Shown in pieces: positions 1 through 64,000 of a DNA stretch of 64,000 nt; the first letter of the stretch is position 1, and each line of letters starts with the position of its first letter. The stretch is taken from positions 2,170,001 through 2,234,000 of the forward strand of contig NZ_CP040786.1 of assembly GCF_021922925.1 (NCBI RefSeq). The letters run 5' to 3'. A program made the position numbers and the translations under genes. The notes beneath the pieces were generated by a model. The model searched no databases. It was not told the origin of the DNA and saw nothing but the letters and a program-made list of their open reading frames with translations. The DNA comes from Clavibacter phaseoli (GTDB lineage: Bacteria; Actinomycetota; Actinomycetes; Actinomycetales; Microbacteriaceae).

Positions 1-326
1 TCGTCGACCGCGTGCGCGAGCCCGCGAGCTTCTCGGGCGGCGAGACGTTCTACGCCTCGCTCGCCCTCGCGCTCGGCCTCGCCGACGTCGTGCAGGCCGA
101 GGCGGGCGGGCTGCAGCTCGGCACGCTCTTCGTCGACGAGGGCTTCGGCACGCTGGATCCGGAGACCCTCGACGCCGTCATGTCCGAGCTCGGGCGCCTC
201 TCCTCCGACGGCCGCACGGTCGGCATCGTCAGCCACGTCGAGGAGCTCAAGCAGCGCGTGGCGGACCGGATCGAGGTCCGGCGCCGGGCGGACGGGTCGT
301 CGACGCTCACGTCGACGGTCAGCTGA
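1..326 (+). CDS. sbcC: Exonuclease SbcC, C-terminal fragment
   Basis: This is the last ~107 codons of an SMC/Rad50-like ATPase; the 5' part lies outside the window. The frame opens at base 3. Visible motifs are the ABC signature SFSGGE followed by the helix FYASLALALGLADVVQ, the Walker B/D-loop LFVDEGFGTLD and the switch histidine in IVSHVEEL. The GFGTLD D-loop and the signature spacing are typical of SbcC, the large subunit of the SbcCD nuclease that cuts DNA hairpins and double-strand ends. SbcD would be expected just upstream, outside the window. The stop overlaps the convergent small membrane gene by 8 bp. Another SMC-family ATPase is possible but less likely. Confidence 0.88.
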   Translation, partial: VDRVREPASFSGGETFYASLALALGLADVVQAEAGGLQLGTLFVDEGFGTLDPETLDAVMSELGRLSSDGRTVGIVSHVEELKQRVADRIEVRRRADGSSTLTSTVS

Positions 327-522
327 ACGGGTCGCGCCGCTTCGACGCGAGGTGCCGCCGCCAGTAGAAGGTCGCCCCGCCGCCGAGGCCCGCCGCGAGG
401 ACGAACGCGACCACGCCCACTATCCCGAGGCCGCCGCCCGTCTGCGCGGTGACGACGCCGAGGGCGACCATCACGAGGCACGAGCGCAGCAGGATGAAGG
501 CCAGGGACCGGTCGCTCGTCAT
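319..522 (-). CDS. Small two-helix membrane protein, unknown
   Basis: A 67-residue protein, MTSDRSLAFILLRSC onward, with two hydrophobic segments (about residues 7-27 and 31-50) and a basic C-terminal tail (WRRHLASKRRDPFS), so it is probably an inner-membrane protein with a cytoplasmic tail. I chose this ATG because a GAGAGG-like ribosome site precedes it and the upstream extension of the frame is Arg/Pro-rich shadow sequence. A -10-like TAGGCT lies on the minus strand at 579-584, giving a leader of about 50 nt. It converges on and overlaps the end of sbcC. I recognise no family; two-TM proteins of this kind are common as hypotheticals in Microbacteriaceae. Confidence 0.65.
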   Translation of the reverse strand: MTSDRSLAFILLRSCLVMVALGVVTAQTGGGLGIVGVVAFVLAAGLGGGATFYWRRHLASKRRDPFS

Positions 523-801
523 GCGGCGCCTCTCGGGAGTGCGGGTGCGGATGCGGTGGGGAGCCGACCGCGACGACGAGCCTAGGCGGCCCGGCCGTGC
601 GGATCCGGTGCGCGCGCGGGGCGCCCGCGGTGCGTCGCCGGGGCGCGCGCAGGAGGTCGGCGGCCCGGCCCGCCGCAACCGCCCGGGGGACGCGCTTTCG
701 CTCAGCGGATAGCCGCGGAGCGTCGACCCGCTCTCCGGCGGGGTCGCGCCGAAGGACTCTCACCTCGCGGCACCCCCGAGGGGCCCTGCCGCAGGAGCAC
801 C
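523..801. other. Intergenic region between divergent genes
   Basis: About 280 bp between the small membrane gene and the AraC-type regulator. It holds the minus-strand TAGGCT box noted for the membrane gene, a plus-strand TAGCCG at about 706-711 that could serve the regulator, and the ribosome site AGGAG at 793-797 in front of a tiny reading frame. I see no terminator, repeat or RNA gene. The stretch is as GC-rich as its neighbours. Confidence 0.5.
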
Positions 802-858
802 ATGCATGATGAGCGGGAGGGCGGAGACGACCGACGCCCAGAGACCGCAGGAACATGA
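802..858 (+). CDS. Possible 18-codon leader peptide coupled to the AraC-type gene
   Basis: ATG preceded by AGGAG with 4-nt spacing, encoding MHDEREGGDDRRPETAGT and ending in TGA that overlaps the downstream ATG as ATGA. The AGGA near its end also serves the downstream start. The arrangement is that of translational coupling or an upstream ORF. The peptide is charged, with no run of one regulatory amino acid, so classical attenuation is not indicated. Such a short frame can occur by chance; the ribosome site and the exact 4-bp overlap are the evidence for it. Confidence 0.4.
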   Translation: MHDEREGGDDRRPETAGT

Positions 859-2168
859 CCACCACGCTGACCCCCGCCGGAACGAGGGATCCCTCGCGCC
901 GCCCGCGCACGCCGCACGCCGAGACCGCCGCGTCCGACGCCGCGTCGCTCGTCGCGCCGTCGCCGACCGCCGCGTCCGCGCGCGGCTCCCTCGCCGACGC
1001 CGCGTCGACCGAGACCTCCTCGCTGGGCACCGGATCGCTCTCGCTCGTCGCCGGTGCCGGCGCCGCCGTCATGGGCATGGCCGCCGACGCGGCCGCCACC
1101 CGCAGCACCCCGTCCGCGAGCGTGGATCCCGCCCTGCTCGACGCACCCGCGGCAGCGACGGCGGCACCCGCAGCGCCCGCCGACACGGCCGCCGCCCCCG
1201 CGCCCACCCCCGCCGACGCCTCCACGGAGCCCTTCCTCCGCGCCGTCATGGCCGGCGCCGACATCGACGAGGCCACCGCGAGCTTCGGCGCCGTGCTCGA
1301 GGGGATCCGCTTCGCGCCCGACCGCCGCACGAACTCCTTCTCCTACCGCTACGCCGTCCTCGGCGGCGATCGCGTCACCCTCCGCACCTCGCGCATCGCG
1401 GGCACGCAGTGGGCCGAGAGCCCCCAGCGCCCGGAGCACGTGGTCACCTGGTTCCTCGAGGGGCAGGTCACGGTCGACCGCGGATCCCGCGCCGTCACCT
1501 CCCGCGGCCAGCTCCCCTTCCTCTTCCCCACCGGCCGCCCGTTCCAGTACCAGGCGAGCGCCACCCGGCAGAACTGCGTCCACCTCGATGCGGCCTTCCT
1601 GGAGCAGACCGCGACCGAGTTCCACCACGGACCCGCGCGCCCGCTGCTGTTCGAGCACCGCAGCGTGCCGACCGCCGAGACGGCGGCCGTCTGGCGGCAG
1701 GCGGTCGCCGCCGCGGCCCCGATCATCACGGATCCCGACGCGTCGCCCCTCATGCGCCTCGAGGCCGACCTGTCGCTGGCCCGCGCCACGCTCCGCCTCT
1801 TCCCCTGGGACGACGTCGAGCTGCCGGACGAGCTGCGCGCGCCGCGCATGGCCCACATCCGCGTGGCCGTGGAGTACCTGCACCACAACGCGCACCTGCC
1901 CATCACGCCCGCCGAGGCCGCGGCCGCCGCGGGCATCTCCACGCGCGTGCTCCAGCTCGCGCTCCGCCGCCACCACGGCCAGACGCCCACCGAGTACCTG
2001 CGCGGGATCCGCCTGCGCCGCGTGCGCGCGCAGCTCCTGGACGCGACGCCCACCACCACGACCGTCCGCAGCGTCGCCGAGGAGTGGGGCTTCGCGCACC
2101 TCGGCCGGTTCGCGGCGTCGTACGCGGGCGCGTTCGGCGAGCTGCCGAGCGAGACCCTGCGGAGCTGA
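855..2168 (+). CDS. AraC-family transcriptional regulator with long Ala-rich N-terminus
   Basis: A 437-residue protein. The last ~110 residues form two helix-turn-helix units typical of AraC/XylS: the first around ITPAEAAAAAGISTRVLQLA and the second around TVRSVAEEWGFAHLGRFAA, with the linker GQTPTEYLRGIRLRRVRAQL. Residues ~130-300 resemble the AraC-binding-like N-domain found in many actinobacterial members (FLEGQVTVDR, LFPTGRPFQY). The first ~120 residues are low-complexity Ala/Thr/Ser/Pro with no predicted fold, which is unusual for the family (typically ~320 residues). The start has AGGA at 849-852 upstream and is coupled to a possible 18-codon leader. The target is unknown. An internal start near residue 85 (GTG/ATG-rich region) would give a normal-sized protein. 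Confidence 0.88.
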   Translation: MTTTLTPAGTRDPSRRPRTPHAETAASDAASLVAPSPTAASARGSLADAASTETSSLGTGSLSLVAGAGAAVMGMAADAAATRSTPSASVDPALLDAPAAATAAPAAPADTAAAPAPTPADASTEPFLRAVMAGADIDEATASFGAVLEGIRFAPDRRTNSFSYRYAVLGGDRVTLRTSRIAGTQWAESPQRPEHVVTWFLEGQVTVDRGSRAVTSRGQLPFLFPTGRPFQYQASATRQNCVHLDAAFLEQTATEFHHGPARPLLFEHRSVPTAETAAVWRQAVAAAAPIITDPDASPLMRLEADLSLARATLRLFPWDDVELPDELRAPRMAHIRVAVEYLHHNAHLPITPAEAAAAAGISTRVLQLALRRHHGQTPTEYLRGIRLRRVRAQLLDATPTTTTVRSVAEEWGFAHLGRFAASYAGAFGELPSETLRS

Positions 2169-2187
2169 CCCGGGCGGGAGGGCCGAC

Positions 2188-2204
2188 GCGAGCTGGGAGC
2201 TCGC
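2188..2204 (+). terminator. Short hairpin after the AraC-type gene
   Basis: GCGAGCT, a 3-nt GGG loop, then AGCTCGC: a perfect 7-bp stem 20 bp after the stop codon. No T-tract follows, which is common in high-GC actinobacteria. The stem is modest, so this is a tentative terminator. Confidence 0.4.
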
Positions 2205-2213
2205 CGCACTAAG

Positions 2214-2243
2214 TTGCACACGTGTGTGCAGGATCGCTAGCCT
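2214..2243 (+). promoter_or_regulatory. Promoter and overlapping operator of the TetR / pseudo-ABC / YhgE operon
   Basis: A -35-like TTGCAC (2214-2219), 18-bp spacer and -10-like TAGCCT (2238-2243) stand exactly 6 nt before the ATG, so the mRNA is probably leaderless. The -35 is embedded in TGCACACGTGTGTGCA (2215-2230), whose central CACACGTGTG is a perfect palindrome. That is a good candidate binding site for the TetR protein encoded immediately downstream, implying autoregulation of the whole operon. The binding itself is inferred. Confidence 0.65.
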
Positions 2244-2249
2244 GGTCGC

Positions 2250-2936
2250 ATGACGCCTCTCGCCTCCCCGCGCGCGCCCCGCAAGGACGCCGCGACCAAC
2301 CGCCAGGCCCTCGTCGACGCGGCGGTCGTCGCGCTCGACCGCGACCCGGACGCCTCCCTCGAGACCATCGCCGCCGCCGCCGGCCTCAGCCGCCGCGCCG
2401 TCTACGGCCACTTCGCCACGCGCGACGACCTGGTGCGCGAGGTGCTGCAGCGCGGCGCCCGGCGCATCGTCGAGTCGCTGGCCGGGATCACGCACGACGA
2501 CAGCCGGATCCACGTGGCGCTCATCGGCGCCCGGCTCTGGGCCGAGGTCGAGCAGGTGCGCGTGATGGCCCGGGTGGCCGTCCGCGGGCCGCTCGCGCGC
2601 GAGGTCGGCACCGAGCTGGCGCCGCTACGGGCCGAGCTGCAGCGGGTCGTCGAGCGCGGGATCGCGGCGGGCGAGCTGCGCGGCGACATCCCCGCGCCGA
2701 CGCTCGCGCGCCTCATCGAGGGCGGCGCGCTCGCGGTGCTCGACGAGGCGACGCGCAGCGACATCGGCCGCACCGAGGGCCACTCCCTCGTGATCCTCAC
2801 CTCGCTCGCCCTCTGCGGCCTCGACTGGCGCGCGGCGGGCGAGCTCATCACCGCCACCCCGGAGCTCCGCGAGGCCGCGCCGCGCGCCACCGACGCCGCT
2901 GCCCCTGCCACCGCCCGGACGGAGGCCGCGTCGTGA
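2250..2936 (+). CDS. TetR-family transcriptional regulator
   Basis: A 228-residue protein with an N-terminal TetR helix-turn-helix at about residues 12-58 (LETIAAAAGLSRRAVYGHFATRDDL, quoted here only as family-typical GLSRRAVYGHF) and an all-helical C-terminal ligand domain. The C-terminus ends in an Ala/Thr/Pro tail. It is first gene of an operon: the next gene starts on its stop (GTGA overlap). A palindrome sits over its own -35 region. TetR proteins usually repress and respond to small molecules; here the likely targets are its own operon, i.e. the dead ABC-like protein and the YhgE/Pip membrane protein. The inducer is unknown. Confidence 0.92.
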   Translation: MTPLASPRAPRKDAATNRQALVDAAVVALDRDPDASLETIAAAAGLSRRAVYGHFATRDDLVREVLQRGARRIVESLAGITHDDSRIHVALIGARLWAEVEQVRVMARVAVRGPLAREVGTELAPLRAELQRVVERGIAAGELRGDIPAPTLARLIEGGALAVLDEATRSDIGRTEGHSLVILTSLALCGLDWRAAGELITATPELREAAPRATDAAAPATARTEAAS

Positions 2937-3601
2937 TCGTCACGCTGACCGACGCGCGCGTCGGCGACGGCCCCGCGCCCGCCCTCCCTGCGATCTCGCT
3001 CTCCTACGGCGGCCCGGATCCGGTGGTCGCGATCGCCGAGACCGAGCTGCGCCCCACCGTCCTCTCCCTCGTGGCCTCCGGCCGCATGCGCATCGACGGC
3101 GGATCCCTCGCCCTCGACGGCGACGACTCGTCCGGGGTCGCCCTGCGCGTCGCCGAGCGGGTCGCGCTCGTGGACACCCCGCGGATCAACGAGCCCGCCG
3201 ACGACGTCACGCTCCGCGCGGTCGTCGCCGAGGAGCTCGCCCTCGCCGGGCACCGCTCGGGCCGGCACGAGGTCGGCGTGATCCTCGACGACCAGGGCCT
3301 CGCCGACCTGGCGCGCGCCCCGTTCTCGGCCGTCCCCGCGGTCGCCCGGATCCGCCTCCTCACCACGCTCGCCGCCTCGCGCGCGGGCGTCGAGGCCGTC
3401 GTCGTCACCTCGCCCGAGCGGCACGGCGGCGCGGTGGCCGAGTGGATGCGCGTCCTGCGCGACCTCGGCCGCTCCGGCACCGGCGTCCTCGTCGTCACGA
3501 GCGAGGCCGCCGCGGAGGCCATCGCCGCGCTCCCCGCCGACGACCCGGTCGCCGCCCCCGACTCCCCCACCCCCTCGATCGACGGAACGCAGACCCGATG
3601 A
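2933..3601 (+). CDS. Degenerate ABC-ATPase-like protein lacking catalytic motifs
   Basis: A 222-residue protein, GTG start overlapping the TetR stop. Its layout follows an ABC nucleotide-binding domain, but every catalytic site is replaced. The strand and Walker A position read VVAIAETELRPTVLSLVASG (31-50), with no P-loop glycines or lysine. RMRIDGGSLALDG (51-63) matches the usual 'sGev.ldG' strand. The signature region is APFSAVPAVARIRLL (129-143) instead of LSGGQ. Walker B is GVEAVVVTSPERHGG (152-166) with T-S in place of D-E. The switch strand is GVLVVTSE (184-191) with Ser for His. It therefore should not hydrolyse ATP. It overlaps the YhgE/Pip gene by ATGA, which suggests a structural or regulatory partner of that membrane protein. 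The alignment was made by eye; fold prediction would settle it. Confidence 0.75.
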   Translation: MIVTLTDARVGDGPAPALPAISLSYGGPDPVVAIAETELRPTVLSLVASGRMRIDGGSLALDGDDSSGVALRVAERVALVDTPRINEPADDVTLRAVVAEELALAGHRSGRHEVGVILDDQGLADLARAPFSAVPAVARIRLLTTLAASRAGVEAVVVTSPERHGGAVAEWMRVLRDLGRSGTGVLVVTSEAAAEAIAALPADDPVAAPDSPTPSIDGTQTR

Positions 3602-5703
3602 GACTCATCCCCCTGGTGCGCGCCGAGCTGACGCGCCTCACCGCCACCACCATGTCCAAGGTCGCGCTCGTCGCGCTCGTGCTGGTGCCCGTGCTCTACG
3701 GCGGCCTGTACCTCTGGGCGAACCAGGATCCGTACAGCAGCCTCGACAGGGTCCCCGCCGCGCTCGTCGTCGCGGACCAGGGCGCGACCGTCGACGGGGA
3801 GCCGGTCGACTACGGCGCCGACGTCGCGAAGGACGTCCTCGACGACGCCTCGTTCGACTGGCACGAGGTCTCCTCCGCGGAGGCGCGCACGGGCCTCGAG
3901 GACGGCACCTACGACTTCACGCTGACCATCCCGGCCGGCTTCTCGGCGGCGCTCTCCTCCTCCTCGGGCACGGATCCGCAGCAGGCCCGCGTAATCATGG
4001 CCACCGACGACGCGAACAGCTACCTCGCGACGACCATCGCGCAGCAGGCCGGCGCCCGGATCACGAAGTCGGTCGCCTCGCGCGTCGGCACGGAGGCCGC
4101 GGGCAAGCTCCTGCTCGGCCTCGCGGACGTGCGCTCCAGCCTCGGCGACGCCGCCTCGGGCGCGCAGCAGCTCGTCGACGGGACCGCCACCGCGCGCTCC
4201 GGCGCCGACTCGCTGGCGGACGGGAACGGGAAGCTCGCGACGGGCGCCGACTCGCTCTCCTCCGGCCTCGGGCAGCTCCGCTCGGGCACCGCGCAGCTCC
4301 CCGCGCAGACGCAGCAGCTCGCGACGGGCGCCGACCAGGTCGCGGACGGCGCATCCACGCTCTCCTCCGGCGCGAACGACCTGTCCGCGGGCGCCGCCGC
4401 GCTCACCCCGGGCGCGCAGCAGGTCGCGGCAGGCGCGCGCCAGGTGGCCGACGGGAACGCGCAGATCGCCGCGCTCGGATCCACCGCCTCGCAGGGCGCC
4501 GACGACCTCGCGTCGCGGGTCCCCGCCATCCGCCAGGCCATCGTCGACCGGATGACCGCGGCGGGCATCCCCCAGGACCAGATCGACCGGGATCTGCAGG
4601 ACCTCGACGGGCTCGGCACGGGCATCACGCAGGCCGCCGCGAAGACCGACGGCCTCAGCGCGCAGCTCACGAAGCTCGCCACCGGCAGCGAGCAGGTCGC
4701 CCAGGGCAGCGCGCAGGTCGCCGACGGCGCCGAGAAGCTGCAGACCGGATCCGCCGCGCTCGCCACCGGCGCGGGCACGCTCGCGTCCGGCAGCCGCCAG
4801 GTCGCGGACGGCGCCGACGCGCTGGCGAAGGCATCGCCCGCCCTCGCCGACGGGATCGCGCAGGCCGCCGACGGCAGCGCGACACTCGCCACCGGCGCGC
4901 ACTCCGCGGCCGACGGCGCGACCTCGCTCGCGACCGGCCTCGGCACGCTGCAGGACGGCGCGACGAAGCTGCGCGACGGGCTCGACTCCGGGCTCGACCA
5001 GATCCCCGCGTCCACCGAGGCCCAGCGCGGCGCGCAGGCCGACACGATCGGCGACCCGGTCGCGCTGCGGCAGGACGCCGTGACGCAGGCCGGCGAGTAC
5101 GGCGCCGGGCTCGCGCCGTTCTTCATCAGCCTCGCGGCGTGGATCGGGATCTACGCCCTGTTCCTCATCGTCAAGCCGCTGTCGCGCCGCGCGATCACGG
5201 CCCGGAAGGCGCCGCTCCGGATCACGCTCGCCGGCTGGCTGACGCCCGCGCTCCTCGGCGTCGTGCAGATGGCCGGCCTCTACGCGATCGTCGCCGGCGC
5301 GCTCGGCTTCCGCATCGCCCACCCGCTCGCCATGTACGGGACCATGGTGCTCGCCTCGATCACGTTCGCGGCCATCATCCTGGCGCTCAACGTGCTGCTC
5401 GGCAGCGTCGGCCAGTTCCTCGGGCTGGTGCTCATGGTCGTGCAGCTCGTCACCGCGGGCGGCACGTTCCCCTGGCAGACCCTGCCCGGCCCGCTCGCCG
5501 CGCTGCACCACGTGCTCCCGATGAGCTACGCGGTGGATGCGCTGCGGCAGCTCATGTACGGCGGCGACCTCGGGCAGGCGGCCCAGGACGCCGGCGTGCT
5601 CGCGCTGTGGCTGGTCGCGGGACTCGCGGTGGCGCTGGCCGGGGCGATCCGGATCACGTCGCACCGCACGCTGCGCGACCTCCGTCCGTCGCTCATCGGC
5701 TGA
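3598..5703 (+). CDS. YhgE/Pip-domain membrane protein (ABC-2-like permease)
   Basis: A 701-residue protein. It has one N-terminal membrane helix (about 20-42, ending LYGGLYLWANQDPY, the YhgE/Pip hallmark), then a long extracytoplasmic region, then five C-terminal membrane helices (about 505-690) with the ABC-2-like segment. Residues ~175-495 hold many degenerate repeats of the type L-x2-GA-x2-L/V-x-DGA (e.g. QVADGASTLSSGANDLSAG), predicted as a long helical stalk. Relatives include the phage infection protein Pip of lactococci and YueB-like receptors, and some act in export. The ATG overlaps the stop of the ATPase-like gene, so the two are translationally coupled. Function here is unknown; export across the envelope is the best guess. 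Confidence 0.9.
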   Translation: MRLIPLVRAELTRLTATTMSKVALVALVLVPVLYGGLYLWANQDPYSSLDRVPAALVVADQGATVDGEPVDYGADVAKDVLDDASFDWHEVSSAEARTGLEDGTYDFTLTIPAGFSAALSSSSGTDPQQARVIMATDDANSYLATTIAQQAGARITKSVASRVGTEAAGKLLLGLADVRSSLGDAASGAQQLVDGTATARSGADSLADGNGKLATGADSLSSGLGQLRSGTAQLPAQTQQLATGADQVADGASTLSSGANDLSAGAAALTPGAQQVAAGARQVADGNAQIAALGSTASQGADDLASRVPAIRQAIVDRMTAAGIPQDQIDRDLQDLDGLGTGITQAAAKTDGLSAQLTKLATGSEQVAQGSAQVADGAEKLQTGSAALATGAGTLASGSRQVADGADALAKASPALADGIAQAADGSATLATGAHSAADGATSLATGLGTLQDGATKLRDGLDSGLDQIPASTEAQRGAQADTIGDPVALRQDAVTQAGEYGAGLAPFFISLAAWIGIYALFLIVKPLSRRAITARKAPLRITLAGWLTPALLGVVQMAGLYAIVAGALGFRIAHPLAMYGTMVLASITFAAIILALNVLLGSVGQFLGLVLMVVQLVTAGGTFPWQTLPGPLAALHHVLPMSYAVDALRQLMYGGDLGQAAQDAGVLALWLVAGLAVALAGAIRITSHRTLRDLRPSLIG

Positions 5704-5720
5704 TCCCGCGCTCGGCCCGT

Positions 5721-5754
5721 CGCCCGCCCGCCTGATAGACAGGTCGGGCGGGCG
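5721..5754 (+). terminator. Terminator after the YhgE operon
   Basis: CGCCCGCCCG-CCTG pairs with CAGG-t-CGGGCGGGCG around an ATAGA loop: a 14-bp stem with one bulged T, starting 17 bp after the stop codon. It separates the YhgE operon from the next gene. Confidence 0.7.
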
Positions 5755-5781
5755 CGCCGGCGTCCGCGGAGAGGGCGGATC

Positions 5782-6462
5782 GTGTCATTCCTCGAGGACC
5801 GGGCGCCCTGGGGGTCGCCCGTCGTGCCGGGCATCCCGCTGCCGCCCTTCGCCGACGAGGCGGCGCACACGCGCTACGTGCGCATGCTGCAGACGCACCT
5901 CGCGCTCGTCGACGGCGGCGGGCCCGAGCTGCCGACCGTCGCGCTGGCCGTGGCGCTCGAGCGCCCGCGGTACCCCGCCCCCGGATCCGACCCCCGGCGC
6001 CTCACGCCGCTCGAGCTCTCGGTGAGCCTCACGTCGTGGTTCCCCGCGCCGTGGACGCCCGATGCCCTGGCGGACGCGCTCGTCGACGCCCCCTACGGCG
6101 GTCCGAGGCGCACGCGCGACGGCTGGCGCTGGATGGGCGATCCCGACTTCGCGGCCGCCCCCGCTCGCGGCGGCGGCTGGACCGTGACCCGCCATGAGCG
6201 CGGCGACGTCGACACCGCGCACCTCGCCGACGACCGCGACCTCGTGGTGCTCTGGCTGTCGCATCACCGCGGCCGCTTCGGCTACCCGCTTGCGCACGCG
6301 CACGACGACGCGGATGTCGCCGCGCTCGCCCCCGCCTCCCTCGCCGTGATCCGCAGCGACGCCGTCGACGCCGCGTTCCCGTACCGCGCGACGTGGCGCG
6401 AGGAGCGCGACCGGGCGCTGGCAGCGGCGCGCGCGGCTGACGGCGGCGGCGGCGCGCGCTAG
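5782..6462 (+). CDS. Hypothetical protein
   Basis: A 226-residue soluble protein with no signal peptide or membrane segment. The GTG start is preceded by GAGAGGG. The sequence is rich in Trp, Pro and Arg (e.g. SLTSWFPAPWTPDALADAL, GWRWMGDPDF), with an acidic HAHDDADVAALAP stretch. I do not recognise a family. The coding signal is good (G/C at third positions, proper protein-like composition) and it is flanked by a terminator upstream. It converges on the next gene with a 4-bp overlap of stop codons. Confidence 0.75.
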   Translation: MSFLEDRAPWGSPVVPGIPLPPFADEAAHTRYVRMLQTHLALVDGGGPELPTVALAVALERPRYPAPGSDPRRLTPLELSVSLTSWFPAPWTPDALADALVDAPYGGPRRTRDGWRWMGDPDFAAAPARGGGWTVTRHERGDVDTAHLADDRDLVVLWLSHHRGRFGYPLAHAHDDADVAALAPASLAVIRSDAVDAAFPYRATWREERDRALAAARAADGGGGAR

Positions 6463-6740
6463 ATCGCGTCGAGCTCGCGCCGGTCGCGGCGACCGCCCAC
6501 GCGGATCCCCGCCCAGAACGCGAGCGCGACCAGGCCGAGGGCCAGCACGCCGGCCGCGACGAGCGTGCCGGTCGAGAGGATGTGCGCACCCGGCGAGTAG
6601 ACCTCCCCCGATTCCGGGGCGTAGCCGAAGAAGCCCAGGGTGACCGGCTGCATCAGCGACCAGATGAGCGCCACCGCCCCGCCCACCACGGCGAGCGCCG
6701 CGACCACGAGCAGCGCGGTCATGCGGATCCGGCCGCTCAC
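6459..6740 (-). CDS. Small two-helix membrane protein
   Basis: A 93-residue protein with two clear hydrophobic segments (about 8-30 and 57-78), an extracytoplasmic loop (FFGYAPESGEVYSPGAHI) and a basic C-terminus (GGRRDRRELDAI). It starts with GTG overlapping the stop of the HD-domain gene (GTGA), so it is co-transcribed and translationally coupled with it. An internal ATG six codons later is an alternative start. No family recognised. Confidence 0.7.
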   Translation of the reverse strand: MSGRIRMTALLVVAALAVVGGAVALIWSLMQPVTLGFFGYAPESGEVYSPGAHILSTGTLVAAGVLALGLVALAFWAGIRVGGRRDRRELDAI

Positions 6741-7342
6741 GCGAGGCGCTCCAGCGGGTTCTCGGCGAGCTTCCGCACGAGGCCGCCGTCGACGAGGCGG
6801 CGGGCGGCCGTGTCGGGCTTCCGCTCCGCCTGGTCGCGCACGCACGCGCCGAACTCGGCGGCGAGCGCCCCGCGCGGGTGGGCAGCGAGCACCTCGCGGA
6901 GGAACGCCTCGGGCAGCGCGTCGGGCCGGGCGCCGGAGATGTCGAGGCCGGTCGCGACCTCCAGGAGGTGCCCCTCGACGTCGAGCTCGGGATCCACCGA
7001 GGGCCAGTTGTGCCGCACGATCGCGTCGAGCACGCGCTGCCGCCGCGCGGCGGGCCAGCCGGCGCCGGCCGTGAGCGCGACGCCCACGTGCCCGCCCGCG
7101 TGCTCGTACGAGACCGTGTGGTTGTCGAACTCGGTGACCGTGCCGATGTCGTGCAGCACGGCGGAGACGTAGAGGATCTCGTGGTCCACGTCCGCGAGCC
7201 CCTCGACCACGGCGAACGCCTCGGCCCACAGCCACGAGCGGATCCCGTGGGCGGTGATCGCAGCGGACTGGTGGGAGGTCGCGAGCTCGAGGGCCCCGCG
7301 GGCGGCGGCCGTGTCGGGCACGGGAAAGTCGGCGATGCGCAT
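6737..7342 (-). CDS. HD-domain protein, cyanamide-hydratase-like
   Basis: A 201-residue protein with an HD-superfamily metal site: His32 (AHGIRSW), His64-Asp65 (AVLHDIG), and downstream His/Asp residues in EHAGGHVGVAL. HD proteins of this size are typically metal-dependent phosphohydrolases; the arrangement S-H-x-W...LHDIG...H-x3-H is closest to the group annotated as cyanamide hydratase-like. The substrate cannot be read from the sequence. An in-frame ATG five codons upstream is equally possible as start. It is divergent from the VOC gene, whose start is 36 bp away, and leads a two-gene operon with the small membrane protein. Confidence 0.8.
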   Translation of the reverse strand: MRIADFPVPDTAAARGALELATSHQSAAITAHGIRSWLWAEAFAVVEGLADVDHEILYVSAVLHDIGTVTEFDNHTVSYEHAGGHVGVALTAGAGWPAARRQRVLDAIVRHNWPSVDPELDVEGHLLEVATGLDISGARPDALPEAFLREVLAAHPRGALAAEFGACVRDQAERKPDTAARRLVDGGLVRKLAENPLERLA

Positions 7343-7378
7343 GGCCCATGCTGGCATGCCGGCGGATACGGTTCTCGC

Positions 7379-7759
7379 ATGATCCGGCTGCAGAACGTCA
7401 CCTACCTCGTCCGCGACCACGACGAGGCGCTGGCGTTCCTGGTCGACGCGCTGGGCTTCGTCGTGCGCCAGGACGAGACGAGCGCGACCGGATGGCGCCG
7501 CGTCGTGGTGGGGCCCGAGGGCCAGGGAGTCGGCCTCGTCCTGGCGCTCGGCGACGACCCCGAGCGCGTGGGACGCCAGGCGGGGGACGACGTCGCGTTC
7601 TTCCTCGAGACCGACGACTTCGCCGCCCAGCACGCGCGCATGCTCGCGCACGGCGTCGTGTTCCGCGAGGAGCCGCGTCACGAGCCCTACGGCACCGTCG
7701 CGATCTTCGAGGACCCGTACGGAGCGCCGTGGGACCTCATCCAGCCGCCCGTCGCGTGA
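7379..7759 (+). CDS. VOC-family protein (glyoxalase/bleomycin-resistance fold)
   Basis: A 126-residue, single-domain protein of the vicinal-oxygen-chelate fold. It opens with LQNVTYLVRDHDEALAFLVD and ends with the family's second half YGTVAIFEDPYGAPWDLIQ. Such proteins bind or transform small molecules with or without a metal; the substrate is unknown. A -10-like TACGGT (7367-7372) stands exactly 6 nt before the ATG, so it is probably leaderless. The following gene starts on its stop codon. Confidence 0.87.
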   Translation: MIRLQNVTYLVRDHDEALAFLVDALGFVVRQDETSATGWRRVVVGPEGQGVGLVLALGDDPERVGRQAGDDVAFFLETDDFAAQHARMLAHGVVFREEPRHEPYGTVAIFEDPYGAPWDLIQPPVA

Positions 7760-8094
7760 CCGCCCGTCCGCCCGCCGGACCGGGGGATCCCGCGCGCCGC
7801 GTCCGGCGGCTGCGCGTCGTCGCCGTCGTCGCCCTCGCGGTGGCGGCGTGCGCGGTGCCGGTCGCGTTCCTCCCGGTGTGGGGATCCGCGGGCGGGCGCC
7901 TCGTGCCGCTCGCGGTGGTCCCGCTCGGCGGCGTCGTGGCGGTCGCGCTCGCGGCGCGGCTGCTCATCGGATCCGCCCGGCGCGACGAGAGGTCGGCCCG
8001 GCCGGACGTCGCGCTGCTCCTCGCGGGCGCGTTCGCGGCGCTGGGCGCGGTGCCCGCGCTGCTCGGGGCGGTGCTGGTCGTCGCGGGGCCCTGA
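7756..8094 (+). CDS. Small membrane protein, three predicted helices
   Basis: A 112-residue protein beginning VTARPPAGPG, GTG start overlapping the VOC stop (GTGA). Three hydrophobic segments (about 20-42, 49-70 and 86-110) are separated by short basic linkers (IGSARRDERSARPD). It is coupled to the VOC gene, but nothing in the sequence shows a functional link. No family recognised. Confidence 0.7.
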   Translation: MTARPPAGPGDPARRVRRLRVVAVVALAVAACAVPVAFLPVWGSAGGRLVPLAVVPLGGVVAVALAARLLIGSARRDERSARPDVALLLAGAFAALGAVPALLGAVLVVAGP

Positions 8095-8193
8095 CCGGAT
8101 CGCGCCCTGGGCCGGCAACGCCGACGCCCCCGCCGCCGGCCGTCCATCCGGCCGCCGCATCGCATTCACCCGCCGGCCCTACCGTGATCGTCC

Positions 8194-10119
8194 GTGACCC
8201 AGGACCCGACGACGTCTCCCTCCTCCTCCGCGCTGTCCCGACGCGGCTTCCTCCTCACGAGCGGCGCGGCCGGCGCGCTCGGCGTGGCCGGCCTCGGCGG
8301 GGCGCTGCCCGCGACCGCCGCGACCGCCGGCGACGTCGCGGACGGCGCGACGGCGAAGGCGCCCGCCGCGCAGCAGGGATCCGGCGCGCGCTGGAAGCCC
8401 GACACCGCGTCGCCGCGCTTCACGATCGCCGTGCTGCCGGACACGCAGTACCTCTTCGACGGCGCGTCGATCCACCCGGAGCCGCTCGAGGCGTCGCTCC
8501 GCTACGTGCTCGCCGAGCGCGACCGCCACAACATCGTCTTCCTCGCGCACCTCGGCGACGTGACGCAGAACGGCGCCGCGAACGAGATCCAGGCCGCGAG
8601 CGCGCAGTTCACGCTGCTCGACAAGGCGGGCGCCGCGTGGAGCGTCCTCGCCGGCAACCACGACGTCGACGGCAGCACCGACGACCAGCGCGGCAGCACG
8701 CCCTACCTCGACGCGTTCGGCCCGAAGCGGTTCCGGAAGTCGCCGAGCTACCGCGGATCCAGTCCCGACGGCTACAACTCGTTCCACACCTTCACGGCGG
8801 GCGGCCGCGACTGGCTCATCCTCGCGCTCGACTGGCGGACGAGCGCCCGCGGCGTCGAGTGGGCGCGCGGCGTGCTGGCGGCGCACCCGACGCTGCCGGT
8901 GATCCTCACGGCGCACGACATCGTCGACTCGCGGACCGACGGATCCGCCGTGCTCGACGACTACGGCCAGGGCCTCTGGGACTCCTTCACCTCCCAGCAC
9001 GACCAGATCTTCCTCACCCTCAACGGCCACTACTGGAAGCCCGGCCGCACCACGATGAAGAACCGGGCGGGCCACGACGTCGCGATGCACCTCGTGAACT
9101 ACCAGGACCGCTACTACGGCGGCGCCGCGATGATCCGGCTGTACCACGTCGACCTCGAGCGGGACGCGATCGACGTCGAGACCCTGTCGCCCTTCATCCT
9201 GGGCGGCGGGCTCGGCACGGGCAACGAGCTCGCGGACGAGGAGGCGGCCCTCTCGGGCGACGTCGACCGGTTCACGGTGAGCGTCGACTTCGAGCAGCGC
9301 TTCGCCGGGTTCGCGCCCGTCCCGACGCGCGCCGCCCGACCGGCCGCGCAGATGCTCGTGCCCGGCACGGTCGCGTACTGGCGCTTCGACGGGCAGACGG
9401 ACGGATCCGCGCTCGGCACGACCGCGCGCATCCCCGACGCGTCCGGCCGCGGCAACGACCTCGTCGTCGCGAACCGCGCGGGAGCGGCGCCCGGATCCCT
9501 GCGCTTCGGGTCCGCGCACCACGACGACCAGCCCGGCTTCGGCAGCCTCACGCTCACGGGCGGCAAGAGGTCCGGCGACTACCTGCGCACCGTCGCCGGC
9601 GCCCCGCTCGACGCCGCGACCTTCCGCCAGGGCTACACGGTCGAGGCGTTCGTCCGCATCCCCGCGGACTTCGACGGCGGCGCCGACGGCTTCAGCGCGA
9701 TCCTCTCCCGCGCCGCCTCCGCGAAGGACGCGGGCAAGACGCCGGGCGACGCGGGCGACCCGGACGAGCCCGCCGCGACGCTCAGCGTCTCCGGCAGCCG
9801 CGAGATCCAGTGGTGCGTCTACCCGACCACGCAGCAGGGATCCCTCACCAACTGGTCGCACGAGCTGCCGGCCACGACATGGTGGCACGTGGCGGTCGTG
9901 AACGACAGCCAGCACACGACGATGTACGTCGACGGCTGCCCGGTGGTGCGGAACCCGACGACCGCGAACCGCGGGCTCGCGGCGGCGTCGCCCGCGACCT
10001 CGTGGCTCCTCGGCGCGAACCTCTACGGCGGCGAGCTCGACCACGTGCTCCCGGCGTCGATCGGCGACGTCCGCATCGTGGAGCGCGCGCTGAGGCCGTC
10101 GGAGTTCATGATCGCGTGA
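8194..10119 (+). CDS. Tat-exported calcineurin-like phosphoesterase with LamG-like C-terminal domain
   Basis: A 641-residue protein. The N-terminus has a twin-arginine signal (SRRGFLL, residues 15-21, then an Ala-rich core to about 44). The phosphoesterase domain (about 75-330) shows the metal-binding set: D83 in PDTQY, GD at 121-122, GNHD at 154-157, then LTAHD and LNGHYWKPGR. Residues ~385-641 form a concanavalin/LamG-like beta domain (AYWRFDGQ..., YTVEAFVRIP, WWHVAVVND, TMYVDG, IGDVRIVERAL). Members of this group act outside the cytoplasm on phosphoesters, probably bound to polysaccharide or wall via LamG; the substrate is unknown. GTG start with TACCGT (8180-8185) 8 nt upstream. Confidence 0.9.
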   Translation: MTQDPTTSPSSSALSRRGFLLTSGAAGALGVAGLGGALPATAATAGDVADGATAKAPAAQQGSGARWKPDTASPRFTIAVLPDTQYLFDGASIHPEPLEASLRYVLAERDRHNIVFLAHLGDVTQNGAANEIQAASAQFTLLDKAGAAWSVLAGNHDVDGSTDDQRGSTPYLDAFGPKRFRKSPSYRGSSPDGYNSFHTFTAGGRDWLILALDWRTSARGVEWARGVLAAHPTLPVILTAHDIVDSRTDGSAVLDDYGQGLWDSFTSQHDQIFLTLNGHYWKPGRTTMKNRAGHDVAMHLVNYQDRYYGGAAMIRLYHVDLERDAIDVETLSPFILGGGLGTGNELADEEAALSGDVDRFTVSVDFEQRFAGFAPVPTRAARPAAQMLVPGTVAYWRFDGQTDGSALGTTARIPDASGRGNDLVVANRAGAAPGSLRFGSAHHDDQPGFGSLTLTGGKRSGDYLRTVAGAPLDAATFRQGYTVEAFVRIPADFDGGADGFSAILSRAASAKDAGKTPGDAGDPDEPAATLSVSGSREIQWCVYPTTQQGSLTNWSHELPATTWWHVAVVNDSQHTTMYVDGCPVVRNPTTANRGLAAASPATSWLLGANLYGGELDHVLPASIGDVRIVERALRPSEFMIA

Positions 10120-10120
10120 C

Positions 10121-10142
10121 GGCCCGGACGACCGCCCGGGCC
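10121..10142. terminator. Bidirectional terminator-like hairpin
   Basis: GGCCCGG, 8-nt loop, CCGGGCC between the convergent ends of the phosphoesterase and flavin-reductase genes. It is only 7 bp but all G-C, and touches the flavin-reductase stop codon. Confidence 0.5.
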
Positions 10143-10636
10143 TAGAGCTCCGGGTGGTCGTCTTCGAGCAGGTGGAAGCGGCGGTCGCGGTAGATGAGCG
10201 GCGGGGCCGGCTCGCCGAGGATCACGTCGAGCACCTCGGCGACGACCAGCACGGATCCGCCGACCGGCACGGTCTGGATGGTGCGGCAGCGGAGGGCGGC
10301 GCGCGCGTCGGCGAGCAGCGGCTCGCCGGTCGGCAGCTCCTGGAAGCCCTGCTCCTCGGTGAAGCGCGGCGACCCGGACACGGCGAAGGAGCGGGCGAGC
10401 GCGGCGTGCTGCCCCGCGAGCAGGTGCACGACGTAGCTGTCGGCCTCGAGGATCGCGCCGGCGGATCCCGTGGCGCGCGTCACCGAGAACGAGAGCGCGG
10501 GCGGATCCACCGAGAGCGACGCGACGCTCGATGCGGTGAGGCCGGAGGGCCCGTCCGCGGTGCGCGCGGTGATGAGCGCGACGCCGGCCGGGTGACCGCG
10601 GAACGCGGCCTTGAAGAGGTCGGGGTCGGCGCTCAC
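10142..10636 (-). CDS. Flavin reductase family protein
   Basis: A 164-residue FMN-binding split-barrel protein of the HpaC/flavin-reductase-like family. Typical elements are GVALITARTADGPSGLTASSVASLS near residues 17-40, a conserved SFSV strand, and the closing PLIYRDRRFHLL. Such enzymes reduce FMN or FAD with NAD(P)H and hand the reduced flavin to a partner monooxygenase or an iron centre. It starts with GTG overlapping the ferredoxin stop codon, so the two proteins form an operon under the SoxR-type promoter. Flavin reductases are known SoxR targets in Streptomyces, which fits. Confidence 0.9.
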   Translation of the reverse strand: MSADPDLFKAAFRGHPAGVALITARTADGPSGLTASSVASLSVDPPALSFSVTRATGSAGAILEADSYVVHLLAGQHAALARSFAVSGSPRFTEEQGFQELPTGEPLLADARAALRCRTIQTVPVGGSVLVVAEVLDVILGEPAPPLIYRDRRFHLLEDDHPEL

Positions 10637-10959
10637 GCGGGCGCGCCCTGGCGCGGGACGGCGGCCACGACCGGGTGGTCGTACGCGACGGCGCCGACCT
10701 TGACGGCGCCGCCGGGCGATCCCATCTCGGCGAAGAACTCGACGTTCGCGGTGTAGTAGTCCGACCACTTCTCGGGCAGGTCGTCCTCGTAGTAGATGGC
10801 CTCCACGGGGCAGACGGGCTCGCAGGCGCCGCAGTCGACGCACTCGTCAGGGTGGATGTAGAGGGAGCGCTCGCCCTCGTAGATGCAGTCGACGGGGCAC
10901 TCGTCGATGCAGGCGCGGTCCTTCACGTCGACGCACGGGAGGGCGATCACGTAGGTCAC
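10633..10959 (-). CDS. fdxA: 7Fe ferredoxin FdxA
   Basis: A 108-residue bacterial-type ferredoxin. Cysteines at 9, 17, 21, 25, 40, 43, 46 and 50 match the 7Fe pattern: C9, C17 and C50 for a [3Fe-4S] cluster, C21, C40, C43 and C46 for [4Fe-4S], with C25 as the extra cysteine. The C-terminal ~50 residues carry the FdxA extension. It is an electron carrier for cytoplasmic oxidoreductases. GTG start with GGAGA 7 nt upstream. The promoter has the MerR-type 19-bp spacer filled by a SoxR box, so expression probably rises with redox-cycling stress. The flavin reductase is co-transcribed downstream. Confidence 0.95.
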   Translation of the reverse strand: MTYVIALPCVDVKDRACIDECPVDCIYEGERSLYIHPDECVDCGACEPVCPVEAIYYEDDLPEKWSDYYTANVEFFAEMGSPGGAVKVGAVAYDHPVVAAVPRQGAPA

Positions 10960-11019
10960 AGGGCGTCTCCACGGGTGGGGGCCGTCGTGACGGCGGGGCG
11001 GGTCATGCGCATGGTGTCC

Positions 11020-11050
11020 ACGTTAGAACCTCACGTACCCTTGAGGTCAA
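11020..11050 (-). promoter_or_regulatory. SoxR-type promoter of the fdxA operon
   Basis: On the minus strand: -35 TTGACC (11045-11050), a 19-bp spacer and -10 TAACGT (11020-11025). The overlong 19-bp spacer is the hallmark of MerR-family activated promoters. The spacer contains CCTCACGTACCCTTGAGG (11029-11046), whose arms CCTCA/TGAGG match the enterobacterial SoxR box CCTCAAGTTAACTTGAGG. SoxR is encoded immediately on the other side. Confidence 0.85.
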
Positions 11051-11065
11051 TCGAGGGGAGACGTC

Positions 11066-11536
11066 GTGGCGGATGCGCAGGCAGGGCCGCGGCACGCGCC
11101 CGGCGAGCTGCTCACGGTCGGCGAGATGACCCGGCGCACGGGCGTGGCGGCCTCCGCCCTTCGCTTCTACGAGGACCTCGGCCTCATCGCCGCCGAGCGC
11201 ACCGCGGGCAACCAGCGCCGCTACGCCCGGCACATGCTGCGACGCGTGTCGCTGATCACGGTGGCCAAGCGCCTCGGGATCCCGCTCGCCGACGTGCAGT
11301 CCACCTTCGAGGACGTGCCCCTCGATCGGCCGCCGAGCCACGCCGACTGGCAGCGCGCGTCCCGTCGCTGGAAGCGCCTGCTCGAGGAGCGGCGCCAGGG
11401 CATCGAGCGGCTGGAGCGCGAGCTCACGGGCTGCATCGGCTGCGGCTGCCTGTCGATGAAGGCGTGCGGGCTGCTCAACCCGGACGACGCGCTGGGCGAC
11501 CGCGGGGCGGGGCCGCGGCGGGTGCAGCTCGACTGA
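11066..11536 (+). CDS. soxR: Redox-sensing transcriptional activator SoxR
   Basis: A 156-residue MerR-family protein: N-terminal HTH LTVGEMTRRTGVAASALRFYEDLGLI (family-typical TGVAASALRFYE), dimerisation helix, then the [2Fe-2S] ligand set C123-x2-C126-x-C128-x5-C134 (CIGCGCLSMKAC) that defines SoxR. Oxidation of the cluster by redox-cycling compounds switches target promoters on. GTG start with GGGGAGA 6 nt upstream. It is divergent from the fdxA/flavin-reductase operon, with one SoxR box in between, positioned as an activator site for the fdxA side. A plus-strand TACCCT inside the box (11037-11042) could be its own -10, implying autoregulation. Confidence 0.95.
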   Translation: MADAQAGPRHAPGELLTVGEMTRRTGVAASALRFYEDLGLIAAERTAGNQRRYARHMLRRVSLITVAKRLGIPLADVQSTFEDVPLDRPPSHADWQRASRRWKRLLEERRQGIERLERELTGCIGCGCLSMKACGLLNPDDALGDRGAGPRRVQLD

Positions 11537-11666
11537 TCCGCGGATCCGCCGATCCGGCGGGCGGCGACGCGGGCCGGCCCGCCGGCGCGCTCGACGGCCG
11601 TCCGCCGATCGCGCTCGGTAGCATCGGCACCGCCGTCACCCGGATGCGGCGCGACGGAGGTGGCCC

Positions 11667-12335
11667 GTGCGGGAAGGCGTGCTGAACGTGCGCGGCATGC
11701 GGCGCCGTGTCGAGATCCTCGCGGCGGCACGGGCCGTGTTCGCGGAGGCCGGCTACCGCGGCGCGACCATGGCCGCGGTCGCGGCGCGCGCGGGCGTCAC
11801 GCACGCCGGGCTGCTGTACCACTTCGCCGCGAAGGAGGCGCTGCTCGAGGCCGTCCTTGCCGACGAGGCGGGGAGGCAGACCGAGCTGCTCCGCGTGGGT
11901 GCGGCCGACGCCGGCGCATCCCGGCGCGGACGCGCCACCGCGGACGACGGGCGGGAGGCGTCCGACGCCTCGGGGGACGCGCTCGACCGCCTGCGTGCCC
12001 TGGTCGCCCGCAACGAGGCCGAGCCCGAATGGGCGCGGCTTTTCTCGATGCTGCTCGGCGAGTCCGTGTCGCCCGACCACCCCGTGCGGGAGCGGATGGC
12101 CGAGCGCTACGACACGGTGTCCGACGCCCTCGCGCGCACGCTCGGCGACCTGGCCGTGGCGCTGGATCCCGACGCACGCCCCTCCGATGCCGAGCTGCGG
12201 GGTCTCGCCCGGCTGCTGCTCGCGGTGATGGACGGCCTGCAGTACCAGTCGCTCACCGGATCCGCCGTGGACGCCGAGCGCGAGTTCGCCCTCATGGCCG
12301 AGCTGGTCCGATCGCGCCTGGCCTCGGGCAGCTGA
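11667..12335 (+). CDS. TetR-family transcriptional regulator
   Basis: A 222-residue protein with a TetR HTH at about residues 14-60 (ATMAAVAARAGVTHAGLLYHF) and a TetR_C-like C-terminal domain (LLLAVMDGLQYQSLTG, EREFALMAELVRSRL), the type often found near glycosidase genes in actinobacteria. GTG start with GGAGG upstream; TAGCAT (11619-11624) is a possible -10. It ends 120 bp before the GH3 gene on the same strand and is a candidate regulator of it, though this is only positional. Confidence 0.9.
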   Translation: MREGVLNVRGMRRRVEILAAARAVFAEAGYRGATMAAVAARAGVTHAGLLYHFAAKEALLEAVLADEAGRQTELLRVGAADAGASRRGRATADDGREASDASGDALDRLRALVARNEAEPEWARLFSMLLGESVSPDHPVRERMAERYDTVSDALARTLGDLAVALDPDARPSDAELRGLARLLLAVMDGLQYQSLTGSAVDAEREFALMAELVRSRLASGS

Positions 12336-12378
12336 GCGCCCAGGCCGTCGAGGCCCGGACACACTTTCTTAAGTCCAC

Positions 12379-12407
12379 TTGACACAATTCCCAGCTCGTT
12401 CCATGCT
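12379..12407 (+). promoter_or_regulatory. Sigma-70-type promoter of the GH3 gene
   Basis: TTGACA (12379-12384), a 17-bp spacer and CATGCT (12402-12407), about 48 bp before the ATG. The surrounding 12361-12410 is noticeably AT-richer than the neighbourhood. This is the best consensus -35 in the window, and the gene also has a strong AAGGAG ribosome site. Confidence 0.65.
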
Positions 12408-12455
12408 TCAGCGAGTGCCTCCGATGGGGGAGGCACGTCTCACGAAGGAGTGGAC

Positions 12456-14747
12456 ATGGGTGCATCCCGAGCACGGGCGCGCGGACGCCGGATCATCGGC
12501 CAGACGGCAGGCGGGGCGCTCATCGCCGCGCTGGCCCTGGGGACGGCGGGGGTACCCGCGGCAGGGGCCGCCGCGGAGCCGGCCGCGCAGCCGGAGCTCG
12601 AGTCGGCGGGATCCGCGCCGATCATCACCGTCGACGGGCTGCGCTTCCGCGACCTCGACAAGGACGGCGCGCTCACGCCCTACGAGGACTGGCGCCTGTC
12701 GTCCGGCGACCGCGCGGCCGACCTCGTCGCGCGCATGTCGCCCGAGGAGCGGGCCGGCCTGCTGATGCACGCGAGCCTCACGAACGTCGGCGACGCGTAC
12801 GACCGCGCCGCCTTCGACCCGCTGCTCGCCGAGCGGCACATCACCACGTACATCTCCCGGCTCGGCGCCGACGCTCCCACGCTGGCGCGCGAGCACAACG
12901 CGCTGCAGGAGGCCGCGGAGGCCGAGCGCTGGGGCGTCCCGTTGAAGATCAGCACGGATCCGCGCCACGGCTTCACCGTCACCGAGGGCCAGACCGTGTC
13001 GAACGGCGACTTCTCGCCGTTCCCGGACCCGATCGGCATGGGCGCGGTCGACGACCCCGCGACGACGCTCGAGATGGGCCGCATCATCGCGGCCGAGTAC
13101 CGCGCGGTGGGCATCACCGAGGCGCTCTCGCCGCAGGCGGACATCAGCACCGAGCCGCGCTGGACCCGCCAGGACGGCACGTTCGGCAGCGTCGGGGCCG
13201 ACGTCGCCCCGCACGTCGCCGCGTACGTCGAGGGACTGCAGGGCGGGACCGACGGGATCACCTCCGACGGCGTCGCCACCGTGGTCAAGCACTGGGTCGG
13301 CTACGGCGCCCAGGTCGACGGATACGACAGCCACTACTACTACGGCCGCTACGCCGCGTTCCCCGGCGGGAACTTCGCCGAGCACATCACGCCGTACGAG
13401 GGCGCGTTCCGGAACCAGGCGGCCGGCATCATGCCGACGTACTCGATCCTCAAGGACCTCGACCTCGGCGACGGGGTCATCGAGCAGGTCGGGGCGAACC
13501 ACAACGAGTACCTCCTGCAGGACCTCCTGCGCGGGCGCTACGGCTTCGACGGCGTGATCACGAGCGACTGGGGCATCGCGAACGACTGCCCCGAGGCCTG
13601 CCGCGAGAACCGGCCGCCCGCGTTCTTCGTGGGTCCGTGGGGAGCGGGCATGCCCTGGGGCGTCGAGGACCTGACGCTCCCGGCCCGCTACGCCAGCGCC
13701 ATCTCGGCGGGCGTCGACATCATCGGCGGCAGCGACCAGCCGCAGTACATCCTCCAGGCAGTGGAGCAGGGCCTCCTCACCGACGCGCGTGTGATCGAGG
13801 CCGGGCAGCGGGTGCTGCAGCAGAAGTTCGAGCTGGGGCTGTTCGAGGACCCGTACGTGGATCCCGCCGCCGCCGACGCCATCGTGGGCAGCGCGGCATC
13901 GCGCGCCGCCGGGCTCGACGCGCAGCAGCGCAGCCTGACGCTGCTCAGCGACACGACCCCGGCGACCGACGCCTGGGCCCGCGACGCCGGTGACCCGGGA
14001 GCCCCCGCGCTGCCCGTGCGCGTCGAGCCGGGCATGACCGCCTGGCTGAGCGGGGTGCAGGCGTCGGCCGCCCGGTCCGCGGGCTTCACGGTCGTCGACG
14101 ACCCGGCGGACGCCGACGTCGCGATCGTGCGCCTCGCCGACCCGCGCGGCGGCGACGACCTCACGGATCTCGGCTTCACGGGATCCGAGGCCGACTACCA
14201 GGCGCTCGTGCGGGCCCACGACGCGGGAGCCCGCACCATCGCGGTGCCGCAGCTCACGCGTCCGCTGATCCTCGGGAACGTCGTCGAGCACAGCGACGCG
14301 GTGCTCGCGTCGTACGGGGTGTCGGACGAGGCGCTGCTGAACGTGATCACGGGGGCCGCCGAGCCCGAGGGGCGCCTGCCCTTCGAGCTGCCGTCCACCA
14401 TGGACGCGGTCGGCGCGCAGCTGTACGACGTGCCGAACGACTCGGCCTCGCCGCTGTTCGCCTACCGCGCGGGGCTGTCGTACGACGAGTCGCCGACCGA
14501 GCCGACCCCCGCGCCCACGCCCGGGCCGGTCGAGCCGACCCCCGCGCCGACGGCGGCACCCGCTCCGGGGCCCGTGCCCACGCCCGGCTCCTCGTCGGGC
14601 ACGACGCCGGCGCCCGCGCCCGCGGCATCCGGTCGCGGCGGGCTGGCGATGACCGGCTTCGAGGCGCTGCCCTGGGTGGCCGGCGGCCTGACGCTGGCCG
14701 GCCTCGGCGTCGCGCTCACGCTGATCGGCCGCCGTCGGAGGGCCTGA
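12456..14747 (+). CDS. Secreted, wall-anchored glycoside hydrolase family 3 enzyme
   Basis: A 763-residue protein. The ATG is chosen because AAGGAG (12445-12450) lies 5 nt before it; a GTG two codons upstream overlaps that site. Residues ~1-40 are a Sec-type signal (cleavage near AGAAAEP). The GH3 N-terminal barrel shows ISTDPRHGF and the nucleophile Asp371 in GVITSDWG; the C-terminal GH3 domain follows (MTAWLSGVQ..., GRLPFELP). Then comes a Pro/Thr-rich linker (~680-725) and a sorting signal LAMTG, hydrophobic helix and RRRRA tail. It probably is a beta-glucosidase/xylosidase-type exo-enzyme held on the cell wall by a sortase that recognises LAxTG. Substrate is not determined by sequence. 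Confidence 0.93.
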   Translation: MGASRARARGRRIIGQTAGGALIAALALGTAGVPAAGAAAEPAAQPELESAGSAPIITVDGLRFRDLDKDGALTPYEDWRLSSGDRAADLVARMSPEERAGLLMHASLTNVGDAYDRAAFDPLLAERHITTYISRLGADAPTLAREHNALQEAAEAERWGVPLKISTDPRHGFTVTEGQTVSNGDFSPFPDPIGMGAVDDPATTLEMGRIIAAEYRAVGITEALSPQADISTEPRWTRQDGTFGSVGADVAPHVAAYVEGLQGGTDGITSDGVATVVKHWVGYGAQVDGYDSHYYYGRYAAFPGGNFAEHITPYEGAFRNQAAGIMPTYSILKDLDLGDGVIEQVGANHNEYLLQDLLRGRYGFDGVITSDWGIANDCPEACRENRPPAFFVGPWGAGMPWGVEDLTLPARYASAISAGVDIIGGSDQPQYILQAVEQGLLTDARVIEAGQRVLQQKFELGLFEDPYVDPAAADAIVGSAASRAAGLDAQQRSLTLLSDTTPATDAWARDAGDPGAPALPVRVEPGMTAWLSGVQASAARSAGFTVVDDPADADVAIVRLADPRGGDDLTDLGFTGSEADYQALVRAHDAGARTIAVPQLTRPLILGNVVEHSDAVLASYGVSDEALLNVITGAAEPEGRLPFELPSTMDAVGAQLYDVPNDSASPLFAYRAGLSYDESPTEPTPAPTPGPVEPTPAPTAAPAPGPVPTPGSSSGTTPAPAPAASGRGGLAMTGFEALPWVAGGLTLAGLGVALTLIGRRRRA

Positions 14748-14778
14748 CCGCCGCCAGCGAGCCGCACGCGCGGAACAC

Positions 14779-14808
14779 GACGGGGCGCCGGGAGACCGGC
14801 GCCCCGTC
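14779..14808. terminator. Bidirectional terminator
   Basis: GACGGGGCGCCG, 6-nt loop GGAGAC, CGGCGCCCCGTC: a perfect 12-bp stem between the convergent GH3 and carboxylesterase genes. Confidence 0.8.
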
Positions 14809-14822
14809 GCCGCGTCCGGACG

Positions 14823-16193
14823 TCAGCCCCGGTCGAACCGCATCCCGCAGGCCCGTGCGTCCGCATCCAGCGCGACCTCGCCCGTGCGCGCGAAGTCGGC
14901 CCATACCTGCCGCACCGCCCGCCCGCGCGCGGCGACCTCGGGCCATGACTCCGGCGGGACCAGGCGCATCCGGGTCCACGCCTCGCGCGCGCCGAGGATG
15001 AGCGGGACGTCGGCGGTGTGTCCCGCGCCGATGGGGCTGGAAGCCGGCGCCGCCCGGAGGACGTAGCGCACGGCTCGGCCGCCCGCGGCGCGGTGCCGCG
15101 CGGCGAATGCCCGGACGGGCCGCGCGTAGACGCGGCGGGTGGTCGGGCGCACGACCGCGCGCATCAGGATCGCCCGCAGCGCCCGGCCGAGCACGGGCAC
15201 GCCGAGGAGCGGCGCGATCACCGGCAGCGCGGGCAGGTACATCGCGGTCTCGTCGCGCGTCGTGCCGATGAGGAGGTCGACCTCCGGCGCGACCGCCCGC
15301 CAGGCGGCGTCGCGGTCGGCCTCGGCGGGCAGCGGCGCGTGGCCGTAGCGCGGACCCCAGGGCAGGCCCGCGCGGATCCCGGACGCCCACGACGCGCGCT
15401 CCGCCCGCGCCTGCCGCCGCAGCACGGCGTCGAGCGACGCGTCCGCCGGGAGCGACCGCGTCACGCGCGCCATCGCGCGGAACATGCGCTCGCGCCCGCC
15501 CGTGATCCCCACCGGCGGGCTCTGCACGATCGCGCGCCGGACGAGGCCGCGGGCGCCGTCGCTGATCATGAGGTGCAGGATCGCGTCGCCGCCAGCCGAC
15601 TGCCCCATCGCCGTGACGGATCCCGGGTCGCCGCCGAACGCCGCGATCGAGTCGCGGACCCAGCGCAGCGCCTCCAGCTGGTCGAGCAGGCCGAGGTTCG
15701 CGGGCGGGCCGCCGGGAGCCCCGCCGCCGAACCCGAGCAGCCCGAGCCGCGCGGTCACGGCCACGACGATCACGCGCTGCTCCACCACGAGCGCCCGCGG
15801 GTCGTGGATCGCGAGGTCGCCCGCGCCCGTCGTGTACCCGCCGCCGTGGAACCACACGATCACGGGCAGCACCTCGCCGGGCGAGACGTCGGCCGGCAGC
15901 GTGATCGAGAGCCGCTGGCAGTCCTCCGATCGGGCGACGCCGTCGAGGGCGCCCTGCATGAGCGTGTCGAGGATCCGCGACGACGGCTGCGGGCACGCGG
16001 GCGCCGGGTGCACGGCCCGCAGCACGACGGGCTCGCCGTCGGTTCCGCGGGCGGGCGTCGCGGGCACGGGCGACGCGCCCCGGCCGGCCGTCGCGTAGGG
16101 GATCCCCAGGAATCGGATCACGTCGCCGTCGACGAGGCCCTGCACCTCCCCGGATCGCGTGGGGACCGGAGCGGTGAGGTCGGGTGCGGTCAT
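14823..16193 (-). CDS. Type-B carboxylesterase/lipase family hydrolase
   Basis: A 456-residue alpha/beta hydrolase. The oxyanion-hole motif HGGG is at 116-119, the nucleophile Ser199 in GQSAGG, the acid probably Glu315 (TTRDETAMY), and the base His392 (GAGHTADVPLIL). The start of the fold, GLVDGDVIRFLGIPYA, is the usual family opening. It hydrolyses carboxylic esters, substrate unknown, with no signal peptide so probably cytoplasmic. It is shorter than many members (~500 residues), with a compact cap region. TAGCGT (minus strand, 16200-16205) stands exactly 6 nt before the ATG, so it is probably leaderless. Confidence 0.92.
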   Translation of the reverse strand: MTAPDLTAPVPTRSGEVQGLVDGDVIRFLGIPYATAGRGASPVPATPARGTDGEPVVLRAVHPAPACPQPSSRILDTLMQGALDGVARSEDCQRLSITLPADVSPGEVLPVIVWFHGGGYTTGAGDLAIHDPRALVVEQRVIVVAVTARLGLLGFGGGAPGGPPANLGLLDQLEALRWVRDSIAAFGGDPGSVTAMGQSAGGDAILHLMISDGARGLVRRAIVQSPPVGITGGRERMFRAMARVTRSLPADASLDAVLRRQARAERASWASGIRAGLPWGPRYGHAPLPAEADRDAAWRAVAPEVDLLIGTTRDETAMYLPALPVIAPLLGVPVLGRALRAILMRAVVRPTTRRVYARPVRAFAARHRAAGGRAVRYVLRAAPASSPIGAGHTADVPLILGAREAWTRMRLVPPESWPEVAARGRAVRQVWADFARTGEVALDADARACGMRFDRG

Positions 16194-16345
16194 CCCGCCA
16201 CGCTATCCGGCGGCCGAGGGAACTCCGGCGCGGTTTCGGCGGAACGCCCCGGCAGGCGTAGCGTCGAGGGGTACCGCATCCGAAGAGGGCGCGGCCGGAT
16301 CGACCCGATCCCTCCCCTCCCCCACCGGACGTCTCTAGGAGAACC

Positions 16346-17392
16346 ATGCGCACCGTCAACGCCTACGCGGCCACGTCCGCCACCGACCCCATCACCAAGA
16401 CCACCATCGAGCGCCGCGACGTCGGCCCGAAGGACGTCTCCATCGACATCGCCTACTCGGGCGTCTGCCACTCCGACATCCACACCGTCCGCGGCGAGTG
16501 GGGCCCCATCCAGTACCCGCAGGTCGTCGGCCACGAGATCGTCGGCCGCGTCACCGAGGTCGGCTCCGACGTGTCCAAGCACAAGGTCGGCGACCTCGTC
16601 GGCGTCGGCTGCATGGTCAACTCCTGCAAGGAGTGCGAGCAGTGCAAGGCCGGCCAGGAGCAGTACTGCCTGAAGGGCAACATCCAGACCTACGGCGGCA
16701 CCGACCCGGCCGACGGCACCATCACGCAGGGCGGCTACTCCGAGGCCGTCGTCGTCGACGAGGACTTCGTGCTCCGCGTCCCCGAGTCCCTCGACATCGA
16801 GAAGGTCGCGCCGCTGCTCTGCGCCGGCATCACCACCTACTCGCCGCTCCGCCACTGGAACGCGGGCCCCGGCACGAAGGTCGCCGTCGTCGGCATGGGC
16901 GGCCTCGGCCACATGGCCGTGAAGATCGCGCACGCCATGGGCGCCGAGGTCACCGTGCTCTCGCAGACGCTCTCCAAGAAGGAGGACGGCCTGCGTCTCG
17001 GCGCCGACCGCTACTTCGCGACCAGCGACGACGCCACCTTCGAGGAGCTCGCCAGCTCGTTCGACCTGATCATCAACACGGTCTCCGCGAAGCTCGACAT
17101 GAGCAAGTACATCGGCCTGCTCGCGATCGACGGCACGCTCGTCAACGTCGGCGCACCGTCGGAGCCGCTCGAGATCCCCGCGTTCGCGCTCATCCCCGCG
17201 CGCCGCAGCTGGGCCGGATCCATGATCGGCGGCATCGCCGAGACGCAGGAGATGCTCGACTTCTGCGCCGAGCACGGCATCGTGCCCGAGACCGAGCTCA
17301 TCTCGGCCGAGCAGATCAACGAGGCCTACGAGCGCGTCCTCAAGTCGGACGTGCGCTACCGCTTCGTGATCGACGCGAAGACCTTCGCGTAA
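16346..17392 (+). CDS. Zinc-dependent NAD(P)-alcohol dehydrogenase (YahK/CAD-like)
   Basis: A 348-residue medium-chain dehydrogenase. Catalytic zinc ligands are Cys41 (GVCHSDIH) and His63-Glu64 (GHEIVG); structural zinc ligands are Cys94, 97, 100 and 108. The Rossmann motif [20 protein letters not shown] precedes a Ser-rich cofactor loop (LSQTLSKK), favouring NADP(H). The pattern is that of the YahK/cinnamyl-alcohol-dehydrogenase branch, which reduces a broad range of aldehydes. AGGAGA is 5 nt before the ATG. A TAGCGT box at about 16259 could be its -10 with an 80-nt leader. Codon use is strongly biased to C-ending codons, suggesting high expression. Confidence 0.93.
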
Positions 17393-17411
17393 GCGGCGAC
17401 CCCACGTCGGA

Positions 17412-17443
17412 GGGCCCCGCGGATCATCGGATCCGCGGGGCCC
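17412..17443. terminator. Strong bidirectional terminator
   Basis: GGGCCCCGCGGATC, loop ATCG, then the exact complement: a perfect 14-bp stem between the convergent alcohol dehydrogenase and ATP-grasp genes, followed by TTCCG. Confidence 0.85.
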
Positions 17444-17474
17444 TTCCGCGTCCGCGGAACCGCTCGTGCCGGCG

Positions 17475-18320
17475 TCAGGCGCCGTCAGTCCCGCGCACGA
17501 ACGCGTGCAGCGACCGCGTCATGCTGGCGACGAACGCCTCCCGGGTGGCCTCGTCGACGAGGTCGAGCGACAGGTAGGGGTTGAGGTCCTCCAGCTCGAC
17601 CAGCAGCAGCTCGCCCTCCCGCGTGCGGCACGCGTCCACGCGCTGGATGCCGTGCTCGACGTCGTTCCAGTCGACGAAGCGCTGCGCGAAGGCCCAGTCG
17701 GCGGCGGTGGCCGCGTAGGGCTCGAGCTGCCACCGCGCGGACGGATCCGGGGCGTACAGCGCGTACTGCGGCGTCCGGTCGACGAAGCAGAACGAGATCT
17801 CGTGCGCGAAGTCGATGCGGGGCTGCAGGAGCCGGCCCCCGAGGTCGAGCGTCGCGAGGTCGTCGCGCGTGACGAGCTCGATGCCCAGGGAGTCGGCGCC
17901 GAAGCGGGGCTTGACCACGAGCTCGTCGACGGCGGGCAGCCGATCGAGGTGGTCGAGGTCGTCGACCGTCGGGATCACCGGGTAGCCGGCGGCGAAGAGG
18001 TCGAGCAGGTACTGCTTGCCCACCTGGTCGGCCTTGCCGCGGAGGTCGGTGAAGACCGGGACGCCGCTCGCGAGCGCCGCCGCTCGGAACGCCTCGTACC
18101 CGGCCATGTCGTGGATCACCGGCCCGCTGTTGCGGACCACGACGACGTCGAAGCGGTCCATGAGCCGACGGGCGGCCGAGGGGTGGCAGATGGCGACGTC
18201 GAAGTCCCCGCCGAGGCGCGTCGACAGGTCGATGTCCTCGTCGCAGTACCGGCGCCCCTTCGCCGGGTAGCCCAGGTCGCTGACGTAGAGGAGGCGGGGT
18301 CGGCTCGCGGCGGCGGTCAT
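17475..18320 (-). CDS. ATP-grasp-fold protein
   Basis: A 281-residue protein with the middle and C-terminal parts of an ATP-grasp ligase: GKQYLLDLFAAGYPVIPT (start of the ATP domain), ELVVKPRFGADSLGIELV (ATP-binding loop with the conserved Lys), and a metal-binding ELEDLNPYLSL near the end (E-x-N type). ATP-grasp enzymes couple a carboxylate to an amine or thiol via acyl-phosphate. The acceptor is unknown; similar stand-alone proteins occur in actinobacteria without assigned function. TACGGT (minus strand, 18327-18332) stands 6 nt before the ATG, so it is probably leaderless. It is divergent from the membrane gene at 18404. Confidence 0.8.
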   Translation of the reverse strand: MTAAASRPRLLYVSDLGYPAKGRRYCDEDIDLSTRLGGDFDVAICHPSAARRLMDRFDVVVVRNSGPVIHDMAGYEAFRAAALASGVPVFTDLRGKADQVGKQYLLDLFAAGYPVIPTVDDLDHLDRLPAVDELVVKPRFGADSLGIELVTRDDLATLDLGGRLLQPRIDFAHEISFCFVDRTPQYALYAPDPSARWQLEPYAATAADWAFAQRFVDWNDVEHGIQRVDACRTREGELLLVELEDLNPYLSLDLVDEATREAFVASMTRSLHAFVRGTDGA

Positions 18321-18403
18321 CCCCGCACCGTATCGGCCGTGCCACGGCCTGCCCCGCGACTGACCGCGGGCCCCGACGCGTCGGCCCTCGGTAGCCTCGG
18401 GCC

Positions 18404-18799
18404 ATGACCGACGTCCCAGCCGCCCGACGCCCCCGCGGGCGGTCGCCCTGGGTGTGGGCCGGCTACTGGGCGTCCGCCGCGCTCGGGCTGCCGATCATGA
18501 CGATCGCGTGGACGTCGATCACGCTCGCCAACGAGGAGGACTCCGAGGCCGCCCGTCACGGCTTCGCCCCCACCGGACCGGCGCTCCTCACGATCGCCCT
18601 CGGCCTGATCGCCCTGGCGCACCTCGTCGGATGGGGCCTGCTGCGGGGCATCGCGCACGGCACGCCGGGCGGATCCCGTCGGCACACCACGCTGGCCATC
18701 TGGACCGTCGCCGCCGTGTCCGGCGTCGGCCTGGTCGGCGCGCTCATCCTGACGGACGGGCAGCTCTTCCTCCCGTACCCGAGGCCGTACGTGCCCTGA
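18404..18799 (+). CDS. Membrane protein, three to four helices
   Basis: A 131-residue protein with hydrophobic segments at about 19-41, 59-82 and 92-117 and a short Pro-rich tail. The N-terminus is basic and cytoplasmic-looking (AARRPRGRSPW). TAGCCT (18392-18397) stands 6 nt before the ATG and no ribosome site is seen, so it is probably leaderless. No family recognised. Confidence 0.75.
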   Translation: MTDVPAARRPRGRSPWVWAGYWASAALGLPIMTIAWTSITLANEEDSEAARHGFAPTGPALLTIALGLIALAHLVGWGLLRGIAHGTPGGSRRHTTLAIWTVAAVSGVGLVGALILTDGQLFLPYPRPYVP

Positions 18800-18838
18800 C
18801 CCGCGATCGCGCGGCGCGAGAGGTAGGACGCAGGGTGG

Positions 18839-19153
18839 TCAGACGTCGATCGCCAGCGCCCGGCTGAGCTCCGCGATGCTCGCCTCGTCGCGCTGGTAGT
18901 GGGAGAACTGCCCGATGCGCGTGCACGTCACGAGCCCCGCCCGCTGCAGCACCGCCATGAACTGCGACGCGGTCGACTGCGAGACCTCCGCACGGGCCTG
19001 GATGTGCTTCAGGCACACGCCGACCTCCCCCGCCGGCCTGTCCTGGGGTGGGAACGACTCCGGATCCTTCAGCCAGCCGAGGATCGCCAGCCGCGTCGGG
19101 TGGCCGAGGGCCTTGAAGGCCGCGGCCAGGTCGAGGTCCGTCGATGCGCTCAC
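18839..19153 (-). CDS. ArsR-family transcriptional regulator
   Basis: A 104-residue winged-helix repressor: DLAAAFKALGHPTRLAILGWL opens the domain (typical KALGHPTRLAIL), with recognition helix SQSTASQFMAVLQRAGLV and wing TRIGQFSHYQRDE. There is no ELCVCDL metal site, so it probably senses an organic or redox cue rather than a metal ion. GTG start; TACGAT (minus strand, 19160-19165) lies exactly 6 nt upstream. The 84-bp gap to the divergent reductase contains two dyads suitable as operators, so it very likely controls both itself and that gene. Confidence 0.9.
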   Translation of the reverse strand: MSASTDLDLAAAFKALGHPTRLAILGWLKDPESFPPQDRPAGEVGVCLKHIQARAEVSQSTASQFMAVLQRAGLVTCTRIGQFSHYQRDEASIAELSRALAIDV

Positions 19154-19171
19154 GCCGTCATCGTATCCCAG

Positions 19172-19181
19172 TATCGCGATA
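19172..19181. promoter_or_regulatory. Dyad TATCGCGATA in the ArsR/reductase divergon
   Basis: A perfect 10-bp palindrome overlapping the region just upstream of the ArsR gene's -10. Candidate autoregulatory ArsR site. Confidence 0.5.
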
Positions 19182-19203
19182 TGCCGATGATGCGCTAGAC
19201 ATG

Positions 19204-19221
19204 CATCGTCATATCACGATG
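19204..19221. promoter_or_regulatory. Dyad CATCGT-N6-ACGATG in the ArsR/reductase divergon
   Basis: Perfect 6-bp arms around CATATC, 16 bp before the reductase ATG. ArsR-family sites are often such 6-bp inverted repeats with a short AT-rich spacer. It shares the ATCG core with the dyad at 19172. Confidence 0.55.
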
Positions 19222-19237
19222 AGACGATGGGAAGCCC

Positions 19238-20290
19238 ATGGACGACAGGACGGCATTGGTCATCGGAGCGCGCGGCGTGATCGGCGGGAACCTCGTCGAC
19301 CACCTCGCGGAGGTCGGCGGATGGGACGTGGTGGGGGTCTCCCGCCGAGGCGGCACGGATGCCGGCCGCGTGCGACACATCGCCGTCGACCTCCTCGACG
19401 CCGATCGGACGCGGCGGGCGTTCGCCGACCTCGGCGACGTGACGCACGTGTTCTACGCCGCGTACCAGGACCGGCCCACGTGGGCCGAGCTCGTCGAGCC
19501 GAACCTCCGGATGCTCACCCACGTCATCGACGCCATCGAGCCCGCGGCCCCGCGCCTCGCGCACGTCGACCTGATGCAGGGGTACAAGGTCTACGGCGCG
19601 CACCTCGGTCCCTTCGCGACGCCCGCCCGGGAGGACGACCCGCCGCACATGCCGCCGGAGTTCAACGTGGACCAGCAGCGGTTCCTCGAGGACCGGCAGG
19701 CGGGCGCCTCCTGGACCTGGTCCGCGCTCCGGCCGTCCGTCGTGGCGGGCGTGGGCCTCGGCAACCCCATGAACCTCGCCATCGTCATCGCCGTCTACGC
19801 GTCGATCAGCCGCGAACTCGGCATCCCGCTGCGGTTCCCCGGCTCCCCCGGCGCGTACACGAGCCTCATCGAGATGACCGACGCGGGCCTCCTCGCGAAG
19901 GCGGCCGTGTTCGCCGCGACGACCCCGAGCGCCGCGAACCAGGCGTTCAACGTCACGAACGGCGACATGTTCCGCTGGTCGTCCATGTGGCCGCGGATCG
20001 CCGCCGCCTTCGACATGGAGGTCGCCCCGCCCCTGCCGATGCGCCTCACGGAGGTGATGGCCGACAAGGCCGGCCTCTGGGACGACATGGTCCGCCGGCA
20101 CGGGCTGCTCCCCACGCCGTACTCGGACGTGTCCTCCTGGGCGTTCGGCGACTTCGTCTTCGGCTGGGACCACGACGTCATCGCCGACACCTCGAAGTCA
20201 CGGCGAGCAGGGTTCCACGAGTACGTCGAGACCGAGGCGATGTTCCTGCGGATCTTCGACGACCTCCGCGCCTCGCGCATCATCCCCTAG
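19238..20290 (+). CDS. PRISE-like short-chain reductase
   Basis: A 350-residue extended SDR protein. The Rossmann start is ALVIGARGVIGGNLVDHL, followed by THVFYAAYQDRPTW, then MQGYKVYGAHLGPF with the YKVYG position of the catalytic tyrosine/lysine region, and RPSVVAGVG. These are the motifs of the PRISE group (progesterone 5-beta-reductase / iridoid synthase-like), which reduce enones with NADPH. Bacterial members usually have unknown natural substrates. GGGAAG sits 5-10 nt before the ATG. The gene is divergent from an ArsR-type repressor and converges on the MFS transporter with a 4-bp overlap, which could export or import its substrate. Confidence 0.85.
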   Translation: MDDRTALVIGARGVIGGNLVDHLAEVGGWDVVGVSRRGGTDAGRVRHIAVDLLDADRTRRAFADLGDVTHVFYAAYQDRPTWAELVEPNLRMLTHVIDAIEPAAPRLAHVDLMQGYKVYGAHLGPFATPAREDDPPHMPPEFNVDQQRFLEDRQAGASWTWSALRPSVVAGVGLGNPMNLAIVIAVYASISRELGIPLRFPGSPGAYTSLIEMTDAGLLAKAAVFAATTPSAANQAFNVTNGDMFRWSSMWPRIAAAFDMEVAPPLPMRLTEVMADKAGLWDDMVRRHGLLPTPYSDVSSWAFGDFVFGWDHDVIADTSKSRRAGFHEYVETEAMFLRIFDDLRASRIIP

Positions 20291-21483
20291 GGACGCGAGG
20301 CGGATCCGCGCGCGACCACGCTCGTAACGAGGCAGAGGACCACGATCACCGGCACCGCCACGACGACCGCGGCGTCGAGGCTCGTGGCCGTCGCGAGGGC
20401 GCCGACGAGGACGGCCGTCGTGCCCTGCGCGAGGTACGCGACCAGGTACATGGACGAGAAGGTGCTGGCGCGACGGCCGTCGTCCGCCGCGGCGGTGACG
20501 AGGCCGAGGCCGCCGTACATGAGGAAGCCGTAGCCGACGCCCGAGAGGAGCGCGGATCCGAGGAACACGACGAGCGAGTCCGCGACGCCGGCCACGAGCA
20601 GCAGCGCGAGGCCGACAGCCGCGACCACGCCGCCGATCCGCACGGCCGCGCTCGTCGGGATCCGGCGGGCGAGGAGCGTGGTCGGCACCACGACGAGCGG
20701 CCAGGTCGCGAGCGTCGCCGCGGCGTGGAACGCGTCGGCGGTGCCCACGACGTCGCGGATGATCTGCGCGCCGAGGGCGAGGAAGACCGCGCCGGTGACG
20801 AACGCGACCGTCACCGCGGCCGTGCCGACCGCGAACGGGCGCCGTCCGTCCCGCGGCACGGCGAGCAGCTGGCGGTGACCGACCGCGGCCGGCCGCGCGT
20901 CCGCGGTGCGCGCCGTCTCCGGCAGGAACAGCAGCGCGACGAGGAGCGCGAGCACGGCGGCGAGGAGGATCCAGAACGCCAGGTGGGTCGGATCCGCCGT
21001 GTGCTGCACCAGCCAGCCGCCCACGAGGATCGCGGCGGTCGCCCCGAGCGAGGTCGCCGCCGCGTTCACGGCGCTCGCGCGCGTGGGGTTCCCGGACCGG
21101 TCGTACTCCACGAGGGCGGCGCTCGCGGCGCTCATCGCGAGCCCCACGCCCGCGCCCTGCACGGTCCGGCCGGCGAACGCCCACGCGGGCGCGTCGGCCA
21201 CCGCGAACAGGACGGTGCCGACGGCCACGACCGCGACGCCGGCGAGCATCAGCCGACGCCGGCCGAAGCGGTCGGACAGCCCGCCGCCCGCGACCATCAC
21301 CACCACCAGCGCCACCGGGTAGACGGCGAACAGCGCGGTGGTGACCACGGGCCCCGTGCCCCAGAGGGCCGAGAAGGCGGGATACAGCATCGCGGGAGCA
21401 CCGCTCGCCCCGAGCGACAGGACGAGGACGCCGGCCGCGACCCAGAACGAGGCCGCGGGCGAGAGGGTGGGGCGTCGCGACAC
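20287..21483 (-). CDS. MFS transporter (drug exporter type)
   Basis: A 398-residue protein with 12 predicted membrane helices. The motif A-like loop GGGLSDRFGRRRLMLAG lies between helices 2 and 3, and a motif C-like GAGVGLAMSAAS in helix 5; the central loop is rich in charged residues (FLPETARTADARPAAV). These mark the major facilitator superfamily, probably a proton-coupled exporter (DHA1 type). GTG start chosen for the GGAAGG site 8 nt upstream; upstream in-frame sequence looks like shadow. It converges on the PRISE-like reductase gene. Confidence 0.88.
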   Translation of the reverse strand: MSRRPTLSPAASFWVAAGVLVLSLGASGAPAMLYPAFSALWGTGPVVTTALFAVYPVALVVVMVAGGGLSDRFGRRRLMLAGVAVVAVGTVLFAVADAPAWAFAGRTVQGAGVGLAMSAASAALVEYDRSGNPTRASAVNAAATSLGATAAILVGGWLVQHTADPTHLAFWILLAAVLALLVALLFLPETARTADARPAAVGHRQLLAVPRDGRRPFAVGTAAVTVAFVTGAVFLALGAQIIRDVVGTADAFHAAATLATWPLVVVPTTLLARRIPTSAAVRIGGVVAAVGLALLLVAGVADSLVVFLGSALLSGVGYGFLMYGGLGLVTAAADDGRRASTFSSMYLVAYLAQGTTAVLVGALATATSLDAAVVVAVPVIVVLCLVTSVVARGSASRP

Positions 21484-21628
21484 GGCAGGGCCTTCCGGTG
21501 CACCGCGCGGAGCGGACCCGGGCGTGCTGCCAGCGTAGGGGCGGGCGCGGCCGGCCGTGGGTCCGCCGCGGCTCCGTCCGCCGCGCGACGGATGCGGCCG
21601 CGTGCGGGGCGTCGGTAGCGTCGATCCC

Positions 21629-21769
21629 ATGGACATCCCCTCGATGATCATGGGCGCCGCGATCGCGTCCGTCGCCTGGATCGCCTTCTGGCCGTGGGCG
21701 GAGCTGAAGAGGCTCCGGGCCGTGGCGGCCGCCCAGGAGGCGGACGCGGGTCCGGGTTCGTCCTCGTGA
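21629..21769 (+). CDS. Tiny single-helix membrane protein
   Basis: A 46-residue protein, MDIPSMIMGAAIASVAWIAF onward, with one membrane helix (about 5-22) and a charged amphipathic C-terminus. TAGCGT (21616-21621) lies 7 nt before the ATG, in the leaderless arrangement seen across this window, which supports it as a real gene. Its stop overlaps the next gene's GTG. Function unknown. Confidence 0.6.
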   Translation: MDIPSMIMGAAIASVAWIAFWPWAELKRLRAVAAAQEADAGPGSSS

Positions 21770-22098
21770 CCCACGGCGGAGGCACGGGACGGGTCATCAT
21801 CAACCCGGGGCCGAGGGACAACCCGCTCCGCCCGTGGGTCGCGGGCGACGAGGACGGGGCCCTCAACCTGGGTCTCCTCGTGGGATCGCTGGGCGCCCGC
21901 GACGCCCTGGTCCGGCTGCATCGGGGAGAGCCGCTCGACGACCACGACCTCGCGTCGTTCGGCGTCGTGAACTTCCAGGCCTTCCTCATGACCTACGAGC
22001 CCGTCGTCGCGCTGCTCCCCGCGCCGAGGCGCCCCAAGCTGCACCCCGCGGTGATCGAGCTCCTCCCGGAGCTGGCCGACGGCCCCGCATCGCCGTAG
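21766..22098 (+). CDS. Hypothetical protein coupled to the tiny membrane protein
   Basis: A 110-residue protein starting VTHGGGTGRVIINPGPRDNP, GTG overlapping the upstream stop. It is soluble, with an acidic middle (VAGDEDGALNLGLLVGSLGARDALVRL) and a Leu/Pro-rich end. I recognise no family. The 4-bp overlap and matching codon use suggest a two-gene operon in which the membrane peptide and this protein work together. Confidence 0.65.
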   Translation: MTHGGGTGRVIINPGPRDNPLRPWVAGDEDGALNLGLLVGSLGARDALVRLHRGEPLDDHDLASFGVVNFQAFLMTYEPVVALLPAPRRPKLHPAVIELLPELADGPASP

Positions 22099-22211
22099 CG
22101 ACGACGCTCCGTGACCCCGCGAGCGGGACGCGTCCGGCCACCCTGCGTGCGCACGGTCTTTCGCATTGCTGGACGTGGCACCGGAACGGACACAGGCCGT
22201 GGGCACGCCCG

Positions 22212-22226
22212 TAGTTTGTGTACTAA
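22212..22226 (+). promoter_or_regulatory. Operator-like site before the alpha-glucoside operon
   Basis: TAGTTTGTGTACTAA: TAGT and ACTA arms in an AT-rich patch inside a GC-rich gap of 269 bp. The reverse strand TTAGTACACAAACTA resembles ROK/XylR-type operators (TTAGT...AACTAA). No ROK regulator is encoded nearby, so the regulator is unassigned. Apart from this patch the gap between 22099 and 22367 shows no gene, repeat or clear hairpin. Confidence 0.4.
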
Positions 22227-22367
22227 GAGACCGCGACGCGGGCAGGGGACGCGATAGGCGACCCCGGCACGAGGGCCCGCCGACGCCGATCCCTCACCCG
22301 GACCGCACGCCCGCGTGCATCCTCCTCGTCCCGTCGCCTCGCGCGACCCGCACCCCGAAGGACTCCG

Positions 22368-23717
22368 ATGCGCGACACAGCCACCTCGACCACCCGCCGA
22401 CGACGCCGTCCGATCCGACTGGCGCTCGGCGCCGCGGTGGCCGCCGCGACCGTCGCCCTGACCGGCTGCGGCGCCGGCGCCGACGTCGGCGGGGCGGGCG
22501 TCGCCTGCGACATCCCGCAGCCCGACGCGAAGACCACCGTCAACGTGCTCTCGTACAACAGCCCGTCGACGAACCCCTTCACCGACGCGATCGCGACCGG
22601 CTGCACGGGCGGGAACCTCACGGTCAACGCCCCCACCACCGACTTCGGCGGCCAGAACCAGCGCGCCGTGCAGTCCATGTCGGGCACCAACCCGAGCTAC
22701 GACCTCGTCGAGGTCTACGGCACCGTCTACCCGCTCTACGCGGAGCGCGGCTGGATCGAGCCGCTCGACGACCGCATCGCGGACGCGGGCGACGAGCTCG
22801 GCATCGACGACATCGACCCGACCCTGCTGGAGTCGCTGCAGTACGACGGCAAGCAGGTCGGCATCCCCACCTTCTGGGGCACGATCATCTTCATCTACCG
22901 CGAGGACATCCTCTCCGAACTCGGCATCGCGGTGCCGACCACGTTCGAGGAGATGTACGCGGCGGCCGACAGGATCCGCACCGAGACCGGCATGGAGAAC
23001 CCGCTGGCGCTCCCCTTCAACGCCGCGGGCGACAACTCGAGCGCCTACAACCAGTACCTCGGCTCGCTCGGCGGCACGTGGTTCGAGGACGGATCCGCGA
23101 CCCCGACGCTCGACACCCCCGAGTCGATCCAGGCGCTCGACACCCTCCGCGCGACGTACCAGCAGATGAGCTCGCAGTCGACCTCGTGGTCGTCGCCCGA
23201 GGTGATCACCCAGCTGCAGACCGGCCAGGCGGCCATGTCGATGCTGTTCGCCGGCCGCGTCTCGGCGCTCCTCGACGAGGGGCAGACGGAGAACTTCGAC
23301 AAGTTCGCGTTCGCCGTGCCGCCGTCGGTCGAGGCGGGCGGCACCCCCGCGACCAGCCTCTCGGTCGACGGGCTCTCCATCGCCGCGAACTCGAAGGTCG
23401 ACAAGGACCTCCTCTTCGACCTGCTCGGCGTCGCGACCGGCGCCGACGCCGCGACCGAGGCCGCCAAGGCCACGATCCCCGCCCGCACCGCCCAGGCGCA
23501 GGCCGCCGACCTCCCGTTCGAGGAGGCCGCGCGCGACGTGCTCGAGAGCGAGAAGCCGAACGGCCTGCCGCTCGTGCCCTACATGTCCGACGTGTTCGCC
23601 GCGATGGCGCCGATCCTCGCGCAGGTCGTCGACGGCACGCTCTCCTCGGCCGACGGCGCCGCCCAGCTCCAGGCCGCGGCCGTGCAGGCCATCGCCACGG
23701 CGGGCTTCGCGCCCTGA
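22368..23717 (+). CDS. Sugar ABC transporter, substrate-binding lipoprotein
   Basis: A 449-residue family-1 extracellular solute-binding protein. The signal ends in a lipobox LTGC with Cys34 as the lipidation site. The mature domain shows typical features (TVNVLSYNSP, YDLVEVYGTVYPLY, QVGIPTFWGTIIFIYREDIL, MSMLFAGRVSALL). It is anchored on the outer face of the membrane and delivers an oligosaccharide to the two permeases downstream. AAGGA precedes the ATG by 5 nt. The GH13 gene at the end of the operon points to maltose-, sucrose- or trehalose-like alpha-glucosides as cargo. Confidence 0.92.
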   Translation: MRDTATSTTRRRRRPIRLALGAAVAAATVALTGCGAGADVGGAGVACDIPQPDAKTTVNVLSYNSPSTNPFTDAIATGCTGGNLTVNAPTTDFGGQNQRAVQSMSGTNPSYDLVEVYGTVYPLYAERGWIEPLDDRIADAGDELGIDDIDPTLLESLQYDGKQVGIPTFWGTIIFIYREDILSELGIAVPTTFEEMYAAADRIRTETGMENPLALPFNAAGDNSSAYNQYLGSLGGTWFEDGSATPTLDTPESIQALDTLRATYQQMSSQSTSWSSPEVITQLQTGQAAMSMLFAGRVSALLDEGQTENFDKFAFAVPPSVEAGGTPATSLSVDGLSIAANSKVDKDLLFDLLGVATGADAATEAAKATIPARTAQAQAADLPFEEAARDVLESEKPNGLPLVPYMSDVFAAMAPILAQVVDGTLSSADGAAQLQAAAVQAIATAGFAP

Positions 23718-23760
23718 TGCGCCGGACCCCCGCCGCCCTGTCCGGCCTCCGCCCCCGGGC

Positions 23761-24624
23761 ATGAGGCTCAAGACCTTCGCCGCGTTCACGGCCCCCGCCA
23801 TCATCCTGATGGCGGGGCTGCTGATCGTGCCGCTGATCACCACGCTCGTCTGGAGCTTCCAGAACGTGCCGGTCGGCCAGCCGGGTGTGTTCAACGGCAT
23901 CGCCAACTACGTCGAGATCTTCACCGACCGGCGCTTCGGCCGCGACGCCGCCTTCACGATCACCTACGCGATCGTCATGACGATCGCGAAGCTCATCGTC
24001 GGCTATGGCATCGCGCTGCTGCTGAACCGCATCGAGCGCGGGCGCATGGTGATCCTCGGGCTCCTCATGGCGAGCTACGTGGTGCCCACCGTGATCGGCG
24101 CGCTCAACTTCTCCTGGCTCTTCAACGACATCTTCGGCGGCGTCGTGAACCAGGGGCTCGCCGTGTTCGGGATCCACGTGGACTGGCTGACGGAGACCGG
24201 GCCCGCCCGCGTGCTCATCGGCCTGCACGCGCTCTGGCACGAGACGCCGTTCGTGATCCTCGTCCTGCTCGCCGGCCTGCAGACGCTCCCCGAGGAGCCG
24301 CTCGAGGCCGCGCAGCTCGACGGCGCCGGCTGGTGGCAACGCCAGCGGTACATGATCGTCCCGCTGCTCGCGCCGCTGTTCTCCTTCGTGACGCTGATCA
24401 GCCTGATGGACAGCCTCAAGGTCTTCGACTCGATCCGGATCATCACCCCGGCCGCCGGCAGCGTGGGCACCGAGTCGCTCATGGTGTTCGTCTACCAGGT
24501 GGCCCTCGGGGAGTCGTACCGGCTGGGGGTGGCGAGCGCGGTCAACGTGGTCACCATCGTCATCACGCTCGTGCTGCTGATCCCGTTCCTCCGACAGACC
24601 TGGAAGGGGGCGCGGGCCGCATGA
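23761..24624 (+). CDS. Sugar ABC transporter permease (MalF type)
   Basis: A 287-residue membrane protein with six helices (first at about 8-28, IILMAGLLIVPLITTLVW). The cytoplasmic EAA loop, which docks the ATPase, reads LEAAQLDGAGWW...IVPLL at about residues 181-202. It is the first of two permeases; the 43-bp gap to the binding protein contains no promoter I can see, and its stop overlaps the second permease by 4 bp. Confidence 0.93.
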   Translation: MRLKTFAAFTAPAIILMAGLLIVPLITTLVWSFQNVPVGQPGVFNGIANYVEIFTDRRFGRDAAFTITYAIVMTIAKLIVGYGIALLLNRIERGRMVILGLLMASYVVPTVIGALNFSWLFNDIFGGVVNQGLAVFGIHVDWLTETGPARVLIGLHALWHETPFVILVLLAGLQTLPEEPLEAAQLDGAGWWQRQRYMIVPLLAPLFSFVTLISLMDSLKVFDSIRIITPAAGSVGTESLMVFVYQVALGESYRLGVASAVNVVTIVITLVLLIPFLRQTWKGARAA

Positions 24625-25529
24625 CCGCTCCCACCCCGCTCGTGCCCGCCGGCCGCACCCCCCTCCCCGGCGACGTGCGCACCCTGACCGCCCGGGAGCG
24701 CCGCCGCCGTGAGGCGATCGGCTCCCTCTGGGCCGGGGCCGCGCTCGTCGTGATCGTGCTCATCTCCCTGAGCCCGTTCCTCTGGGCGCTGCTGACGGCC
24801 GTCAAGCCGTTCCAGGACGCCTTCACCAACCCGCCCACCTGGGTGTTCGAGCCGCGCCTCGACGCGTTCGTCGACCTCTGGCGCGGGACCCGCTTCGCGG
24901 CGGTGCTCGTGAACACCTTCATCGTGGCGCTGCTCACCGTCGTGGTGGCGCTCGCGGTCGGCGCGCCCGCGGCGTACGCGTTCGCGCGGTACGCCGGCGT
25001 GATCGGCCCGATCCTCCTCGTGCTCGCCGTCATCCTGCGCACGATCCCGCGGTTCGCCGTGGTGCTGCCGTTCTACGAGATGAGCCAGGCGCTCGGGATC
25101 TACGACACGAACATCGCGCTCACGGCCGCGCTCGTCGCGGTCAACATGCCCTTCACGCTACTGCTGCTCGTCGGGTTCTTCCGCGACATCCCGACCGAGC
25201 TCGACGAGGCCGCGATGATCGACGGCTGCAGCCGCTTCGGCGCGTTCCGCCGCGTGATCGTGCCGCTCATGGGCCCCGGGCTCGTGACCGCGGGCGTCTT
25301 CACGCTGCTGGTCGCGTTCCAGGAGTACCTCGTGGCGCTCACGCTGACGCAGAACCAGGCCGTCACGATCCCGGTGTTCATCGCCGCACAGAAGGGCGCC
25401 GACGACATCTCGACGTACCAGACGCTCGCGGCGGCCAGCATCGCGCTCGTGATCCCGGTGGTCCTCATCGCGGTCTTCGCCCGGAAGTACCTCGTGGCCG
25501 GGCTCGGCGGCGGCGCCGTCAAGGGATGA
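24621..25529 (+). CDS. Sugar ABC transporter permease (MalG type)
   Basis: A 302-residue permease with six helices after a ~35-residue basic N-terminus (LTARERRRREAIGSLWAG). The EAA loop is ELDEAAMIDGCSRFGAF...IVPLM near residue 200. It pairs with the upstream permease to form the channel. Start overlaps the previous stop, and its own stop overlaps the GH13 start, so translation of the three is coupled. No ATP-binding subunit is encoded; a shared MsiK-type ATPase elsewhere is expected. Confidence 0.93.
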   Translation: MTAPTPLVPAGRTPLPGDVRTLTARERRRREAIGSLWAGAALVVIVLISLSPFLWALLTAVKPFQDAFTNPPTWVFEPRLDAFVDLWRGTRFAAVLVNTFIVALLTVVVALAVGAPAAYAFARYAGVIGPILLVLAVILRTIPRFAVVLPFYEMSQALGIYDTNIALTAALVAVNMPFTLLLLVGFFRDIPTELDEAAMIDGCSRFGAFRRVIVPLMGPGLVTAGVFTLLVAFQEYLVALTLTQNQAVTIPVFIAAQKGADDISTYQTLAAASIALVIPVVLIAVFARKYLVAGLGGGAVKG

Positions 25530-27178
25530 CCGGCGCCGCCGGGTGGTGGCGCGGCGCCGTCATCTACCAGGTGCTCCTCCGCAGCTTCGCCGACGGCGAC
25601 GGTGACGGCGTGGGCGACCTCGCGGGCCTCCGGGCCCGCCTTCCGTACCTGGCCGAGCTCGGCGTCGACGCGATCTGGGTGAACCCCTGGTACCCGTCGC
25701 CGATGGTCGACGCGGGGTACGACGTCGCCGACTACCGCGACGTGGATCCGGCGTTGGGCACCCTCGCCGACGCCGAGGCGCTCATCGTGGAGGCGCACGC
25801 GCTGGGGCTCCGGGTGCTGCTCGACATCGTCCCGAACCACACCTCCGACGCGCACCCCTGGTTCCAGGGGGCGCTGGCCGGGGACGCCGGCGACCGCGCG
25901 CGGTACCTGTTCCGCGAGGGCCGCGGATCCGACGGCGAGCTGCCGCCGAACGACTGGGAGAGCTGCTTCCGCGGGCCCGCGTGGACGCGTACGACCGACG
26001 CCGACGGGCGCCCCGGCCCCTGGTACCTGCACATGTTCGCCCCCGAGCAGCCCGACCTCGACTGGACGAGCCGCGAGGTGCGGGCCGAGTTCGTCGACGT
26101 GCTCCGCTTCTGGTTCGACCGCGGCGTCGACGGGTTCCGGGTCGACGTCGCGCACGGCCTCGCCAAGGCGCCCGGCCTCCCGGACGGCCTCGGCGCCGAC
26201 CGGCGCACGGAGGCGCATCCGGGATGGGACCAGGACGAGGTGCATGACGTCTACCGCGAGTGGCGCCGCGTGGCCGACTCGTACGACCCGCCGCGCGTCT
26301 TCGTCGCGGAGGCGTGGGTCGCCCGGCCCTGGCGCCTGCCCCTGTACCTGCGGCCCGACGAGCTGCACACGGCGTTCGAGTTCGAGCCGCTGCACACGGC
26401 CTTCCGGGCCGCGCCCTGGCGGCGCGTCATCGACGACGGCCTGGCGAAGGCGCGGGAGTCGGGCGCGCCGAGCGCGTGGGCCCTGACCAACCACGACGTC
26501 GTCCGCCAGGTGACGCGCTACGGCCGGGAGCAGCCCGCAGTGCGCGCGTCGAACGAGGAGCAGCGGGCCCGCTTCGGGGTGGATCCGGTGGACCACGACC
26601 TCGGGCGCCGTCGCGCCCGCGCCGCCGTCACGATGACGATGGCGCTCCCCGGCGCCGCCTACGTGTACTTCGGCGAGGAGCTGGGTCTGCCCGAGGTGGA
26701 GGGCATCCCGGACGCGCGCCGGGTGGATCCCATCCACCACCGCTCCGGCGGCACCGACCCGGGGCGCGACGGCTCCCGCGTGCCGCTTCCGTGGTCGGGG
26801 ACCGCGGCGCCCTACGGGTTCTCGACCGGCGGCGCGGACGCGCACGGCGGCGCCGAGCCGTGGCTGCCGCAGCCGGACGCCTGGGCGGAGCTGACCGTGG
26901 AGCGCCAGGAGGCGGACCCCGCGTCGACCTTGCAGCACTACCGGCGCCTGCTGGCGGCCCGACACGAGCTCGTCGACCCGTCCGCGCCGCTCGAGTGGCT
27001 GGACGCGCCGCCCGACGCGCTGGCCTTCCGCCGGGGCGACCTGCAGTGCTGGATCGCCTTCGGGACGGATCCGGTGCCGCTGCCGTCCGGTCTCCGCGTC
27101 GTCATCAGCTCGACCGGCGACATCGACGGGACGCTGCCGCCCGACACCGCCGCATGGCTGGTGCCCGACGGGTCGTGA
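25526..27178 (+). CDS. GH13 alpha-glucosidase-type enzyme
   Basis: A 550-residue alpha-amylase-family enzyme without signal peptide, so cytoplasmic. Conserved regions: VIYQVLLRSFADGDGDGVGD, DIVPNHTS, GFRVDVAHG with nucleophile Asp207, VFVAEAW with acid/base Glu262, and TNHDV with Asp324. The DGDGVGDL calcium/loop and the region pattern fit the oligo-1,6-glucosidase / alpha-glucosidase / sucrose-hydrolase branch. It probably hydrolyses the alpha-glucoside imported by the preceding ABC system. ATGA overlap with the permease makes it the last gene of a four-gene operon. Confidence 0.92.
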   Translation: MTGAAGWWRGAVIYQVLLRSFADGDGDGVGDLAGLRARLPYLAELGVDAIWVNPWYPSPMVDAGYDVADYRDVDPALGTLADAEALIVEAHALGLRVLLDIVPNHTSDAHPWFQGALAGDAGDRARYLFREGRGSDGELPPNDWESCFRGPAWTRTTDADGRPGPWYLHMFAPEQPDLDWTSREVRAEFVDVLRFWFDRGVDGFRVDVAHGLAKAPGLPDGLGADRRTEAHPGWDQDEVHDVYREWRRVADSYDPPRVFVAEAWVARPWRLPLYLRPDELHTAFEFEPLHTAFRAAPWRRVIDDGLAKARESGAPSAWALTNHDVVRQVTRYGREQPAVRASNEEQRARFGVDPVDHDLGRRRARAAVTMTMALPGAAYVYFGEELGLPEVEGIPDARRVDPIHHRSGGTDPGRDGSRVPLPWSGTAAPYGFSTGGADAHGGAEPWLPQPDAWAELTVERQEADPASTLQHYRRLLAARHELVDPSAPLEWLDAPPDALAFRRGDLQCWIAFGTDPVPLPSGLRVVISSTGDIDGTLPPDTAAWLVPDGS

Positions 27179-27242
27179 CGACGACGGCTCGCGCGACCGG
27201 CCACGCCGGCCGCCCGCCGCTCCCTCGCGATACCGTCGGGGC

Positions 27243-27893
27243 ATGCGCCTGATCCTCATCCGCCACGGCCAGACCAGCTCCAACGTGGCGGGCGTCCTCG
27301 ACACCCGCATCCCCGGCCCTGGCCTCACCGACCTCGGGCGCACGCAGGCGGCGGCGCTGCCGGAGACCCTGCGGGACGAGGGGATCGGCGCGCTGTACGT
27401 CTCCACCATGGTGCGCACCCACGAGACGGCCGCGCCGCTCGCGCACGCGCTCGGCCTCGCGCCCGTCGAGCGCGCCGGGATCCGCGAGATCGGCGCAGGC
27501 GGGCTGGAGATGCGCGGGGATCGCGCGGCCGTCGTCGAGTACCTGGACACGATGATCCGCTGGGTCGCAGGGGAGGACGAGCTGCGCCTGGCGGGCGGGG
27601 AGACCGGCCGCGAGTTCGCCGCGCGGTTCGACGCGGTCGTCGCGGAGGCGGAGGACGCGGGCCACGGCACGGTCGCGCTCGTCAGCCACGGCGCCGCCAT
27701 CCGCTGCTGGTCGGGGATGCGGGCCCGCGGCCTCGACGCCGCGTTCGTCGCCGACCACCCCCTGGAGAACACGGGCGTCGTCGTGCTCGAGGGATCCGGC
27801 CGCGACTGGACCCTCGAGTCCTGGGAGGGCGAGCCCGCGAGCGGCGTGGGCGATGACGCACCCTCCGGCCCGACGGGCGAGCCGACGCACTAG
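27243..27893 (+). CDS. Histidine phosphatase family protein
   Basis: A 216-residue phosphoglycerate-mutase-like phosphatase. The catalytic RHG motif is LILIRHGQTSSN with His9; the second half has VSTMVRTHETA and the second catalytic histidine in VALVSHGAAIR. These enzymes remove phosphate from small molecules through a phosphohistidine; the substrate is unknown. TACCGT (27231-27236) stands 6 nt before the ATG with no ribosome site, so the mRNA is probably leaderless and separate from the sugar operon. Confidence 0.92.
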   Translation: MRLILIRHGQTSSNVAGVLDTRIPGPGLTDLGRTQAAALPETLRDEGIGALYVSTMVRTHETAAPLAHALGLAPVERAGIREIGAGGLEMRGDRAAVVEYLDTMIRWVAGEDELRLAGGETGREFAARFDAVVAEAEDAGHGTVALVSHGAAIRCWSGMRARGLDAAFVADHPLENTGVVVLEGSGRDWTLESWEGEPASGVGDDAPSGPTGEPTH

Positions 27894-27910
27894 GCGTCCG
27901 TCCCGGACGC
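27894..27910 (+). terminator. Hairpin directly after the phosphatase stop
   Basis: GCGTCCG, loop TCC, CGGACGC: perfect 7-bp stem touching the stop codon. Confidence 0.5.
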
Positions 27911-27959
27911 GTCCCGTGGGGCCGCTCCGCCAGCCGGCCGAGGGAGCCGGTGGTCGAGG

Positions 27960-28688
27960 TCAGGCGTCGCGCACCGCGACGTGCTCCACCATCATCGACG
28001 CCCAGGAGCTGTAGACGCGGCCGTAGAAGGTGCCCTGGCCGTCCGGGGTCTCGAAGTCGTGGACCTGCTCCGACGGGAACGGGATGCACGTCGTGTTCGC
28101 GTACCGGCGGGCGGCGATGCGGGTCACGGCGTTGAGCGTCTGCACGTGCCTCCCGATCCGGGGCCGCAGGAACGCCGGCGTCTCGTGCGACAGCTCCAGG
28201 GGCGGGATCTCGGCGATGAGGATCACGGCCCCCGGATCGAGGTGGGCGCGGAGGTCCGAGAGCGCCGCGTGCATCCCGAGCCGCCAGATGCGCGGGGGCG
28301 TGAAGCGGATCGCGTCCCCGATGCCGATCAGCACCACGACGACATCGACCACGATGAGCTGCGGGTTCTCGCGGATCAGCCTCTGCGCCGTGCGGATCGT
28401 GTAGTCCGGCGTCGCCAGCGCCTGCCACCGCACTCCCCGACCCGTGCGCCGGGCGATGCGATGCGACAGCTGCGCGGCGACCGTGACATCCGCCGACGTG
28501 GTCTGGTAGCCGATGGCCGTCGCCTCGCCGATGACGCCGACCTGCACGGGTCGCGGACCCGGCAGGCCGCCCTCGCCGGCGTCCGAGGGGAACGGCGCCT
28601 CCTCCATTTGCCGACGCATGAGGCGGTACGGGACGTAGCCGAGCACCGCCGATCGCAGGGCCGCGCGGGCGTGGGAGAGGGCGGGCAT
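27960..28688 (-). CDS. SGNH/GDSL-like hydrolase, paralogue 1
   Basis: A 242-residue protein starting MPALSHARAALRSAVLGY. GVIGEATAIGYQT carries a modified block I (G-E-A in place of G-D-S), VVVVLIGIGDAIRFTPPRIW block III-like, and AEIPPLELSHETPAFLR the later part of the fold. It is related in sequence along its length to the gene at 43734-44468 (shared RRTGRGV, R-x-T-P-x-R-x-W). GDSL proteins are esterases; replacement of the usual nucleophile serine makes activity uncertain. The start is preferred because GGGAGC lies upstream and a -10-like TATGCT (28742-28747) covers the next upstream ATG. Confidence 0.75.
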   Translation of the reverse strand: MPALSHARAALRSAVLGYVPYRLMRRQMEEAPFPSDAGEGGLPGPRPVQVGVIGEATAIGYQTTSADVTVAAQLSHRIARRTGRGVRWQALATPDYTIRTAQRLIRENPQLIVVDVVVVLIGIGDAIRFTPPRIWRLGMHAALSDLRAHLDPGAVILIAEIPPLELSHETPAFLRPRIGRHVQTLNAVTRIAARRYANTTCIPFPSEQVHDFETPDGQGTFYGRVYSSWASMMVEHVAVRDA

Positions 28689-28840
28689 GGTGGTGGCTCC
28701 CGGGACGTGGAGGGCCGCGGTGCGCGGACCCGTGAGGCCGAGCATAGGAGCGCGGGAGGCCGAGCACGCCGACGCTCCGTCGCGGGCGTCGCCAGGCGGC
28801 CAGGAGAGGACGCTCGGCGCCCGCCCGTTACCGTGGACGG

Positions 28841-29842
28841 ATGATCTCCACGCTCCCGCCCACCGCCGAGCTGCACCTGCACGTCGAGGGGACGCTCGAA
28901 CCGGAGCTGGTGTTCGAGCTGGCCGAGCGCAACGGCGTCGAGCTGCCGTACGACGGCATCGAGGACCTCCGCTCGCGTTACGCGTTCACCGACCTGCAGT
29001 CGTTCCTCGACCTCTACTACGCGTGCACCGCGGTCCTCCGCACCCGCCGCGACTTCCACGACCTCGCCGCCGCGTACCTGGAGCGGGCCGCGGCCGACGG
29101 GATCCGGCACGTCGAGATGTCGTTCGACCCGCAGGCGCACACGACGCGCGGCGTGCCGGTCGACGACGTGGTCGACGGCCTCCTCGACGCCCTCCGCGAC
29201 GCGCGCGTGCGCCACGGCATCTCGGGTGGCCTGATCCTCAGCTTCCTGCGCGACCGACCGGTGGAGGAGGCGATGGCGACCCTCGAGTCCGTCGCCGACC
29301 GCGCCCACGAGCTGCTCGCGGTGGGGCTCGACTCCGCCGAGGTCGGCTACCCGCCGTCCCTGTTCGTCGACGTCTTCGCGCGCGCCCGCGAGCTCGGCCT
29401 GCACGCCGTCGCGCACGCGGGCGAGGAGGGGCCGCCGGCCTACATCCACGAGGCGCTCGACCTGCTGCGCGTGGAGCGGGTGGACCACGGGGTGCGCTGC
29501 CTCGAGGATCCCGCGCTCGTCGACCGGCTCGTCGCCGACCGGATCCCGCTCACCGTCTGCCCGCTCTCGAACGTGCGCCTCGGCGTGAACGGGTCGCTCG
29601 ACGAGCACGCCCTGCCGGAGCTGCTCGCGCGCGGCGTGCTCGCGACCGTCAACAGCGACGACCCCGCCTACTTCGGCGGCTACCTCGGCGAGAACCTCCG
29701 GCAGCTGCGGCAGGCGCACGCCTTCGACGACGACGCGCTGGCGCTCCTCGCCCGCAACTCCTTCGAGGCGTCGTTCCTCCCCGACGACCGCCGCGCGGAG
29801 CTGCTCGCCGCGGTCGACGCCTGGCGGGCCTCCGCGCTCTGA
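28841..29842 (+). CDS. Adenine/adenosine deaminase family protein
   Basis: A 333-residue metal-dependent deaminase. Zinc ligands and catalytic residues: His12 and His14 (ELHLHVEG), His192 and Glu195 (AHAGEE), His216 (RVDHGV), and Asp273-Asp274 (TVNSDDPAYF). The SDDPAYFGGY motif and short length are those of the adenine-deaminase branch (fungal Aah1-like), whereas adenosine deaminases usually read TDDP. It releases ammonia from adenine or adenosine in purine salvage. TACCGT (28829-28834) stands 6 nt before the ATG. Confidence 0.9.
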   Translation: MISTLPPTAELHLHVEGTLEPELVFELAERNGVELPYDGIEDLRSRYAFTDLQSFLDLYYACTAVLRTRRDFHDLAAAYLERAAADGIRHVEMSFDPQAHTTRGVPVDDVVDGLLDALRDARVRHGISGGLILSFLRDRPVEEAMATLESVADRAHELLAVGLDSAEVGYPPSLFVDVFARARELGLHAVAHAGEEGPPAYIHEALDLLRVERVDHGVRCLEDPALVDRLVADRIPLTVCPLSNVRLGVNGSLDEHALPELLARGVLATVNSDDPAYFGGYLGENLRQLRQAHAFDDDALALLARNSFEASFLPDDRRAELLAAVDAWRASAL

Positions 29843-29852
29843 CCCGCGGCGG

Positions 29853-30419
29853 TCAGCCCGCCCGCGCCGCCCGGGCGCGGGCGAGGATCCCCTGGATCAC
29901 CGCGGTCTTGGCGTCCGCGTAGGCGTCCATGGTCTCCCACCGCCGGGTCATGAGCTCCCGCTTCGTGCGCTCGTAGAGGTCGCGGTCGGCCGCGTCGGAG
30001 CGGAGACGGTCGCGGAGCAGCAGGTACGCCTCCACGGCGGGGTCGCCCTCCTCGTACACGTGCACGTGGACGTCCCGCGCGGGCGTGCGCACGAGGCGGT
30101 GCCCGGGCTCCTGGACCCGCAGGTCGTAGCCCGCGGCGACGAGCCGCTCGACGTGGTCCTCCTCGGCCGTGATGTCGGCGACCACGAGCACCACGTCGAC
30201 GATGGGCTTCGCGGCGAGACCCGGGACGGACGTCGAGCCGATGTGCTCGACGGCGAGCGCCGCGTCGCCCACGGCCTCGAGGATCCGCCGCCTGTGCGCG
30301 ATGTACGTCTCCGCCCACGCCGGGTCGTGCGCGTGCAGCCCGACCGTGAGCGGCGGCTGCCCGCCCACCACCTCCACGGTCGTCACGTCGGGTCGGCGGC
30401 GGTCGCGGTCGTCCATCAC
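29853..30419 (-). CDS. GrpB family protein (UPF0157)
   Basis: A 188-residue GrpB/dephospho-CoA-kinase-associated domain with nucleotidyltransferase-like fold: VEHIGSTSVPGLAAKPIVDV is the signature (G-S and D residues of the active-site strand), followed by HRLVRTPARDVHVHVYEEG. Its biological role is undefined. The first codon is taken as GTG because CAGGAT lies exactly 6 nt upstream on the minus strand, the leaderless spacing seen in this window; the next codon is ATG and is an alternative. Confidence 0.88.
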   Translation of the reverse strand: MMDDRDRRRPDVTTVEVVGGQPPLTVGLHAHDPAWAETYIAHRRRILEAVGDAALAVEHIGSTSVPGLAAKPIVDVVLVVADITAEEDHVERLVAAGYDLRVQEPGHRLVRTPARDVHVHVYEEGDPAVEAYLLLRDRLRSDAADRDLYERTKRELMTRRWETMDAYADAKTAVIQGILARARAARAG

Positions 30420-30450
30420 CGGGCCATCCTGCCAGGCACCGCCGGGCGGG

Positions 30451-31125
30451 TCAGTCGAACGCCACGTGCTGCGTGACCCACGCGTGCATCACGACCGCGG
30501 CGGCCGCCGACGCGTTGATGGAGCGGGTGGATCCGAACTGCGAGATCGCGACGGTCATGTCGGCCGCGGCCACGGCCTCGTCGCTGAGGCCCGGGCCCTC
30601 CTGGCCGAAGACGAGCACGCAGCGCTCGGGGAGGCGCGTGGTCTCGAGGAGCACGGATCCGTCGACGTTGTCGATCGCGATGATCGGCAGCCCCTCGCCG
30701 CGCGCCCACCCCACGAGGTCGGCGATGGTCGCGTGGTGCACGACGTGCTGGTACCGGTCGGTGACCATGGCGCCGCGCTTGTTCCAGCGGCGCCGACCGA
30801 CGATGTGCACGGTGTCGGCCGCGAACGCGTTGGCGCTCCGCACGATCGAGCCGATGTTCATGTCGTGCTGCCAGTTCTCGATGGCCACGTGGAACGGGTG
30901 CCGGCGCTCGTCGAGGTCGGCGACGATGGCGTCCATGCGCCAGTAGCGGTACCGGTCGATGACGTTGCGGGTGTCGCCGCGCTCGAGCAGCTCCGGATCC
31001 AGGTGCGGCTCGTCGGGCCACGCGGCCGGTCCGCCGGGCCAGGGGCCGACGCCGTGCGTGCTGAGCTCGACGGTCGGCGTCGGCTCCGCGGCGCCGGGAT
31101 CGCCGGGCGCCCCGGGCTCGCCCAT
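30451..31125 (-). CDS. TrmH-family RNA 2'-O-methyltransferase
   Basis: A 224-residue SpoU/TrmH protein. The three knot motifs are visible: NIGSIVRSANAFAADT (motif 1), VFGQEGPGLSDEA (motif 2) and GSTRSINASAAAAVV (motif 3). It methylates ribose in tRNA or rRNA using S-adenosylmethionine; the site cannot be inferred. About 80 N-terminal residues before the fold are Pro/Gly-rich. Its ATG shares one base with the cysE stop (TGATG), placing it as last gene of the cysteine operon. Confidence 0.9.
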   Translation of the reverse strand: MGEPGAPGDPGAAEPTPTVELSTHGVGPWPGGPAAWPDEPHLDPELLERGDTRNVIDRYRYWRMDAIVADLDERRHPFHVAIENWQHDMNIGSIVRSANAFAADTVHIVGRRRWNKRGAMVTDRYQHVVHHATIADLVGWARGEGLPIIAIDNVDGSVLLETTRLPERCVLVFGQEGPGLSDEAVAAADMTVAISQFGSTRSINASAAAAVVMHAWVTQHVAFD

Positions 31126-31709
31126 CAGATGTAGATCCCCGGGTCGACGAAGAACGCCGGATCCACGTGCGCGTCGGGCGCGCGGCCGGCCCGCTTCCCC
31201 GTCTCCACCGCGGGGATGCCCGTGAGCACGGAGCCCGCCGGCGCGTCCTTCACGACCACCGCGTTCGCGCCGATGACGCTGCCCGCGCCCACTGTGATCG
31301 GCCCGAGCAGCTTCGCCCCGGCCCCGATGGTGACGCCGTCGCCGACCGTCGGGTGCCGCTTGCCGTGCACGAGGCTCTTCCCGCCGAGCGTGACGCCGTG
31401 GTACATCAGCACGTCGTCGCCGACCTCGGCCGTCGCGCCGATGACGACGCCCATGCCGTGGTCGATGAACAGCCGCCGCCCGATGCGCGCGCCCGGGTGG
31501 ATCTCCACGCCGGTCAGCGCCCGCCCCGCCTGCGCGAGCAGCCGCGCCGCCAGGCGGATCCGCCGACGCCACAGCGCGTGCGACACCCGGTGCAGCCACA
31601 CGGCGTGCAGCCCCGGGTAGCCGAGCACCATCTCCAGGTACCCGCGCGCGGCCGGATCGTGGGCGCGGGCGGTGCGGAGGTCCTCGACGACCCGGGCGAC
31701 GATCCCCAC
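31125..31709 (-). CDS. cysE: Serine O-acetyltransferase CysE
   Basis: A 194-residue left-handed beta-helix acetyltransferase: short actinobacterial form lacking the long N-terminal domain of enteric CysE. Hexapeptide repeats start at [31 protein letters not shown]; the catalytic His region is FIDHGMG and the CoA/loop region [20 protein letters not shown]. It makes O-acetylserine from serine and acetyl-CoA, the substrate of the cysteine synthase encoded just upstream (2-bp gap). GTG start because no ATG precedes the fold. The C-terminus lacks the terminal Ile-only tail of strict CysK-binding types but does end in GIYI, which could insert into the CysK active site. Confidence 0.93.
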
Positions 31710-31711
31710 GC

Positions 31712-32650
31712 CTAGTCGCGCAGGTCGTCGAACAGCACGGTCGAGAGGTACCGCTCGCCGTAGTCGCACACGATCGCGACGATGGTCTTCCCCGCGCTCT
31801 CCGGGCGCTTCGCGATCTCGAGCGCGGCCCACACGATGGACCCCGACGAGATGCCGCAGAGGATGCCCTCGTCGGTCGCGAGCGCGCGGGAGACGCGGAT
31901 GGAGTCCTCGAGCGAGACGTCGACGACCTCGTCGTAGACCTCGGTGTCGAGGATCTCGGGCACGAAGTTCGCGCCGATGCCCTGGATCTTGTGCGGGCCG
32001 GGCTTGCCGCCGTTGAGGATGGGCGAGTCGAGCGGCTCGACCGCGACGATCTTGACGCCGGGCTTCCGCTCCTTGAGCACCTGGCCGACGCCCGTGATGG
32101 TGCCGCCCGTGCCGACGCCCGCGATGAACACGTCGACGCCGCCGTCGGTGTCCGCCCAGACCTCCTCGGCCGTGGTCTCGCGGTGCTTCTGCGGGTTGGC
32201 CGCGTTCGCGAACTGCTTCGCCCAGATGGCGTTCGGCGTGTCCGCGACGATCTGCTGGGCCCGCTCGACCGCGCCGCGCATGCCCTCGGGGCCGGGGGTC
32301 AGCACGATCTCGGCGCCGTACGCGCGCAGCACCAGCCGGCGCTCGATGCTCATGGTCTCGGGCATGGTGAGGACGACCTTGTACCCGCGCGCCGCGCCGA
32401 CCATCGCGAGCGCGATGCCCGTGTTGCCGCTCGTGCCCTCGACGATGGTGCCGCCGGGCTGGAGCTGGCCCGACGCCTCGGCCGCGTCGATGATCGCGAC
32501 GCCGATGCGGTCCTTCACGCTGGACGCGGGGTTGTGCGACTCGAGCTTCACCAGCACGGTCGCGTCGAGCCCCTCCGTGAGGCGGTTCAGCCGCACGAGC
32601 GGCGTGCCGCCGACCAGCTGGGTGATGTCGTCGTAGACGCGACCTGCCAT
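31712..32650 (-). CDS. cysK: Cysteine synthase CysK
   Basis: A 312-residue PLP enzyme of the O-acetylserine sulfhydrylase family. Lys46 in SSVKDRIG binds [15 protein letters not shown] is the substrate loop; [13 protein letters not shown] binds the PLP phosphate; GISSGS lies near the PLP ring. It makes cysteine from O-acetylserine and sulfide. AAGGTGG lies before the ATG. It heads a cysK-cysE-trmH operon, divergent from a quinone oxidoreductase gene 121 bp away; in that gap I see no leader RNA structure. Confidence 0.96.
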
Positions 32651-32771
32651 GGGTTCCACCTTCGTCGTGATCCTGGTCGGTGCGGGGCGCTGCCGCGCGC
32701 ACCTGCTCGACTTCGAGCCTATGCGAGCCCCAACCCCGCGTGTCGCGGCGGCATTCCGGCAGGCTGGATCC

Positions 32772-33737
32772 ATGAGCGCGCGCATCGAGGTGGAGGGGCC
32801 CGGCGGGCCCGAGGTGATGACCCTGACGGACGGGCCGGTGCCGGATCCCGGCCCCGGCGAGGTGCGGATCCGCGTGCACGCCGCGGGCGTCAACTTCATC
32901 GACACGTACCGGCGCAGCGGCGTCTACCCGATGGCGCACCCGTACGTGCCGGGTTCCGAGGCCGCGGGCGTCGTCGAGGCGCTCGGCGACGGCGTGAGCG
33001 GCGTGCACGTCGGCGACCGCGTCGCGACCGCCGAGGCGTCCGGCACCTACGCGCAGCACGCGCTCGTCCGGGCGGAGACCCTGCTGCCCGTGCCCGACGG
33101 CGTCGCGATGGAGACGGCCGCCGCGCTCCCGCTGCAGGGCCTCACCGCGCACTACCTCGCGACGAGCTCGTACCCGGCCGGCCCCGGGGATCGCGCGCTC
33201 GTCCACGCGGGCGCCGGCGGCGTGGGGCTCCTGCTCACGCAGCTGCTCCGGGACCGCGGCGTCGAGGTGATCACCACCGTCTCGAACGAGGAGAAGGCCG
33301 CCCTCTCGCGCGCGGCCGGCGCGACCCACGTGCTCGGCTACGACGACGTGCCCGTGCGGGTCCGCGAGCTGACGGGCGGCCGCGGCGTCGACGTCGTCTA
33401 CGACGGCGTGGGCCGCGACACGTTCGACGGCTCGCTCGCCTCCCTGCGGATCCGCGGGACGCTCGTGCTCTTCGGCGCCGCGAGCGGCCAGGTGCCGCCG
33501 TTCGACCTGCAGCGCCTCAACTCCGGCGGATCCCTCTCGGTCACGCGCCCCACGCTCGCCCACTTCCTGCTCGACGCCGAGGAGCGGCGGTGGCGCGCGG
33601 GCGAGCTGTTCGCGGCCGTGCTCGACGGATCCCTCGACGTGCGCGTCGGCGCGACCTACCCGCTCGCCGAGGCAGCGCGCGCCCACGAGGACCTCGAGGC
33701 CCGGCGCACCACGGGCTCGGTCGTCCTGATCCCCTGA
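32772..33737 (+). CDS. Quinone oxidoreductase (zeta-crystallin type)
   Basis: A 321-residue zinc-free medium-chain reductase: [17 protein letters not shown] (QOR hallmark), [14 protein letters not shown], and NADPH motif [14 protein letters not shown]. It reduces quinones with NADPH, typically protecting against redox cycling. CAGGCT lies exactly 6 nt before the ATG, a weaker version of the leaderless -10. Spacing to the LLM gene is 34 bp, but that gene has its own box. Confidence 0.93.
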
Positions 33738-33771
33738 CCGCGCGCCCGGCACGAGCGCCTACCCTCGATCC

Positions 33772-34791
33772 ATGCCCGCATCCGGTACCCCGCTGAAGCG
33801 CCTCGGCTTCCTCACCATCGGCACCTTCGACCCGGCGGATCCCGCGGCCGGCCACGAGACCACGCTGCGCGTCATCGAGCGGGGCGAGGAGCTCGGCTTC
33901 GACAGCGCGTGGCTGCGCCACCGCCACCTCCAGCACGGGATCTCCTCCCCCGTCGCCGTGTTGGCCGCGGCCTCGCAGCGCACCCGCCGCATCCAGCTGG
34001 GCACGGCCGTCACGCCCATCGGCGCGGAGAACCCGTTCCGCCTCGCCGAGGACCTCGCGACCGTCGACCTCCTCACCGGCGGCCGCCTGCAGCCCGGCTT
34101 CAGCGCGGGCGCGCCGATGTCGTTCGACCGGTACCGCGACGCCATCTACCCCGACACCCTCGAGCAGGAGGAGCTCGGCTACGACCGGCTCCTGCGCTTC
34201 CGCGACCACGTGCGCGGCGACGCCGTGAACGACCGCGCCGGGCGCGAGGGCCAGGAGGAGTTCGCGTCCACCGTGCAGCCGCAGTCCGCGGGGCTCGTCG
34301 ACCGGCTCTGGTACGGCGCGGGCAGCACGCGCTCCGCGGTGTGGGCCGCGGAGAACGGCTTCCACCTGCTCACCTCCAGCGTGATCCAGGGCGAGCTCGG
34401 GAACGACTTCGCCGAGAACCAGCGCGCGCAGGTCGACGCCTACCGCGCCGCCCACCCGCACGGCGCCGAGGCCCGCGTCTCGCAGGGACTCGTCGTGATC
34501 CCGACCGACCGCGCGACGCCCGAGCAGGTCGCCCGCTACGAGGCGTACGCCGCGTCCCGGGCGCATCGCGTCGGCGTGCCGATGGGGCCCCGGAAGATGC
34601 TCTTCGCGGCGGACCTGGTGGGAACGTCCGAGGAGATCGCCGCGACCCTGCACGCGGACGCCGGGTTCCAGGCGGTCGACGAGGTCGCGTTCGCGCTGCC
34701 GTTCACGTTCGGCGAGGCCGACCTCGAGCAGATCCTCACCGACATCGCCGAGCGCCTCGGCCCGGCGCTCGGCTGGTCGCCGGCCGCCTGA
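33772..34791 (+). CDS. LLM-class flavin-dependent oxidoreductase, copy 1
   Basis: A 339-residue luciferase-like monooxygenase (TIM-barrel, F420 or FMN dependent): LGFLTIGTFDP, GEELGFDSAWLRHRH, RIQLGTAVTPIGAENPFRLAEDLATVDLLTGGRLQPGFSAG. The reaction is unknown. It is a tandem duplicate of the next gene: same length, same order of motifs and an almost identical end (GPALGWSPAA). TACCCT (33760-33765) is 6 nt before the ATG. Confidence 0.92.
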   Translation: MPASGTPLKRLGFLTIGTFDPADPAAGHETTLRVIERGEELGFDSAWLRHRHLQHGISSPVAVLAAASQRTRRIQLGTAVTPIGAENPFRLAEDLATVDLLTGGRLQPGFSAGAPMSFDRYRDAIYPDTLEQEELGYDRLLRFRDHVRGDAVNDRAGREGQEEFASTVQPQSAGLVDRLWYGAGSTRSAVWAAENGFHLLTSSVIQGELGNDFAENQRAQVDAYRAAHPHGAEARVSQGLVVIPTDRATPEQVARYEAYAASRAHRVGVPMGPRKMLFAADLVGTSEEIAATLHADAGFQAVDEVAFALPFTFGEADLEQILTDIAERLGPALGWSPAA

Positions 34792-34825
34792 CCCGGCGCG
34801 CAGGCGCACCGCCTACCCTCGTGCC

Positions 34826-35866
34826 ATGCCCGCACCCGGATCCCCGCCGACGCGCCTCGGCTTCCTCACCACCGGCCCCTTCGATCCCGCGGATCCCGCT
34901 CCCGGCCTGGAGGAGGCGCTGCGGCTCGTGGAGCTCGGCGACGCGCTCGGGCTCGACACCGCGTGGCTGCGCCCCGACCACCTCCGGCCCGCGATCTCCT
35001 CCGCCACGGCCATGCTCGCTGCGGCCGCCGCGCGCACGCGCCGCATCGCGCTCGGCACCGCGTCGATCCCCGTCCGCGCCGAGAACCCGCTCCGCCTCGC
35101 CGAGGACCTCGCGACCGTCGACCTCCTCTCCGGCGGCCGCCTCCTCCCCGGCCTCTCGGTCGGCAACCCGGGTCGCGTCGCCGCCCTCGACCGGGCGATC
35201 CACCCCGTCACCGCCGCGCACGAGGAGCCCGGCCGCGAGCGGCTGCTGCGCCTCCGCGACCTGCTGCGCGGCGGCCGGGTGCCCGGCGCGGACGCGCACG
35301 ACGCGGATCCCGACGACGACGAGGCCGTGACGCCCACCGTGCAGCCGTCCTCCCCCGGGCTCGCCGACCGGCTCGGCTACGGCGCGGCGACGCTCCGCAC
35401 CGCGGCCTGGGCGGGAGCGCACGGCTTCCGGCTGCTGGCGTCGGGCGTGACCGAGCGCGGATCCGGCGGCGGCTTCGGCGAGGACCAGCGCGCGCTCATC
35501 GACGCCTACCGGGACGCGCACCCGGACCCGGCCGCCGCCCACGTGACCCTCGCGCTCGTGGTGGTGCCCACCGACGGCGCGACGGCGGAGCAGCGCGCGC
35601 GGTACGCGGCCGACGCGGCGGCGCGCGCCGAGCGCTCGGCCCGCGCGGAGGGTCGACCGGGCGGCGCGAGCATGGTCCGCGCCGGCGACCTCGTGGGCCC
35701 GGCCGACGAGCTCGCCGCCGCCCTGCGCGCGGATCCCGCAGTGCACGCCGCCGACGAGCTCGCGATCGCGCTGCCCGACGGCCTCCGCCCGGACGACGCG
35801 ACGCAGATCCTCACCGACGTCGCCCGCCGCCTCGGCCCCGCCCTCGGCTGGTCGCCCGCCGCCTGA
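34826..35866 (+). CDS. LLM-class flavin-dependent oxidoreductase, copy 2
   Basis: A 346-residue paralogue of the preceding gene, sharing LGFLTTGPFDPADPAPG, RIALGTASIPVRAENPLRLAEDLATVDLLSGGRLLPGLSVG and the C-terminal ILTDVARRLGPALGWSPAA. Differences concentrate in the substrate-side loops (e.g. RDLLRGGRVPGADAHDADPDDDE insertion), suggesting changed specificity. It has its own TACCCT (34814-34819) 6 nt before the ATG, so the promoter was duplicated too. A strong terminator follows. Confidence 0.92.
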   Translation: MPAPGSPPTRLGFLTTGPFDPADPAPGLEEALRLVELGDALGLDTAWLRPDHLRPAISSATAMLAAAAARTRRIALGTASIPVRAENPLRLAEDLATVDLLSGGRLLPGLSVGNPGRVAALDRAIHPVTAAHEEPGRERLLRLRDLLRGGRVPGADAHDADPDDDEAVTPTVQPSSPGLADRLGYGAATLRTAAWAGAHGFRLLASGVTERGSGGGFGEDQRALIDAYRDAHPDPAAAHVTLALVVVPTDGATAEQRARYAADAAARAERSARAEGRPGGASMVRAGDLVGPADELAAALRADPAVHAADELAIALPDGLRPDDATQILTDVARRLGPALGWSPAA

Positions 35867-35889
35867 CGCCTGACCGCGGCCCGCGCACG

Positions 35890-35926
35890 ACGACGCCCCT
35901 CCCGCGAGCTGCGGGAGGGGCGTCGT
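35890..35926. terminator. Strong bidirectional terminator
   Basis: ACGACGCCCCTCCCGC, 5-nt loop GAGCT, then the exact complement: a perfect 16-bp stem between the convergent LLM and DHA2 exporter genes. Confidence 0.88.
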
Positions 35927-35940
35927 GATCCGGCGAGGGA

Positions 35941-37473
35941 TCAGTGCATGCTGACCGCCTCGGCCGACGCGCCCTCGCGGAAGCGCTCGAGCGGGACGCG
36001 CACCATCGACCAGGAGATGATCGATGCGCAGGCCACGCCGATCGCCGCGGCCAGGAAGACCACGTGGTACCCGTCGACCTGCTGTTGCAGCGGGTTCGCC
36101 ACGCCGTCCGTGACGGACGCGGTGACGGCCGAGGCGAACAGGGCGGTGAAGACGGCCGTGCCGATGGATCCGCCGATCTGCTGCGTGCCCGTGAGCGCCG
36201 CGCCGGCGACGCCCGCGTCGCGCGGCTCGATGCCGGACAGCGCGACGTTCTGCATGGGCACGAACACGCACGCGAGCCCGATGCCGAGCAGGATCTGGCC
36301 GGGCAGCACCTGCACGACGTACGCGCCGTCGACCGTGACCCGGCTGAACCAGAGGAGCCCGGCGGCCGCGATGAGCGGGCCGACCGTCATGAGGACGCGC
36401 GGGCCGACCTTCGGGAGGAGCCGCGCGATCTGCGGGGCCGTGAGCATGATCGAGGCGGCCATGGGCAGCGACGCGAGGCCCGAGATCAGCGGCGACATGC
36501 CGAGCACGATCTGGAAGTGCAGCGTGAGGTACAGCAGCCCGCCGAGGAGCGCCGCGCCCACCATCACGGAGGTCAAGTACGCGCCGCCGCGGGTGCGGTC
36601 GGCCACGACGCGGAGCGGCAGCAGCGGGTTGCGCGCCCGCGACTCCCACCACACGAAGGCGACCATGATCCCCACGCCGAGCGCCAGGAAGCCGATGGTG
36701 TCGGGCTGCGTCCAGCCGTTCTCCGCGCGGGAGAAGCCGTACACGATCGACGCGAGGCCGAGGGTGACGAGCAGCGCGCCGGGGACGTCGTAGCTGCGGT
36801 CGCCGTCGGCGCGGCTCTCCTTCACGAGCGGGATGCCCGCGACGATCGCGACGATCGCGATGGGCACGTTGACGAGGAGGCACCAGTGCCAGCTGAGGTA
36901 CTCGGTGAGCACGCCGCCGAGCAGCAGGCCGACGGCCGCGCCGGATCCGGCGATCGTGCCGTAGACCGCGAACGCCTTGACGCGGTCGGGGCCGGACGGG
37001 AACGTCACCGACAGCAGCGCGAGCGCGGCGGGCGCGAGGAGCGCCGCGAAGACGCCCTGCAGGCCGCGAGCGATGAGGAGCATCTCGCTCGAGACGGCGA
37101 AGCCGCCGAGGGCGGAGGCGGCCGCGAAGCCGACCATGCCGAGGAGGAAGGAGCGCTTGCGGCCCCAGTAGTCGGCGATGCGGCCGCCCAGCAGGAGGAG
37201 GGAGCCGAAGGCGAGCGCGTAGACGGTGACGACCCAGGTGCGGTCGGCGTCGGTCATGCCGAGGTCGCGCTGGGCGGCGGGCAGGGCGATGTTCACGATC
37301 GTGCCGTCGAGCACGACCATCAGCTGCGCGAGGGCGACGACGGCGAGGAGGATCCACTTGCTGCGGGCGGACGGCGCGGCGGGGGCGGCGGGGCCGGACG
37401 GCGCGGCGGAGCCGGAGGTCGCGGCGGCGGACGTGGAGGGCGGTGCGTTCTCGGGGGTGCGTGCGTGCGAGAT
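35941..37473 (-). CDS. DHA2-type MFS drug exporter with non-canonical start
   Basis: About 510 residues and 14 predicted membrane helices: VVLDGTIVNIALPAAQRDLG (DHA2 motif D1), GGRIADYWGRKRSFLLG (motif A) and motif C-like GSGAAVGLLLGGVL identify the EmrB/QacA group, proton-coupled exporters of drugs. The reading frame has no ATG or GTG before the first membrane helix. The only TTG (37524) overlaps the -10 box. AGGAG followed 6 nt later by ATC (37473) fits an ATC start, used here as the start by inference. Divergent TetR gene; the promoter overlaps a 24-bp palindrome, so the exporter is almost certainly repressed by that TetR and induced by a drug-like ligand. Confidence 0.9.
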   Translation of the reverse strand: MSHARTPENAPPSTSAAATSGSAAPSGPAAPAAPSARSKWILLAVVALAQLMVVLDGTIVNIALPAAQRDLGMTDADRTWVVTVYALAFGSLLLLGGRIADYWGRKRSFLLGMVGFAAASALGGFAVSSEMLLIARGLQGVFAALLAPAALALLSVTFPSGPDRVKAFAVYGTIAGSGAAVGLLLGGVLTEYLSWHWCLLVNVPIAIVAIVAGIPLVKESRADGDRSYDVPGALLVTLGLASIVYGFSRAENGWTQPDTIGFLALGVGIMVAFVWWESRARNPLLPLRVVADRTRGGAYLTSVMVGAALLGGLLYLTLHFQIVLGMSPLISGLASLPMAASIMLTAPQIARLLPKVGPRVLMTVGPLIAAAGLLWFSRVTVDGAYVVQVLPGQILLGIGLACVFVPMQNVALSGIEPRDAGVAGAALTGTQQIGGSIGTAVFTALFASAVTASVTDGVANPLQQQVDGYHVVFLAAAIGVACASIISWSMVRVPLERFREGASAEAVSMH

Positions 37474-37522
37474 CTGGTGCTCCTGGATGGTCGTGCGGCG
37501 CCCGGGCGGGCGAGGACGGTCC

Positions 37523-37552
37523 AATCTAGGGCCGCGTCGGGCGCAGAGTCAA
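37523..37552 (-). promoter_or_regulatory. Promoter of the DHA2 exporter
   Basis: Minus strand TTGACT (37547-37552), 18-bp spacer, TAGATT (37523-37528). The -35 lies partly inside the TetR palindrome, so bound repressor would block polymerase. Confidence 0.75.
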
Positions 37553-37571
37553 ACGAACCGGTTCGTTTGAC
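37548..37571. promoter_or_regulatory. 24-bp perfect palindrome, TetR operator
   Basis: GTCAAACGAACC followed by its exact reverse complement. It overlaps the -35 of the exporter and lies upstream of the TetR gene's TACGCT. It also contains the AACGAACCGGTTCGTT core typical of TetR/QacR-like sites (e.g. actinobacterial exporter operators). This is the longest perfect palindrome that I noticed outside terminators. Confidence 0.85.
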
Positions 37572-37584
37572 ATACGCTGTTCAC

Positions 37585-38184
37585 ATGGCAGAGACGACGG
37601 GGTCCGCCCGATCCACCGACGAGAAGCAGGACGACGTCCGGCACCGCATCCTCCTGGCCGCGCGCGAGGAGTTCGCCGCCCACGGGCTGGCCGGCGCGCG
37701 GGTCGACCGCATCGCCCGCTCGGGCCGCGCGAGCAAGGAGCGGCTGTACGCGCACTTCACCGACAAGGAGTCGCTGTTCCACGCGGTGCTGAAGCTCAAC
37801 GGCATCGAGTTCTTCTCCGCGGTGACGCTGGATCCCGCCGACCTCCCCGGCTTCGTCGGCCAGCTCTTCGACCACGCGTACGAGCACCCGCAGCACCGCC
37901 GGATGCTCGCCTGGGCCCGGCTCGACGGCGTCGCGCTCGACGTGCCGCACAGCGAGACGTCGCCGTCGGCCAAGGTGCAGGCGATCCGCCGCGGGCAGGC
38001 GGAGGGGCACATCGACCCGTCGTGGGATCCGCAGCGCCTCCTCACGATGCTGTTCGCGCTCGCGCAGGCGTGGGTGCAGTCGCCGTACCCGGCCATGCAC
38101 GCGGACACGCCCCGGGCGCGCGCCGCCGACCGGGCGGCCGTCGTTGAGGCGGCCCGGCGGATCACGGCGCCGGCCCCGCGCTGA
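37585..38184 (+). CDS. TetR-family repressor of the divergent DHA2 exporter
   Basis: A 199-residue TetR protein: RHRILLAAREEFAAHGLAGARVDRIARSGRASKERLYAHF contains the HTH, with recognition helix SKERLYAHF. The C-terminal ligand domain follows (FFSAVTLDPADLPGFVGQLF...). TACGCT (37573-37578) stands exactly 6 nt before the ATG, so leaderless. The palindrome between the two genes is the expected binding site. Induced by unknown toxic compounds. Confidence 0.93.
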   Translation: MAETTGSARSTDEKQDDVRHRILLAAREEFAAHGLAGARVDRIARSGRASKERLYAHFTDKESLFHAVLKLNGIEFFSAVTLDPADLPGFVGQLFDHAYEHPQHRRMLAWARLDGVALDVPHSETSPSAKVQAIRRGQAEGHIDPSWDPQRLLTMLFALAQAWVQSPYPAMHADTPRARAADRAAVVEAARRITAPAPR

Positions 38185-38277
38185 CGCCCGTCCCTCCCCC
38201 TGTGCATCCGCGCCGGCATCCTGCGGATTCCCCGGGTGAGGGAGACGGTTCCCAGGGCCCGCCCGTAGCGTGAACGC

Positions 38278-38634
38278 ATGTCCGACACCCTGACCCGCGA
38301 GTACGAGGCGGGCTCCAGCCACGCGCATCCGCTGCGGCGGTTCCTGCGCCGATGCCGGGCCTGGATCGAGCTGCACCCGAAGGCGCGCTGGCTGTACCGG
38401 ATCCTCGTGGGGATCCTCGGCCTCGCCATCGTCCTCGTCGGCATCGTGCTCATCCCGCTGCCCGGCCCCGGCTGGCTCATCGTCTTCCTCGGGATCGCCG
38501 TGCTCGGCACCGAGTTCCCGGCCGCGCACCGCGTGAACGTGTTCCTCAAGCGCCAGCTGCACCGCTTCTGGGACGCCTGGCGTCGCTGGCGCGCCTCCCG
38601 CGCCGAGCGCCGCGCGGCCCGCACCACCCGCTGA
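38278..38634 (+). CDS. PGPGW-type (TIGR02611-like) membrane protein
   Basis: A 118-residue protein with two tightly spaced membrane helices around the motif PLPGPGWLIVFLGIAVLGTEF (residues ~60-80; P-G-P-G-W is the family hallmark) and a very basic C-terminus (RRWRASRAERRAARTTR). The family is widespread in actinobacteria with no known function. TAGCGT (38266-38271) is 6 nt before the ATG. Confidence 0.88.
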   Translation: MSDTLTREYEAGSSHAHPLRRFLRRCRAWIELHPKARWLYRILVGILGLAIVLVGIVLIPLPGPGWLIVFLGIAVLGTEFPAAHRVNVFLKRQLHRFWDAWRRWRASRAERRAARTTR

Positions 38635-38638
38635 CCCG

Positions 38639-38663
38639 CGCGGCCGCCCTCCCGGCGGCCGCG
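38639..38663 (+). terminator. Terminator after the PGPGW gene
   Basis: CGCGGCCGCC, loop CTCCC, GGCGGCCGCG: perfect 10-bp stem just after the stop, followed by a short pyrimidine stretch. Confidence 0.65.
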
Positions 38664-38719
38664 GCATCTCCCCCTTCCGGTCGATCCGCCGGCCGCGCCG
38701 CGATCCGTAGGGTCGGGAC

Positions 38720-39940
38720 ATGCCCTCCCTCGCGCACGTCCCCCGCATCGGGTCCGCCCGTCGTGCCCGCGTCGTCGGCCGGGAGGCGGCCCTCGTGGCG
38801 CTGTCGCTCGTGGTCGGCACCTTCGCGTTCGGCGCCGTGCTCACGTTCCTCGCGGACGCCGGCGCCACCGGCACCCGGATCGGGCTCCTCCTCGTGCTCG
38901 ACGCGGCCGCGGGGCTCGTCGGCATCGCGATCCTGCCGCTTCGCCGCCCGGCGCCCCTCACGGTCGCGGTGGCGCTCGGCGTCATCGCGGCGGTGTCGAG
39001 CCTCGGGCTCGTGGCCGCGGCCATCGCCCTCGTGTCGCTCGCGGCCCGACGCCAGCCGAAGCGGATCGCCGTCGCGGCCGTCGTGTGGATCGCGGCCGTC
39101 GGCGCCTGGGAGGGCGCCGGCCTCTCCTACCTGCCCGTGACCCCGGCGGAGCTGCCGCTCACGGGGGCGCTGATGCTCGTGGTGCTCGGCCTGCTGATCG
39201 TCGTGGGCCTCTACGTCGGCGGCCGCCGGGAGCTGCTGGCGTCGCTCCGGGAGCGCGCCCGGCTCACGGAGGAGGAGCAGGCCCTCCGGTCCGCGCAGGC
39301 CGCCGACCACGAGCGCACCCGGATCGCGCGGGAGATGCACGACGTGCTCGCGCACCGCCTGTCGCTCGTCGCCCTGCACGCGGGGGCGCTCGAGTACCGC
39401 GACGACCTCGACGCCTGCGAGGTCCGCGCCACCGCGGGCGTGGTGCGCGACAACGCCCGCACGGCGCTCACGGAGCTGCGCGGCGTCCTCGGCGTGCTGC
39501 GGGATCCGTCGGGCGCGCCCGCCGCGGCGCCCCCGCAGCCGACGCTCGCCGACCTGCCGGCGCTCCTCGACGAGGCCCGCGCCCTCGGCGTCGAGGTGCG
39601 CGCGGACGTCCACCCGGACACCCGGGACGACCTGGCGCTGCTGTCCGCGACGACGTCGCGGCACGCCTACCGCGTCGTCCAGGAGTGCCTGACGAACGCG
39701 CGGCGGCACGCGCCGGGCGTGCCGGTCGAGGTCTCGCTCGACGGCCGCCCCGGTGCCTCCCTCCGCATCGTCGTGCGGAACGCCGCGCCGCCGCCCGCCC
39801 CATCCGGGCCGCCCGCCGCGACGGCAGGTCACGGCCTCGCCGGGATCGCGGAGCGCGCCCGCTCCCTCGGCGGCACGCTTGACGTCGACCGCCGCGACGG
39901 CCGCCACGTGGTCGAGGCGGTGCTCCCGTGGACGGCGTGA
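38720..39940 (+). CDS. Sensor histidine kinase, NarL-type partner
   Basis: A 406-residue kinase with four to five N-terminal membrane helices (about 24-165) in place of a large sensor domain, a short coiled linker, and HisKA_3 with phosphoacceptor His207 (RIAREMHDVLAHRLS). The HATPase domain has the N-box VVQECLTNARRHAPG and a G-box GHGLAGIAERARSLGG. Such intramembrane-sensing kinases of actinobacteria often react to envelope stress or cell-wall drugs. TAGGGT (38708-38713) is 6 nt before the ATG. The response regulator overlaps its end. Confidence 0.94.
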   Translation: MPSLAHVPRIGSARRARVVGREAALVALSLVVGTFAFGAVLTFLADAGATGTRIGLLLVLDAAAGLVGIAILPLRRPAPLTVAVALGVIAAVSSLGLVAAAIALVSLAARRQPKRIAVAAVVWIAAVGAWEGAGLSYLPVTPAELPLTGALMLVVLGLLIVVGLYVGGRRELLASLRERARLTEEEQALRSAQAADHERTRIAREMHDVLAHRLSLVALHAGALEYRDDLDACEVRATAGVVRDNARTALTELRGVLGVLRDPSGAPAAAPPQPTLADLPALLDEARALGVEVRADVHPDTRDDLALLSATTSRHAYRVVQECLTNARRHAPGVPVEVSLDGRPGASLRIVVRNAAPPPAPSGPPAATAGHGLAGIAERARSLGGTLDVDRRDGRHVVEAVLPWTA

Positions 39941-40644
39941 GCGCGGGCGGTGCGGCCCTCCCCGGCGTCGTGCCCGCGGGCGGCCCGCCGATCCGCGTGG
40001 TCATCGTCGACGACGACGCGCTCGTTCGCGCAGGCCTCGCGATGCTGCTGGGCGGCGGGCACGGGCTCGAGGTCGTGGGCGAGGCGGCCGACGGGCTCGC
40101 GGCCGGCGCCGTGATCGCCCGCACCGCGCCCGACGTCGTGCTCATGGACATCCGCATGCCGGTCTGCGACGGGATCACCGCCACGGCCCGCGAGATCGCC
40201 CGCCGCCCGGACCTGCCGGTCATCGTCCTCACGACCTTCGACGCCGACGAGCTCGTGCTCGGCGCGCTCCGGGCGGGGGCCCGCGGCTTCCTGCTCAAGG
40301 ACACGCCGCCGGTGGACCTCGTCCAGGCCGTGCGGCAGGTGACGGCGGGCCGGTCGATCCTCTCGCCGTCCGTGCTCGACACCGTGATCGGCGTGGCGGC
40401 GCAGCGCGACCGCGCCGACCGCACGGCCGAGCGGGAGCGCTTCGGGACGCTGACGGAGCGTGAGCAGGAGGTCGCGCTCGCCATCGCGCGCGGCTGGTCG
40501 AACGCGCGCATCGCCGCCGACCTGTTCCTCGGCGTGGCGACCGTGAAGACGCACGTGGGGCACGTGCTCGACAAGCTCGGCGTCGAGGGCCGCGTGCAGG
40601 TCGCCGTGCTCGTGCACGAGGCCGGGCTCGCTCCGTCGGAGTGA
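39937..40644 (+). CDS. LuxR/NarL-family response regulator
   Basis: A 235-residue protein. Receiver domain: acidic pocket VDDD (about 25-27), phosphoacceptor Asp71 (VVLMDIRMP), Thr about 99-100 and Lys121 (FLLKD). C-terminal LuxR HTH: LTEREQEVALAIARGWSNARIAADLFLG, ATVKTHVGHVLDKLG. The GTG start overlaps the kinase stop (GTGA); another GTG three codons upstream is possible. It is phosphorylated by the kinase encoded immediately before. Target genes are unknown. Confidence 0.94.
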   Translation: MSAGGAALPGVVPAGGPPIRVVIVDDDALVRAGLAMLLGGGHGLEVVGEAADGLAAGAVIARTAPDVVLMDIRMPVCDGITATAREIARRPDLPVIVLTTFDADELVLGALRAGARGFLLKDTPPVDLVQAVRQVTAGRSILSPSVLDTVIGVAAQRDRADRTAERERFGTLTEREQEVALAIARGWSNARIAADLFLGVATVKTHVGHVLDKLGVEGRVQVAVLVHEAGLAPSE

Positions 40645-40654
40645 GCCCGGCCTC
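40618..40654 (+). terminator. Terminator overlapping the response-regulator stop codon
   Basis: GAGGCCGGGCTC pairs with GAGCCCGGCCTC, extended inward by CTCC/GGAG: a nearly continuous 17-bp stem with a 3-nt loop. The last codons and stop of the gene are inside the hairpin. Confidence 0.75.
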
Positions 40655-40690
40655 GGGCGGTGCCGGCCGGAGCCGGTCAGACGTCGCGGA

Positions 40691-41764
40691 TCAGCTCGCG
40701 AGCGCCGGGTAGTCGGTGTAGCCCTCGGCGCCGGGGCCGTAGAACGTGGCCGGGTTCGGCTCGTTCGTCTCCGCGCCGGACTCCCAGCGCTCGACGAGGT
40801 CGGGGTTCGCGATGACCATGCGGCCGACGGCGACGACGTCCGCCGTGCCCTCGTCGACGAGCTGGACGGCCTCGTCGTACTCGGTCTGCACGCCGAAGCC
40901 GCTGTTGATCATGAGCGGGCCGCCGAAGGTCTCCCGGAGTCCCTGCACGAGCTCGCCCGCGGGCTCCGCGTGCAGGATGCTCACGTAGGCGAGGCCGAGC
41001 GGCGCGATGCCGGACAGCAGCGCCTCGTAGGTGGCGCGCGTCTCGTCGGCGTCCTCCTCGAGCACGTCCTGGATGTTGTGCGAGGGAGAGATGCGGATGC
41101 CGACGCGCTCGGCGCCGATCTCGCGGGAGACCGCGTGCGCCACGTCGATGCCGAGCTTCGCGCGGGCCTCCGGCGATCCGCCGTAGGCGTCGGTCCGCAC
41201 GTTCGAGACGGGCGAGAGGAACTCGTGCAGCAGGTAGCCGTTGGCCGAGTGGATCTCGACGCCGTCGAACCCGGCGTCGACCGCGTTGCGCGCGGCGACC
41301 GCGAGCTCGTCGACGATGAGGGGGACCTCGTCGGTCTCGGGCTCGCTCGGCACGGGGTACGGCTTCTTGCCGGTGGGCACGTGCACCTCGCCCTGGATCG
41401 CGATGGCGCTGGGCGCGAGCAGCGGCAGGCCGCCCGTGATGTCCTCGTGCGAGACGCGGCCGCCGTGCATGAGCTGCATGACGATGCGGCCGCCGGCCTC
41501 GTGCACGGCGTCGGTGACGCGGCGCCAGCCGGCGATCTGCTCGTCCGTGACGATGCCGGGCTGGCCCGGGTACGCCTTGCTGCGCTCGCTCGTGAACACG
41601 CCCTCGGAGACGATGAGGCCGGTGGACGCGCGCTGCCGGTAGTACTTGACGACGAGGTCGCCGGGCACGCCGTGCTCGTCGGAGCGCATGCGGGTCAGGG
41701 GCGCCATGGCGACGCGGTTGGGGAGCTCGAGGGCGCCGAGGGCGACGGGGGAGAACAGCTTCAC
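40691..41764 (-). CDS. Old Yellow Enzyme-family ene-reductase
   Basis: A 357-residue FMN barrel enzyme: LFSPVALGALELPNRVAMAPLTRMRS opens the fold, GGRIVMQLMHGGRVSH, EIHSANGYLLHEFLSPVSNVRTDAYGGS contains the substrate-binding His/Asn pair (H-x2-N), and GVGRMVIANPDLV-like end. It reduces activated C=C bonds (enones, nitro compounds) with NAD(P)H. GTG start with AAGGAT 8 nt upstream; the earlier reading frame is Arg/Pro shadow sequence. No obvious operon partner. Confidence 0.94.
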   Translation of the reverse strand: MKLFSPVALGALELPNRVAMAPLTRMRSDEHGVPGDLVVKYYRQRASTGLIVSEGVFTSERSKAYPGQPGIVTDEQIAGWRRVTDAVHEAGGRIVMQLMHGGRVSHEDITGGLPLLAPSAIAIQGEVHVPTGKKPYPVPSEPETDEVPLIVDELAVAARNAVDAGFDGVEIHSANGYLLHEFLSPVSNVRTDAYGGSPEARAKLGIDVAHAVSREIGAERVGIRISPSHNIQDVLEEDADETRATYEALLSGIAPLGLAYVSILHAEPAGELVQGLRETFGGPLMINSGFGVQTEYDEAVQLVDEGTADVVAVGRMVIANPDLVERWESGAETNEPNPATFYGPGAEGYTDYPALAS

Positions 41765-41958
41765 GTGGTGGATCCTTCGTCTCGCGGGTGGCCGGCGCGC
41801 GCCTCGACGGATCGCGTCGGGGAGGGCGGCGGGGCCAGCGGCCCCAGCGGACCGCCCTGGGGCAACCCGATGGCCCCGGGGCGGCATTCCTCCGCGGATC
41901 CTTCTCCCAGGCCCTCGTCAGGCTCCGGGCGTCCCGGGCGCGTCCGCGGACGCTCGCG

Positions 41959-42741
41959 TCAGTAGGAGGGGAACGCCTCGACGCGGCGCGCGAGCACGAC
42001 GTCGTCGGCGGCCAGGTCGTGCCAGCCGCGGAGGAGGTGCCGCGAGTCCCAGCCGACGGACGCGTACGGCAGCCAGATCGTGAACAGCCAGCCGAGGACG
42101 AACCCGTTCTGCACCACGCCGCGGAGCAGGGCCCGGCCGAAGCCGAGGGTGCCTGGCTCCGAGAAGCGCTGCACGCGGATCCCGACCATGGCCTTGCCGG
42201 GCGTCGTGCCCTTCCAGCCCAGCCACCACGTGGCGATGAGGAGGTAGGCGAGGAGGCTGATGAAGGTGGCCAGCACGGCTCCACCGACGTGGGAGTTCAT
42301 CATGTCGACGGCGGCCTCGCCGAAGAGCTGCAGGTCGTTGATCCGCTGCTGCGCGATCCCCTGCAGCGGGATGACGAACGCCCCCGCCGAGAGCCCGCCG
42401 ACGAGGCCGAAGACCACCTGGTCGAGGATCCGCCCGGCCGCCCGACGGCCGACGCCGGCGAGGCGCCAGGCGGGGTCGATGTGCGCGGGGAGCGGACGCA
42501 GCGCGTGCGGCAGGAGGGCGAGCCCGTAGCCGGGCGGCGGGACGGCGCCGGGGTGCGTGGCCGGGTACGGACCGGCCGGGTAGGGGCCGCCCGGGTACGC
42601 GGCGCCCGGGTAGGAGCCGTCCGGGTAGGCGGTGTCGGATGCGGAGGAGGGCGCGTACGCCGGCGCGCCCTCCGCGTCGCCGGCTGCCCGTGCCTGCGCC
42701 TGGTCCGCGTCCGGCCGTCCGTCGTCGTGCGTGTCGCTCAT
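41959..42741 (-). CDS. RDD-family membrane protein
   Basis: A 260-residue protein. Residues ~38-70 hold repeats of the YPxG type (YPDGSYPGAAYPGGPYPAGPYP), then an RDD domain: R-x2-GRILDQVVF (the R-D signature) with helices at about 108-130, 150-172 and 205-225, and TPGKAMVGIRV, the conserved GK-x2-GI-V. The family's function is mostly unknown; some act in ion transport. GGGGAGA lies before the ATG. Confidence 0.88.
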   Translation of the reverse strand: MSDTHDDGRPDADQAQARAAGDAEGAPAYAPSSASDTAYPDGSYPGAAYPGGPYPAGPYPATHPGAVPPPGYGLALLPHALRPLPAHIDPAWRLAGVGRRAAGRILDQVVFGLVGGLSAGAFVIPLQGIAQQRINDLQLFGEAAVDMMNSHVGGAVLATFISLLAYLLIATWWLGWKGTTPGKAMVGIRVQRFSEPGTLGFGRALLRGVVQNGFVLGWLFTIWLPYASVGWDSRHLLRGWHDLAADDVVLARRVEAFPSY

Positions 42742-42817
42742 CGCGTCTCCCCGTGGTCGCTGCGCCGCCGTGGCGCGGATCCAGCGTATCCAGCGACCGG
42801 GAGGACCGGGACGCGCG

Positions 42818-42851
42818 GAGGGCCCGGCACCCTCGCGGATGCCGGGCCCTC
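42818..42851 (-). terminator. Terminator of the SRPBCC operon
   Basis: GAGGGCCCGGCA, 10-nt loop, TGCCGGGCCCTC: perfect 12-bp stem 25 bp after the last stop on the minus strand. Confidence 0.75.
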
Positions 42852-42875
42852 CCGATCGTGCTGGTGACGCGAGCG

Positions 42876-43112
42876 TCAGCCCTGGATCTCCCCGCGGGAG
42901 ACGGCCTCGGCGTACTTGCGGAGGTCCGGCCCGGGCTCGAAGTCGATGAACCGGTCCTTCAGCTGCTCGAAGAGGCGCTGGTACACGGTCTCCCAGTCCT
43001 GGCCCTCGAGCTCCTTGGCCGCGGTCAGCACGGCCTCCTGGAGCACGCGGTCGCTGTCCGTGAGGATCTTGTCGCGCGCCTCCTGGTTCCAGACGATCTC
43101 GGACGTGTCCAT
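42876..43112 (-). CDS. Small acidic protein encoded with the SRPBCC protein
   Basis: A 78-residue soluble protein, MDTSEIVWNQEARDKILTDS onward, mostly helical and acidic. Its start is 2 bp after the SRPBCC stop, so the two form an operon closed by the terminator at 42818. I do not recognise a family. It may be a partner or regulator of the SRPBCC protein. Confidence 0.7.
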   Translation of the reverse strand: MDTSEIVWNQEARDKILTDSDRVLQEAVLTAAKELEGQDWETVYQRLFEQLKDRFIDFEPGPDLRKYAEAVSRGEIQG

Positions 43113-43114
43113 GA

Positions 43115-43570
43115 TCAGGCCTTCACGTCCCCGCGCCAGGCGCCGTCCTCGGTGCCGCGCTTCTCGATGAACTCCTTGAAGTTCTTGAGGTCGGCCTTGA
43201 TGACGTGGTCGTCGACGCCGATCGCGGCGCCGACCTTCTCGACGAGGCCCTTGGCCTCCCAGTCCAGCTGGACGGTGACGCGGGTCTCGGTGTCGCTGAG
43301 CTTGTGGAACGTGACGACGCCGGCGTGGTCCTCGTCGCCGCCCGTGGAGTTCCAGGCGACGCGCTCGTCGGGGTGCTGCTCGGTGATGTTGGCCTCGAAG
43401 GTGCGCTCGACGCCGCCGATCTTGACCTTCCACTCGGTGAGCGTGTCGGTGACCTGCGTGATCGACTCCACGTAGCTGAGGAAGTTCGGGAACGACTCGA
43501 ACTGGGTCCACTGGTTGTAGGCGGTGCTGACGGGGACGTTGACGTCGACGGTCTCGATTACCTGGGGCAT
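43115..43570 (-). CDS. SRPBCC-family (polyketide cyclase/dehydrase-like) protein
   Basis: A 151-residue START-like protein: MPQVIETVDVNVPVSTAYNQWTQFESFPNFLSYVESI is the standard opening (V-x-V-P-x-x-A-Y-N-Q-W-T-Q-F-E-x-F-P), followed by WKVKIGG, ERVAWNSTGG and VTVQLDWEAKG. The fold makes a hydrophobic ligand pocket; function is unknown. AGGAG is 6 nt before the ATG. A short gene follows immediately. Confidence 0.88.
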   Translation of the reverse strand: MPQVIETVDVNVPVSTAYNQWTQFESFPNFLSYVESITQVTDTLTEWKVKIGGVERTFEANITEQHPDERVAWNSTGGDEDHAGVVTFHKLSDTETRVTVQLDWEAKGLVEKVGAAIGVDDHVIKADLKNFKEFIEKRGTEDGAWRGDVKA

Positions 43571-43631
43571 TGCTTCTCCTCGTTCGGATTCGGTGCGTGG
43601 GGTCGGATCGTCGTGCGATCCGGGAGCCCGG

Positions 43632-43653
43632 GCGCCGGTGTGGACACCGGCGC
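43632..43653 (-). terminator. Hairpin downstream of SGNH paralogue 2
   Basis: GCGCCGGTGT and ACACCGGCGC back to back with a 2-nt centre (effective loop larger). It lies about 80 bp after the minus-strand stop; tentative. Confidence 0.4.
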
Positions 43654-43733
43654 GGGCACGTCTCTGACGCTACGCCGGGGCCCGACCGGGTATCCCGCAC
43701 CCGAGGAATGCACAGGGAACGTTCAACCGGCGG

Positions 43734-44468
43734 TCACGCCTCGGCGGGCAGCCCGGGCTCGAGCATCCGGTGGACGAAGGCGCGCGACCACGAGGCGTAG
43801 ACGCGGGAGGCCTGCGCGGCGTCCGGATCGCCCAGGTCGATGACGCTCTCGCCGGGGAACGGGACGGCGACGGCCTCGGGGCGGGACGCGACGATCTCGG
43901 CCGTGACGCGGTTGAGCAGCCGTCCGTGACGGGCGGCGACGGCGCGCCAGGCCGCGGGGATCCCGACGCTCTCGTTCAGCGGCGGCACCTCCGGGATGAG
44001 CACGCGCGCGCCGGCGGGGAGGCCCCGCGCGAGGTCCTCGAGGGCGGCCCACAGCAGCCTCCGCCAGGTGCGCTGCGGCGTGAGGCGGATGCTGTCGCCC
44101 ACGCCCACCATCAGGAGCACCACGTCGACGCCGTCGAGGAGCGCCCGGTCGCGGACGGTGCCGGCGGCGGTGTGGATCGTGAGGTCGGAGAACGGGCGCG
44201 TCGCCCACTCGACGCCGCGGCCCGTGCGGCGGGCGAGCTGGCGGGAGAAGTGGCCGGCCATGCCGAGCTCGTGCGAGAGGACGCCGAAGCCGACGGCGGT
44301 CGCCTCGCCGATGACGAGGACGCGCTGCGGATCGTCGCCGGCCACGGCGCCGGATCCGGCATCGCGCGGGAACACCGTGCCCTGGAGGCCGGCACGGAGG
44401 GCGACGTACTGCACGAAGATGGCGGGCCGGGCCGCGGCCTGCGCGATGCGCCTGATGCGTCCCGTCAT
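43734..44468 (-). CDS. SGNH/GDSL-like hydrolase, paralogue 2
   Basis: A 244-residue paralogue of the gene at 27960-28688. It shares the block I variant VIGEATAVGFGV (G-E-A in place of G-D-S), RRTGRGVEWAT, VVLLMVGVGDSIRLTPQRTWRR and IPEVPPLNESVGIP. The N-terminus has a weak hydrophobic stretch. GGGGGTG lies about 8 nt upstream of this ATG and TACGCT further up could be the -10; a GTG three codons earlier is an alternative. The missing canonical serine leaves catalysis in doubt. Confidence 0.75.
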   Translation of the reverse strand: MTGRIRRIAQAAARPAIFVQYVALRAGLQGTVFPRDAGSGAVAGDDPQRVLVIGEATAVGFGVLSHELGMAGHFSRQLARRTGRGVEWATRPFSDLTIHTAAGTVRDRALLDGVDVVLLMVGVGDSIRLTPQRTWRRLLWAALEDLARGLPAGARVLIPEVPPLNESVGIPAAWRAVAARHGRLLNRVTAEIVASRPEAVAVPFPGESVIDLGDPDAAQASRVYASWSRAFVHRMLEPGLPAEA

Positions 44469-44513
44469 GCGTCGCACCCCCCGGTCGTGGACGCGTCCAG
44501 CGTAGTCCGCCGG

Positions 44514-45866
44514 TCAGACGCCGCGGGCGCGGAGGAAGGGCATGGGCGAGGTGGCGACGCCGCCCTGCCGGATCTCGAAGTGGAGGTGGCAGCCGGTGCT
44601 GAGGCCGGCGCTGCCGACCGCGCCGATCTGCTGGCCCGCCTGCACGGTCTGCCCGGTGCGGACCATCACGCCGTACGAGTACATGTGGCCGTAGACGCTC
44701 GTGACGCCGCCGCCGTGGTTGAGCGTGATCGCGTTGCCGAAGCCGCTGGATCCGCCCGCGAACTGCACCGTGCCGGCCGCCGTCGCGTAGATCGGCGTGC
44801 CGCAGCCGGCGCCGAAGTCGTCGCCGGCGTGCAGGCGCCAGTAGCCGAGGATCGGGTGGAGGCGCATGCCGTAGGACTGGTACGAGCCGTAGCTGCGGAT
44901 GGGCATGGTCCAGCCGGACGACGAGGGCTGGCCGCCCGACGACGGCGGGCGCGGGGCGTTGGCCGGCGGGCGCGCCGCGGCGTTCGCGGCGGCGGCAGCG
45001 GCCGCAGCGGCTGCGCGGGCGTCGGCCTGTCGGCGGGCCTCCGCGGCCGCCTCCTCCTGGCGCTTCCGCTCGCCGATCGCGAAGCCCTCCTCGACGGAGA
45101 TGCGGGAGTCGCGGAGCGTGGTCAGCTGCGCCTGGAGCTCGGAGCTGCGGGCCTCCTGCTCGGCGAGCGCCTGGTCCGCGCGGGCCTGCGCCGCCGACGC
45201 CTCCTGCAGCTTCGCCTCGGCGTCGGCGGCGAGCGCGGCGAGCGCCTCCTTCGCGACGGACGCCTGCTTGCCGAGCGACGCGGCCGTGCGGGCGGACGTG
45301 ACGGCGGCGGTGAACGCGGTGTCCTGGCGGTCGGCGAGCTTGGTGGCCGTGCCCATGCGGGCGAGGAGGGCGTCGGCGTCCTCGCCGCCGCTCGTGAAGA
45401 GGCGGAGGGAGACGTCGCCGCCGCCGCCGCTGCGGGCGAGCTGGGCGACGAGCTGGCCGACCTGGCGCTTCGCGTCGTCGGCGTCGGACTGGGCCCGGGC
45501 GGCCTTGGACTCGAGGGCCTCGAGCTCGCCGGTCGCCTCGTCGAGCGCGTCCACCGCGGCGGCGTGCTCGTCGGCGCGCTGGAGGGCGAGCGCCGTGGCG
45601 GCCTCGACCTCGGCGGAGAGGCCGGAGATGAGTGAGGTGATGCGCGTGACCTGGTCGGCGGTGGCCTGCTCGCTGGATCGCGCGGCCTGCACCTCGGACC
45701 AGGTGGGGTACTCCTCCGCGGCCTGCGCCGACGGGACGCCGAGGCCGAGCAGGAGGGCGGAGGCGGCGAGGGTCGCGGCCACCCGCAGGCGCGGCGCGGT
45801 CGCGTTCCGCGGGCGCCGGACGGCGGGGCGGGAGGTGCGTGCGGTGCGGGAGATGGCGTGCCTCAT
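44514..45866 (-). CDS. Secreted M23-family peptidase with coiled-coil (EnvC/NlpD-like)
   Basis: About 450 residues: Sec signal (AATLAASALLLGLGVPSAQA, cleavage before AEEYP), a long Ala-rich coiled coil (~60-300, e.g. EVEAATALALQRADEHAAAV), a Pro/Ser linker, then an M23 domain: YGMRLHPILGYWRLHAGDDFGA with His and Asp zinc ligands and GCHLHFEIRQGG with the closing H-x-H. It cleaves or, if inactive, regulates cleavage of peptidoglycan during division. The start is uncertain: no ribosome site, and a TACCGT (minus strand, 45894-45899) lies 6 nt before an in-frame ATC seven codons upstream of this ATG. Confidence 0.9.
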   Translation of the reverse strand: MRHAISRTARTSRPAVRRPRNATAPRLRVAATLAASALLLGLGVPSAQAAEEYPTWSEVQAARSSEQATADQVTRITSLISGLSAEVEAATALALQRADEHAAAVDALDEATGELEALESKAARAQSDADDAKRQVGQLVAQLARSGGGGDVSLRLFTSGGEDADALLARMGTATKLADRQDTAFTAAVTSARTAASLGKQASVAKEALAALAADAEAKLQEASAAQARADQALAEQEARSSELQAQLTTLRDSRISVEEGFAIGERKRQEEAAAEARRQADARAAAAAAAAAANAAARPPANAPRPPSSGGQPSSSGWTMPIRSYGSYQSYGMRLHPILGYWRLHAGDDFGAGCGTPIYATAAGTVQFAGGSSGFGNAITLNHGGGVTSVYGHMYSYGVMVRTGQTVQAGQQIGAVGSAGLSTGCHLHFEIRQGGVATSPMPFLRARGV

Positions 45867-45888
45867 CGAGGTCGGTGGAGCGCGGATC

Positions 45889-45906
45889 TTTCGACGGTAA
45901 CCGAAA
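45889..45906. promoter_or_regulatory. AT-rich dyad between the M23 and BenE genes
   Basis: TTTCG, 8-nt centre, CGAAA inside an unusually AT-rich patch (about 45885-45960). It overlaps the probable -10 of the M23 gene, so it could be an operator. Confidence 0.4.
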
Positions 45907-46009
45907 TACGCGCGAACATCACCATCCACTTTCGTTTCCGTACCTGAGGAAATACCGCTCGACCCTAGGATCGGGGCGCAGGACGACCGGCGTCCGGTCG
46001 GGAGCGCGC

Positions 46010-47245
46010 ATGACGGTCATCGAGGCGCCCGGCGGACGGGCCCAGGCGCGCGGGGCGGGCATCGTCACCGCGGTCGTCGGCTTCGCCGGGACCTCGGCGG
46101 TCGTGCTCACCGGCCTCACGGCGGTGGGGGCGTCGCCGTCGCAGGCCGCGTCCGGGCTGCTCGCGCTGTGCGTCACGCAGGGCCTCGGGACCGTGCTCCT
46201 CGCCCACCGCTTCCGCCGGCCGATCACGCTCTCCTGGTCGACGCCCGGGGCGGCGCTGCTCATCGGGTCCGGCGCCGTCGAGGGCGGCTGGGCCGCGGCG
46301 GTCGGCGCGTTCCTGGTGTGCGGGATCCTCGTGCTCGCGACCGCGCTCTGGCCGCTGCTCGGCCGCCTGGTGCGCCTGATCCCGGCGAGCGTGGCCGCCG
46401 CGATGCTCGCGGGCGTGCTCCTCCCCCTGTGCGTCGCGACCGTGACGGCCGCGGTCGCCACGCCGCTCGTCGTCGTGCCCGTGGTCCTCGCGTGGCTCGT
46501 CGCCGCCCGCCTCGCCCCGCGCTGGGCGGCCCCGACCGCGCTGGCCGCCGCGCTCGTGGTGGTCGGGATCTCGCTCGCGGTCGCGGGGCCGGCGCCCGGA
46601 TCGTCGCTCGACCTCGCGCACCTCGTGCCGCGGATCGAGCTGACGGCGCCCGTGTTCACGGTGGCGGCGGCGGTCGCGCTGGGGATCCCCCTCTTCGTCG
46701 TGACGATGGCGTCGCAGAACCTCCCGGGCGTCGCGGTGCTCGCGAGCTTCGGCTACGAGACGCCGTGGCGGGCCGCGATGACGACGACCGCGGCGGCCAC
46801 GCTCGTGAGCGCGCCGTTCGGCGGGCACGCCGTGAACCTCGCCGCGCTGTCGGCCGCGCTCTCCGCGGCGCCCTCCGCGCATCCGGATCCCGACGAGCGG
46901 TGGCGCGCGGCGAGCACGGCCGGGTGGACCAACCTCGTGCTCGGGCTGGCGTCGGCCGCGCTCGCGGCCGTGATCGTGGCGGGTCCGGCCGGCGTCGTCG
47001 CGGCCGCCGCCGGGCTGGCGCTCGCGCCGTCGCTCGCGTCGAGCCTGGCGTCCGCGATGCGGGAGCCGGGGGCGCACCTGCCCGCGATCGCGACGTTCGT
47101 GGTGGCGGCCTCCGGGATCACGGTCGGCGGGCTCGGCGCCGCGTTCTGCGCGCTCGTCGCCGGCGTGCTCGTGCACCTCGCGCTCCGGACGCGCGCGACG
47201 CGGAGTGACAGACTCGATCGACACGAGGAGCGCGACGCCGCATGA
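46010..47245 (+). CDS. BenE-family transporter (benzoate/H+ symporter-like)
   Basis: A 411-residue protein with about 12 helices: ITAVVGFAGTSAVVLTGL, PITLSWSTPGAALLIGSG (BenE hallmark S-W-S-T-P-G-A-A-L), ASQNLPGVAVLASFGYETPW and PFGGHAVNLAALSAALSA. The family imports benzoate or related aromatic acids with protons, though most members are unproven. GGGAG is 6 nt before the ATG. The next gene overlaps its stop. Confidence 0.9.
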   Translation: MTVIEAPGGRAQARGAGIVTAVVGFAGTSAVVLTGLTAVGASPSQAASGLLALCVTQGLGTVLLAHRFRRPITLSWSTPGAALLIGSGAVEGGWAAAVGAFLVCGILVLATALWPLLGRLVRLIPASVAAAMLAGVLLPLCVATVTAAVATPLVVVPVVLAWLVAARLAPRWAAPTALAAALVVVGISLAVAGPAPGSSLDLAHLVPRIELTAPVFTVAAAVALGIPLFVVTMASQNLPGVAVLASFGYETPWRAAMTTTAAATLVSAPFGGHAVNLAALSAALSAAPSAHPDPDERWRAASTAGWTNLVLGLASAALAAVIVAGPAGVVAAAAGLALAPSLASSLASAMREPGAHLPAIATFVVAASGITVGGLGAAFCALVAGVLVHLALRTRATRSDRLDRHEERDAA

Positions 47246-47658
47246 GCCACGACACCACCCCCGCACCACCCGGAGCCGACGCCGCCGTCGCGCCCCGCGA
47301 CCCCGAGCTGCAGAGCACGACCTGGACGCTGGTGCTCGCCCTGAGCGCCGAGCAGGTCTCGGGCGACGGCACGAGGTCCGCCCGCCTGGCCGAGGCGCAG
47401 GCCGCGTTCGAGCGCCTGCTGCCCGCCGACCACGTCGTCGTCCGCTGGACCCGCGAGGTCGGCCGGATGATGACCGAGGAGGCGCGCCTCTGGACCCGGT
47501 GGGAGCTGTTCACGCCCACGGTCGCGACGCCGCTGAAGCTGTGGTCGGAGGGCTACGTCGACGAGGCGTGGTTCGCGGAGCGGCTGGAGGACGACCCGTT
47601 CGTCCCCGTCGTGATGAAGGCGCCCGCCGACGTCGCCGAGGACGGGGCCGAGTCGTGA
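47242..47658 (+). CDS. Hypothetical protein, middle gene of the BenE operon
   Basis: A 138-residue soluble protein with 4-bp overlaps at both ends, to BenE and to the SDR gene. It has a Pro/Ala-rich N-terminus then RLLPADHVVVRWTREVGRMM, WTRWELFTPTVATPLKLW, acidic tail. No family recognised. Tight coupling to a transporter and a dehydrogenase suggests a cofactor-free accessory role. Confidence 0.72.
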   Translation: MSHDTTPAPPGADAAVAPRDPELQSTTWTLVLALSAEQVSGDGTRSARLAEAQAAFERLLPADHVVVRWTREVGRMMTEEARLWTRWELFTPTVATPLKLWSEGYVDEAWFAERLEDDPFVPVVMKAPADVAEDGAES

Positions 47659-48539
47659 AGGTCCTCGTCACCGGATCCCGCGGCAAGGTCGGCCGCGCCG
47701 CCGTCGAGGCGCTCGTCGCCGCCGGCCACGACGTCACGGGCGTCGACCTCGTGCGTCCCGTCTTCGACGCGGGCGTCGTCGTGCCCGGCCGCTACGTGAT
47801 GGCGGACCTCACCGACCAGGGCGACGCCTTCGCGGTCGTCGCCGGCATGGACGCCGTGGTGCACGTCGCCGCGATCCCGCAGCCCACCGGCAACCCGGCG
47901 CACGTCGTGCTGCAGACGAACCTCATGTCGACGTTCCACCTCATCGAGGCCGCCGTGCGCTTCGGGGTGCCGCGCTTCGTCAACATCTCGAGCGAGAGCA
48001 TCGTCGGCAACTTCTTCCCGGAGCGGCCGTTCCTGCCCGACTACGCGCCCGTGGACGAGGAGCACCCGCTCCACCCGCAGGATCCGTACGCGCTCTCGAA
48101 GGCGTTCGGCGAGCAGCTGATGGACGCGGCCGTGCGCCGCTCCGACATCCGCGTGATCTCGCTGCGCCCGAGCACGGTGCACAACGACGACAACTACGCC
48201 TCGAACCTCGGCAAGCAGGTGCGGGACGCCTCCGTGCTCACCGCGAACCTGTGGAGCTACATCGACGCGGACGACCTGGCCGACGCGATCGTGCTCTCGG
48301 TCGCCTCCGACCTGCCGGGCCACGAGGTGTTCTACATCGCCGCCGCCGACAACGCGGGCGGGCACGACTTCGCCGCCGAGCTGCGCCGCCACTACGGCGA
48401 CGCCATCGAGCTGCGCGCGATCGAGCGCGTGGACTCCTCGGGCATCTCGACCGCGAAGGCCCGCCGCCTCCTCGGCTGGGAGCCGAAGCGCAGCTGGCGC
48501 GACCACCTCGACGCCGACGGGAACGCGCTGCCCCGCTAG
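47655..48539 (+). CDS. NAD(P)-dependent extended SDR (epimerase/dehydrogenase type)
   Basis: A 294-residue protein: VKVLVTGSRGKVGRAAVEAL (G-x2-G-x2-G), VVHVAAIPQPTGNPAHVVLQTN, ISSESIVGNF, and catalytic YALSKAFGE. The pattern is near uronate dehydrogenase / UDP-sugar epimerase relatives. GTG start overlaps the upstream stop; it ends the three-gene BenE operon and converges with a 4-bp overlap on the LacI gene. Confidence 0.9.
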   Translation: MKVLVTGSRGKVGRAAVEALVAAGHDVTGVDLVRPVFDAGVVVPGRYVMADLTDQGDAFAVVAGMDAVVHVAAIPQPTGNPAHVVLQTNLMSTFHLIEAAVRFGVPRFVNISSESIVGNFFPERPFLPDYAPVDEEHPLHPQDPYALSKAFGEQLMDAAVRRSDIRVISLRPSTVHNDDNYASNLGKQVRDASVLTANLWSYIDADDLADAIVLSVASDLPGHEVFYIAAADNAGGHDFAAELRRHYGDAIELRAIERVDSSGISTAKARRLLGWEPKRSWRDHLDADGNALPR

Positions 48540-49576
48540 GCGGATCCGTCCGCGGGCGCGGGTCCCGTCGACGCGCGCGCGACGAGCGAGGTCGGCACCA
48601 CCGTGGTGGCGGCATCGCCGCCGTCGAGCCGCTCGATGAGCCGGCGCGCGGCCGCGGCGCCGAGCGCCGTGCGGTCGACCGCGATCGTCGTGAGCGCCGG
48701 GGCGAGGAACCGGCTCGTGCCGAGGTCGTCGTGGCCGACGACGCTCACGTCGACGCCCATACGGAGCCCCGCGGCGTCGGCGGCCGAGTAGACGGCGGTC
48801 GCGAGGTAGTCGCTGCTCGTCACGATCGCGGTCGGGCGCGTGCCGGCGGGCTCGGCGAGCGCGCGCGTCAGCGCCTCGACCGCGGCATCGTGCTGCATGG
48901 CGCTCTCGATGACGCGGGGGACGAGGCCGCGCTCCCCCGAGATCCGGTGGAAGGCCGCCACGCGCTCGTCGTCGGCGCTGCGGTCGCGCGGCGCGGCGAC
49001 GATGGCGACGCGCCGGTGGCCGAGGTCCGCGAGGTGCGCCAGCGCCTGCGCGACGGCCTGCTCGCCGTCGACGTGCACGCGGCTGGCGTCGATGCCCGGC
49101 GCGTGGCGGGCGCCGTTGATGAGCACGAGGGGCTTGGCCGTGGATCCGTCCCAGTCGGCCGCCGCGCTCCCCCCGCCGATCGGCGCGAGCGCCAGGCCGT
49201 CGACCCCGCGGGCCGCGAAGGTGGCGACGAGCTCGGCCTCGCGCGCGGGCGAGTAGTCGGCGGATCCGATGACGACGCCGAGCCCGGCCGCCGCGCACGT
49301 GGCGTCGAAGCCATGGATCACGTCGAGGAAGAAGGGGTTCCGCATGTTGCGGATGAGGAGGCCGACCGCGCCCGAGCGCCCGGTGCGGAGCGCGACCGCG
49401 GAGGTCGACGGGACGTAGCCGAGGCGCGCGGCGGCCTCCTTGACGCGCGCCCGCACGACCTCGCCGACCCCCGAGCGCCCGTTGAGCGCGAAGCTCGCGG
49501 CGGCCGCGGAGACGCCGGCCTCGCGCGCCACGTCGGTGAGCGAGACCCGGCGGCGCGGGGCGGGGTCGCGGGTCAT
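48536..49576 (-). CDS. LacI-family transcriptional regulator
   Basis: A 346-residue protein: HTH RVSLTDVAREAGVSAAAASFALNG at residues ~10-33, hinge helix, and periplasmic-binding-like domain (VGLLIRNMRNPFF, VDGLALAPI, PTAIVTSSDYLATAVYSAADAAGL, VVGHDDLG). Divergent from the ABC/MBL operon with an AT-rich dyad between, so probably its repressor. TAGGAA stands 6 nt before the ATG on the minus strand, again leaderless-like. The effector is likely the imported substrate. Confidence 0.93.
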   Translation of the reverse strand: MTRDPAPRRRVSLTDVAREAGVSAAAASFALNGRSGVGEVVRARVKEAAARLGYVPSTSAVALRTGRSGAVGLLIRNMRNPFFLDVIHGFDATCAAAGLGVVIGSADYSPAREAELVATFAARGVDGLALAPIGGGSAAADWDGSTAKPLVLINGARHAPGIDASRVHVDGEQAVAQALAHLADLGHRRVAIVAAPRDRSADDERVAAFHRISGERGLVPRVIESAMQHDAAVEALTRALAEPAGTRPTAIVTSSDYLATAVYSAADAAGLRMGVDVSVVGHDDLGTSRFLAPALTTIAVDRTALGAAAARRLIERLDGGDAATTVVPTSLVARASTGPAPADGSA

Positions 49577-49692
49577 CCGTCATTCCTAGCGGCTCGGGGC
49601 GGGCGCGGCGGGCGGGGCCGCGCCGGCGACCCGTTCGACCGCGGCCGTTCAGGCGGCGTTCACCAGGCGGACCGGAGCGGGCCGCGCACCGA

Positions 49693-49706
49693 CTTTAACG
49701 TTTAAG
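49693..49706. promoter_or_regulatory. LacI-type operator before the ABC/MBL operon
   Basis: CTTTAACGTTTAAG: near-perfect dyad centred on AACGTT with the central CpG typical of LacI-family operators, in a very AT-rich island 27 bp before the ATG of the binding protein. Confidence 0.65.
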
Positions 49707-49732
49707 CCATCCCCGACGAAAGGCCCATCCGC

Positions 49733-50797
49733 ATGTCCTCGCTCCGCACCCGCGTCGCCGCCACGGCCATCGCCGCCGTCGCCGCGCTCACCCTGGCCGG
49801 CTGCACCTCGGCCAGCACCGGCACCGGATCCTCGGCCGCCCCGGGCTCCGGCGACACCTCCGCTGGCACGCTCATCACCTACAACTCCCCCTCCTCCTTC
49901 GCGAACTTCGGCGCGCTGCTCCAGCAGTTCGGATCCGAGCAGTCGGTCGCCGCGCCCAGCGACACCAAGAACTCCGGCCAGGCGCTCGCCGCGCTCGTGG
50001 CCGAGCAGGCCGCGCCCCAGGCCGACGCCGTCTACCTCGGGATCGCGTTCGGGCCGAAGGCCGTCGAGGCCGGCGTGACCGAGGCCTACGAGCCCGCCGG
50101 CTTCGACGCGATCCCCGACGGCCTCAAGGATCCCGAGGGTCGCTGGTTCGCCGTGCACACGGGCGCCATCGCCTTCATCTGCAACACCGAGGCGCTCGGC
50201 GACGTCCCCTGCCCCACCAGCTGGGCGGATCTGCTCGAGCCGGAGTACCAGGGGATGACCGGGTACCTCGACCCGTCGCAGGCCGCCGTCGGCTACTCGG
50301 TCGCCGCGGCCGTGAACCTCGCCATGGGCGGGACGATCGACGACTTCGGCCCCGGCATCGACTACCTGCGGCAGCTCAAGGCCAACGGCGCGGTGACGCC
50401 CGTGCAGACCGCCACGGCCAAGGTCGTGCAGGGCGAGATCCCGATCCTCATCGACGCCGACTTCAACGGCTACGCGGCGAAGTACAACGACGGCGCGCCG
50501 CTCGACGTCGTGATCCCCGCCGAGGGCTCCCTCCAGGTGCCGTACATCGCGGCGCTCGTGAAGGGCGCCCCGCACCCGGAGCTCGCCAAGGCGTGGCTCG
50601 ACTACCTGCTCTCCGACCAGGGCCAGTCGACGCTCGCCGGCGGATACGTGCGGCCGATCTCGGGCGACGTGCCCGCGGACGTCGCGGACAAGGTCGAGAG
50701 CGCGGAGGACTTCGCGCGCGCGCAGGTCGTCGACTACGCCGCCCTCGCCGAGGCGCAGGCCGGCTTCGTCACCCGGTACCAGGCGGAGGTCCGCTAG
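49733..50797 (+). CDS. ABC transporter substrate-binding lipoprotein
   Basis: A 354-residue lipoprotein: signal with lipobox LAGC (Cys24). Mature part TLITYNSPSSF, ADAVYLGIAFGPKAVEAG, HTGAIAFICNTEALG, SWADLLEPEYQGM, ALVKGAPHPELAKAWLDYLLS is the family-6 type (iron, phosphonate, polyamine or thiamine relatives). The substrate cannot be read. It heads a tightly packed operon of two permeases, ATPase and a hydrolase, divergent from LacI. Confidence 0.92.
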   Translation: MSSLRTRVAATAIAAVAALTLAGCTSASTGTGSSAAPGSGDTSAGTLITYNSPSSFANFGALLQQFGSEQSVAAPSDTKNSGQALAALVAEQAAPQADAVYLGIAFGPKAVEAGVTEAYEPAGFDAIPDGLKDPEGRWFAVHTGAIAFICNTEALGDVPCPTSWADLLEPEYQGMTGYLDPSQAAVGYSVAAAVNLAMGGTIDDFGPGIDYLRQLKANGAVTPVQTATAKVVQGEIPILIDADFNGYAAKYNDGAPLDVVIPAEGSLQVPYIAALVKGAPHPELAKAWLDYLLSDQGQSTLAGGYVRPISGDVPADVADKVESAEDFARAQVVDYAALAEAQAGFVTRYQAEVR

Positions 50798-50800
50798 ACC

Positions 50801-51784
50801 GTGCCCACGCGACCCCTCCGGGTCGGCTGGGGCGGCCTCGTCGCCGCCCTCCCCGCCCTCGCGCTCCTCGTCTGGTTCCTGCTGCGGCCCCTCGCGGGTC
50901 TCGTGATCGACTCGCTGCACCGCACGGTCCTCGGGGTGCGCGAGGGCGGGCTCACCCTCGACAACTACGCGGCGCTCGTGACCGACGACCGGCTCCGCGC
51001 CTCCCTCGTCACCACGGTGCTGCTGTCCGTCGGCGTCACCGTCGTGACGCTCGCGATCTGCACGCCCGCCGCCATCACGCTCGCCCGATCCGGGCCACGC
51101 ACGTCCGCGCTCGTGGACGCCGTGCTCGTCTTCCCGCTCGCGTTCCCGGGCATCGTCATCGGCTTCTTCGTCATCGTCATGCTCGGCCGCAACGGCCTGC
51201 TGTCGCAGGCGATCGAGGCGGTCACGGGCGATCCCGGCGGGCGCTGGGCCTACACGGCCGGCGGGCTCGCGGCGGCGTACGTCTACTTCTGCATCCCGCG
51301 CGTCATCGGCACGCTGCGCGGCGCCGCGTCGGGGCTGGATCCCGAGCTGACCGCCGTCGCCGCGTCGCTCGGCGCGTTCCCCGCCCGCGTCGCGTGGTCG
51401 GTGACGATGCCGCTGCTGCGCGGGCCGCTCCTCGCGGCGGCCGGCGTCTGCATGGCGACCTCGCTCGGGGCGTACGGCACGGCCGCGACGCTGTCCGAGG
51501 GGATCCGCGTGCTGCCGCTCGACGTGGCCGACGCGCTCTACAACCAGGGCGACCAGGGCCTCGCGGCCGCGCTCTCCGTGGTGCTCGCGCTGCTCGCGGT
51601 GCTGTCGCTCGTGCTGTGCGCAGTCGGGGCGCGGATCGTCGACGGGCGCGGTGCCCGGACCGGCGGCGCGTCGGACGCGCTGGTCGCGTCGGCCGCGCCG
51701 GTCGCCGTGCAGCCCGCCGCCTCCGCGGCGCCCACACCCGGTGCCGCCGCCGCTCCCGCCGCCGCCGGCCGGGGGATCCGGTGA
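50801..51784 (+). CDS. ABC transporter permease 1
   Basis: A 327-residue permease with six to seven helices; EAA-type loop ELTAVAASLGAFPARVAW near residue 185. GTG start 3 bp after the binding protein. The C-terminal ~40 residues are an Ala/Pro tail. Together with the next gene it makes the heterodimeric channel. Confidence 0.92.
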   Translation: MPTRPLRVGWGGLVAALPALALLVWFLLRPLAGLVIDSLHRTVLGVREGGLTLDNYAALVTDDRLRASLVTTVLLSVGVTVVTLAICTPAAITLARSGPRTSALVDAVLVFPLAFPGIVIGFFVIVMLGRNGLLSQAIEAVTGDPGGRWAYTAGGLAAAYVYFCIPRVIGTLRGAASGLDPELTAVAASLGAFPARVAWSVTMPLLRGPLLAAAGVCMATSLGAYGTAATLSEGIRVLPLDVADALYNQGDQGLAAALSVVLALLAVLSLVLCAVGARIVDGRGARTGGASDALVASAAPVAVQPAASAAPTPGAAAAPAAAGRGIR

Positions 51785-52578
51785 GCCGCCGCCCCGGGCA
51801 CCGCGACCGCGTCGGCCCCGCCGCCCTCGCGCTGTGCGTCGCGTTCGTGCTCATCCCGATCCTCGGGACCATCGCCGTCTCCGTCTCGCCCGACGCGTCC
51901 CGCGGGCCGCTCGTCGGCGGGATCACCGCGGACTGGTACGCGATGGCGTGGGAGCTGCTGCGCCCGCGCGTCGGCCCCACGCTCGCCGTGACCGCCGTCG
52001 TCCTCGTGCTCGCGCTCGTCGTCGTGCTGCCGCTCTGCCACGCGCTCGCCCGTCGGCTGGTGCCGGGCGGGGCGGTCGTGCGGCAGATCACGATGCTCCC
52101 GCTCGCGGTGCCGGGCGTCGCGCTCGGCCTCGCGCTCGCGGCGTCGGATCCCGCGCTCCGCTCGAGCGGCGCCCTCCTCGTGGTCGGCCAGCTGCTCATC
52201 GCGCTGCCGTTCCTCGTGGCCGGGCTCGTGCCGTCGCTCGCGTCACCGGAGCTCGTCGAGGCGGAGCGCGTGGCCGCGACCCTCGGCGCGGGACCCGTGC
52301 GGCGGCTCGTGACGATCACGCTGCCGGCGATCCGCCTCCCGCTCGCGGCGGCGCTCCTCATGGCCGCGGCGCTGTCCATCGGCGAGTTCAACCTCAGCTT
52401 CTTCGTGGTGCCGCCCGCGAACCAGACCGCGCCGTTCGCGCTCTACTCCGCCTTCACCACCCAGCGGCTCGAGCTCGGCGCCGCGGGATCCCTGCTCTTC
52501 GGCGTGGCCCTCGTGCCCGCCGCCGTCGCCGCCGCCCTGCTGGCGCGCAACGCCCTCTCCCGGAAGGAGGACGCATGA
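51781..52578 (+). CDS. ABC transporter permease 2
   Basis: A 265-residue permease, GTG overlapping the previous stop. Six helices; EAA loop LVEAERVAATLGAGPVRR. Ends on the ATPase start (ATGA). Standard partner of the preceding permease. Confidence 0.92.
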   Translation: MSRRPGHRDRVGPAALALCVAFVLIPILGTIAVSVSPDASRGPLVGGITADWYAMAWELLRPRVGPTLAVTAVVLVLALVVVLPLCHALARRLVPGGAVVRQITMLPLAVPGVALGLALAASDPALRSSGALLVVGQLLIALPFLVAGLVPSLASPELVEAERVAATLGAGPVRRLVTITLPAIRLPLAAALLMAAALSIGEFNLSFFVVPPANQTAPFALYSAFTTQRLELGAAGSLLFGVALVPAAVAAALLARNALSRKEDA

Positions 52579-53768
52579 CCCTCATCGACGCCCCGGCCGC
52601 CACCGCGACCGCGGCCGCCCCCGTCCCCGCCCTGCGGCTGGAGGGGATCGGGCACCGCTACGGATCCACGCAGGCCGTCGCCGACGTGAGCCTCGAGGTC
52701 GCGCCCGGCCGCGTGCTCGCGCTCGTCGGCCCGAGCGGCTGCGGGAAGTCGACGCTGCTCCGGCTCGTGGCGGGCCTCCTCACGCCGTCGAGCGGATCCC
52801 TCCACCTCGACGGCGAGGACGCCACCCGCCTCCGCGCCGAGCGCCGCCGCATCGGCTACGTGCCGCAGTCGTACGCGCTGTTCCCGCACCTCAGCGTGCG
52901 CGACAACGTGGCGTACGGCCTCCGCGCGCAGCGGGTGCCGCGCGCCGAGCGGGACGAGCGGGTGGATCGCGCGCTCGAGCTCACGCGCATGACCGCGTAC
53001 GCCGACCGCTCCCCCGCGCAGCTCTCCGGCGGCCAGCGCCAGCGCGTCGCGCTCGCCCGGGCCCTCGCGATCCGGCCGCGCGTGCTGCTCCTCGACGAGC
53101 CGCTCTCCGCGCTCGACCCGCAGCTGCGCGACGGCATGCGGCGCGACCTCCGACGCCTGCTCGCCGAGGCCGACTGCTGCACGATCATCGTCACGCACGA
53201 CCAGGCCGAGGCGCTCGCGCTGGCCGACGAGGTGGCCGTGATGCGCGACGGGCGGCTCGTGCAGCGCGACACCGTCGAGGGCGTGTGGAGCCGGCCCGCG
53301 GATCCGTTCGTCGCCGAGTTCGTCGCGGGCGCCGCGGCGCTCCCCGCGCGCGTGGCCGACGGGGAGCTGGTGCTCGCGGACGACTGGCGCATGCCCGTCG
53401 CGCCCTTCGCCGTGGACGGCGACGTGCCCGCCGACGGCGCGTGCTTCGCGGTGGTCCGGCCGGTCGGCGGCGCGAGCCTGCACGAGCGGCCGGTCGCGGG
53501 ATCCCGGCCCGCCGTGGTCGTGGACGTCGAGCCGCGCGGGTCGTCGTGGGCGCTCCGGCTGCGGCTCGCGGGCGACGGATCCGGCGCGGTCGACGGCACC
53601 GAGCTCACCGTCTCGAGCGCCGTCCCGCACCTGCCGGGGCACGCCGTGCACCTGCGGCTCGACGCGCCCGGCACCACCGTGCACGCATCCCCCGCCGCGG
53701 CACCCGCATCCCCCTGGCCGCCCGCGCCCGCGCGCGGCCGCTCCCGCACGAGAGGACGACGCGCATGA
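52575..53768 (+). CDS. ABC transporter ATP-binding protein
   Basis: A 397-residue ATPase: Walker A GPSGCGKST (52-60), Q-loop VPQSYALFPHLS, signature LSGGQ (150-154), Walker B LLLDEP (171-176), switch His in IIVTHDQAE, and a C-terminal TOBE-like domain (GSSWALRLRL). This is the PotA/FbpC-type of ATPase with regulatory tail, fitting Fe/polyamine/phosphonate-class systems. GGAAGGAGG before the ATG. Confidence 0.95.
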   Translation: MTLIDAPAATATAAAPVPALRLEGIGHRYGSTQAVADVSLEVAPGRVLALVGPSGCGKSTLLRLVAGLLTPSSGSLHLDGEDATRLRAERRRIGYVPQSYALFPHLSVRDNVAYGLRAQRVPRAERDERVDRALELTRMTAYADRSPAQLSGGQRQRVALARALAIRPRVLLLDEPLSALDPQLRDGMRRDLRRLLAEADCCTIIVTHDQAEALALADEVAVMRDGRLVQRDTVEGVWSRPADPFVAEFVAGAAALPARVADGELVLADDWRMPVAPFAVDGDVPADGACFAVVRPVGGASLHERPVAGSRPAVVVDVEPRGSSWALRLRLAGDGSGAVDGTELTVSSAVPHLPGHAVHLRLDAPGTTVHASPAAAPASPWPPAPARGRSRTRGRRA

Positions 53769-54604
53769 CCTGGACCCTCGACATCCTCGGCGTGGCCGCC
53801 ACCGCGCCCGTCGCCGGATCCGCCGCCAGCGGCTACCTGCTGCGCGGCCCGCACGGCTCGGTCCTGGTGGACTGCGGCCCCGGCATCGTGCGCGAGCTGG
53901 CCGAGCGCGGCGCCCTCGACGACCTGGTCGCCGTCGTCGTCACGCACCGGCACGCCGACCACGCGCTGGACCTCGGAGCGCTCGCGTTCCGCCTGCAGTT
54001 CCCGCGGCCGCGCGAGCGGCGCGTGCCGCTGTTCCTGCCCGCCGAGAGCCTCGACTACGTGGACTCCTTCGACGCGCTCATCGGGATCCCGACCGTGCCG
54101 ACGCTGCAGGCCCCGCTGGCGCAGGCCTTCGACGTGCGCGGGCTCGACCTCGCGACGCCCGCGCCGTTCGAGGTCGCGCCAGGCCTCCGGCTCACGGCCT
54201 TCGCCGCGCACCACGCGGTGCCGAGCGCGTCGCTGCGCTTCGAGGACGCGGAGACGGGCGCGACGATCGCCTTCTCGAGCGACACCTCCGACTGCCCGGG
54301 CCTCCGGGCCGCGGCGCACGAGGTCGACCTGCTCGTCTGCGAGGCCACCTACCTCACGGCCACGCCGCAGGAGCTCGAGGGGCACGGGCACCTGACGGGC
54401 CGCGGCGCCGGCGGGGTCGCGTCGGGCGCCCGGGTGGGCACGCTCCTGGTCAGCCACATCGCGGACCCGGCGCTCGCCCCGCGGATCCTCGCCGACGCCG
54501 TCGAGGCCGCCGGACCCGCCGTGGCGACGCTGCTCGCCCGTCCGGGCGCGCGCTTCCCGCTCGACCGGCGGACCCCGACGCGGGAGCCGTCCGCCGACCG
54601 CTGA
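53765..54604 (+). CDS. Metallo-beta-lactamase-fold hydrolase
   Basis: A 279-residue MBL protein: H61-x-H63-x-D65-H66 (THRHADHALDL), further ligand His in FAAHHAVPSAS and GHLTG, Asp in FSSDTSDCPG. The overall form is like RNase Z / PhnP phosphodiesterase-type MBL enzymes rather than beta-lactamases. Last gene of the ABC operon (ATGA overlap), so it probably hydrolyses the imported substrate, possibly a phosphodiester. Confidence 0.9.
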   Translation: MTWTLDILGVAATAPVAGSAASGYLLRGPHGSVLVDCGPGIVRELAERGALDDLVAVVVTHRHADHALDLGALAFRLQFPRPRERRVPLFLPAESLDYVDSFDALIGIPTVPTLQAPLAQAFDVRGLDLATPAPFEVAPGLRLTAFAAHHAVPSASLRFEDAETGATIAFSSDTSDCPGLRAAAHEVDLLVCEATYLTATPQELEGHGHLTGRGAGGVASGARVGTLLVSHIADPALAPRILADAVEAAGPAVATLLARPGARFPLDRRTPTREPSADR

Positions 54605-54623
54605 GCGACGGATCCGCGGTCGG
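54594..54623 (+). terminator. Terminator after the ABC/MBL operon
   Basis: CCGACCGC, 14-nt loop, GCGGTCGG spanning the stop codon. Tentative because of the long loop. Confidence 0.45.
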
Positions 54624-54671
54624 CCGTTCGGGGGCGTGCGCCTCCGGGCGGCCGGTCGCTAGCCTCCGGGG

Positions 54672-55163
54672 ATGCCCGCCTACGTCCGCCCCGCCATCGA
54701 CGCGCCGCCCGCGATCGCCGACGACGGCCTCCCCTACGGATCGCGCTGGGACGCCACAGGCACCCCTGCTGAGGACGCCTACACTCGCGTGTCGCACCTC
54801 GAGCGGTTCGCGCCGCTGCACGCGGTGGCCGACGCGCTCGTCGCGCACCTCGCGGCGACGCACGCGGTGACGGTCGTGGAGGGCGCGGACCCGTCCCTCG
54901 CGGATCCGCACCCCGACGCCGTCCGCTCCGTCCGGCTCGCGCCGCGCGACGGGGCCGGCCGGATCCTCACGCTCGAGTGGACGTCGTTCCCCGGCGTGAT
55001 GCTGCACTCCGGCCGGCGCATGGCCGAGGCGTTCCCGCCCTGCGGCTGCGACGCGTGCGACGACCGGTGGGAGGACCTCGCCGACTCCCTGGAGGAGGCG
55101 GTCCTCCGGGCCGCGGGCCAGCTGCCGCCGCCGCCCGAGCCGTTCGGCGAGCTCGTCCACTGA
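54672..55163 (+). CDS. Hypothetical protein, DUF6226-like
   Basis: A 163-residue soluble protein. The opening (YVRPAIDAPP, GLPYGSRWDATGTPAEDAY, HLERFAPLHAVADALVAHL) looks like the actinobacterial DUF6226 group, from memory and not searched. It has a Cys cluster PPCGCDACDDRWEDL that could bind a metal. TAGCCT (54660-54665) is 6 nt before the ATG. Confidence 0.82.
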   Translation: MPAYVRPAIDAPPAIADDGLPYGSRWDATGTPAEDAYTRVSHLERFAPLHAVADALVAHLAATHAVTVVEGADPSLADPHPDAVRSVRLAPRDGAGRILTLEWTSFPGVMLHSGRRMAEAFPPCGCDACDDRWEDLADSLEEAVLRAAGQLPPPPEPFGELVH

Positions 55164-55227
55164 TCCGCCGGGCGGTCGCCGCGCACCCGGCCCGGTCGCC
55201 GCTCCCTTGCGTCGCTACGCTCGCGAG

Positions 55228-56262
55228 GTGACCAGCCCCGGAGACCCCGCCGACCCCGCGGGCGCGCACCCGGGATCCGCCCCCGGCACCACCCCGGCCG
55301 GCGTCGAGGCCGCGGTCGTAGACGCGGCGGGATCCACCGAGGCCGCCGCGCCGGATGCGCCGGGCGCCCGCGCCACCGCCGCGGGCGCCGCGCTGCAGGT
55401 CGGCACCATCGTGAGCGTCAGCCTCGGGTCGTCGCTCGCCGGGCTCGTGATCCCCGCGGTCGGCCCCGTCCTCGTCGTCGCCGCGCGGCAGGTCATGATG
55501 GCCGCGCTCGTGCTGCCCGTGGCGCGCCCCCGCATCCACCGCATGACGCGCGCGCAGCTCGTGCCCGCCGTGATGCTCGGCCTCGCGCTCTCGCTGATGA
55601 ACCTCTCCTACTACGCCGCGGTCGACCGGCTCGGCCTCGGCATAGCCGCGACCATCGAGTTCCTCGGCCCGCTGTCGATCGCGCTGCTCGCGTCCCGCCG
55701 GCTGCTCGACGCGGCGTGCGCGCTCGTGGCGGCCGCGGGCGTCGTCGTGCTCACGGGCCTCGAGGGCCGGATCGACCTGATCGGCCTCGTCTGCGGCGCG
55801 ACCGCGGCCGTCACCTGGGCCGGCTACATCGTCTTCACGCGGCGGGTGGCCGAGCGGCTGCCGGGCTTCCAGGGGATCGCGGTCGCCAGCATCGTGAGCC
55901 TCGTCGTGCTGGTGCCGTGGGCGCTCCTCACGCTCGACGTCGCGGCGCTCGACGGGCGGATCCTCGGCCTGCTCGTGGCGATCGGCCTGCTGTCGTCCGC
56001 CGTGCCCTACTCGCTCGACACCGTGATCCTCCGCCGCATCACCCCGCGGCTGTTCGCCGTGCTCACGAGCCTCAGCCCGGTGGTCGCGGCGATCCTGGGC
56101 GTGATCGTGCTGCGCGAGACGCTGTCGCCCGTGCAGCTCGGCGCGATCGTCGTCGTGTGCGTCGCCGCGGGCGTGGCCATCGCGACGCGGGCGCCGTCGG
56201 GACCCGCCGCGCCCCGCGCGCCGCGCGGACGCCGGACGCGATCGCGCCCGGCCGCGTCGTAG
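55228..56262 (+). CDS. EamA/RhtA-family exporter
   Basis: A 344-residue protein: a ~55-residue Ala/Pro-rich N-terminus, then ten predicted helices in two EamA repeats (e.g. VSLGSSLAGLVIPAVGPVLVVAARQ, ATIEFLGPLSIALLASRR, SLSPVVAAILGVIVLRETLSPVQ). Relatives export threonine/homoserine or other metabolites. GTG chosen because TACGCT (55216-55221) is 6 nt upstream; a TTG further up precedes that box. A terminator overlaps its end. Confidence 0.9.
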   Translation: MTSPGDPADPAGAHPGSAPGTTPAGVEAAVVDAAGSTEAAAPDAPGARATAAGAALQVGTIVSVSLGSSLAGLVIPAVGPVLVVAARQVMMAALVLPVARPRIHRMTRAQLVPAVMLGLALSLMNLSYYAAVDRLGLGIAATIEFLGPLSIALLASRRLLDAACALVAAAGVVVLTGLEGRIDLIGLVCGATAAVTWAGYIVFTRRVAERLPGFQGIAVASIVSLVVLVPWALLTLDVAALDGRILGLLVAIGLLSSAVPYSLDTVILRRITPRLFAVLTSLSPVVAAILGVIVLRETLSPVQLGAIVVVCVAAGVAIATRAPSGPAAPRAPRGRRTRSRPAAS

Positions 56263-56276
56263 GGCGGCCGGGCGCG
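56243..56276. terminator. Bidirectional terminator overlapping the EamA stop
   Basis: CGCGCCCGGCCGC, 8-nt loop containing the stop codon, GCGGCCGGGCGCG: perfect 13-bp stem between the convergent EamA and rocD genes. Confidence 0.8.
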
Positions 56277-56300
56277 GATCGGGTCGACGCCGTATCGAGG

Positions 56301-57545
56301 TCAGCGCGCCCCGAGCTCCGTCAGCACCTCGGCGAGCTGGCCGACGGCCCAGACGAGGTCGTCCTCCTCCACCACGATGGGCGGCGCGAGCCGGATCGTG
56401 GAGCCGTGCGTGTCCTTCGCGAGCACGCCGCGCTCGGCGAGCCGCTCGCAGACCGCGCGGCCGGTCGCGAGCGCGGGGTCGATGTCGATGCCGGCCCAGA
56501 GACCGCGACCGCGCACCGCCAGCACGCCGTGGCCGACGAGGTCCGCGAGCCGCGCGTGCAGCACGGCGCCGAGGCGACGCGCGCGCTCCTGCGGCTCGCC
56601 CGACGCGAGCATGTCGACCACCGCGTGGCCCACGGCCGCGGCGAGCGGGTTGCCGCCGAACGTCGATCCGTGCTGCCCCGGCTGGATGACGCCGAGCACG
56701 TCCGCGTCCCCGACGACCGCGGAGACGGGCACGATGCCGCCGCCGAGCGCCTTGCCGAGGAGGTACAGGTCCGGCACGACGCCGGCGTTGTCGCACTCGA
56801 AGGTCGCGCCCGTGCGGCCGAGTCCCGACTGGATCTCGTCGGCGATGAACAGCACGTCCTCGCGCGTGCAGATCCGCCGCACGTCCTGCAGGTAGCCGTC
56901 CGGCGGCACGACGATGCCCGCCTCGCCCTGGATCGGCTCCACGAGCACGGCGACCGTGTCCCCGTCGATCGCGGCCTCGAGCGCCGCGGCGTCGCCGTAC
57001 GGCACGGTCACGAACCCGGGGGTGAACGGCCCGAAGTCGGCGCGCGCCTCCTCGTCGTCGCTGAAGCTCACGATGGTGGTGGTGCGGCCGTGGAAGTTCC
57101 CGGCCATCACGATGATCTTCGCCCGGCCCGCGGCCACGCCCTTCACGCGGTAGCCCCAGGCGCGCGCGACCTTGATCCCGGACTCCACGGCCTCCGCGCC
57201 CGTGTTCATCGGCAGGACCATGTCCTTGCCCGCGAGCTCGGCGAGCGCCGTGACGAAGGGCCCCAGCCTGTCGTTGTGGAACGCGCGGCTCGTGAGCGTG
57301 ATCCGCCCGAGCTGCTCGGTCGCGGCCCGCACGAGGTCGGGGTGCGAGTGCCCGAAGTTCACGGCCGAGTAGGCGGCGAGGCAGTCGAGCAGGCGCCGGC
57401 CGTCGAGGTCGGTGACCCAGGCGCCCTGCCCGGACGCGACGACGACGGGCAGCGGGTGGTAGTTGTGCGCGGCGTGCGCCTCCTCGGCGTGGATGGCCAG
57501 GGCGCCGGCGTCGGATGCGGCGGGGCGGTCGAGGGTGTCGGTCAT
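56301..57545 (-). CDS. rocD: Ornithine aminotransferase RocD
   Basis: A 414-residue class III aminotransferase: Lys265 (LLGKALGGG) binds PLP, Asp236 (IADEIQSGLGRTG) contacts the ring nitrogen, NTGAEAVESGIK is the phosphate region. It converts ornithine and 2-oxoglutarate to glutamate semialdehyde and glutamate. It follows ddaH by 7 bp; the two genes link arginine-derived citrulline/ornithine to glutamate. Divergent Lrp/AsnC regulator upstream of the pair. Confidence 0.95.
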   Translation of the reverse strand: MTDTLDRPAASDAGALAIHAEEAHAAHNYHPLPVVVASGQGAWVTDLDGRRLLDCLAAYSAVNFGHSHPDLVRAATEQLGRITLTSRAFHNDRLGPFVTALAELAGKDMVLPMNTGAEAVESGIKVARAWGYRVKGVAAGRAKIIVMAGNFHGRTTTIVSFSDDEEARADFGPFTPGFVTVPYGDAAALEAAIDGDTVAVLVEPIQGEAGIVVPPDGYLQDVRRICTREDVLFIADEIQSGLGRTGATFECDNAGVVPDLYLLGKALGGGIVPVSAVVGDADVLGVIQPGQHGSTFGGNPLAAAVGHAVVDMLASGEPQERARRLGAVLHARLADLVGHGVLAVRGRGLWAGIDIDPALATGRAVCERLAERGVLAKDTHGSTIRLAPPIVVEEDDLVWAVGQLAEVLTELGAR

Positions 57546-57552
57546 GGCGGGC

Positions 57553-58395
57553 CTACTTCCGCAGCTCGAGCGTGCAGCACTTCACGCCGCCGCCGCCGAG
57601 CAGCAGCTCGGACAGGTCGACGCCGATGGGGTTGTAGCCGCGCTCCCGCAGCGACGCCTCGAAGCCGACCGCCTTCTCGGCGATGACGACGTTGAAGCCG
57701 TCGCTGTAGGAGTTGAGGCCGAGGATCGAGGCGTCCTGCTCGCTCACCTCGACGGCGTCGGGGTAGCGGCGCTCGATCTCGTCGAGGCTGTCCGCGTCGA
57801 ACGCGCTCGGGAGGTAGGCGATGTTCGTGTCGTCGAGCACCGCGATCGCGGTGTCCAGGTGGTAGAACGACGGGTTCACGAGGCGCAGGGTCACGACCTC
57901 GCGGTCGAAGATCCGGGCCACCTCGGCGTGGCTGGTGCTGTCGCTGCGGAAGCCGGTGCCGGCGAGGATGGTGTCGCCGACGAGGAGGATGTCGCCCTCG
58001 CCCTCGTTGACCTGCTCGGGCACGCGGACGTCGAAGCCGGCCTCGCGGAACCAGTCCATGTACGCGGGGCCCTCGGGCTGGCGCTCCGGGTGCTGGAAGG
58101 CGGCGCCGTACGCGATGCCGTCGAGCGTGAAGCCGCCGTTGGCCGCGTAGACCATGTCGGGCAGGCCGGCGATCCCGTCGATGAGGTCCACCTGGAAGCC
58201 GAGGCCCACGTACGCGTCGTAGAGGGTCTGCCACTGGCGGACCGCGAGGGACGTGTCGGTCGGGACGGCGGGATCCATCCACGGGTTGATCTTGTAGACC
58301 ACGTCGAAGTGGTCCGGCCGGCACATGAGCACGCGCTTCGCGACGGGTGTGCGACCGGGTGCGGTCTCGGTGGGCCGAGGGAGGGTGGAGGGCAT
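57553..58395 (-). CDS. ddaH: Dimethylarginine dimethylaminohydrolase-type amidinotransferase-fold enzyme
   Basis: A 280-residue arginine-modifying enzyme fold: RVLMCRPDHFDVVYKINPWM is the family opening (the C-R-P-x-H-F), FREAGFDVRVPEQVNEGEGDILLVGD, catalytic His in SFYHLDTAIAVLDD and the terminal catalytic Cys273 in GGGGVKCCTLEL. In actinobacteria such proteins adjacent to rocD convert methylarginine or arginine to citrulline or ornithine. AGGAG lies 5 nt before the ATG. First gene of the rocD operon. Confidence 0.92.
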   Translation of the reverse strand: MPSTLPRPTETAPGRTPVAKRVLMCRPDHFDVVYKINPWMDPAVPTDTSLAVRQWQTLYDAYVGLGFQVDLIDGIAGLPDMVYAANGGFTLDGIAYGAAFQHPERQPEGPAYMDWFREAGFDVRVPEQVNEGEGDILLVGDTILAGTGFRSDSTSHAEVARIFDREVVTLRLVNPSFYHLDTAIAVLDDTNIAYLPSAFDADSLDEIERRYPDAVEVSEQDASILGLNSYSDGFNVVIAEKAVGFEASLRERGYNPIGVDLSELLLGGGGVKCCTLELRK

Positions 58396-58578
58396 GGTGC
58401 TCCTGCTTCGTGCGGCGCGCCGGGTGGCGCGGTCGTGGAGGCGGACGATGTCCCAGAGCCCCGAGGGGACGCCTTCCGGACAGCCTGCCACGCGGATCAC
58501 GCCCGTTCACCCGGTGGCCACGCGGATTCCGCGCGTGGGGACCCGGTCGCACGCACGATCCCGCCGTAGGCTCGGCGC

Positions 58579-59016
58579 ATGGACAACCTCGACCACCGGA
58601 TCATCGACCTCCTCCGCCAGAACGGACGCGCGGGGTACGGGGACATCGGCGGGACGGTGGGCCTCTCGGCCAGCGCGGTGAAGCGACGGGTCGACCGGCT
58701 GGTGGCCGACGGCGTGATCCGCGGCTTCACGATCCAGGTCGACCCCGCGGTCGACGGCCTCAGCACCGAGGCCTACGTGGAGCTCTTCTGCCGCGGGACG
58801 GTCGCGCCCGACGAGCTGCGCCGGATCCTCCAGGGCGTGCCCGAGGTGGTGGACGCGGGCACCGTCACGGGCGACGCGGACGCCATCGTCCGGATCCGCT
58901 CCCGCGACATCCCGAGCCTCGAGGACGCCCTCGAGAAGGTGCGCCTCGCCCCGAACGTCGACCACACGCGCAGCGCGATCGTGCTGTCGCGGCTGGTGAA
59001 CCGGACGCTCGAGTAG
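58579..59016 (+). CDS. Lrp/AsnC-family regulator
   Basis: A 145-residue protein: HTH IIDLLRQNGRAGYGDIGGTVGLSASAVKRRVDRL, then the RAM domain (VDAGTVTGDADAIVRIRSRD). Divergent from ddaH-rocD, so it likely senses arginine or ornithine and controls that operon. TAGGCT (58567-58572) is 6 nt before the ATG. Confidence 0.93.
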   Translation: MDNLDHRIIDLLRQNGRAGYGDIGGTVGLSASAVKRRVDRLVADGVIRGFTIQVDPAVDGLSTEAYVELFCRGTVAPDELRRILQGVPEVVDAGTVTGDADAIVRIRSRDIPSLEDALEKVRLAPNVDHTRSAIVLSRLVNRTLE

Positions 59017-59025
59017 CGGCAGGCG

Positions 59026-59397
59026 CTAGGAGAAGAGCGCCACCAGGATCACGACGTAGATGACGACGAAGAGGGCCGGGATCACGTAGCGGATCAGGTT
59101 CGTGATGCCCTCGGAGGCGACGACCGCGCGGGCCGCGTGCGAGGTCGCGCCGAGGTCGCGCAGGTCGCGGGCGATGGCGATGGCCTGCGAGTTGACGGAG
59201 AACTGGACGGCGGATCCGAGCACGCCCGTCGCGAGCAGGATGAGCGCGGCCGCGAGGCGCGTGCCGAGGTCGGCGTCGGCGAGGCCGGTGCGGAGCAGGA
59301 CCACCGTGGAGGTGAGCAGGAAGATCGGTCCGAGCTGGCTCGTGATCATCTGCTTGCGGGCGCGCGACCACATCGTGATCAGCTCGAGCTCGGACAT
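59026..59397 (-). CDS. Small membrane protein (DUF2721-like)
   Basis: A 123-residue protein: MSELELITMWSRARKQMITS, then three helices (about 21-40, 47-68, 98-121) with VNSQAIAIARDLRDLGA between helices 2 and 3. The layout resembles DUF2721, with low certainty. GGGAGGA lies before the ATG. It is divergent from the GntR gene. Confidence 0.75.
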   Translation of the reverse strand: MSELELITMWSRARKQMITSQLGPIFLLTSTVVLLRTGLADADLGTRLAAALILLATGVLGSAVQFSVNSQAIAIARDLRDLGATSHAARAVVASEGITNLIRYVIPALFVVIYVVILVALFS

Positions 59398-59520
59398 GCG
59401 GATCCTCCCGTCGGCGGCCGGTGCGCCGCCCTCCCATCCTCCCCCGCCGAGGGCGTGCGCAGCGCGTGCCGCCGCGCATGTCGCGCCGGGGGACGCTCCG
59501 CGGATCGCTAGCCTCGGCGC

Positions 59521-59889
59521 ATGGATCCCGCGCCCGGCTATCGCATCGACCCGGGCCAGGCGGCCCCGCCCTACGAGCAGCTCCGCGCGGAGATCGCGCG
59601 CCGGGCCTCCGACGGCGAGCTGCCGGTCGGTTCGCGGCTGCCGACCGTGCGGGCGCTCGCGGAGCAGGCCGGCGTCGCCGTGAACACGGTGGCGCGGGCC
59701 TACAAGGAGCTCGAGGCCGACGGGGTCATCGAGACGCGCGGTCGCGCCGGGTCGTTCGTCGCCGCGCAGGACGACGTGCCCGCCGCGCTCCGGGCGGCGG
59801 CGGTCGCGTACGCGCAGCTCGCCGGCCGCCTGGGCGTGGCGGACGACGAGGCGCGCCGGGTGGTGGACGCGGCGCTCGCGGCCGGCTGA
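59521..59889 (+). CDS. GntR-family regulator, YtrA type
   Basis: A 122-residue protein: wHTH PPYEQLRAEIARRASDGELPVGSRLPTVRALAEQAGVAVNTVARAYKELEADGVIETRGRAGSFVA, only a short C-terminal helix pair instead of a ligand domain, as in the YtrA subfamily. Such regulators usually control adjacent transport or envelope genes; here the following gene is the PosA-like synthetase. TAGCCT (59509-59514) is 6 nt before the ATG. Confidence 0.93.
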   Translation: MDPAPGYRIDPGQAAPPYEQLRAEIARRASDGELPVGSRLPTVRALAEQAGVAVNTVARAYKELEADGVIETRGRAGSFVAAQDDVPAALRAAAVAYAQLAGRLGVADDEARRVVDAALAAG

Positions 59890-59993
59890 CGGATCCGCGG
59901 GGCCGGGCGGCGACGCCGGGTCGCCCGGATTCCACCTCCCGTTCACCCGGAGGCCCGACAGTGCTCACGCCGCCCGATCCGAACGGAGACCAC

Positions 59994-62900
59994 ATGCCCG
60001 AGTCCTCCCCGGAGGCGGCGACGCCGCACGACGACGCCCAGCGCGTGCTGGATCGGGCCGACGCCGTCACGCCGCCGCGCACGCTCGTCGACGTGCTCCG
60101 GGCGACGGTCGCCGCGCACCCGGACGCGTCCGCGATCCAGGACGCCGACGGCGCGCTCAGCTACCGCGAGCTCATGGCGCGCGTGGTGCAGGTGGCGGCG
60201 TCGCTGCGGGAGGCGGGCGTGGGGAAGGGCGACCGCGTCGGGATCCGCATGCCGTCGGGATCCCGCGACCTCTACGTCACCGTGCTCGGCGTGCTCGCGG
60301 CCGGCGCCGCCTACGTGCCGGTGGACGCGGACGACCCCGACGAGCGCGCCCACCTGGTGTTCGGCGAGGCGCGCGTCGCGGGCGTCGTGACGTGCACGGG
60401 CGAGTTCACGCCGCGCGCCGAGACCGCCGCCGCCGACTCTGCGGCCGCCGCGCTCCGGATCCTCCCCGCCGCCGCCGCGCACGCCTCCACCTCCGCGCTG
60501 CCGCTCGTCGCGCCGCCCGCGCCCGAGGACGACGCGTGGGTCATCTTCACCTCCGGATCCACCGGCACCCCCAAGGGCGTCGCCGTCTCGCACCGCTCGG
60601 CCGCGGCCTTCGTCGACGCCGAGGCGCGCCTCTTCCTCCAGGAGGAGCCGATCGGGCCGGGCGACCGCGTGCTCGCCGGCCTCTCCGTCGCGTTCGACGC
60701 GTCGTGCGAGGAGATGTGGCTCGCCTGGCGCCACGGCGCGTGCCTCGTGCCGGCGCCGCGCAGCCTCGTCCGCAGCGGCATGGACCTCGGGCCCTGGCTC
60801 ACGACGCACGGCGTGACGATCGTGTCGACCGTGCCGACGCTCGCGGCGCTGTGGCCCGCGGAGTCGCTCGAGAACGTGCGGCTGCTCATCTTCGGCGGCG
60901 AGGCCTGCCCGCCCGAGCTCGGCCAGCGGCTCGCCACGGATGGCCGCGAGGTCTGGAACACGTACGGCCCCACCGAGGCGACCGTCGTCGCGTGCGCGGC
61001 GCCGCTCGGCGGGCCGGGTCCCGTGCGCATCGGCCTGCCGCTCGACGGCTGGACCCTCGCGGTCGTGGATCCGGAAGGCGCGCGCGTCCCCGAGGGCGGC
61101 GTCGGCGAGCTGATCATCGGCGGGGTCGGGCTCGCGCGCTACCTGGATCCCGCCAAGGACGCCGAGAAGTACGCCCCCTTCCCCGCGCTCGGCTGGGACC
61201 GCGCCTACCGCTCGGGCGACCTCGTGCGCTTCGAGGCGGATGGCCTCGTGTTCCAGGGCCGCGCCGACGACCAGGTGAAGGTCGGCGGCCGGCGCATCGA
61301 GCTCGGCGAGATCGAGGCGGCGCTGCAGGCGCTCGACGACGTGCAGGGCGCCGCAGTCGCCGTGCAGACGACGGGCGCCGGCAACCCGGTGCTCGTCGGC
61401 TACCTCGTGCCGCGGGATCCCGCGACCTTCTCGCGCGAGGACGCCGTGCAGCGCCTCCGCGTCGCGCTGCCGGCCGCGCTCGTGCCGCTCATCGGCGTCG
61501 TCGAGTCGCTGCCCACGCGCACCTCCGGCAAGGTCGACAGGGCCGCGCTCCCCTGGCCGCTGCCCGGCGCCGCGGGCGACGACGGCGCCGACCTCGACGC
61601 CGAGCTGCGCCCGCTCGCGGAGATGTGGTCGGCGGCGCTCGGCACGCCCGTCGCGAGCGCCGACGCGAACTTCTTCGACCTCGGCGGCGGATCCCTGTCG
61701 GCCGCCCAGCTCGTGGCCCGGATCCGCACCGTCGACCCCGAGTTCACGGTCGCCGACGTCTACGCGCACCCGCGCCTCGGCGCCATGCAGGCCGCCATCG
61801 CCGGGCGCGCGCCGCGGGCGGAGCGCAGCGGGCCGCGCGTGGACGTGACGCCGACGCCGCGTCGCACCCAGTGGATCCAGACCCTCCTCGGCGCGCCGCT
61901 CCTCGCCCTGCAGAGCCTCCGCTGGCTCGCGCTGCTCCTCACCGCGAGCGCGCTGCTGCGGCCGCTCGGCGGGTTCGACGCGCTGCCGTCCGTGCCGCTC
62001 GGCCTCCTCGTCCCGGGTCTCCTCCTGTTCGCGACGCCGTTCGGCCGCATGGCGATCTCCGCGGTCGCCGCCCGGCTGCTCCTCCGCGGGCTCGAGCCGG
62101 GCGACCACCCGCGCGGCGGCCGCTGGCACCTGCGGATCTGGCTGGCCGAGCAGATCGCGCAGCAGATCGGCGCGGTCGGGCTCGCGGGCGCGCCGTGGAT
62201 CACGTACTACGCCCGGGCACTCGGCGCGCGCATCGCCGACGACGTCGACCTGCACACGCTGCCGCCCGTCACGGGCATGCTCCGCATCGGCAGGGGCGCC
62301 TCCGTCGAGCCCGAGGTGGACCTCTCCGGGTACTGGATCGACGGCGACACCGTGCGCGTCGGCGCGGTCCGCATCGGCGCGGGCTCCACGGTCGGCACCC
62401 GCTCCACGCTCCTGCCGGGCACGCGCATCGGCAAGGGCGCGGAGATCGCGCCGGGCTCGGCCGTGTTCGGCCGCGTGCCGTCGGGCCAGCGCTGGGCCGG
62501 ATCCCCCGCCGCGCGCGAGGGCAAGGCCCGCGTCTGGTGGCCCGACCACCGGCCGCCGCGCAACACGCGCTGGGTCGCGGCCTACGGCGCCGCCTCGGTC
62601 GGGACCGCGCTCGTGCCCGTCGTGGCGTTCGTCGCGGGCGGCGGGATCCTCGCGGCGGCGATCCGCGGATCCGCCGACCTCGGCGACGCGTGGTGGCGCG
62701 GCCTCGGCGCGCTCGTGCCCGCGGTGCTCGTGACCGGGATCGTGCTCGCGCTGCTGGTGGTCGGATCCGTGCGCCTCCTCGGCCTCGGCGTGACCGAGGG
62801 CATCCACGCCGTGCGGAGCCGCGTCGGCTGGCAGCTCTGGACCACCGAGCGCCTGCTCGACCTCGCGCGCACCGTGCTCTTCCCCCTCTACGCCGGCCTC

Positions 62901-64000
62901 TTCACGCCCGTGTGGCTGCGGCTGCTCGGCGCGCGCGTCGGCAAGGACGTCGAGGCGTCGACCGTGCTGCTGATCCCCGCCATGACCACGATCCGCGACG
63001 GCGCCTTCCTCGCCGACGACACGCTCGTCGCCGGCTACGAGCTCGGCGGCGGGTGGATGCGCGTCGCCCGCGCCGAGATCGGCCAGCGCGCGTTCCTCGG
63101 CAACTCCGGCATGGCGGGCCCCGGTCACAAGGTGCCGAAGGACGGCCTCGTCGCCGTGCTCTCGGCCGCACCCACGAAGTCGAAGTCCGGATCCTCCTGG
63201 CTCGGCTCCCCGCCCGTCCGGCTCCGGCGCACCGTCGCCGCGGCCGACGACTCGCGCACGTTCCGGCCGCCGACGCGCCTGCGCGTGGCCCGGATCCTCT
63301 GGGAGCTGCTGCGCGTCGTGCCCGTCCTCGTGACCTGCGCGATCGGCCTCGCCGTGCTCGTGACGCTCGCCGCGCTCACGGAGGCGTGGGGCCCGCTCGT
63401 CGCGTTCCTCCTCGGCGGCGTGGTGCTGCTCGTGGCCGGGGCGGTCGCGGCGGGCATCTCGACGGCAGCGAAGTGGATCCTCATCGGCCGCATCCGTGCG
63501 GAGGAGCACCCGCTGTGGTCGTCGTTCGTGTGGCGCAGCGAGGTGTCGGACGTCTTCACCGAGATGGTCGCCGCGCCGTGGTTCGCGTCGTCGGCCGCCG
63601 GCACGCCCGCGCTCGTCTGGTGGCTGCGGAGCCTCGGCGCGCGCATCGGATCCGGCGTGTGGTGCGACTCGCACTGGCTGCCCGAGGCCGACCTCGTGAC
63701 GCTCGGGGACGCGTCCACGATCAACCGCGGCTGTGTCGTGCAGACGCATCTGTTCCATGATCGGATCATGAGCATGGACACCGTCACCCTCGACGCCGGT
63801 GCGACCCTCGGGCCGCACAGCGTCATCCTCCCCGCGGCGCGCATCGGCCCGCAGGCGACCGTGGGGCCCGCGAGCCTCGTGATGCGCGGGGAGCTCGTGC
63901 CCGAGGCCAGCCGCTGGAGCGGCAACCCGATCGGCCCGTGGCGCGAGGTGACGCTCGGCCGCTACCTGCCCGCGACGCCCGGCGCGTCCGCCGCCACCGC
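59994..64000 (+). CDS. PosA/Pls-type membrane-bound non-ribosomal synthetase, 3' end missing
   Basis: At least 1335 residues, open to the window end. Adenylation domain (~30-510) with core motifs VIFTSGSTGTPKGVAVSHRS, NTYGPTEATVVA, YRSGDLVRF and the Lys region TSGKVDR. Peptidyl-carrier domain with phosphopantetheine Ser567 (DLGGGSLSA). Then the family-typical C-terminal region (~600 on): membrane helix groups separated by hexapeptide-like beta-helix segments (GARIADDVDLHTLPP, GAGSTVGTRSTLLPG, GARIGSGVWCDSHWLPEADLV). The architecture A-T-membrane/C-terminal matches poly-lysine-synthetase-like enzymes that make amino-acid polymers or polyamine-like products at the membrane. GGAGA is 4-5 nt before the ATG. 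The monomer is unknown. Confidence 0.92.
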   Translation, partial: MPESSPEAATPHDDAQRVLDRADAVTPPRTLVDVLRATVAAHPDASAIQDADGALSYRELMARVVQVAASLREAGVGKGDRVGIRMPSGSRDLYVTVLGVLAAGAAYVPVDADDPDERAHLVFGEARVAGVVTCTGEFTPRAETAAADSAAAALRILPAAAAHASTSALPLVAPPAPEDDAWVIFTSGSTGTPKGVAVSHRSAAAFVDAEARLFLQEEPIGPGDRVLAGLSVAFDASCEEMWLAWRHGACLVPAPRSLVRSGMDLGPWLTTHGVTIVSTVPTLAALWPAESLENVRLLIFGGEACPPELGQRLATDGREVWNTYGPTEATVVACAAPLGGPGPVRIGLPLDGWTLAVVDPEGARVPEGGVGELIIGGVGLARYLDPAKDAEKYAPFPALGWDRAYRSGDLVRFEADGLVFQGRADDQVKVGGRRIELGEIEAALQALDDVQGAAVAVQTTGAGNPVLVGYLVPRDPATFSREDAVQRLRVALPAALVPLIGVVESLPTRTSGKVDRAALPWPLPGAAGDDGADLDAELRPLAEMWSAALGTPVASADANFFDLGGGSLSAAQLVARIRTVDPEFTVADVYAHPRLGAMQAAIAGRAPRAERSGPRVDVTPTPRRTQWIQTLLGAPLLALQSLRWLALLLTASALLRPLGGFDALPSVPLGLLVPGLLLFATPFGRMAISAVAARLLLRGLEPGDHPRGGRWHLRIWLAEQIAQQIGAVGLAGAPWITYYARALGARIADDVDLHTLPPVTGMLRIGRGASVEPEVDLSGYWIDGDTVRVGAVRIGAGSTVGTRSTLLPGTRIGKGAEIAPGSAVFGRVPSGQRWAGSPAAREGKARVWWPDHRPPRNTRWVAAYGAASVGTALVPVVAFVAGGGILAAAIRGSADLGDAWWRGLGALVPAVLVTGIVLALLVVGSVRLLGLGVTEGIHAVRSRVGWQLWTTERLLDLARTVLFPLYAGLFTPVWLRLLGARVGKDVEASTVLLIPAMTTIRDGAFLADDTLVAGYELGGGWMRVARAEIGQRAFLGNSGMAGPGHKVPKDGLVAVLSAAPTKSKSGSSWLGSPPVRLRRTVAAADDSRTFRPPTRLRVARILWELLRVVPVLVTCAIGLAVLVTLAALTEAWGPLVAFLLGGVVLLVAGAVAAGISTAAKWILIGRIRAEEHPLWSSFVWRSEVSDVFTEMVAAPWFASSAAGTPALVWWLRSLGARIGSGVWCDSHWLPEADLVTLGDASTINRGCVVQTHLFHDRIMSMDTVTLDAGATLGPHSVILPAARIGPQATVGPASLVMRGELVPEASRWSGNPIGPWREVTLGRYLPATPGASAAT

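What the first reader, a model, noticed from the sequence alone, without database searches (positions are those of the whole stretch)
2214..5703. TetR / catalytically dead ABC-ATPase / YhgE-Pip operon
Seen: three genes joined by GTGA and ATGA overlaps. The middle 222-residue protein keeps the strand order of an ABC ATPase but has ELRPTV where the P-loop should be, no LSGGQ, T-S instead of D-E in Walker B and Ser for the switch His. Known: YhgE/Pip proteins carry an ABC-2-like membrane part but are not known to need a dedicated ATPase. Inference: a pseudo-ATPase has been kept as an obligate partner of a YhgE/Pip envelope protein, i.e. a non-hydrolysing 'ABC' pair. This is my best candidate for an undescribed system in the window.
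Basis: partly seen in the sequence, partly recalled or inferred. Interest (0 to 1): 0.75.

Follow-up and report, generated by a model that had tools for sequence, protein, structure and literature searches.

The report
Dead ABC ATPase beside YhgE/Pip
A Clavibacter operon encodes a transporter-motor protein that has lost its ATP-handling motifs yet is kept, in most of the related bacteria sampled here, directly beside a YhgE/Pip membrane protein, which suggests that an ATP pump's engine was turned into a fixed part.

Summary
In the window (genus Clavibacter) TetR (2250-2936), a 222-aa protein (2933-3601) and YhgE/Pip (3598-5703) overlap by 4 bases each. It is in frame in 18 of 18 Clavibacter genomes searched, with dN/dS 0.26.

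In 296 Actinomycetia genomes, 43 of 43 strong matches lie directly upstream of YhgE/Pip. Of 129 YhgE/Pip genes, 116 have such a degenerate NBD upstream: 95 standalone, 21 in the C-terminus of an MMPL (RND) transporter. LSGGQ is present in 0 of 105 readable rows, catalytic Glu in 1 of 107, Walker A Lys in 10 of 116.

Best reading: a non-hydrolysing pseudo-NBD subunit of YhgE/Pip under TetR control. Physical contact, ATP binding and cargo are untested; AlphaFold failed on a shallow alignment. Searches of the paper library found no description of this pairing.

The parts
2214..2231 (.). Palindrome TTGCACACGTGTGTGCAG, predicted TetR operator overlapping a -35-like TTGCAC (TAGCCT as -10-like, by eye)
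   Evidence: no match in 100 shuffles of the window (pattern drawn from the site itself). TTGCACA...TGTGCA precedes tetR in 24 of 24 Clavibacter sequences by eye (not all independent; the exact 10-mer CACACGTGTG in 9 of 24); pattern 14 times in 464 kb upstream of YhgE, 0 in 366 kb downstream.
2250..2936 (+). TetR-family regulator (228 aa)
   Evidence: PF00440 E 1.1e-7; overlaps the next gene by GTGA
2933..3601 (+). Pseudo-ABC nucleotide-binding domain protein (222 aa)
   Evidence: hhalign to canonical ABC 97.5%; PDB profile hits
3035..3058 (+). Former Walker A: AETELRPT (residues 35-42)
   Evidence: register; two variants of residues 35-46 in 25 Clavibacter sequences; similar ETxQRPTVL in several Microbacteriaceae
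3173..3178 (+). Former Q-loop: D81-T82
   Evidence: D81 invariant in A1
3332..3346 (+). Former LSGGQ signature: VPAVA (residues 134-138)
3395..3430 (+). Former Walker B/D-loop: AVVVTSPERHGG; T159-S160 replace D-E
   Evidence: P161, R163 and W171 invariant in A1
3485..3505 (+). Former H-switch: VLVVTSE, Ser190 for His
3598..5703 (+). YhgE/Pip membrane protein (701 aa)
   Evidence: TIGR03061 and TIGR03062 over cut-off; PF12698 ABC2_membrane_3 3.1e-21, best stretch residues 497-680
4156..5037 (+). Approximate span of the LxxG heptad-repeat region between the N- and C-terminal membrane parts
   Evidence: TIGR03057, 8 stretches; limits by eye
5173..5235 (+). YhgE loop KPLSRRAITARKAPLRITLAG between the first two hydrophobic segments of the C-terminal part; candidate docking (coupling) loop
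   Evidence: mostly basic in NBD-paired YhgE, acid-containing in unpaired YhgE; cytoplasmic side and docking role inferred

Best explanation
The middle protein is a pseudo-NBD: an ABC ATPase domain that kept its fold but lost nucleotide hydrolysis, retained as a fixed cytoplasmic subunit of a YhgE/Pip dimer. Shown: homology to ABC NBDs; loss of the catalytic motifs; conservation under selection; frequent, close adjacency to YhgE/Pip; a conserved palindrome before tetR. Inferred: the pseudo-NBD docks on the cytoplasmic loop of the ABC-2-like half of YhgE/Pip, stabilising or gating it without an ATP cycle, and TetR represses the trio from the palindrome until an envelope-active ligand is present. 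In the MMPL-fused branch the same pseudo-NBD would tether YhgE/Pip to a proton-driven MMPL pump. The cargo is most likely a lipid or amphipathic small molecule (weakest step).
For: ABC homology: ABCA3 2e-26; PF00005 in 9 of 13 members. Motif loss: (Walker A Lys column of 116: Arg 71, Lys 10; catalytic Glu 1 of 107 readable; LSGGQ 0 of 105 readable). Selection: (median dN/dS tetR 0.19, middle 0.26, yhgE 0.22). Linkage: 43 of 43; 116 of 129, plus 4 shrunken relics by eye. A profile without any MMPL-fused member still finds 93 of the 94 machine-mapped standalone rows and 21 of 25 MMPL rows. The YhgE loop tracks the partner: net charge median +3 in 99 paired, 0 in 14 unpaired; acidic residues in 14 of 99 versus 14 of 14 (13 of 97 versus 12 of 12 after dropping doubtful rows). 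One family: 102 leaves together, support 0.915, against 8 canonical ABCs. Operator. MMPL frames keep both DY motifs in 24 of 25; an MMPL and a YhgE/Pip gene with neighbouring locus tags are induced 3.3- and 3.8-fold by cholesterol (table passage of PMC9782250).
Against: No physical or biochemical evidence. AlphaFold of the window protein failed (pLDDT 36). Walker B Asp survives in 70 of 107 readable rows and Walker A Lys in 10 of 116, so some members may still bind nucleotide. 9 of 129 YhgE/Pip genes lack the domain, so it is not universally needed. With the A1 profile alone only 6 of 25 MMPL rows reach E 1e-5, so the MMPL C-termini are remote relatives; several matches are partial. The loop correlation is confounded by shared ancestry. 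The sample is heavy in one genus (g64). 23 of the 116 rows come from loci used to build the census profile. Cargo and regulation are inferred.
Confidence: 0.62

Rival explanations
1. The NBD-like protein still binds or slowly hydrolyses ATP, alone or by pairing with an intact NBD encoded elsewhere (as in heterodimeric exporters with one degenerate site), so YhgE/Pip is an ordinary ATP-driven exporter.
For: 10 of 116 keep the Walker A Lys and 70 of 107 readable rows the Walker B Asp; L201 and L203 keep a full Walker A.
Against: LSGGQ absent in all 105 readable rows and catalytic Glu present in 1 of 107; the window protein lacks every motif. No intact ABC gene was recognised in the upstream position; partners elsewhere in the genome were not tested.
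Confidence: 0.15
2. The pseudo-NBD is an assembly or stability factor for YhgE/Pip, or a cytoplasmic sensor, without a role in any transport cycle.
For: A conserved PxR...W stretch (often PDRHGG) replaces the Walker B/D-loop in the A1 members, which suggests a new binding function.
Against: Does not by itself explain why the whole ABC core persists or the loop correlation; not excluded.
Confidence: 0.15
3. Decaying relic: the ATPase lost its function and is drifting away.
For: Graded degeneration from Walker A-intact members to shrunken MMPL C-termini; one truncated copy in L153.
Against: dN/dS 0.26, near its neighbours; 43 of 43 strong matches next to YhgE; degenerate sites are themselves conserved in Clavibacter.
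Confidence: 0.05
4. Sequencing or gene-model artefact.
For: None found.
Against: 18 of 18 Clavibacter genomes searched carry it in frame.
Confidence: 0.01

Closest known systems
YhgE/Pip family (TIGR03061/TIGR03062; TCDB PIP family 9.B.74, passage in PMC3924187)
   Same: Third gene passes both NCBIfam cut-offs. Members: lactococcal PIP and enterococcal PIPEF phage-infection proteins, and more distantly YueB and EsaA (passages of PMC4999554).
   Different: The passages seen mention no NBD partner; here a degenerate NBD is built into the operon.
ABCA-type / ABC-2 exporters
   Same: The A3 profile's best PDB matches are ABCA3, ABCA4 and ABCA7 NBDs; the YhgE C-terminus matches ABC2_membrane_3; PMC3924187 notes ABC-2 homologues of the PIP family.
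   Different: ABCA NBDs hydrolyse ATP (recalled); here the catalytic motifs are gone.
ABC exporters with one degenerate NBD (ABCG5/G8, TAP, CFTR; recalled; an ABCG5/G8 review seen only as a listing)
   Same: A degenerate nucleotide site is tolerated and conserved.
   Different: Those keep one working site; here one NBD gene is linked to one membrane gene and no intact NBD was recognised upstream.
MMPL (RND) transporters
   Same: At 25 of 129 YhgE loci an MMPL protein precedes YhgE, 21 of them with a C-terminal pseudo-NBD match.
   Different: Not known to me (recalled) to carry ABC-like domains; the window operon itself has no MMPL.

Membership tests
ABC nucleotide-binding domain (as a fold/homology family) | Homology over the whole domain | tested here: met
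ABC nucleotide-binding domain (as an ATPase) | Walker A GxxGxGK[ST] | tested here: not met
   AETELRPT in the window protein; 10 of 116 family rows keep it
ABC nucleotide-binding domain (as an ATPase) | LSGGQ signature | tested here: not met
   VPAVA; 0 of 105 readable rows, 11 of 116 gapped there; two off-register pattern hits
ABC nucleotide-binding domain (as an ATPase) | Walker B Asp and catalytic Glu | tested here: not met
   T159-S160; Asp in 70 and Glu in 1 of 107 readable rows
ABC nucleotide-binding domain (as an ATPase) | H-switch His | tested here: not met
   S190; His at or next to the site in 4 of 116 rows, a fifth uncertain, about 14 gapped
ABC nucleotide-binding domain (as an ATPase) | ATP binding or hydrolysis measured | not testable with these tools
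   needs protein
YhgE/Pip | TIGR03061 and TIGR03062 above curated cut-off | tested here: met
   173.3 vs 96.15 bits and 212.6 vs 102.2 bits
ABC-2 / ABCA-type exporter complex | ABC-2-like membrane domain | tested here: met
   PF12698 76.3 vs 31.6 bits
ABC-2 / ABCA-type exporter complex | Catalytic NBD in the complex | tested here: not met
   neighbouring NBD is degenerate; a distant intact NBD acting in trans is not excluded
ABC-2 / ABCA-type exporter complex | NBD physically docks on the membrane domain | not testable with these tools
   no complex prediction available; only the loop correlation
TetR regulator acting on its own operon | TetR_N domain and nearby conserved palindrome | tested here: met
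TetR regulator acting on its own operon | Binding of TetR to the palindrome | not testable with these tools
   needs gel shift

The most novel reading that the evidence does not exclude
An ABC-type membrane system retired its ATP motor: the NBD first lost LSGGQ and the catalytic Glu, then the Walker A Lys, and survives as a clutch on YhgE/Pip. In one branch the clutch was fused to an MMPL proton-driven transporter with intact DY motifs, so that an RND pump powers or positions an ABC-2-like partner through a dead ABC domain, that is, a motor swap between transporter superfamilies.
Probability: 0.17. Interest if true: 0.9.

Novelty: new variant of a known kind. Interest (0 to 1): 0.68.

Why it matters
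YhgE/Pip proteins are phage entry factors and relatives of type VII secretion EsaA, with no known function of their own (PMC4999554 passages). A conserved dead NBD beside them in actinobacteria ties them to ABC exporters, gives a partner to test, and offers a natural graded series of ABC motor loss. The one public record I opened calls such a gene plain 'ATP-binding cassette domain-containing protein', which hides the degeneracy. If the MMPL-fused branch works as one machine, it would link two transporter superfamilies.

Tried and rejected
AlphaFold2 of the window protein with six Clavibacter relatives gave pLDDT 36 and was not used; no fold search was run on it.

Resolvase (E 0.028; 0.00089 at best among A1 members) and single-sequence PDB hits (dipeptidase, E 0.12) were set aside as chance; eL14 and Rab11 hits (E 0.0066 and worse) likewise. 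Long frames in L105-L107 hit by the A1 profile carry Walker A and signature patterns, so are ordinary ABC proteins. Plasmid search with the window protein: no match. With the L100 protein: 76 records, 15 listed, one opened (Rhodococcus pLRE138, a real pair); the rest were not examined. Eight neighbour genes from f22, f33 and f35 loci gave no consistent theme. Ten genomes with YhgE loci lacking the domain were searched with A3: 9 of 10 have matches, best E 2.6e-21, none next to the YhgE genes concerned; I did not open them, so a distant copy is not excluded. The palindrome pattern was not found at the MMPL-fused locus of this genome, nor at 6 of 13 relative loci L037-L049. A first thought that matches in G033 and G177 hold an internal TGA was wrong: the TGA is the gene's own stop near the match end.

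Literature searches. No paper on YhgE/Pip with a degenerate ATPase was found; the library lacks many subscription journals and holds no preprints. Papers were seen as listings or passages only.
Full report
What is there. The window belongs to a Clavibacter genome: the six named relatives of the middle protein are all Clavibacter, and 18 of 18 same-genus genomes searched, this one included, carry it at 92-100% identity. TetR (2250-2936), the middle protein (2933-3601, GTG start) and YhgE/Pip (3598-5703) overlap by four bases at each junction. YhgE/Pip passes both NCBIfam models and its C-terminal part matches ABC2_membrane_3.

Is the middle protein an ABC domain? On its own it matches nothing convincing. 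Its 14-member alignment A1 matches ABC ATPases in the PDB, best EcfA at 2.4e-6; only 3 of the 14 members hit PF00005 singly, best 0.00069. Profile against profile, A1 aligns to 20 canonical ABC ATPases of the same genome over 181 columns with 97.5% probability, while 20 column-shuffled controls reach at most 2.5% and a reversed one 0.2%; nine members of the window's own family alone give 96.6%. A second alignment, A3, that adds distant members matches 479 PDB sequences at E 0.001 or better (60 shown, the top ones ABCA3, ABCA4 and ABCA7), and 9 of its 13 members hit PF00005. The structure prediction failed, with seven sequences 92% or more identical.

Are the motifs gone? The same patterns find Walker A, LSGGQ and D-E in 30, 29 and 30 of 30 canonical ABC ATPases of this genome (the 30 best of 98 PF00005 matches, the frame with most motifs taken). 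The gene is not decaying in Clavibacter: median dN/dS is 0.26 against 0.19 (tetR) and 0.22 (yhgE) over 293 pairs of 25 sequences, some of which are the same strain from two sources.

How general is it? A search of 296 Actinomycetia genomes with A1 gave 43 matches at E 5.9e-16 or better; all 43 lie within 1000 bases upstream of a YhgE/Pip N-terminal match on the same strand. In the other direction, 129 YhgE N-terminal matches over the curated cut-off are listed for the same sample, in 99 genomes. All 129 surroundings were examined (and earlier). 116 have a pseudo-NBD match upstream at E below 1e-5: 95 standalone and 21 in the C-terminus of an MMPL protein. Four more MMPL C-termini look by eye like shrunken relics (L180, L186, L192, L198). 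Nine have none (L159, L175, L176 twice, L177 twice, L184, L196, L199). 23 of the 116 rows come from loci used to build that profile. A profile without any MMPL-fused member keeps 93 of the 94 machine-mapped standalone rows and 21 of 25 MMPL rows; A1 alone keeps 91 of 94 and 6 of 25. So the standalone result is solid, and the MMPL C-termini are remote, partly partial, relatives.

State of the motifs in the 116: Walker A Lys column R 71, K 10, H 10, P 9, Q 5, others or gap 11; Walker B Asp in 70 of 107 readable; catalytic Glu column of 107 readable D 55, E 1; LSGGQ in 0 of 105 readable; His at or next to the switch in 4, a fifth uncertain. Outside the class, 10 of the loci returned were examined: two (L201, L203) have an upstream NBD with intact Walker A but no LSGGQ and D for E; eight have none within about 1500 bases. 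A tree rooted on a canonical ABC puts the 102 family domains used together with support 0.915 against eight canonical ABCs (which were not themselves a clade before rooting), with four changes at the Lys position by parsimony. So loss of LSGGQ and of the catalytic Glu looks ancestral and the Lys went later (inference).

Coupling evidence. The loop between the first two hydrophobic segments of the YhgE C-terminal part corresponds to where ABC-2 exporters contact their NBD (recalled; topology not computed). In 99 paired proteins, two of them MMPL loci with only an eye-seen relic, its net charge has median +3 and 14 contain an acidic residue; in 14 unpaired proteins the median is 0 and all 14 contain acid. 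Without two poorly aligned unpaired rows and those two paired rows the figures are 13 of 97 and 12 of 12. Two unpaired rows are basic (L184 +2, L196 +4). This is confounded by relatedness. L159, close in sequence to the paired type but without the partner, has an acid-rich loop.

Regulation. TTGCACACGTGTGTGCA at 2214 lies just before tetR; the pattern, drawn from the site, has no match in 100 shuffles. TTGCACA...TGTGCA is seen by eye in 24 of 24 Clavibacter sequences (exact 10-mer core in 9). In 13 relative loci the looser pattern occurs in 7. It occurs 14 times in 464 kb upstream of YhgE and never in 366 kb downstream; four of the 14 are double counts of two sites before tandem YhgE genes without the pseudo-NBD (L176, L177), and two others are weak forms.

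The second locus. This genome has a second YhgE/Pip over the cut-off, preceded by TetR and a 985-aa MMPL protein (PF03176 2e-85). The first, narrower profiles did not detect a domain in its C-terminus; a family profile built without it does, at 2.2e-20, and no P-loop is present there. Of 25 MMPL frames next to YhgE, 24 show both DY motifs, which in MMPL proteins are taken to carry protons (recalled). In Saccharopolyspora hirsuta an MMPL and a YhgE/Pip gene with neighbouring locus tags are both induced by cholesterol (PMC9782250, table passage); I did not see whether that MMPL carries the domain.

Mechanism and novelty. The evidence fits a pseudo-NBD kept as a structural or gating subunit of YhgE/Pip, not an ATP motor. 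Which molecule is moved, and whether anything is moved, is unknown. Searches of the paper library found no description of the pairing. A public record labels one pair 'ATP-binding cassette domain-containing protein' and 'YhgE/Pip domain-containing protein'.

Noticed in passing
L058 (G000:C1:1691000-1705000), 7630-10587 minus strand and the YhgE frame downstream: Second YhgE/Pip locus of this genome: TetR, MMPL with a C-terminal pseudo-NBD, YhgE/Pip.
   Followed up: yes
L176, L177 and several loci: Tandem YhgE-YhgE gene pairs; L176 and L177 have no pseudo-NBD and carry the same kind of palindrome upstream as the window operon.
   Followed up: partly
L153 (G264): Two neighbouring YhgE genes; the pseudo-NBD before one of them appears truncated at its N-terminal half.
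   Followed up: no
window 5782-6462: 226-aa reading frame just downstream of the operon with no Pfam match.
   Followed up: no
window 12-326: C-terminal piece that by eye looks like an SbcC/Rad50-type ATPase (FSGGE, FVDEGFGTLD).
   Followed up: no
L252, 5064-7688: Pseudo-NBD and YhgE/Pip pair on a Rhodococcus plasmid typed as mobilizable (pLRE138), Walker A position GQAGAART.
   Followed up: partly
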